A stretch of 24,454 nt of DNA from a virus. Position 1 is the stretch's first letter. Every line of letters begins with the position of its first letter. The stretch covers positions 1 through 24,454 of IMG/VR virus record IMGVR_UViG_3300008448_000620, one strand, 5' to 3'. Shown piece after piece: positions 1 to 24,454 of the stretch. Position numbers and translations under genes: made by a program. The notes beneath the pieces are model-generated. The model was not told the origin of the DNA. It worked only from the letters and a program-made list of their open reading frames with translations, and made no database searches.

Positions 1-889
1 TTTGACCATCATCACTCATTAAAATTTGATGGCCGGCTGCTGATCGAATTCTTACTAACTGGTCACGTCCAATTAAGTCACCGTCATCCATTACTATTGA
101 ATGGCCGGCACGCCTAGATACAATTGCGAGTCCGTTATCATCTTTGCCTTCTTTTGCAGCCTTAGCAATAGTTGCATCTGTATAACCGCCTGCATATATA
201 GGTCTTCCGGGGCTACTTACGCCCCATCCAACCCTGGATGGACTTTCACGTTGGGCTCCGGTAGTAATTGGTCCTCTTATAGAATCTCGTAAAATACCTT
301 GCTTAAACATTATTGCTGCAAGGTAAGAATGAATAGGTTTCTTTGCAGTTAAAAATCCATCACTATTTGCCAAAGATTCATTGTTAGTGTTTATGTTAGT
401 TACGGGAACTTGTTCGGCTCCACCATAACTTTGATCTTCTGAATTAGTAAAAGTAACCTCATCCATTTTAGCAGCACCTATAGCCGGAACCATATGCAAT
501 GATTCTGGTTTAGGAGCACATCCTATATAGAATCCAAAATTTGGATCCCCATTAATAAAGATACAGATAACAGTAGAGTTTAAATCAGGAGGGCTATTCC
601 AAACACCGTAACTTACAGAATTTCCAACATAACTTCCTTCAGAATCTTCGCCGGCGGTTGCCTCTACTAATCCATAAAAAGGACTCATATATGATACTGT
701 TGCCCAATTGTTAGGATCATCCGGATCATCTCCACCTATGTCAGATATATAAACCTGAATTCTTCCTGCTCTGGTAGGATCTATATTATTTTTAACCACG
801 CCAAATACAGGAACATTGCGTATTACCGCGCCGCCGGCGTCAGGCTTAGTTGACTGAGTAGATCCGGCTGTTTTAAAAATATCTTCCAT
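1..889 (-). CDS. 5: gp5-like baseplate central spike protein (C-terminus cut by window edge)
   Basis: My translation from the ATG at 889 runs 296 codons without a stop and leaves the window, so the C-terminus is missing. Residues about 25-140 look like the OB-fold found in gp5/VgrG-type spikes (VFGVVKNNIDPTRAGRIQVY near residue 30, then INGDPNFGFYIG). From about residue 255 there are spaced repeats of the GHSIVMDDGD / GHQILMSDDGQ kind, which is how the spike beta-helix of this family begins. In T4, gp5 is the membrane-puncturing spike under the hub and carries a lysozyme domain between these two parts. I see no T4-lysozyme-like motif here, only a linker of about 110 residues. The gene starts one base after the stop of the 819-residue hub-like gene (TAAAATG), so it is probably translationally coupled and last of the visible operon. 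Confidence 0.85.
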   Translation of the reverse strand, partial: MEDIFKTAGSTQSTKPDAGGAVIRNVPVFGVVKNNIDPTRAGRIQVYISDIGGDDPDDPNNWATVSYMSPFYGLVEATAGEDSEGSYVGNSVSYGVWNSPPDLNSTVICIFINGDPNFGFYIGCAPKPESLHMVPAIGAAKMDEVTFTNSEDQSYGGAEQVPVTNINTNNESLANSDGFLTAKKPIHSYLAAIMFKQGILRDSIRGPITTGAQRESPSRVGWGVSSPGRPIYAGGYTDATIAKAAKEGKDDNGLAIVSRRAGHSIVMDDGDLIGRDQLVRIRSAAGHQILMSDDGQ

Positions 890-890
890 T

Positions 891-3350
891 TTATCTTTCT
901 CTTCCTACAGTAGGATTGGTACCACCTATCGGAATGCCTAACTTATTTCTTACCCTGTTAATTAATGAACTACTCTCTCTACCTTCTTCTAGTCCCAATC
1001 CAATTTTAATTCTAGAATTTACATCTAGTTTTGCATCATCATCTGCCACACCTTTTGCTGAGGTTGACTGTGTAGATGTTGTCGAGGCAACTGTGTTGGC
1101 TACTGAGGCTCCTGTAGTACCTCTACTCACTGTAGTATTTTTTACTAAACCTACTACAGGTGCCGAGCTTACTGAAGTAGAACTCTGCGAAGTTGTACTT
1201 GGTATCGCAGTATTAATTCCCAATTCTCCTAATGAAGAAGTATTAGAACCGTTATTATTTTCCCTACCTTCTTCAACTAATTTAGGTCCCTCTACATCAC
1301 CAAATGTATTGAAAGTTAAATCTAATCGTTGAGTGAATCTACCAGATTTAAAAGTATGTGTTATTGTGGCAAGCCTATAACTAACTGCCCCTTGTAACTT
1401 TTCTGCTATATTTTTTGGATAATTCCAAAATAATATATCATGATTTAATGTCATAGTACCTTGATTATTATCATAATCGACCGCCTCTACAAATTTTATT
1501 TCAATAAACACTTGTCCTGCACTATAATTTATAGTATCATCTTCATTGTAAAAGCCGTTAAGATCATTTGATGGTGGAGGGGTAGGATTAGATAGATAAT
1601 CAGGATCTCCCAAGATTTCTATTTTAGCAGTAGCCCAAGATCCACCGTCTGCCAAATCTGTTTGAATAGAATTTTGTGCCTCTTTACCTACATTTAACTT
1701 ACCTAACCTATCAGTATACGTTCTTTTTCCAGTTCCTATAGGTATATTAGCGGATCCACCTGAGGCATCACTCGATGCTTCCTCAGAAGATCCTGCTAAA
1801 GCAACTACAAAATAATTATTGTTTAAAGTTTGACTATACTTGATAATTTCTGAATTTTTTCCAGTATACCAATACTCATACCTTTTCACTGGGCCGTAGT
1901 ACGGTGCAGTTTTGTCTGCTACTACTGACTTAATTACTGGTATTTCATAGGTTCTTACTTGATAAGTTATATCATAAACCCAATCTTTAATTTTTCGATC
2001 AAATTTGGCATTAGAAACAAAAGGGGTTACAGTAAACCATTTTAAACGTTTGTTACTGTTTATAGGTATCGATTCATCACCGTCATTTGTTTCACTAGGT
2101 GTTTCTTCAGATGAATATACTGATTTTAAACCATTAACTAAATAATCACTCTGTGTAATTACACTAGTTATTGCCTGTATTATAGGTGTTCCGGGGTTGA
2201 AAGCAATAACACGTTCTTTATTATTTGGTTGAGCCTTTATTTCTAGGTTTGCGTTTACTGTAGTTTTATCTTTGGGAGCAGCCATAGGCCATTTGATTTT
2301 ATTATAATCACCAGTTGCAACTATACTTGATTTTGCTATTTCATCCGCATCATCTACATATTCTATAGCATATGTATTAGGGAATTCTCGTCCTTCTATA
2401 GTTTGGTCTTTAGTTAGTTTTTCCATCAACTCGTCTAATAATTGACCAACGGTTGAACCTGATAACTGTCCAGCACCTTTATCAATCAGTCCTCTCTTTG
2501 TACTATAGGCAGCTTGAATAGAAGTGACCGCTGCTTTTATATTATATACTGTGCTTTTTCCGTCTATACTAAATCCAACATCTTTAAAAACTATATCGTA
2601 GTAACGTTGAAAACTAGGATCTGAAACTTCAGGGAGTGATTTAAGTAAATTACCTTCAGAATCATAGCCCAAAAATTTAATACCTAATATAAAAAGTTGT
2701 CTAGTAGGGTTTTCACTTTCTGAGTAATTTATTGTTTGCGAATATTTTGATAGTGCTATTTTCGCTCTTTTCATATTGGTTATAAAAGAAAATCCATATG
2801 GTTCAACAATGTTGAAACTAAGATCATAACTTACCGTAGTGCCATTAGCAGAATTTGATCCTGATACTGCTGCCTTTATTTCTAAATTATCTATGTAGTA
2901 ATCAAACTCAAATCCCGGAGCCCTAGTGGCGTCATCGTTGATACCGCCACTTTGTGCAATTAAATATGCACCACCTACACCAGATTCTGTTTCATTGGTT
3001 CCGTTTTTAGCAAAAATATTTTTTCTTCCACTTTGATTAAATGCATCGTATGCATCCGGAGAGATCATATACAACGATAATTGATAGGTGTAACTAGAAT
3101 ATATGCTCAATGGATTACCTAATCGGGTCCCTACACCATATTCATTTCCGGCATTTTTTATCGGAGAAGGAGAAGTGGTTGAAGGTGGATTGGGTTGACC
3201 ATTGGGTCTTGCTGCCTGAGCCAACACAGAATTAAGCGAGGTTAATCTAGCCGTTTCTGCGGCGCTCTGTTCTATAGGAGGAGTCTCATCATTATTTGTT
3301 ACTATTGCAGAATTAGTATTATATCCCTCTAAATCACCCAAAATCGCCAT
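891..3350 (-). CDS. Large baseplate hub-like structural protein
   Basis: This 819-residue protein lies between the gp53 wedge gene and the gp5 spike gene, with a 2-base gap upstream and a 1-base gap downstream. In T4 the direct partner of gp5 is the hub protein gp27, and position and size fit a functional counterpart, but I cannot show homology by eye. Visible features are a Pro/Ser/Asn-rich N-terminus (about 1-75), a long beta-rich middle with many Tyr and Phe, the segment FNPGTPIIQAITSVITQSDY near residue 390, a second folded region (about 425-690), and a Ser/Thr/Val-rich low-complexity stretch (about 700-770). The C-terminus is basic. There is no signal peptide or membrane segment. It is probably a virion protein; the hub assignment is inference from context. 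Confidence 0.6.
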   Translation of the reverse strand: MAILGDLEGYNTNSAIVTNNDETPPIEQSAAETARLTSLNSVLAQAARPNGQPNPPSTTSPSPIKNAGNEYGVGTRLGNPLSIYSSYTYQLSLYMISPDAYDAFNQSGRKNIFAKNGTNETESGVGGAYLIAQSGGINDDATRAPGFEFDYYIDNLEIKAAVSGSNSANGTTVSYDLSFNIVEPYGFSFITNMKRAKIALSKYSQTINYSESENPTRQLFILGIKFLGYDSEGNLLKSLPEVSDPSFQRYYDIVFKDVGFSIDGKSTVYNIKAAVTSIQAAYSTKRGLIDKGAGQLSGSTVGQLLDELMEKLTKDQTIEGREFPNTYAIEYVDDADEIAKSSIVATGDYNKIKWPMAAPKDKTTVNANLEIKAQPNNKERVIAFNPGTPIIQAITSVITQSDYLVNGLKSVYSSEETPSETNDGDESIPINSNKRLKWFTVTPFVSNAKFDRKIKDWVYDITYQVRTYEIPVIKSVVADKTAPYYGPVKRYEYWYTGKNSEIIKYSQTLNNNYFVVALAGSSEEASSDASGGSANIPIGTGKRTYTDRLGKLNVGKEAQNSIQTDLADGGSWATAKIEILGDPDYLSNPTPPPSNDLNGFYNEDDTINYSAGQVFIEIKFVEAVDYDNNQGTMTLNHDILFWNYPKNIAEKLQGAVSYRLATITHTFKSGRFTQRLDLTFNTFGDVEGPKLVEEGRENNNGSNTSSLGELGINTAIPSTTSQSSTSVSSAPVVGLVKNTTVSRGTTGASVANTVASTTSTQSTSAKGVADDDAKLDVNSRIKIGLGLEEGRESSSLINRVRNKLGIPIGGTNPTVGRER

Positions 3351-3352
3351 TA

Positions 3353-3670
3353 TTATATTCCCAACGCAGATTTTAATGTACTCATAACCGGTATATAAAT
3401 TTCTTTGCCTGTTATAAAATCAAAGTAAGGATCCTTTAATCTATTAGGATTTCTTTGTGCAAACACCCACCAAAGTCTAGAATCATTGTATAAATCATAT
3501 GCTAACAAATCAGGTCTATATTCATACACGGTAGTTATGGTCCAAAGTATATCACTTGCCAATGAAGGGATAGGTCGGTTAATCATTACATCTAAAAACT
3601 TGTTTTGTGCGATTGAAGATAGATAATAAGGACTAGATGATTGATATATGTTATTGTTATTTGTAGCCAT
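3353..3670 (-). CDS. 53: gp53-like baseplate wedge subunit
   Basis: A 105-residue protein. The core YEYRPDLLAYDLYNDSRLWW followed by VFAQRNPN, then DPYFDFITGKEIYIP, is the signature of T4 gp53-type wedge proteins, which hold neighbouring baseplate wedges together during assembly. T4 gp53 is about twice as long, so this is a short form that keeps the conserved half. I start it at the ATG at 3670 and not at the in-frame TTG six bases upstream, because the ATG overlaps the stop of the preceding gene as TGATG, a typical coupling junction. Its own stop is two bases before the hub-like gene. It sits second in a four-gene leftward baseplate operon. Confidence 0.85.
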   Translation of the reverse strand: MATNNNNIYQSSSPYYLSSIAQNKFLDVMINRPIPSLASDILWTITTVYEYRPDLLAYDLYNDSRLWWVFAQRNPNRLKDPYFDFITGKEIYIPVMSTLKSALGI

Positions 3671-5151
3671 CACCAAAATCCTCCCAATTTTCCTGTAGCA
3701 TAGTCTTTTAGACTGAATCGTTTGCTTACGTCACCTCTACTTATCATGGGTATAGCCTGTATTTGAATTTGCATCTTAGTAGGTACATATGTTATTTTAG
3801 TATCTGCACTTAGACTATTCCATTGTGTAGGGGGTGCAGTGCCTCCAGGACTTATTTTAGATGCATTTAGTCGTATTCCTTGTGACTGTCCGCTAGTAGA
3901 TGAATTGTTACTAAAAGTATCTTTTTCCGTTGAAGTGGCTCTTATATAATCTACATCAGAAGGTAATGAATAAGTAAAATTAGTAATTACTAACGGAGAG
4001 CCTGCGAATTGATAATCACCATACCCATCTAAATAGCATACCGGAGGAGGAGTACCATTAACTGGATCTTGATCTTTTCCATAAAACATTTTGGTTACTG
4101 ATTTGAAAAAATGTATTACTGCTAGTAAATAGTTCGCTTCAAACGTATCTTGTGCTGTAAAATCACAAGTAATACCTATATTATCAACTGAACTTAGGGT
4201 ATAATTATACATTTTAAAATTACTATGTATTATATCGCTCATTTGATAACTTGCACTATATCCTATCTGAATCGACGGAGTATAGGGGAAAATTACGCCC
4301 TCTGATGCTTTCAATGGTGCTAAAATTCCTGGGGGTGAAGCATTATATAGATAATTTGAATTTGGTGCCAGTCTTAATTTTACTCTCCAATCTTTTAATG
4401 CAGAATAATTATATTGATCTTGAGCAGTTGCTTGTTTTCTAGCCTCTATGGTTTGCCCTGGAGTAGCCCTTCGATTTGTAGGAGCAGTAAATTCAGGATT
4501 ACTAGAGAATGATGAAGTTATATCGCTATCTTCCGATGTAGGCTCATCAGGAATACTCGGAACCGCTATTCCATTTCTTCTTAGAATTTCATCTAAATTT
4601 GATTTAGATTGGTCGTATTGAGCGATAGTGGCATCTGAATCATCGATTATTTTTTGTGCCGCTATTAAAGCATCAGTTTGACTCTGAGGTGGCTCTGGTT
4701 CTTCAGTTATATCCGCCTTGGGCTCAGGTAGAACTGTCTCAGGAATAGGATCGGGTGAAGTATTACCGCCCGGTTGTTCAGACGCTGGACGTGGGGTAGT
4801 ATTAGTATCAGGTATACCTCCTTCTGCTTTTGCTATTCTTATCGATGCAGTGTTAATGCTTGCTTGTAGATCAACCATTTTTCTAGCAATAGCATCTTTT
4901 GCTTCTTCTATTCGTGCTTCTTTCCTGAATGATGCATTATATGCTTTTTGAACAGCAACATACTGATCACTCGTGCGATCAACTCCGGACCTTTGAAGTT
5001 CGTTTAATTGATTTTTAAGCCTTGTAGTTTCTCGACCGGTCGCAATGAATTCATCTCGGTTGGCGTCAAGTTGACCCTGCAGTGCATCCATTTGCTGTTC
5101 TAGGGCTGCTAAAGACGCTCTCCATTCTTCGACTGTTGTGGGTGTAGACAT
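3670..5151 (-). CDS. Baseplate tail-tube initiator-like protein (gp48/gp54 type)
   Basis: 493 residues in three parts. Residues 1-130 are a Gln/Glu/Arg-rich predicted coiled coil. Residues about 130-245 are Pro/Thr/Asp-rich and probably disordered. Residues about 247-493 are a folded domain containing LKDWRVKLRLAPNSNYLYN, GVIFPYTPSIQIGYSASYQ, FTAQDTFEANYLLAVIHFF and LDGYGDYQFAGSPLVITNF. This domain pattern recurs next to gp53 in T4-like phages, where gp48/gp54-type proteins cap the hub and start tail-tube polymerisation. I cannot decide between gp48 and gp54. The N-terminal coiled coil makes it longer than T4 gp54 (about 320) or gp48 (about 364). It is the first gene of the leftward operon; a late-type box lies at 5172-5179 and the predicted short leader holds an AAGGA ribosome-binding site. 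Confidence 0.7.
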   Translation of the reverse strand: MSTPTTVEEWRASLAALEQQMDALQGQLDANRDEFIATGRETTRLKNQLNELQRSGVDRTSDQYVAVQKAYNASFRKEARIEEAKDAIARKMVDLQASINTASIRIAKAEGGIPDTNTTPRPASEQPGGNTSPDPIPETVLPEPKADITEEPEPPQSQTDALIAAQKIIDDSDATIAQYDQSKSNLDEILRRNGIAVPSIPDEPTSEDSDITSSFSSNPEFTAPTNRRATPGQTIEARKQATAQDQYNYSALKDWRVKLRLAPNSNYLYNASPPGILAPLKASEGVIFPYTPSIQIGYSASYQMSDIIHSNFKMYNYTLSSVDNIGITCDFTAQDTFEANYLLAVIHFFKSVTKMFYGKDQDPVNGTPPPVCYLDGYGDYQFAGSPLVITNFTYSLPSDVDYIRATSTEKDTFSNNSSTSGQSQGIRLNASKISPGGTAPPTQWNSLSADTKITYVPTKMQIQIQAIPMISRGDVSKRFSLKDYATGKLGGFW

Positions 5152-5171
5152 GTCCGTTTATTCCTTACTAC

Positions 5172-5179
5172 TATTTATT
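5172..5179 (-). promoter_or_regulatory. Late-type promoter box for the baseplate operon
   Basis: On the minus strand this reads AATAAATA, one base from the T4 late -10 consensus TATAAATA. With T4 spacing, transcription would start near 5166, giving a leader of about 15 bases that begins AAGGA and ends at the ATG at 5151. Confidence 0.6.
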
Positions 5180-5180
5180 C

Positions 5181-5187
5181 ATAAATA
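5181..5187 (+). promoter_or_regulatory. Possible late-type box facing gp55
   Basis: Reads ATAAATA on the plus strand and forms a perfect 7-base inverted repeat with the minus-strand box (TATTTAT-TC-ATAAATA, 5172-5187). It could be a second, divergent late promoter or just the other half of a palindrome. It is 80 bases from gp55, farther than the other boxes from their genes. Confidence 0.35.
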
Positions 5188-5221
5188 ATAGTACTACTTT
5201 TACCTTTTTCTTTAAAATCTG

Positions 5222-5250
5222 TTGCAATTTAGCAACTAATATGATATATT
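5222..5250 (+). promoter_or_regulatory. Sigma70-like promoter for gp55
   Basis: TTGCAA at 5222-5227, a 17-base spacer, then TATATT at 5245-5250, preceded by TG one base upstream (extended -10). This is a plausible host-polymerase promoter 16 bases before the gp55 start, consistent with gp55 being made before late genes. Confidence 0.5.
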
Positions 5251-5266
5251 TCTAAAAAAGGCATCT

Positions 5267-6160
5267 ATGACCATGATCAATAAAAAACCAGTCAACTACT
5301 TAAATAATAAAGATATTTTAAAAGAAATACACGAAAGTAAATCAAGTTATTGCTATTTTACTAAACCAGAATATCATCGATATGATTTTATCATTGATAT
5401 GCCACAAGAGTCATTAGAAAAATCATTTGAACATATCTTTAATACAGAAATAATAGAAGAAGCAAAAAATACTAGAGCAGTAAGATTGTCTAATGAGTTA
5501 GGTACGGCAGTCACTGCTGAATCTATACCTATCACTGAGTTAGTTTTTAGAGTTATGACATGGGACCATATACCCGTTTCACCAAAACAGCCAAGAAAGA
5601 CTGTTAAAAAGAAAACAGCAAAAGATATATTTGATTTTGAAGATGCTGACATAGACGATCTTTTTTCCGATTTAGAAGATCAAGCAACTACAAATGAAAT
5701 TGATGATATGGTTCACGTTAAAGTAAACTTCCCACCATTCCAGCATTATAAAATAGATGAAAATGGAAGTTTGTATTGTGTAGGTAAGAGTCACTGGGTT
5801 GGTGGCATTGATAATGGTACGTTTAGTAAAGAACACGGAAAAATAACTAATAAATTAGCACGTATGTATATCATGATGTGTGAAAAATATGCGATGAAAT
5901 TCAACTGGCGGGGCTATACCTATCGAGATGAAATGCAAGCAAGTGCTATTTTGCAACTAACATATGTGGGATTACGTTTCAACGAGGCTAAAAGTGCTAA
6001 TCCTTTTGCGTACTATACCGCTGCTATTACTAATAGTTTTTGTAGGGTACTAAACACAGAAAAAAGAAACCAAAATATAAGAGATGACATACTAGAAATA
6101 AATGGATTGGCTCCTTCTTGGAGCAGACAGAATTCTTCAAGTACGACATACGAAGAGTGA
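5267..6160 (+). CDS. 55: gp55-like sigma factor for late transcription
   Basis: A 297-residue protein. The C-terminal half (about residues 185-285) has the gp55 pattern: MYIMMCEKYAMKFNWRGYTY, then a helix of the sigma region 2 type with ANPFAYYTAAITNSFCRVLN and EKRNQNIRDDILEINGLAPS. In T4, gp55 binds core RNA polymerase, recognises the TATAAATA box and works with the gp45 clamp. T4 gp55 has 185 residues; this one carries an N-terminal extension with a basic patch (RKTVKKKTAKD, about 110-120) and an acidic stretch (about 122-150, with DIDDLFSDLED). The start at 5267 follows an A-rich AAAAAAGG ribosome site; an ATG two codons later is an alternative. It is the first plus-strand gene, next to gp47. 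Confidence 0.85.
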   Translation: MTMINKKPVNYLNNKDILKEIHESKSSYCYFTKPEYHRYDFIIDMPQESLEKSFEHIFNTEIIEEAKNTRAVRLSNELGTAVTAESIPITELVFRVMTWDHIPVSPKQPRKTVKKKTAKDIFDFEDADIDDLFSDLEDQATTNEIDDMVHVKVNFPPFQHYKIDENGSLYCVGKSHWVGGIDNGTFSKEHGKITNKLARMYIMMCEKYAMKFNWRGYTYRDEMQASAILQLTYVGLRFNEAKSANPFAYYTAAITNSFCRVLNTEKRNQNIRDDILEINGLAPSWSRQNSSSTTYEE

Positions 6161-6167
6161 ATATTTT

Positions 6168-6176
6168 TGGTATAAT
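6168..6176 (+). promoter_or_regulatory. Extended -10 promoter for the gp47-gp46 operon
   Basis: TGG followed by TATAAT (6171-6176), just after the gp55 stop, with no good -35. Extended -10 elements can work without one. It is the only intergenic gap upstream of gp47. Confidence 0.45.
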
Positions 6177-6199
6177 TCTATATTCTCCCAATCGATTTG

Positions 6200-6215
6200 T
6201 ATTCGGCAACGAATA
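6200..6215 (+). promoter_or_regulatory. Leader hairpin of gp47
   Basis: TATTCG-GCAA-CGAATA: a perfect 6-bp stem with a GNRA tetraloop, ending 16 bases before the gp47 ATG. No Shine-Dalgarno sequence is visible between the hairpin and the start, so the hairpin may influence initiation or protect the 5' end. Confidence 0.4.
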
Positions 6216-6231
6216 GTAATATCATTATAAA

Positions 6232-7248
6232 ATGAGTAATCTTTTCAAAAAAGCAGCGGTATTTACTGATTTGCACATAGGCTTAAAAAGCAATAGTATT
6301 GTTCACAATGAAGATTGTCTTAACTTTGTTAAATGGTTTATCGACACTGCAAAAAAAGAAAATTGTGAAACTGCTATAGTATGCGGCGATTGGCACAACC
6401 ATAGAGCGAGCATCAACATTCATAGTTTGCATTATTCTATGAAATGTTTGGAATTACTTAACCAATCATTTACTAATGTATATTTTATAACCGGAAATCA
6501 TGATCTATATTATAGAGAAAAGAGAGATATACATAGCGTAGCTTGGGCTGATTATCTGCCTAACGTTCATGTAATTAATGATATATATACCGAAGGTGAC
6601 GTTACATTATCACCATGGTTAATAGGTGATGAGTCCAAAAAAATTAAAAAAGTAAAATCTAAATATATATTTGGTCATTTTGAATTAGGTAACTTTTACA
6701 TGAATGCACAAGTATTAATGCCTGACCATGAAGGATCACTAAAAATAGATGATTTTTTGAATGCTGAAAAAGTATTCAGTGGACATTTCCATAAAAGACA
6801 GGCTAGAAAAAATATATTATATATAGGTAATGCTTTCCCGCATAACTATGCAGATGCAGGAGACGATGCCAGAGGTATGATGGTATTAGAATGGGGCAAT
6901 GATCCTGTATTCTATAGTTGGCCAAGACAACCCGTGTTTAGAGTTCATAAATTGAGTGAGATTCTTGAGCAACCAGAAGCATTTCTTCTCATTGATAGCC
7001 ATGTAAGAGTTCATTTGGATATCGAAATTAGTTATGAAGAGGCAAACTTTTTACGTGAAACTTGGATTCCAGAGCACAAACTTCGTGAAATGACATTGAT
7101 TCCAATGAAATTAGATCAAATAGAACAAGCAAGTATAGATAATTTAAAGTTTGAAAGTGTGGATAAGATCATACTTGATCAAATTAATTCTATAGAAAGT
7201 AAATCTTTTGACAAAAAAATTCTATTAGAAATTTACAACACCTTATAA
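6232..7248 (+). CDS. 47: gp47-like recombination nuclease subunit (SbcD/Mre11 family)
   Basis: 338 residues, about the size of T4 gp47 (339). It carries the metallophosphoesterase motifs in order: DLH (13-15), GDWHN (52-56), GNHD (88-91), GHF (148-150) and GHFHKRQ (184-190), followed by IGNAFPHNYAD. These residues bind two metal ions in Mre11/SbcD nucleases. With gp46 it forms the complex that resects DNA ends and starts the recombination-dependent replication typical of T4-like phages. The C-terminal part is less conserved, as expected for the region contacting the gp46 coiled coils. Unlike in T4, gp47 and gp46 are separated by another gene. Confidence 0.93.
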   Translation: MSNLFKKAAVFTDLHIGLKSNSIVHNEDCLNFVKWFIDTAKKENCETAIVCGDWHNHRASINIHSLHYSMKCLELLNQSFTNVYFITGNHDLYYREKRDIHSVAWADYLPNVHVINDIYTEGDVTLSPWLIGDESKKIKKVKSKYIFGHFELGNFYMNAQVLMPDHEGSLKIDDFLNAEKVFSGHFHKRQARKNILYIGNAFPHNYADAGDDARGMMVLEWGNDPVFYSWPRQPVFRVHKLSEILEQPEAFLLIDSHVRVHLDIEISYEEANFLRETWIPEHKLREMTLIPMKLDQIEQASIDNLKFESVDKIILDQINSIESKSFDKKILLEIYNTL

Positions 7249-7258
7249 TAAATTACAC

Positions 7259-7966
7259 ATGGACATAAAAAATAGAACAATTTGGTTAGTTAGAGAGCCT
7301 AGATCTGGTAGTTCGCAATTAGCGTCATTCTTAACTATACATGTTAATAGAAAATACTATTTTCTAGAATATGATTCCGAAAATAGATTTTTACTTCAAT
7401 CTTATCTTGGGAATAACAAAAATAACAATAAAGATATTCCACAATTCAATCTAGAATTGTTTCATCCTAAAATCGATGATAATGAATATCTTTACAATAC
7501 ACATTGTTTTAATATTTTACAAATAATACATAGATATAAAAATCCAATAGTAATTAGATGTATAAGAGAAAACAGAGTTGAGCAATTTCTAAGTGTATCT
7601 GCACTAAAAACTCCATTTAGAAACTTAACATTCAATGAAGATCCTAATAAAAATATATTATTTCAAGAATTTATAAAACAAAAAATAACACTAAACAAAA
7701 ATTCATATATAAATTTTTTAAAAATAAAAAAGGAAAATGAGTATCTTTGGAGAACATATATCGAGTCAAAAAATTACGAACACTACACGATATCGTATGA
7801 ACAAATGATGAAAGAAAATATAAATATACCATCGATGCAATTAAACAAGAAAATATTAGGTTACACGGATCAACTGCCGATCAACTACAAAAAAGCCATG
7901 TTTAACAACATAGAAGATGTGTATAAGTGGGATCATGAACTAAAAGCAATATATGATAAATCTTAA
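7259..7966 (+). CDS. Sulfotransferase-like protein inserted between gp47 and gp46
   Basis: 235 residues. The N-terminus has REPRSGSSQLASFL (12-25), which resembles the PAPS 5'-phosphate-binding loop of sulfotransferases (PxSGTT / RSGS), directly after a beta-strand. Residues about 97-116 (VIRCIRENRVEQFLSVSAL) look like the second PAPS-binding segment with the R-x-N...Q..S arrangement of Stf0-like enzymes. The rest is rich in Lys, Asn, Ile and Tyr, more A+T-rich than its neighbours, which suggests later acquisition. The gene starts 10 bases after gp47, and its last 14 bases overlap the gp46 start, so it is embedded in the operon. Substrate unknown; a cell-surface or sulfated metabolite target is speculation. 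A P-loop protein of another kind remains possible. Confidence 0.6.
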   Translation: MDIKNRTIWLVREPRSGSSQLASFLTIHVNRKYYFLEYDSENRFLLQSYLGNNKNNNKDIPQFNLELFHPKIDDNEYLYNTHCFNILQIIHRYKNPIVIRCIRENRVEQFLSVSALKTPFRNLTFNEDPNKNILFQEFIKQKITLNKNSYINFLKIKKENEYLWRTYIESKNYEHYTISYEQMMKENINIPSMQLNKKILGYTDQLPINYKKAMFNNIEDVYKWDHELKAIYDKS

Positions 7967-9707
7967 AAATTTAACAATGCGTAATTTCCTCAGTGTAGGG
8001 AACGTGACCCAAGCCATACAAATTGACAAAGGTGAACTAACCTTAATCTTAGGAGAAAACCTAGATTTAGGTGGGGATGGTGCTAGAAACGGGGTTGGCA
8101 AAACAACTATGGTTCAAGCATTATCTTATGCCTTATTTGGACAACCTATTAACAATATTAGAAAAGATAATTTAGTTAATAGAACTAATACCAAGGGAAT
8201 GCTAGTAACACTAGAATTTAATGTCAACGGTATTGATTACAAAATTGAACGCGGCAGAAAACCTAATGTATTGAAATTCTATGTGAACGACACGTTACAA
8301 AAAAATATTGATGATGCCCAAGGTGAAAACAAAGAAACACAGGCTAATATCCAGCGTGTTCTTAATATGACACCCGACATGTTCAAACATATCATTGCAT
8401 TAAATACATACAGTGAACCGTTCTTAGCACTTAAATCTAACGAACAAAGAGACATAATCGAACAATTATTAGGTATTACTTTACTTTCTGAAAAGGCAGA
8501 AGTAGTAAAAGATTTATTGCGTCAAAGTAAAGATGATATTCAACGAGAAGAATTTCGTATTAAAGCAGTAGAAGAGGCAAACAAGAGAGTTAAAGAACAG
8601 ATTGAAAGCCTAAAACGCAGACAAAAACTTTGGCAAACTAAACATCAAGAAGATTTAGAAAAACTTGCATTACAATATGACAGGTTAAGTAAAGTAGACA
8701 TAGAAAAAGAAGTACAGGCACACAAAAACTTGTCAATTTATAATCAGCAAGTGCAATTAAAAAATGCATATATTAGTAAAATCGACAGTTTACGAAAAGA
8801 AATTACCAAAGAAAACAAAAATAAAACTAAATTAGAAACTGAAGTAAAAACATTAAATGACCACAAATGTTATGCTTGTGGTCAAGAATTTCATGATGAC
8901 CAACATACATCAGTTCTTAATAGTAAGTTTAATTTACTCACTGAAAGTGAGACTATCTTAAAAGAGTTGAGCCATCAGTTAAATGAATTAGCCGACAATC
9001 CTATCCTCGTTTCTGAAAAACCAATTACTCATTATGATACTGAAGTCGAAGCAATCAAGCATAGTTCAGAATTAGAAAATTTAATAAAACAAATAGAATC
9101 AAAAACTAATGATTGTGACCCATATGATGAGCAGATTCATGAAATGGAGAGCCAAGCTCTGCAAGAAATTAGTTTTGACTCTATTAATAGAATAACAAAG
9201 ACTATGGAGCATCAAAAATTCTTGCTAGACCTGTTGACTAGTAAAGACAGTTTTGTTCGCAAGAAAATTATTGATCAGAATTTAAGTTATTTAAATGCTA
9301 GACTAACTTATTATTTAGACAAAATAGGTTTACCACATCAGGTGGTTTTTCAAAACGATTTACAGGTTCAAATTACAGAACTAGGAAGAGAAATGGATTT
9401 CTATAATCTTTCTAGAGGTGAAATGAATCGGTTAATTCTATCATTGTCATGGGCTTTTAGGGATGTATGGGAGAATTTATATAGCCCTATTAATGTTTTA
9501 TTTATTGATGAATTGCTTGATAACGGCACTGATGCAGTAGGAATGGAAAATTCAATAAGCATCTTGAAAGACATGACCCGGCGTAGACAAAAATCAATTT
9601 GGTTAGTTAGTCACAAAGATGAACTAGCCATGCGAGTAAATAGTGTACTAAAAGTTATCAAAGAAAATGGATTCTCGACTTATGAATCTAGCACTGAGAT
9701 AGGATAA
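7953..9707 (+). CDS. 46: gp46-like recombination nuclease subunit (SbcC/Rad50 ATPase)
   Basis: 584 residues (T4 gp46 has 560). Walker A GARNGVGKT is at about 43-51. Two coiled-coil arms flank a zinc hook CYACG near 306-310. The ABC signature LSRGEMNR is near 486-493 (Arg replaces Gly in LSGGE), and Walker B VLFIDELLD is near 515, followed by a D-loop-like region and a switch histidine in VSHKDE. It is the ATPase and tether of the gp46/gp47 end-resection complex. I keep the ATG at 7953 and not the one at 7977 because T4-like proteins have a beta-strand before FLSVG. That start lies inside the 3' end of the sulfotransferase-like gene, 14 bases of overlap. Confidence 0.93.
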   Translation: MINLKNLTMRNFLSVGNVTQAIQIDKGELTLILGENLDLGGDGARNGVGKTTMVQALSYALFGQPINNIRKDNLVNRTNTKGMLVTLEFNVNGIDYKIERGRKPNVLKFYVNDTLQKNIDDAQGENKETQANIQRVLNMTPDMFKHIIALNTYSEPFLALKSNEQRDIIEQLLGITLLSEKAEVVKDLLRQSKDDIQREEFRIKAVEEANKRVKEQIESLKRRQKLWQTKHQEDLEKLALQYDRLSKVDIEKEVQAHKNLSIYNQQVQLKNAYISKIDSLRKEITKENKNKTKLETEVKTLNDHKCYACGQEFHDDQHTSVLNSKFNLLTESETILKELSHQLNELADNPILVSEKPITHYDTEVEAIKHSSELENLIKQIESKTNDCDPYDEQIHEMESQALQEISFDSINRITKTMEHQKFLLDLLTSKDSFVRKKIIDQNLSYLNARLTYYLDKIGLPHQVVFQNDLQVQITELGREMDFYNLSRGEMNRLILSLSWAFRDVWENLYSPINVLFIDELLDNGTDAVGMENSISILKDMTRRRQKSIWLVSHKDELAMRVNSVLKVIKENGFSTYESSTEIG

Positions 9708-9742
9708 ATTTACAGAGCACCACGATAAAGATAAGTAATTGT

Positions 9743-10315
9743 ATGACTAGCCCACAGAAACAAAAAGGATCAAGTTTTGAGCGAGAAATCGCTCAATTTC
9801 TCACCAAAACATACGGTGAATCATTTATCCGTGCACCGGGATCTGGTGCATATGTTGGGGGCAAAAATCAACAACGTAAAGACTTTTTACATGAAGGTCA
9901 AATACGTAGTTTTAAGGGTGATATTGTACCCGGTCAAAGTTTTTCAAGACTTAATATTGAATGCAAGAGTTATGCAGATTTTCCATTTCATTTAGTACTA
10001 GCAGGCAATTGTAAAGTATTAGACGGATGGATAGATCAAGTTATGGCTGTTTCAGAGCCAATGGATCTAAATGTTCTTTTCATGAAATTTAATAGAAAAG
10101 GTAAATTCATCTGCGTAGAATCAAAATTAACTTGGATCACTGATCAATTTTTATATTATACATCAGAAAAACATAATGATTGGCTAATAATAGAATTTGA
10201 TCACTTTTGGAAATATAACAAAGATATTTTTAAAACATATTCTTCTATTAAAAACAAAGCAGACACCCCGTCGCCTATTCAAAATTTAGAAATCAAAAAC
10301 ATTTTAAGTCTTTAA
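9743..10315 (+). CDS. PD-(D/E)XK nuclease, Holliday-junction-resolvase-like
   Basis: 190 residues. The motif order fits the PD-(D/E)XK fold of Hjc/RecB-like nucleases: FERE (12-15) on the first helix, a GSG loop, GDIVPG with Asp60, and IECK with Glu73 and Lys75, followed by SYADFPFH. The Asp, Glu and Lys would bind the catalytic metal. It sits 35 bases downstream of gp46, so a role in processing recombination or branched replication intermediates is a reasonable inference. It is not related in sequence to T4 gp49 (endonuclease VII), which is a His-Cys type enzyme. It ends the plus-strand module, directly before the structured non-coding region. Confidence 0.75.
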   Translation: MTSPQKQKGSSFEREIAQFLTKTYGESFIRAPGSGAYVGGKNQQRKDFLHEGQIRSFKGDIVPGQSFSRLNIECKSYADFPFHLVLAGNCKVLDGWIDQVMAVSEPMDLNVLFMKFNRKGKFICVESKLTWITDQFLYYTSEKHNDWLIIEFDHFWKYNKDIFKTYSSIKNKADTPSPIQNLEIKNILSL

Positions 10316-10320
10316 ATTTG

Positions 10321-10762
10321 TTTGGTCGGGGTTGCTCGACCCTCCTTGAGGAAGCGTGAAATATCGCCGACGGATCTGGAGTAGCAAGGATTAGTATCCT
10401 TGGAATACCGAGAGTGCAATCGACAAAGCGAACACTCAACAAGCCTATAACTACTCTGCTTTGATGTTATAGGATGTGCGTTGCCGAAGAGGTGTTATAT
10501 AAAAACATTATCTTCACTACAGACCATAAACTTTATAGGGCAACCGGTAGCGTAATATATCAAAAATAGGATGATATTACGGGTACAAGCGGCTAGGGTG
10601 ATGAAGCATGGCAAATTACCAAAGGTAGTGCTGAATAGCACTACCATGGACTCTAAAGCGGCAAATATTAGCCGTATGATACATGACAAAAAGAATCTTT
10701 TAGAATAACGAATCTTATACGAACGAAGTGAGTATAGTTCGTAGATGTCCGTAAGGACATCT
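10321..10762 (+). ncRNA. Large structured non-coding RNA of unidentified class
   Basis: About 440 bases with no credible protein reading, roughly 41% G+C by hand count against about a third in the flanks. Perfect stems: 10324-10328/10337-10341 (5 bp), 10385-10391/10396-10402 (7), 10412-10416/10433-10437 (5), 10444-10451/10466-10473 (8), 10551-10558/10574-10581 (8), 10624-10632/10637-10645 (9, GAAT loop), 10659-10662/10671-10674 (4), 10719-10724/10737-10742 (6), 10743-10750/10755-10762 (8, GTAA loop). The GTAA loop is a GNRA tetraloop only on the plus strand, favouring that strand. Loops can pair: 10330-10335 with 10540-10545, and 10460-10465 with 10559-10564. I see no tRNA, tmRNA, RNase P, group I core or group II domain V. 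Size and phage context resemble the ROOL and GOLLD ornate RNAs, but I cannot match either by eye. Ends and promoter are uncertain. Confidence 0.6.
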
Positions 10763-10765
10763 TGT

Positions 10766-10826
10766 AAAGATAATATTAAAAATAAATCTTAGTATATGAA
10801 TAACTACGGATATTATTTTTATCTTT
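10766..10826. repeat. Imperfect inverted repeat between convergent transcripts
   Basis: AAAGAT-AATAT (10766-10776) can pair with ATATT (10810-10814) and ATCTTT (10821-10826), with a bulge of ATTTTT. It lies between the structured RNA and the stop of the gp51-like gene. It could close the RNA or act as a weak terminator for both strands. Confidence 0.3.
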
Positions 10827-11049
10827 AGAAGAACGGGAGTCCAGATTTTTTTGTTGTTTCTAAATTATTATCGATGAGTTCTTTTAACGCCTCGCGTTCG
10901 GTAGTGGACATATTTAAAATATCTTCATATGTCGCACCACCCCTCATATACCATGCCATTGTCATGGCACTTTTTTTAATATCTATTACTATTTTTTCGT
11001 AGTCGTCAAGCAGCTTCTGGAAACTATCGGGGTCTAGTTTTAGAAGCAT
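10825..11049 (-). CDS. 51: gp51-like baseplate hub assembly protein (small)
   Basis: 74 residues. The C-terminal pattern MAWYMRGGATYEDILNMS, then TEREALKELIDNNLETTKKS and GLPFF, recurs in small proteins of T4-like phages that are placed after gp26 and called gp51 (hub assembly catalyst). T4 gp51 is much longer (about 249), so this would be a minimal form. Such proteins are thought to help hub assembly and not to be part of the virion. It overlaps the gp26-like gene by one base (TAATG), a classical coupling junction. The same position and size would also fit a tail assembly chaperone; I favour gp51-like on sequence impression only. Confidence 0.55.
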   Translation of the reverse strand: MLLKLDPDSFQKLLDDYEKIVIDIKKSAMTMAWYMRGGATYEDILNMSTTEREALKELIDNNLETTKKSGLPFF

Positions 11050-11879
11050 TATTCGAAAAAATCAGATGAGTTCAATGTAAAAGGTTGATCATATTCATGA
11101 GTGCAATTTACACATTTGATTTTAAATGGTTTAATTTCAGTTTGTGATCGTAAATCTGCATTATGGTCTCGTATGCTTACGAATAAATTTTTATCACAAT
11201 TTCTTAAAAAGTCAGCAATAAAAGTTTTATCATCGACTCTAGCATTGGGCGTTTCGATATATTCAATTGCTCCGGTTAAGAGCCTCATGGTTAGTTCAGT
11301 AACTTTTTTTAGGGTATCTTTGCTTTTTTCAGTACGTAGTTCTTCGTTGGGTTCTTGCTCTAGCATCATAAACATGCGCTGAATTTCCAACTGTCCTATG
11401 CTAGCCTCATTCATTTCACGGTATGTTAATGGGCGAAATTTTATTTTTAAATCAGTAATCTCAAAACTCTCATCATAGTTTCCAGGTTTCATTTGTGCTA
11501 GCATGGCTACTAAATTTAACCCATATTTACCTATAGTATCACAAGCTGGACATGATGATTCTATTTCCATTTCAGCACCGTTTGATGCTGCTCTGATACC
11601 TATCAATATTGCATCAACGTCCATACTGTTTATAGACCAAGGTTCTTTTATATTAGGTACACAACTTTTAATTAATTCAACCATTGCACTACCATTAAAC
11701 AACGCATCAGGTGTTTTAGTAGTAATTTCGTCTATTGCAGTCATTGGAAATATAGGCAACTCTTGATTTTCCGGCATGTCTAATACAGCAGGACTGTAAT
11801 ATTTTCCTTGGCTAGGTAGCCTGACATATACTGCTGGTCTACGAAAATATTGCTTTAGTGGATTGTTTTCTAATGCCAT
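11049..11879 (-). CDS. 26: gp26-like baseplate hub subunit
   Basis: 276 residues. The N-terminal YFRRPAVYVRLPSQGKYY and the region IFPMTAIDEITTKTPDALFN are typical of the gp26 family in T4-like phages, as is the downstream FRPLTYREMNEASIGQ. Two Cys pairs, CPAC (110-113) and CVNC (256-259), could bind one zinc ion. T4 gp26 (208 residues) is a hub component at the tip of the tail. The gene is followed by the gp51-like gene with a one-base overlap. Upstream, AAAGGA seven bases or so before the ATG is a good ribosome site, and a late-type box is found on this strand at 11929-11936, giving a leader of about 43 bases. It is divergent from the tape-measure-like gene. Confidence 0.75.
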   Translation of the reverse strand: MALENNPLKQYFRRPAVYVRLPSQGKYYSPAVLDMPENQELPIFPMTAIDEITTKTPDALFNGSAMVELIKSCVPNIKEPWSINSMDVDAILIGIRAASNGAEMEIESSCPACDTIGKYGLNLVAMLAQMKPGNYDESFEITDLKIKFRPLTYREMNEASIGQLEIQRMFMMLEQEPNEELRTEKSKDTLKKVTELTMRLLTGAIEYIETPNARVDDKTFIADFLRNCDKNLFVSIRDHNADLRSQTEIKPFKIKCVNCTHEYDQPFTLNSSDFFE

Positions 11880-11915
11880 TTAAATTCCTTTATAGATAAT
11901 GGGTATTTGCCCAAT

Positions 11916-11923
11916 AATAAATA
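11916..11923 (+). promoter_or_regulatory. Late-type promoter box for the tape-measure-like gene
   Basis: AATAAATA. With T4 spacing transcription would start near 11929, about 20 bases before the ATG at 11949. This supports that ATG over the in-frame TTG at 11907, which would lie upstream of the transcript. Confidence 0.5.
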
Positions 11924-11928
11924 CATTA

Positions 11929-11936
11929 TATTTATT
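11929..11936 (-). promoter_or_regulatory. Late-type promoter box for gp26/gp51
   Basis: AATAAATA on the minus strand. It forms a perfect 8-base inverted repeat with 11916-11923 (5-base spacer), so the two boxes point at each other and the two transcripts would overlap by a few bases at their 5' ends. Confidence 0.45.
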
Positions 11937-11948
11937 AGTGAAAAAAAT

Positions 11949-14900
11949 ATGGATGAAAATTCTCAGCAAGTGTTAAATGAACTTAAGGAAGCAATGTCTT
12001 TCTTAAGTGATAGTATTAACCAAAATACCATGGTTCGTAGGGCTGCACTTACAGACGAACAACGTGAAAGATTGCAGAATACAGAAAGCTTGAGACAAAA
12101 CAGTTCAGCCAACCAAGAGAGTACTAGGGTAGTTAATGAACGTACCCGTGCTGAAGAGGCACATGCCAAAGCAGTAAAAGAATATCAACAGGTATTTAGA
12201 AATTATCATGCAGCATTAGAAAGTTCAATATCAGGAATATCTAAAGCGTTCGAATCATTAATTTCAGGTACTAAAGGTTCTTTTGAAAAATACAATTCAA
12301 GCCTAGGTGCTTTTGGTGATGCATCAGCTAGTGTCCTTAAGAATTTTGGTAAGACCGGCGATATATTAGGACATGTAGTAAAAGGTGGTACTACTGTAAT
12401 AAAATTATATGCAGAACAAGCAGATAATTTACATAAAGCAAATGATCAATTAGCGCAACTGGGTACTGCTGGTAGTTTTACTATAAACCAATTAAGAGAA
12501 ATGGCTAATGCAGCAGGAATTACGTCTAAGAATATGGACGTTTTGATAAAGCCATTAAAAAGTTTAGGCCCCACGTTAGTTAATTTAAGCACTAATACCG
12601 GTGAAGGTGTAAAAGCATTTGCTAGTCTAACAACAATATCTACTCAGCAGCGAGAGCAATTTCAACGCTTAGGTGTAAGTCAAGAACAATTAGTGCAGAA
12701 TCAAGCCGACTATTTGAAATTGCAGGCAATGTCGGGTGGTAGTTTAAAAAGAGAGATGACTGATAGAAATGCATTACAAAAAGCATCGTTAGAATACACT
12801 GAAAATTTATTAGTATTGGCATCTGTTACTGGACAAGATGTTGAAAAAGTTAAACAAGCACAACAAGAACAATTAAATCAAGTAAATTTTCAAGTAAAAC
12901 AAGTACAATTAATTAATAAAGCTAGGGAATTAGAACAATCAGGAAGAGAAAAAGAAGCCCAAAAATACTTTGATCAAGCAAAAAATATGCGTGAAGGTAT
13001 GACGCAATTAGCAGGATTGAACAATAAAGTATTATCGGAGGCTGCAAGAGAAATGATGACTACCGGAACAATAACCGGTAAAAATGCACAAGCAGTTGCT
13101 AGATTGGGCCTCTCTGATGAATTGTCTAAGTTTGTGTCAACAATTAAAAAAGGGGGCAATTCGCAACAAGCGGCCGGCGCACTACAGGACTCATTTAATC
13201 AAAAATTTGGTAAAATGGTTAATGAGGTAGGGTTTGCTGCTAGTCTAAGTGAAGAAGTCGCTGAGGCATTCGGTATAAACAAAGAAACCTTAACTAGATA
13301 TGTAACTGATCTCGACAAAACATACGCAAAACAATTAGGTGTAGAAAAAGACAAGATAAAAGGTGCTCAAAAATCCGGTACCGATCCCGCGCAAGATGCT
13401 AGAGCAAAATTAACCACGCTAGAAATTCAAGCTACAACTGCATTAGATGGACTTATAGGAAAAGCCAACATATTAACCGGTGGATTTGATGCCCAAACTA
13501 TAGCATTAACTGCATTTGGGGCAGCGGTAGTAGGTGTAACCGGTTACCTTACTGCTATGGCAGGATCTAAATTATTGCAAAAGATAACTGATATAGGATT
13601 GACTAGGGGAGGCACTAGGGCTACACCTTTATATGTAGAATCTGTGAGTCCCGGCGGAATAGATTTAGATAGAAGAAAAAAAGGTAAAACCGTACGCAGA
13701 AAAGGCAGTGTTCCAAAAACTCCTACTCCTAGTGCAGGTGGAAAACTACCTATAGGAAAAATAGCAGGAGGTGCAGGTGTTGCCGGCGCTGTAATAGGCG
13801 GAGTGATGTTGGCCAGTGACTTGAGCGATATTAGTAAACAAGTCAAAAGCGGTGATATAACAGAAGCCGAAGGCACTAAACAAAAAGGCGGAGCAGTAGG
13901 TGGTGCGGCAGGTGCTGCTGCTGGCGCGGCCGCAGGCGCAGCAATTGGATCTGTTGTTCCTGTATTCGGGACAATAATAGGAGGTATAATAGGCGGCTGG
14001 CTAGGAAGTCAAGGTGGCAAATTACTGGGTGAAAAGATAGGTGAAGGTGTTGCCAAGCAACCAGAGCCCGATATTAAAAAACTAGCAAAAGCTGAAGATA
14101 TAACACTTAGAAAAGATTCTAATAAACAGACCACAGCATTAAATGAAACAATGTTGTTAAACATAAAAGCATTAGAGGAGTTGACTCAATTATTTAATGA
14201 CAAGTTGTTTCTTGACACATTTAGTGAGCAAGGAGGTACTGATGAAGAAAAATCTAATCTAAAAGAAGAGATTCTTAAAAGAATTGGTTTAGGATCTTTT
14301 GGAAGCGTCAAATCTACAGGAGCAATTAGTGGTGGCAGTGGTCCTAGTGCAGCCGATATATCAGCAGCAATACAACCTATAAAACCCACAGTAACCGGTA
14401 AGCAATTTGCAGATGAAATGTATGCTAACTTGATTAAGGAGGCAAAAAAACAAGGGGTTCAAAATCCGGAAGCTATAGCAAAATTAGGAGTAGCACAATC
14501 TGCAATAGAAACAGGCTGGGGCAAATATCTCGCCGGCGGCAATAATTATTTTGGAATTAAGGCTCGGCCAGGCGATACTAGTAATACACAATCTACTAAG
14601 GAATGGGATCCAAAAACTAACTCTTATGTCACTATTAAATCAGCATTTAGAAGCTATGCTAATATGTCAGAATCTGCGGCTGATTATGTTAGATTTTTAA
14701 AAGAAAATAGCAGATATAAAGATGTTTTGGCAGCAAAAACAATTGACGATGCAATTACTGCTCAAAGTAAAACCGGATATGCAACAGATCCAAGATATGG
14801 TAACAAGTTAAGATCAGTGGTTTCTGGGTTAGACAATACAGCAACGCAAGACCCAAAAGTCTCTACTACAGCATCTTCGACAAAGCCTCCGTTATCAGTT

Positions 14901-15227
14901 AAAGCTGCCTTTGGTTCTGTTATAGAAGGACCTAATTCTGGTTATCCTGTTGATTTGACTGCTCATGGCAGAGAAATTATATCTCCTTTAAAAGCCGGAT
15001 CATTATTGGAATTGCTTTCAAATACAACAGCATCTGCTGGGTTTGATCAATCTTCTAAAATTTCAAATGATAGTACTAGCACAGACATGAATACTGCACT
15101 TCGAGAAATCTATAGGATGAATGAATCATTTAATGGAATGATGTTGAGTAAACTAGATACCATGATTGATAAACTTTCAATTGGCAACGATACTCAATCT
15201 AGTATATTGCAATATACTAAAATTTGA
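11949..15227 (+). CDS. Tape-measure-like tail protein with glucosaminidase domain
   Basis: 1092 residues from the ATG at 11949. Residues 1-520 are mostly helical and coiled-coil-like (Gln/Lys/Glu/Ala-rich). Two glycine-zipper hydrophobic segments (about 602-625 and 647-690) resemble those of tape-measure proteins that insert into the inner membrane. Residues about 820-960 match the FlgJ-type endo-beta-N-acetylglucosaminidase family: AQSAIETGWGKY with the likely catalytic Glu near 854, NNYFGIKA, FRSYANMSESAADYVRFL, and GYATDPRYGNKL. This domain cuts the glycan strands of peptidoglycan. The C-terminus (VDLTAHGREIISPL) resembles the ends of other tape-measure proteins. I infer that it sets tail length and then opens the cell wall. 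It lies between the hub genes and gp20; a late box precedes it, but no clear Shine-Dalgarno sequence is present. Confidence 0.75.
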   Translation: MDENSQQVLNELKEAMSFLSDSINQNTMVRRAALTDEQRERLQNTESLRQNSSANQESTRVVNERTRAEEAHAKAVKEYQQVFRNYHAALESSISGISKAFESLISGTKGSFEKYNSSLGAFGDASASVLKNFGKTGDILGHVVKGGTTVIKLYAEQADNLHKANDQLAQLGTAGSFTINQLREMANAAGITSKNMDVLIKPLKSLGPTLVNLSTNTGEGVKAFASLTTISTQQREQFQRLGVSQEQLVQNQADYLKLQAMSGGSLKREMTDRNALQKASLEYTENLLVLASVTGQDVEKVKQAQQEQLNQVNFQVKQVQLINKARELEQSGREKEAQKYFDQAKNMREGMTQLAGLNNKVLSEAAREMMTTGTITGKNAQAVARLGLSDELSKFVSTIKKGGNSQQAAGALQDSFNQKFGKMVNEVGFAASLSEEVAEAFGINKETLTRYVTDLDKTYAKQLGVEKDKIKGAQKSGTDPAQDARAKLTTLEIQATTALDGLIGKANILTGGFDAQTIALTAFGAAVVGVTGYLTAMAGSKLLQKITDIGLTRGGTRATPLYVESVSPGGIDLDRRKKGKTVRRKGSVPKTPTPSAGGKLPIGKIAGGAGVAGAVIGGVMLASDLSDISKQVKSGDITEAEGTKQKGGAVGGAAGAAAGAAAGAAIGSVVPVFGTIIGGIIGGWLGSQGGKLLGEKIGEGVAKQPEPDIKKLAKAEDITLRKDSNKQTTALNETMLLNIKALEELTQLFNDKLFLDTFSEQGGTDEEKSNLKEEILKRIGLGSFGSVKSTGAISGGSGPSAADISAAIQPIKPTVTGKQFADEMYANLIKEAKKQGVQNPEAIAKLGVAQSAIETGWGKYLAGGNNYFGIKARPGDTSNTQSTKEWDPKTNSYVTIKSAFRSYANMSESAADYVRFLKENSRYKDVLAAKTIDDAITAQSKTGYATDPRYGNKLRSVVSGLDNTATQDPKVSTTASSTKPPLSVKAAFGSVIEGPNSGYPVDLTAHGREIISPLKAGSLLELLSNTTASAGFDQSSKISNDSTSTDMNTALREIYRMNESFNGMMLSKLDTMIDKLSIGNDTQSSILQYTKI

Positions 15228-15257
15228 TTAAATAGTATATAACCTTAGTATAAACTC

Positions 15258-17033
15258 ATGACATATAAAAAACGTTTTTTAAATAAAAGTGGTGTATCTA
15301 GTCCCATTTCAGGTGCTAATAGCAATAATGGTGCATGGAATAATACTCAATCAAATTCATCAAATGCTGGGATGAATAATTTTGATTGGGGATATCGAAA
15401 CTATATGAGTCGATTACCCGAAGTTTATACAGGGCATCCTAATCGTATAGAAAGATACAATCAATATGAAATGATGGATGTAGATGCTGAAATAAATGCA
15501 TGTTTAGATATAATTTCAGAATTCAGTACTATGCGTAATGACCAAAATAAAACGCCATTTATGCTAGAATTCAAAGACGAGCCTACTCCCCATGAAGTAG
15601 AATTACTAAAAACTCAATTGCAGCAATGGTGTAAAATCAATGAATTTGATGTCCGTATATTTAAAATTTTTCGAAATGTAATTAAATATGGTGATCAGGT
15701 TTTTGTAAGAGATCCGGAAAATTTTAAACTATATTGGGTAGATATGGTTAAAGTTATCAAAGTTATTGTAAATGAAAGTGAAGGTAAAAATCCCGAACAA
15801 TATGTGTTAAAAGATTTAAATATAAATCTTCAAAATTTATCAGTAGCACAGAAAACAAATACTGATTTTGCTGCTAATCCGGCTACTGGGTTAGGAGGAA
15901 CCGGTGGTGGCACTAACACTCCTTATACAGTTCCTGCGATGCCGTACAATACTACAGGTAGTAGATTTACTTTAGGTCAGAGTGAAAGCGCAGTAGATGC
16001 AAAACATGTGGTACATTTGAGTTTAACTGAAGGATTAGATAGGTTTTGGCCGTTTGGTCAATCTATATTAGAAAACGTTTTTAAAGTATATAAACAAAAA
16101 GAACTACTTGAAGATGCGGTACTAATATACAGGGTACAACGCGCACCTGAACGTAGGATGTTTAAAATTGATGTTGGTAACATGCCTAGTCATATGGCTA
16201 TGGCATTTGTAGAAAGAATAAAAAATGAAATACATCAACGACGAATTCCTAGTGTATATGGTGGACAATCTGTAGTGGATGCTACATATAATCCATTATC
16301 TATGAATGAAGATTATTTTTTCCCAGTGACTGCTGATGGAAGGGGATCAAGTGTAGAAGTTTTACCTGGAGGACAAAACTTAGGTGAAATTGATGATTTG
16401 AGATATTTTAACAACAGATTAGCAAGGGGATTAAGAGTGCCTAGTTCGTACCTACCCACCGGCCCAGATGATAATACTACTCCACTTAGTGACGGTAGGG
16501 TAGGAACAGCAATGATACAAGAATTTAGATTCAACCAATATTGTGAAAGATTGCAAAATTATATTGCAATGAAGTTAGATGAAGAATTTAAATTGTTCTT
16601 ACGTTGGAGAGGATTTAATATCGATAGTGGGTTGTTTAACATAAAATTTAATCCACCACAAAATTTTGCAGCATATAGACAAAGCGAGTTAGATACTGCT
16701 AGAGTTAATACCTTTTCTTCTATTGAACAACTACCTTATATGAGTAAAAGATTTTGTTTAGAAAGATTCTTAGGTTTGTCTGAGGAAGAAATATCTAAAA
16801 ATGAGCAATTATGGAGAGAAGAAAATAATAAAACTGATGATGTTGCTCCCGCAGGTCAAGATTTACGTAATGTTGGGGTAAGTGTAGGTGATATAGAATC
16901 TGACGAGCAAACAGGTGAAGAAATGAATCAACCTGAAACATCCGAAGAAACACCCAACGAAACAGAAACAACTGGTCCGGTACAATCAGAACCTTCTACT
17001 TTACCGCCAGCTGGTCCTAGTGCACCAGCCTAA
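15258..17033 (+). CDS. 20: gp20-like portal protein
   Basis: 591 residues (T4 gp20 has 524). Family hallmarks are EINACLDIISEFSTMRND (about 78-95), RVQRAPERRMFKIDVGNMP and DYFFPVTADGRGSSVEVLPG with GGQNLGEIDDLRYFNNRLAR, then RVPSSYLPTG. The portal is the dodecameric ring at the unique vertex through which DNA is packaged and to which the neck binds. The N-terminal 45 residues are Ser/Asn/Gly-rich and the last 55 or so are acidic and Pro/Thr-rich; both are probably disordered and explain the extra length. It lies at the head of the 20-21-22-23 order conserved in T4-like phages. Upstream there is TATAAACT (15249-15256) right before the ATG, a poor match to the late box, so transcription may come from the tape-measure gene. 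Confidence 0.93.
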   Translation: MTYKKRFLNKSGVSSPISGANSNNGAWNNTQSNSSNAGMNNFDWGYRNYMSRLPEVYTGHPNRIERYNQYEMMDVDAEINACLDIISEFSTMRNDQNKTPFMLEFKDEPTPHEVELLKTQLQQWCKINEFDVRIFKIFRNVIKYGDQVFVRDPENFKLYWVDMVKVIKVIVNESEGKNPEQYVLKDLNINLQNLSVAQKTNTDFAANPATGLGGTGGGTNTPYTVPAMPYNTTGSRFTLGQSESAVDAKHVVHLSLTEGLDRFWPFGQSILENVFKVYKQKELLEDAVLIYRVQRAPERRMFKIDVGNMPSHMAMAFVERIKNEIHQRRIPSVYGGQSVVDATYNPLSMNEDYFFPVTADGRGSSVEVLPGGQNLGEIDDLRYFNNRLARGLRVPSSYLPTGPDDNTTPLSDGRVGTAMIQEFRFNQYCERLQNYIAMKLDEEFKLFLRWRGFNIDSGLFNIKFNPPQNFAAYRQSELDTARVNTFSSIEQLPYMSKRFCLERFLGLSEEEISKNEQLWREENNKTDDVAPAGQDLRNVGVSVGDIESDEQTGEEMNQPETSEETPNETETTGPVQSEPSTLPPAGPSAPA

Positions 17034-17047
17034 ATATAATCTATAGC

Positions 17048-17055
17048 AATAAATA
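17048..17055 (+). promoter_or_regulatory. Late-type promoter box
   Basis: AATAAATA in the gap between gp20 and the small basic gene. The predicted transcript would start near 17061 with a 12-base leader containing TAGGA, a suitable ribosome site for the ATG at 17073. Confidence 0.6.
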
Positions 17056-17072
17056 CTTTATAGGAATACCAA

Positions 17073-17300
17073 ATGAAATTATTTGAAATGTTTAATCCAG
17101 CTATAGAAGGTTATCAAGATGTTGCACAAGATAATAGTAAGCCAGTTTGGAAACAATCTAGAAAGACTAAGTTAACACTAAAACAAATAAGAAAACTACG
17201 TAAAATGCTAGATGTTCGTAATTACGAAAAGAAACAAAATCTGAAAAAAATTCATACTCAGTATGGACCTACTGCAGAGGCACCAAGTCCTACTGTTTAA
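17073..17300 (+). CDS. Small basic protein in the gp67/gp68 position
   Basis: 75 residues, strongly basic. It contains KPVWKQSRKTKLTLKQIRKL followed by RKMLDVRNYEKK, a predicted helix with many Lys and Arg. In T4 the short prohead core genes 67 and 68 lie between gp20 and gp21, and T4-like phages commonly have a small gene here with this style of sequence. T4 gp67 is acidic, so this is not a simple counterpart. I take it as a minor head-assembly or core protein by position only. It has its own late-type box and TAGGA ribosome site. Its last 11 bases overlap the 3' end of the convergent SGNH-hydrolase-like gene. Confidence 0.6.
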   Translation: MKLFEMFNPAIEGYQDVAQDNSKPVWKQSRKTKLTLKQIRKLRKMLDVRNYEKKQNLKKIHTQYGPTAEAPSPTV

Positions 17301-17925
17301 AAAAATTTATTATTCTTTCGCACATCTTTACTGATTCATCATGTGACGGATGAATGCCATCAGGAAAAATATTAGGATTCTTTTTTCCTATATCTAAAAT
17401 TGTTTTTTCTGCATCAAGTTCTTTTATTATGTCATCAGTGCATTTAGGTGAAATATTTTTGATAATATCTAGTGCATTATACATGCCTAAACTTTGATTT
17501 GTTGCAAGTTTTTTCCCCACCATTTCTGAACGCCAATCTTCTACTATGAAGTCTGCCCATGTGTATTTTTCTATGTCATATATAGGTGCATGGCCTCCAA
17601 TTATAGCCCATTTGGGACCGGGAAATTCTTTACGAATTTTATTGTAAAATTCTATTATGGAATTAGAACTGAGATCAAGGTATTCTTTGAATGATAAAGA
17701 ATGATCAGTAAGGTAGGCATCGCGCAACAAAGAAGTGAAATACCAAACGATTAAATCTACTTTTCTCTCATTGGCCATCAGATAAAAATACGCGGATTTT
17801 AAACTATTCATATTACCTTGCCCCATTATAGAAATATTAACACTATAATTTGGTTCTTGGTTATATTCTTTATGGCCCCATGGTGAAACAGTTGCCCAAC
17901 TGTCGCCTATAATTAATGTATGCAT
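17290..17925 (-). CDS. SGNH/GDSL hydrolase-like protein, antisense inside the head cluster
   Basis: 211 residues from the ATG at 17925; the open frame runs further upstream only through non-ATG codons, and the protein begins naturally with MHTLIIGDSW. Blocks of the SGNH superfamily are present: GDS (7-9, nucleophile Ser9), a Gly in GQGN (36-39), GGH (110-112) in place of the usual GxND, and DGIHPSH (189-195) with Asp189 and His192. These enzymes deacylate or de-esterify lipids, glycans or peptidoglycan. The block III Asn is not obvious, so activity is uncertain. It is the only minus-strand gene between gp20 and gp23 and overlaps the small basic gene tail to tail, which looks like a late insertion. 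No late box or good ribosome site was seen for it. Confidence 0.65.
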   Translation of the reverse strand: MHTLIIGDSWATVSPWGHKEYNQEPNYSVNISIMGQGNMNSLKSAYFYLMANERKVDLIVWYFTSLLRDAYLTDHSLSFKEYLDLSSNSIIEFYNKIRKEFPGPKWAIIGGHAPIYDIEKYTWADFIVEDWRSEMVGKKLATNQSLGMYNALDIIKNISPKCTDDIIKELDAEKTILDIGKKNPNIFPDGIHPSHDESVKMCERIINFFKQ

Positions 17926-17998
17926 AATAGAATATATATGCAATTTCACATAAAACCGTAAAAAAATAGTAGTTATTGCGCTGTTTTTTAAGATACTC

Positions 17999-18006
17999 AA
18001 TAAATA
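17999..18006 (+). promoter_or_regulatory. Late-type promoter box for the prohead genes
   Basis: AATAAATA, 38 bases before the ATG at 18045; AGGAGA at 18031-18036 is the ribosome site. It restarts late transcription downstream of the antisense gene. Confidence 0.65.
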
Positions 18007-18044
18007 CTTATTACAAAGCCATTCATATTCAGGAGAAAATTATA

Positions 18045-18863
18045 ATGGATAACAAAAAATTCGAACAACTAATTGATTTAATTATCAATGAAAATGAAGA
18101 ACAGGCTCGTGAACTATTTCATGAAATTGTTGTAGAAAAATCAAGAGAAATTTATGAATCTATCATGGATGAAGAAATGATGGATTCACAAGAAATGGTA
18201 GGTGAAGTCGGTGATCTTATGGATGAAATTACTGCTGAAGAGGCCGGCGGCATGGTGGAAGGTGAAGATGAAGAAATGGTAGATCTTGATGCAGACGAAA
18301 TGGATGATCAAGAAGGTTCAGATGAAGTTGAAGATGCAGTTATCCGTATTGAAGATAAGTTGGATCAATTAATGGCTGAATTTGAACAAATCATGGGTAA
18401 TGATGAAGAAGATTTCGGCGATGAAGAGGAAGAAGATTTCGGCGATGATGAGTCTGATGAAGAAGAGTTTGACGATGAAGAAGATGAATTTGATGCTGAA
18501 GATACAGTAGACGAAGAAGTTATGGAATCTATCACCCTGAAGAAAGTTTCCGCAATACACGGTGATAACGGTGACAACACCAAATCAGTAGCATTAAATC
18601 AACCTAAAGTTAAAGCAGCCGGAGTTAATCCTGTAAGATTCAGTGGACAAGCAGAATCAGTTCCTACAAGTCCTAAGGCTCCAGGGAATGCATACACTAA
18701 AGGTGAAACACAAGTTAAACATGCTGGACAATTTAAAAATGCACCGGCACAGTCAAGTCAAGATTTAGAAAAGGCTCCTGCCCCTAAGCAAGGTGATGAC
18801 GGATCTAATACAAAAAGTCCAGTTGCAGAATCTAAAAAATCTGTAAAAAAAGTAGTTAGATAA
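18045..18863 (+). CDS. Acidic prohead core protein (gp67/gp68-like)
   Basis: 272 residues from the ATG at 18045, chosen because AGGAGA lies 8 bases upstream and the longer frame starts at a TTG before the late box. The N-terminus (DNKKFEQLIDLIINENEEQ, then ARELFHEIVVEKSREIYESI) resembles the N-terminus of prohead core proteins of T4-like phages. The centre (about 45-165) is extremely rich in Asp and Glu with runs such as DEEEEDFGDDESDEEEFDDE. The C-terminal third is Lys/Pro/Ser/Asn-rich and basic. Such proteins fill the prohead core and are degraded by gp21 on maturation; ITAEE and similar sites could be cut. It stands directly before gp21, as in T4. Confidence 0.75.
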   Translation: MDNKKFEQLIDLIINENEEQARELFHEIVVEKSREIYESIMDEEMMDSQEMVGEVGDLMDEITAEEAGGMVEGEDEEMVDLDADEMDDQEGSDEVEDAVIRIEDKLDQLMAEFEQIMGNDEEDFGDEEEEDFGDDESDEEEFDDEEDEFDAEDTVDEEVMESITLKKVSAIHGDNGDNTKSVALNQPKVKAAGVNPVRFSGQAESVPTSPKAPGNAYTKGETQVKHAGQFKNAPAQSSQDLEKAPAPKQGDDGSNTKSPVAESKKSVKKVVR

Positions 18864-18877
18864 GGAAATAAGATCAA

Positions 18878-19513
18878 ATGGCTTTGTATCTTAAGGAACA
18901 CCTAACTTTTGACCGCGCTAATATGGTGGTCGAAAGTGACGGTGAGGGGAGTTTGAAAAGCCTTTATATGAAAGGCATTTTCATTCAGGGAGGGGTAAAA
19001 AACGCAAATGAGCGTGTTTACCCCGTTTCTGAAATAGAAACCGCCGTTGATACTTTAAACAAACAAATACAAGAAGGGTACTCGGTACTCGGGGAAGTAG
19101 ATCACCCTGACGATCTAAAGATTAATCTAGATCGTGTATCTCATATGATTACTAGTATGTGGATGGACGGTCCAAATGGTTTCGGCAAACTTAAGATTTT
19201 ACCAACTCCAATGGGTCAATTAGTAAAAACCATGTTGGAGAGTGGTGTAAAACTTGGGGTGTCTAGTCGAGGTAGCGGAAACGTAAACGATTTAGACGGC
19301 CGTGTTAGTGACTTTGAAATAGTCACTGTGGATATTGTCGCTCAACCAAGCGCACCTAATGCTTATCCAAAGGCAATTTATGAAGGGCTTTACAACATGA
19401 AGCATGGACATAAGTTACTAGATATAGCAAAAGATGTACAAGGTGATAAAACAGTACAGAAATACTTGGCTGAGGAAGTAAAACGCCTCATCAAGGATCT
19501 GAAAATTAAATAA
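18878..19513 (+). CDS. 21: gp21-like prohead core protease
   Basis: 211 residues (T4 gp21 has 212). Motifs are those of the herpesvirus-assemblin-like prohead proteases: GEVDHP (72-77) with the catalytic His76, GVSSRGSGNV (127-136) with the nucleophilic Ser, and FEIVTVDIVAQPSAPNAY (146-163) with a conserved Asp. The protease is packaged inside the prohead, removes the scaffold and core, and trims gp23 after short (L/I)xE sites. AAGGA lies about 11 bases before the ATG. It is 14 bases after the core protein gene and 12 before gp22, so the three are one transcription unit. Confidence 0.93.
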   Translation: MALYLKEHLTFDRANMVVESDGEGSLKSLYMKGIFIQGGVKNANERVYPVSEIETAVDTLNKQIQEGYSVLGEVDHPDDLKINLDRVSHMITSMWMDGPNGFGKLKILPTPMGQLVKTMLESGVKLGVSSRGSGNVNDLDGRVSDFEIVTVDIVAQPSAPNAYPKAIYEGLYNMKHGHKLLDIAKDVQGDKTVQKYLAEEVKRLIKDLKIK

Positions 19514-19525
19514 AGGGGAATAAGC

Positions 19526-20638
19526 ATGTTGGATGCTATAAAACCATTACTTGACAGCGGTCTTATTAATGAGGATATAAGTGCTCAATTAAATGAAGCA
19601 TGGAAAACCAAGTTAGATGAGGCACGTGATCAAGTTCGTGCGGAACTCAGAGAAGAGTTTGCACGCCGTTATGAGCATGATAGAACTGTGATGGTAGAAG
19701 CCCTAGATAAAATGATAACAGAAGGTCTTGAAAGTGAGATTTCTGAGTTTCATGTAGAACGCCAGTCTTTAAATGAAGATCGTGTAAAAGCACAACAAAA
19801 ACTTCGTGAAAGTGCCGGCAAATTCAATGATTTTATGATAACAAAATTAGCAGAAGAAATCAAAGAATTACGTAATGATCGTAAAGCAATGAAAGAAAGT
19901 CAAGAAAAATTGTCTCAATTCATAGTACACGCTCTTGCACGTGAAATTAAAGAGTTCTCACAAGATAAGAAAGCAGTCGTTGAAGCAAAAGTAAAGTTAG
20001 TTGCAGAAGGTCGCAAACAACTTGAACTACTTAAAGAAAAATTTATTTCTGAAAGTGCTAAAAAAATCAACAATTCTGTTACATCACATCTTAAAGGTGA
20101 GTTGTCACAATTAAAAGAAGATATACAAGTTGCACGTGAAAACAATTTTGGTCGCAAGTTATTTGAAGCATTTGCGAGTGAATTCTCTGTAACTCATTTA
20201 AATGAGAAAGCAGAAACACGTAATTTAATATCACAATTAAAAGAAAAAGATCAAAAATTAGCCGAAGCCAAGAAAATTATGGATAATGCTAAGACATTGA
20301 TTGAGAGTAAAGAACGTGAAGTTCGTATCATTAAAGAGTCTAATATTCGTGAAAAAACAATGGCTGAACTACTTTCACCATTGAACGAAGAAAAAGCATC
20401 ATTGATGATGAACTTACTAGAAAGCGTACAGACAACAAAATTGAAAGTTGCTTTCGATAAGTATTTACCAGCCGTTCTTAACAAAGGTGTTTCTGAAAAG
20501 AAAGTAGTTGAAAAACAAAATCTTGCAGAATCTAAAGTTGTTACTGAAGTAACTGGTGATAAATCTGCCAAAAAACAAGTTGAAGTGGATGAAGGTGTAG
20601 ATAATCTAATCGACTTTAAGCGTTTGGCAGGGCTATAA
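19526..20638 (+). CDS. 22: gp22-like prohead scaffold protein
   Basis: 370 residues (T4 gp22 has 269). Apart from the ends it is one long charged helix, rich in Lys, Glu, Gln and Arg with heptad spacing from about 25 to 290, as expected for the major scaffold protein. The C-terminal block LLSPLNEEKASLMMNLLESV and KLKVAFDKYLPAVLNKG resembles the end of gp22 proteins in T4-like phages. The scaffold shapes the prohead and is then cut by gp21. AAGGGG lies upstream of the ATG. Extra length may mean a larger core or just a longer helix. Confidence 0.9.
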   Translation: MLDAIKPLLDSGLINEDISAQLNEAWKTKLDEARDQVRAELREEFARRYEHDRTVMVEALDKMITEGLESEISEFHVERQSLNEDRVKAQQKLRESAGKFNDFMITKLAEEIKELRNDRKAMKESQEKLSQFIVHALAREIKEFSQDKKAVVEAKVKLVAEGRKQLELLKEKFISESAKKINNSVTSHLKGELSQLKEDIQVARENNFGRKLFEAFASEFSVTHLNEKAETRNLISQLKEKDQKLAEAKKIMDNAKTLIESKEREVRIIKESNIREKTMAELLSPLNEEKASLMMNLLESVQTTKLKVAFDKYLPAVLNKGVSEKKVVEKQNLAESKVVTEVTGDKSAKKQVEVDEGVDNLIDFKRLAGL

Positions 20639-20666
20639 AAACGACATCTATTAGGAGAAAATTAAT

Positions 20667-21869
20667 ATGTCTAAAGTTTTATTAGAAAGCCGTTGGGACG
20701 AGACTAAAGATGCCCTGTTAGAAGGCTTAAAAGGCACTCGCCGCTCAACAATGGGTGTTCTCTTAGAGAATACTCGCAAGCAACTACTTGCTGAGAGTTC
20801 AGCAGGTACAACAACTGCAGGTAACATTGCAACACTAAATCGTGTTATTCTACCAGTTATCCGTCGTGTAATGCCAACCGTTATCGCTAACGAATTAGTT
20901 GGTGTTCAGCCAATGACAGGACCAGTTGGTCAGATTCACACACTACGTGTTCGTTATGCTAACAAGTTAACTGACAGCAGTGCAGCATCAACCAGTGTAA
21001 CAGCCGGTGAAGAGGCATTAAGCCCATTCAAGATTGCTCAGGCCTATTCGCGTCAGCCTAGTGGTGTAGCTGGCGATACAGCAACTGAGTACACAGCAGC
21101 ACCTACAGCAAGCCTAGAGGGCAATGGTGGTCGTCAGATCAGTGTTCAGATTCTACGTCAGGCAGTTGAAGCCAAGAGCCGTAAGTTACAGGCACGTTGG
21201 ACATTTGAAGCCGCTCAAGACGCACAAAGTCAGCATGGCATTGATGTCGAAGCAGAAATTATGGCTGCTCTAGCACAAGAAATCACTGCTGAAATTGACC
21301 AAGAAATACTGCTATCTTTAGCAACATTAGCATCTACTGAATATACATTCAATCAAGCTACTGTTAGTGGTACTGCTACATACGTTGGTGACGAACATGC
21401 TGCGTTAGCCGTTCTAATCAACCGTGTTGCTAACTTAATTGCACAGCGCACACGTCGTGGTGCAGGTAACTGGGCAGTTGTTAGCCCAGCATCATTGACT
21501 GTTCTTCAGAGTGCAACAACTAGTGCATTTGCTCGTACAACAGAAGGTACATTCGAAGCCCCAACAAACACTAAGTTCGTTGGAACATTGAATGGCGCAA
21601 TGCGTGTATTCGTAAACAGTTATGCACCTGATACACAACCAGTACTAGTTGGTTATAAAGGTTCTAGCGAGACAGATGCAGCAGCATTCTATTGCCCATA
21701 CATTCCATTGATGAGCAGTGGTGTTGTTCTAGATCCATCAACATTCGAACCAGTCGTGTCATTTATGACTCGTTATGGTTACATCGAATTAACAAACACA
21801 GCATCATCATTCGGTAATGCTGCTGACTATGTTGGGGAAATAGCAGTTTCGAACCTAACCTTTCAGTGA
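20667..21869 (+). CDS. 23: gp23-like major capsid protein
   Basis: 400 residues. The sequence follows gp23: an N-terminal propeptide with LAE at 41-43 then SSAG, which fits the gp21 cleavage rule (cut after Glu43), then TLNRVILPVIRRVMPTVIAN and LVGVQPMTGPVGQIHTLRVR of the HK97-type fold. The middle SRKLQARWTFEAAQDAQSQH and the C-terminal GFxxRYGYIEL-like VSFMTRYGYIEL are also typical. T4 gp23 has 521 residues, so a surface insertion domain is probably lacking or reduced. Base composition is less A+T-rich than neighbours and favours frequent codons, as expected for the most abundant virion protein. AGGAGA lies 8 bases or so before the ATG. A strong terminator region follows. Confidence 0.95.
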   Translation: MSKVLLESRWDETKDALLEGLKGTRRSTMGVLLENTRKQLLAESSAGTTTAGNIATLNRVILPVIRRVMPTVIANELVGVQPMTGPVGQIHTLRVRYANKLTDSSAASTSVTAGEEALSPFKIAQAYSRQPSGVAGDTATEYTAAPTASLEGNGGRQISVQILRQAVEAKSRKLQARWTFEAAQDAQSQHGIDVEAEIMAALAQEITAEIDQEILLSLATLASTEYTFNQATVSGTATYVGDEHAALAVLINRVANLIAQRTRRGAGNWAVVSPASLTVLQSATTSAFARTTEGTFEAPTNTKFVGTLNGAMRVFVNSYAPDTQPVLVGYKGSSETDAAAFYCPYIPLMSSGVVLDPSTFEPVVSFMTRYGYIELTNTASSFGNAADYVGEIAVSNLTFQ

Positions 21870-21879
21870 AATGTTAGAT

Positions 21880-21907
21880 TTAACACGGCGACTAGTCGCC
21901 GTGTTAA
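21880..21907. repeat. 28-bp perfect palindrome after gp23
   Basis: Two 14-base arms without spacer, beginning TTAACACGGCGACT. As RNA it gives a hairpin of about 12 bp with a CTAG loop. It lies 10 bases after the gp23 stop and has no U-run directly behind it, so it may protect the gp23 mRNA 3' end instead of terminating by itself. Confidence 0.85.
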
Positions 21908-21908
21908 C

Positions 21909-21935
21909 AAAAAGCGCACTTCAGTGCGCTTTTTT
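21909..21935. terminator. Bidirectional intrinsic terminator after gp23
   Basis: A5-GCGCAC-TTCA-GTGCGC-T6: a 6-bp G+C stem extended by A-T pairs, with a T-run on the plus strand and an A-run that gives one on the minus strand. Confidence 0.85.
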
Positions 21936-22021
21936 GTGGCTTAATTAGTAGAAAGTTAAACAAGACACGTTACAACAATACCTAGACGAAGGTTGGCAAC
22001 TACGTGGAAAGAAAAGAAAAC

Positions 22022-22029
22022 TATAAATA
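22022..22029 (+). promoter_or_regulatory. Consensus late promoter box
   Basis: TATAAATA, the exact T4 late consensus. With T4 spacing the transcript would begin at about 22035, the A of the ATG of the next gene. Confidence 0.65.
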
Positions 22030-22034
22030 CAATA

Positions 22035-22454
22035 ATGCGTATAAATGAAGTCACCGGCGAAAATACAAGAACAATCTCAGATAAAATTCGAAAACTAAAC
22101 CTTAACGGTTTTAGTGGTGATTGTCCAGAATCTGCTATATCTATCAATAAAAATGTATTTCAAAATACAGGTAAAATAGTAGGAGTTTTTAATCGTGCAA
22201 TGCTTGATTACGGTAAACATCCATTAGGTCACGTAGCAGTTTTATATAACGGAGATTACTGGGATGCCGATGCTAAACCAAAAACATTTGATGAAATAGA
22301 GTCTTGGGGAATGCTAGATCCTACTGATTTTGAATATGAAGAATTAGCAGATGATTATGGTTTTGATTGGAATGATGAGACGGCAAGTGATGTAATTGTG
22401 ATTGAATTTAAAAATAACCAGTCATTATTAAATCTTTTTCACCGTACTGACTAA
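22035..22454 (+). CDS. Unknown small protein with possible Cys-His-Asp triad
   Basis: 139 residues from the ATG at 22035; the frame extends upstream only to a TTG, across the promoter box, and MRINEV is a natural beginning. I do not recognise a family with confidence. GDC (28-30), GHVAV (65-69) and YWDADAK (75-81) have the order and surroundings of the Cys, His and Asp/Asn of papain-like or NlpC/P60-like hydrolases, so a peptidase or amidase fold is possible. The second half is acidic. No signal peptide or membrane segment is visible. It follows the gp23 terminator, has its own consensus late box, and is followed by its own strong terminator, so it is an independent late unit. Confidence 0.7.
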   Translation: MRINEVTGENTRTISDKIRKLNLNGFSGDCPESAISINKNVFQNTGKIVGVFNRAMLDYGKHPLGHVAVLYNGDYWDADAKPKTFDEIESWGMLDPTDFEYEELADDYGFDWNDETASDVIVIEFKNNQSLLNLFHRTD

Positions 22455-22491
22455 ATAATAATATCAACCCTTCGGGATGGGAAGACAAACT

Positions 22492-22514
22492 GGGAGACTT
22501 CGGTCTCCCTTTTT
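22492..22514 (+). terminator. Intrinsic terminator
   Basis: GGGAGAC-TTCG-GTCTCCC followed by five T: a 7-bp stem with a very stable UUCG-type loop, 38 bases after the stop of the preceding gene. Confidence 0.9.
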
Positions 22515-22516
22515 GT

Positions 22517-22882
22517 TTATAGGATAATATCGCTGTCTACCGTGATATCTAGTATAGATTTTTTCTTTGATCTTAAGTTCTTTTGATGTATTCTATTACA
22601 GTTTGCACACAAAGTTTTTAGATTGCTTTTTTCTTTATTCTTTTTGTTACCATCTTTATAGATAATATCTAATTGACATTTATCTTGTGGTATAAAATTA
22701 CACTCTTCACAACTATTTTTTTTATGTAACAGATAACCAAATTTTGAATTATATGCTGCCTTCGCGCAACTAGCGCAATATTTATGCCACTTGATGAAGC
22801 CGTGCTTACTCATACCATTTGGTTTGGCTAATGATATTTTACAATTGATACACAGTGTTCGATGTGGTTGTTTTGTAAGCAT
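22517..22882 (-). CDS. HNH-type zinc protein with degenerate active site
   Basis: 121 residues. Two Cys4 clusters are visible: CINC (11-14) with CASC (36-39), and CEEC (58-61) with CANC (92-95). The second half follows the HNH pattern of phage proteins (CxxC - LDxDHxDGN - NLxxLCxNCH), but here the core reads LDIIYKDGN (71-79), with Ile-Tyr where Asp-His is normal, and CANCNR, with Asn where the last His is normal. The metal- and water-activating residues are therefore lost, so it is probably a non-catalytic DNA-binding relative or a decaying homing-type endonuclease. The C-terminus is basic, then acidic. It is divergent from the fibre gene and has a late-type box at 22917-22924. Confidence 0.7.
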   Translation of the reverse strand: MLTKQPHRTLCINCKISLAKPNGMSKHGFIKWHKYCASCAKAAYNSKFGYLLHKKNSCEECNFIPQDKCQLDIIYKDGNKKNKEKSNLKTLCANCNRIHQKNLRSKKKSILDITVDSDIIL

Positions 22883-22916
22883 AAAAAGATATCCATAGAA
22901 CTTTTATTCACTGAAT

Positions 22917-22924
22917 TATTTATT
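22917..22924 (-). promoter_or_regulatory. Late-type promoter box for the HNH-type gene
   Basis: AATAAATA on the minus strand, 35 bases before the ATG at 22882, back to back with the fibre box. Confidence 0.5.
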
Positions 22925-22931
22925 TACCACA

Positions 22932-22939
22932 GATAAATA
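22932..22939 (+). promoter_or_regulatory. Late-type promoter box for the fibre gene
   Basis: GATAAATA, 29 bases before the ATG at 22969; AGGAT lies in between as ribosome site. Confidence 0.55.
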
Positions 22940-22968
22940 TATAATAACAAAAATTTTTAGGATTATAC

Positions 22969-24454
22969 ATGGCGGCAAATCCGTTTAATTCAGTAGGTGG
23001 ATTTAGTGTAGGTATACCTGCTACTAATGTAGCAGATTCTAACGGTAACATAGTTACTAATGTTATGTCTCCTAACGGAAATGTTGTTGCAAACAATATT
23101 TCATCTAACAACTTTTCTGCATCAGGTAATGTAATTTTAGGAGATGTTAGTAATGTCACTATATATGGTGGCAATAATGGATATTTCTTACAAACTGACG
23201 GTACAGGTAATTTAACTTGGGCAGCAGGCGGCAATGGTGGTGGCGGTAATGGATCACCCGGTGGTACTAATACCCAAGTTCAGTTTAATGACGCTGGTAC
23301 ATTTGGAGGTGACGCAGGTTTTACTTACGATAAAAACACAAATATACTAACTGTAGATACGATACAGTCTAGTGGTAATATTAGTGCTAACATAGTTTCT
23401 GCAAATTATTTGTATGGAGACGGCAGTAATATTACAGGTATAGTAGGTCTTTCTGGTACTAGTGGTTATTCGGGCAAATCAGGATATAGTGGTCAGCGAG
23501 GCATTTCAGGGTTTAGTGGACAAATTGGTATCTCGGGCTATAGCGGATATTCAAGTTACAGTGGCTTTAGTGGTAGATCAGGGTTTAGTGGTCAAACTGG
23601 TATTAGTGGTAAATCAGGATACAGCGGTTCAGGAGTTAGTGGCTATTCAGGTAAATCTATTTCCTTAACAGGCAGTGTAGCAAATTATACCTTATTACCA
23701 AATGGAACTCCAGCTGGTACATTATATGTAGTATTAGGTGCTGGCGGGGGTTATAATGCAGGCGATGGCGCAGTTAGTAACGGAGACAATACTTGGACTA
23801 ATGTAGGTCCTATTCAAGGACCTAGTGGCATTAGTGGTTTTTCAGGACGTTCGGGCTTCAGTGGAGTAAGTGGATTTAGTGGTTCAGGAATCAGTGGCTT
23901 TTCTGGACGTTCTGGATTTAGTGGTTTAGGTTTAAGTGGTTATTCAGGCATAAGTGGCTTCTCAGGAATAAGTGGCTATAGCGGCGTTAGTGGTTTTTCA
24001 GGTACAAGTGGATATAGCGGACCTGAATATACTATATATACAGGAACTACTCCACCTGGCTCTCCTGTTGCTGGACTAATATGGTATGATACTACTACAG
24101 GAAAATCATACTTCTATTACGATGACGGCGTAAGTTCGCAATGGGTATTATTTGCAGATCCTACTGTTACTGACGGTGCTAGTGGATTTAGTGGCATTTC
24201 AGGATACTCAGGATCTGGCATTTCAGGATACTCAGGATCTGGGATCAGTGGATATAGCGGAAGGTCTGGATTTACTGGTGTCAGTGGATTTAGTGGAACT
24301 ACTGGTGTCAGTGGATTTAGTGGTGTAAGTGGCTTCAGTGGATCAGGCGTAAGTGGTTTCAGTGGCTCAGGTATAAGTGGTTATTCAGGATTTAGTGGAA
24401 CTACAGGTATAAGTGGTTATTCAGGATTTAGTGGAACTACGGGCATAAGTGGCT
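22969..24454 (+). CDS. Collagen-like tail fibre or adhesin (C-terminus cut by window edge)
   Basis: My translation from ATG 22969 gives 495 codons open to the window edge. Residues 1-160 form a Gly/Asn/Ser-rich head, including YFLQTDGTGNLTW and NTQVQFNDAGTFGGDAGFTY, common in fibre proteins of marine T4-like phages. Then come three blocks with Gly at every third position (about 163-230, 285-350, 403-495), mostly Gly-(Tyr/Phe/Ile/Val/Lys/Arg)-Ser, interrupted by G-S-G steps. Between them are two small folded modules: about 232-283 (ending TWTNVGPIQG) and about 351-400 (GLIWYDTTTGKSYFYYDDG, then SSQWV), the latter a known fibre module. I infer a trimeric collagen-like fibre. A binding tip would lie beyond the window. 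A late box and AGGAT precede it. Confidence 0.8.
   Translation, partial: MAANPFNSVGGFSVGIPATNVADSNGNIVTNVMSPNGNVVANNISSNNFSASGNVILGDVSNVTIYGGNNGYFLQTDGTGNLTWAAGGNGGGGNGSPGGTNTQVQFNDAGTFGGDAGFTYDKNTNILTVDTIQSSGNISANIVSANYLYGDGSNITGIVGLSGTSGYSGKSGYSGQRGISGFSGQIGISGYSGYSSYSGFSGRSGFSGQTGISGKSGYSGSGVSGYSGKSISLTGSVANYTLLPNGTPAGTLYVVLGAGGGYNAGDGAVSNGDNTWTNVGPIQGPSGISGFSGRSGFSGVSGFSGSGISGFSGRSGFSGLGLSGYSGISGFSGISGYSGVSGFSGTSGYSGPEYTIYTGTTPPGSPVAGLIWYDTTTGKSYFYYDDGVSSQWVLFADPTVTDGASGFSGISGYSGSGISGYSGSGISGYSGRSGFTGVSGFSGTTGVSGFSGVSGFSGSGVSGFSGSGISGYSGFSGTTGISGYSGFSGTTGISG
24193..24240 (+). repeat. Exact tandem 24-bp repeat in the fibre gene
   Basis: Two identical copies, 24193-24216 and 24217-24240, each coding GISGYSGS. 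The length is in frame but shifts the Gly triplet phase by one residue (G-S-G). Confidence 0.9.
24370..24454 (+). repeat. Tandem 36-bp repeats in the fibre gene, running off the edge
   Basis: Copies at 24370-24405 and 24406-24441 differ at the last base only; a third begins at 24442 with one change in its first 12 bases. Each codes 12 residues (GISGYSGFSGTT). Confidence 0.88.

Follow-up and report, generated by a model that had tools for sequence, protein, structure and literature searches.

Noncoding RNAs as large and structured as ROOL, GOLLD, and OLE are rare, and these three led to unexpected architectures. ROOL and GOLLD often, but not always, lie near a tRNA island and feature an RNA-only homo-oligomeric cage. 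GOLLD is a phage-borne ornate RNA with one conserved and one less conserved part, expression of which rises during lysis, and OLE is a large structured bacterial RNA (PMC12286853). Another motif, Polynucleobacter-1 (RF01718), was tabled by Weinberg et al. in 2010 as occurring in Burkholderiales, fresh water, and estuary, and no phage context for it was found in the text of that article (PMC2864571).

The window, meaning the whole stretch of 24,454 bases analyzed here, is an IMG/VR virus fragment that encodes a gp23-type capsid protein, an S77 prohead protease, a T4-type portal, and a baseplate protein. For the portal, identity is 55% with Sinorhizobium phage Phosso and 52% with the Pseudomonas PA5oct group, which makes the source of the window an uncultured relative of T4-like jumbo phages. 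A plus-strand block encoding a gp55-like late sigma factor, SbcD, an unknown ORF, SbcC, and a resolvase faces a convergent module, and the RNA parts the two, as an earlier note on this DNA had described. That note placed a large structured noncoding phage RNA here, a claim that is correct and even understated; its "gp51-like" label for the convergent 74-aa ORF found no match in database searches. Further along, 11907-15227 encodes a 1106-aa protein with matches to tape-measure and endolysin families together. The locus is composed as follows:

9743-10315, plus strand: PDDEXK_15 / RusA-like Holliday-junction resolvase, the upstream gene (PF24608, E 8e-26; phrog_244)
10320-10763, plus strand: whole structured RNA, P1 to P13, supported by homologues and covariation (median homologue length about 446 nt)
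10825-11879, minus strand: convergent 74-aa ORF and T4-type baseplate hub protein (PF12322 and phrog_150 for 11049-11879)

The G+C content of 10321-10762 is 41.6%, above the 30.8% and 31.0% of the 500-base flanks, and the longest listed ORF inside reaches 64 aa (10495-10689, minus strand), in line with the earlier observation that the region is richer in G+C and has no credible gene. The two stems singled out at that time are exact: a 9-bp stem with a 4-base loop (10624-10645, loop GAAU) and an 8-bp stem with a GNRA loop (10743-10762, loop GUAA). The overall count of at least nine perfect stems of 4 to 9 bp, by contrast, is not, taken alone, the stronger evidence. Perfect Watson-Crick hairpins of at least 7 bp number 3, compared to a mean of 0.15 in dinucleotide shuffles (0 of 300 shuffles had as many), while all hairpin stems of at least 5 bp are in mild excess only (5 versus 2.0; 14 of 300). 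The folding energy z score is -4.8 on the plus strand and -5.5 on the minus strand, and no tRNA or tmRNA was found within the 24.5-kb window. Among homologues, the distance from P1 to P13 varies between 397 and 552 nt, with length differences that are not restricted to multiples of 3, meaning that no reading frame is conserved; a protein gene was thus rejected for this region.

Compensatory covariation is present among the homologues. It was tested by a G-test with APC against a tree-based null, using a custom script styled on R-scape rather than R-scape itself, and 37 pairs stood above about E 0.1, nearly all of them standard pairs in helices or their immediate neighbors. In an alignment of 58 sequences, the 92 proposed pairs are 95.9% paired, falling to 34 to 40% when partners are slid by 1 to 3 columns, and double-change cells number 770 versus 224 in shuffles (0 of 500 as many), figures to be read knowing that some of the structure was derived from the same sequences later used to test the pairs and that the columns for P2b, P3, P9, and PK2 were set to the majority register after the first count. 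The RNA is assigned to the plus strand, since G-U cells (217) exceed A-C cells (47). The parts of the fold, all on the plus strand, are as follows:

10324-10341: P1 hairpin, right after the resolvase stop codon (82% of cells paired; double changes in 6 of 6 pairs)
10342-10381: P2/P2b, CUCC-UUGAG ... GGA-UCU-GGAG, with a nearly invariant asymmetric loop (98.9% paired)
10385-10402: P3 hairpin, variable (90.9% paired; double changes in 6 of 6 pairs)
10407-10548: P4 (10407-10410/10545-10548), closing the four-way junction P4-P5-P6-P7 (invariant in 58 of 58)
10412-10437: P5/P5b hairpin (100% and 99.4% paired; double changes in 4 of 5 outer pairs)
10439-10477: P6 hairpin, its loop forming the 5' strand of PK1 (helix 8: 99.7% paired; double changes in 9 of 10 pairs)
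10456-10461: PK1 5' strand, pairing with the 3' strand 10587-10592 (348 of 348 cells paired; double changes in 5 of 6 pairs)
10480-10544: P7 (10480-10485/10539-10544, GUUG...CAAC) with P7b and P7c (96% paired)
10523-10525: PK2 5' strand, partner 10582-10584 (94.8% paired; changes one-sided only in the 58-sequence alignment)
10552-10580: P9 hairpin (97.1% paired; double changes in 9 of 10 pairs)
10624-10645: P10, a 9-bp nearly invariant GGUAGUGCU/AGCACUACC hairpin with a variable loop (99.8% paired; 6 of 9 pairs never vary)
10715-10737: P12, 3' hairpin with GA/GA around a small loop (from a motif scan; 31 of 58 window-type rows matched)
10743-10762: P13, terminal hairpin with a GUAA loop (99.6% paired; double changes in 6 of 8 pairs)

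Support is strongest in the core. The P6 pair 10450-10467 scores 337 compared to a null maximum of 135, and three pairs of PK1, a long-range pseudoknot, exceed the tree-based null. PK2 is probably a second, weaker pseudoknot: its pair 10523-10584 covaries in a separate first alignment and its strands are conserved, with no double changes among the 58 sequences. Since P4, P7c, and most of P10 do not vary, they lie beyond covariation testing, and P4, invariant in all 58 sequences, is supported by its position and conservation. The P7 region also includes a conserved ACUACA(G)nCC...ACUUUA segment. An invariant single-stranded ACUAC (10516-10520) could pair with UAGUG/GUAGU of P10 (10626-10630), a possible alternative conformation between two segments that hardly vary. 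At the 3' end, no U-run follows P13 (the downstream T fraction is 0.31), and an intrinsic terminator was rejected on that ground; an AT-rich inverted repeat with 20-nt arms, 85% matched, lies between the RNA and the convergent ORF (10760-10832). Hundreds of related phages keep the fold and change the letters, which marks this RNA gene as genuine and probably important.

How widespread is this RNA? With the resolvase as a query, 80 loci were fetched, and the region lies directly downstream of the resolvase on the same strand in 79 of 80 RusA loci. After removal of duplicates and truncated loci, the window-type RNA occurs in the same place in at least 159 IMG/VR loci; homologue counts are lower bounds, as two pattern scans of viral contigs gave at least the matches listed. 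Mean pairwise identity is 67% among 100 representatives, each below 90% identity. Nine RNA-bearing records of 139 to 525 kb contain exactly one copy each, and the window-type model has no match in 3 of the 12 records searched. Either the window-type RNA or the group 2 RNA described below is carried by 207 of 214 nonredundant, untruncated resolvase loci. Against 50,697 GenBank phages, neither the window sequence nor three group 2 RNAs gave a match, and a consensus query returned 26-base chance matches only. Two exact-motif scans of 84,980 prokaryote species genomes, which would miss diverged copies, also found none. The cultured phages PA5oct, SCTP-2, and Phosso have a homologous resolvase and no recognizable copy of the RNA, so that not every phage of this kind requires it. 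Near the resolvases of PA5oct (L087, NC_071039.1, 1478-2150; z about -6) and Phosso (L088, PV764938.1, 1986-3001; z about -4) are hairpin-rich regions with no convincing genes; they are unmatched by the RNA models built here and may represent another RNA type.

The RNA holds its position when neighboring genes change. It begins about -25 to +40 nt from the last plus-strand stop codon in nearly all loci, even where another gene replaces the resolvase as the last gene, and it always sits at the convergent junction. Wherever a window-type locus extends far enough upstream to tell, the resolvase adjoins the RNA, while in 6 of 48 group 2 loci the two are separated by a plus-strand ORF of 260 to 340 aa or a comparable gap. 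Extra sequence between the RNA and the convergent genes was seen in 8 of 158 window-type and 10 of 45 group 2 loci. In three records (L338, L346, and L347), other genes follow the resolvase and the RNA core lies 4 to 5 kb on, on the same strand, by the baseplate genes. Since its place is kept despite insertions and relocation, the RNA goes with the end of the operon and with the junction, not with one gene; a resolvase-specific 3' UTR is thereby weakened, and the RNA acts like an RNA gene in its own right. The upstream sequence showed a weak AT-rich AAAAnTTgTTT flank only, with no clear conserved promoter motif of the T4-late or sigma-70 kind.

Resolvases 45 to 63% identical to that of the window also precede a noncoding region, of roughly 400 to 1200 nt. 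These form a diverged sister group new to this study, group 2, comprising 48 loci in one cluster at the same resolvase/baseplate junction and having the PK1 topology and the GUUG...CAACCG helix in common with the window RNA. Group 2 RNAs show covariation of their own: the P6-loop pseudoknot at the PK1 position has a mean helix of 8.05 bp compared to a maximum of 6.7 in 300 permutations, and the GUUGn/nCAACCG helix, the equivalent of P7, shows compensatory changes. The core topology is kept despite near-total sequence turnover, and the P4 part differs. A covariance model of the window core, R1, gave no credible match in group 2 or in the GenBank relatives, so that kinship rests on modules, topology, and locus; as these agree, together with the GUUGn/nCAACCG helix, the two types are most likely related.

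The ends of these RNAs evolve as modules. The 5' P1-P2 module of the window is also found in eight other loci, of group 2A (L315, L339, L305, L329, L336, L334, L326, and L310; E 5e-12 to 2e-6). In eight scanned group 2B RNAs (L281, L283, L298, L301, L307, L311, L317, and L320), the first ~140 nt are instead Polynucleobacter-1, with 93 to 112 bits against a cutoff of 37, and these RNAs resemble the window RNA in P6/PK1 topology, in the GUUG...CAACCG helix, and in hairpins on the 3' side. The 3' end of the window RNA is common to several group 2 RNAs, including the GA/GA hairpin of P12 in the motif scan; this hairpin as a general repeated element was rejected, given one per RNA and other counts near background. 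Since 5' and 3' modules are partly common to the groups, they were exchanged or diverge at different rates. The window RNA shows the features by which we define the superfamily, namely, a place between resolvase and baseplate genes and a GUUG...CAACCG helix enclosed by P6 and PK1. Two group 2 loci are unusual: L285 (3158-4250) has a very long RNA region, some 950 nt at least, which contains a partial match to the 5' module, and L284 has a repeated segment with GAAGCTCTAGGGTGAC...ACAGTTAG upstream of the RNA (about 4528-5050).

What might this RNA do? We give about an even chance to its being a trans-acting structural RNA or ribonucleoprotein of ~440 nt, ROOL/GOLLD-like but not a member of either class. 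In this view, a large clade of uncultured T4-like (gp23-type) phages carries it as a single-copy noncoding RNA gene; transcription of the gp55-SbcD-SbcC-resolvase operon would yield it at the 3' end, and it would then be released, or stabilized, as a compact molecule of ~440 nt. We picture a rigid scaffold built from the P1-P2 module on the 5' side, a junction core that PK1, and probably PK2, would lock, and the hairpins on the 3' side. As has been proposed for ROOL and GOLLD, this scaffold may work in trans in the course of infection, either as a structural RNA or in complex with protein. Transcription, processing, action in trans, and any partner or oligomer are what we infer.

The main rival, which we consider unlikely though well short of negligible, is a 3' UTR element acting in cis, which would remain part of the recombination operon's mRNA and serve 3'-end protection, operon insulation, or control of upstream translation or termination. 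The start of the RNA near the last stop codon, even with the resolvase replaced, the constant convergent junction, and the AT-rich inverted repeat beyond P13 all fit such an element, but an invariant junction, pseudoknots, and loops over 440 nt far exceed the needs of a stabilizer or terminator, P13 lacks a downstream U-run, and retention of the RNA when the upstream gene changes shows that it is not specific to one gene. Constant adjacency in window-type loci and a four-way junction at the core would also suit a partner or regulator of the PDDEXK_15 (RusA-like) resolvase, e.g., an inhibitor or cofactor, if the enzyme binds an RNA four-way junction like a DNA junction. We think this improbable: genes separate the two in some group 2 phages, no such RNA accompanies the resolvase homologues of PA5oct, SCTP-2, and Phosso, four-way junctions are common in large RNAs, and the P4 part differs in group 2.

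Being large, multi-pseudoknotted, and phage-borne, the RNA might instead be a ribozyme or mobile RNA that has diverged (group I/II intron, HEARO/omega RNA, or RNase P-like), but this is very improbable given the absence of an Rfam match, a constant single-copy locus that is not mobile, and a place after a stop codon and before convergent genes, which leaves no 3' exon; group I and group II introns were rejected on the same lack of a match and of an interrupted gene. Least probable of all is a DNA-level element, with palindromes such as P10 and P13 serving for protein binding or recombination and the RNA fold coming second. In its favor, the P10 palindrome hardly changes among window-type loci; but the loop of P10 varies in length, which is difficult to reconcile with a dimeric DNA site, and covariation through G-U intermediates, a mark of RNA, is seen in most of the other helices. 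Beyond a trans-acting structural RNA as such, it is plausible, though we put it somewhat below an even chance, that these large phage RNAs constitute a new modular superfamily, carried by nearly all members of an uncultured T4-like clade, with a core function of its own unlike those of ROOL, GOLLD, or ribozymes, the only catalogued trace of which would be the 141-nt Polynucleobacter-1.

The earlier note had suggested a member of a ROOL/GOLLD-type class or a new one. The large structured phage RNA holds; membership in ROOL, GOLLD, group I/II, or HEARO is not supported, and the modular superfamily that includes the orphan motif Polynucleobacter-1 had been missed. Two outcomes that the note named as refuting its reading, stems that fail to covary and a reading frame kept among homologues, were looked for, and neither was seen. 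With gathering thresholds, an Rfam search (cmscan) of the window and of 14 other loci gave no match, the ROOL, GOLLD, OLE, and HEARO models included, and permissive filters with three members gave nothing below E = 1. No published name for the window RNA was found in the open-access literature, a search that left most subscription papers and preprints outside. Like ROOL, the window RNA is large, pseudoknotted, phage-borne, and of unknown function (PMC12286853), but it has no sequence or structure match to ROOL, is shorter, and is not near tRNAs in the 24.5-kb window. It resembles GOLLD in being phage-borne and ornate with conserved and less conserved parts (PMC12286853), but does not match it, is about half its length, and again has no tRNA in the 24.5-kb window. 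OLE is likewise large and structured, with no match and with different hosts and gene context.

Polynucleobacter-1 is likewise among the nearest described RNAs. Like the window RNA, it sits at the resolvase/convergent-baseplate junction, which is not part of the Rfam definition, but its Rfam model has no match in the window or 14 other window-type loci, its 5' domain is a different module, and the 141-nt motif spans only the 5' third of a group 2B RNA. The window RNA is widespread in aquatic phages, single copy, and syntenic, keeping its fold while modules and letters turn over, and dozens of diverse sequences are now ready for cryo-EM, transcriptomic, and genetic tests. Through the sister group, an orphan motif of 2010 gains a phage context and a full-length frame, and the Polynucleobacter-1 Rfam family could be extended and reannotated.
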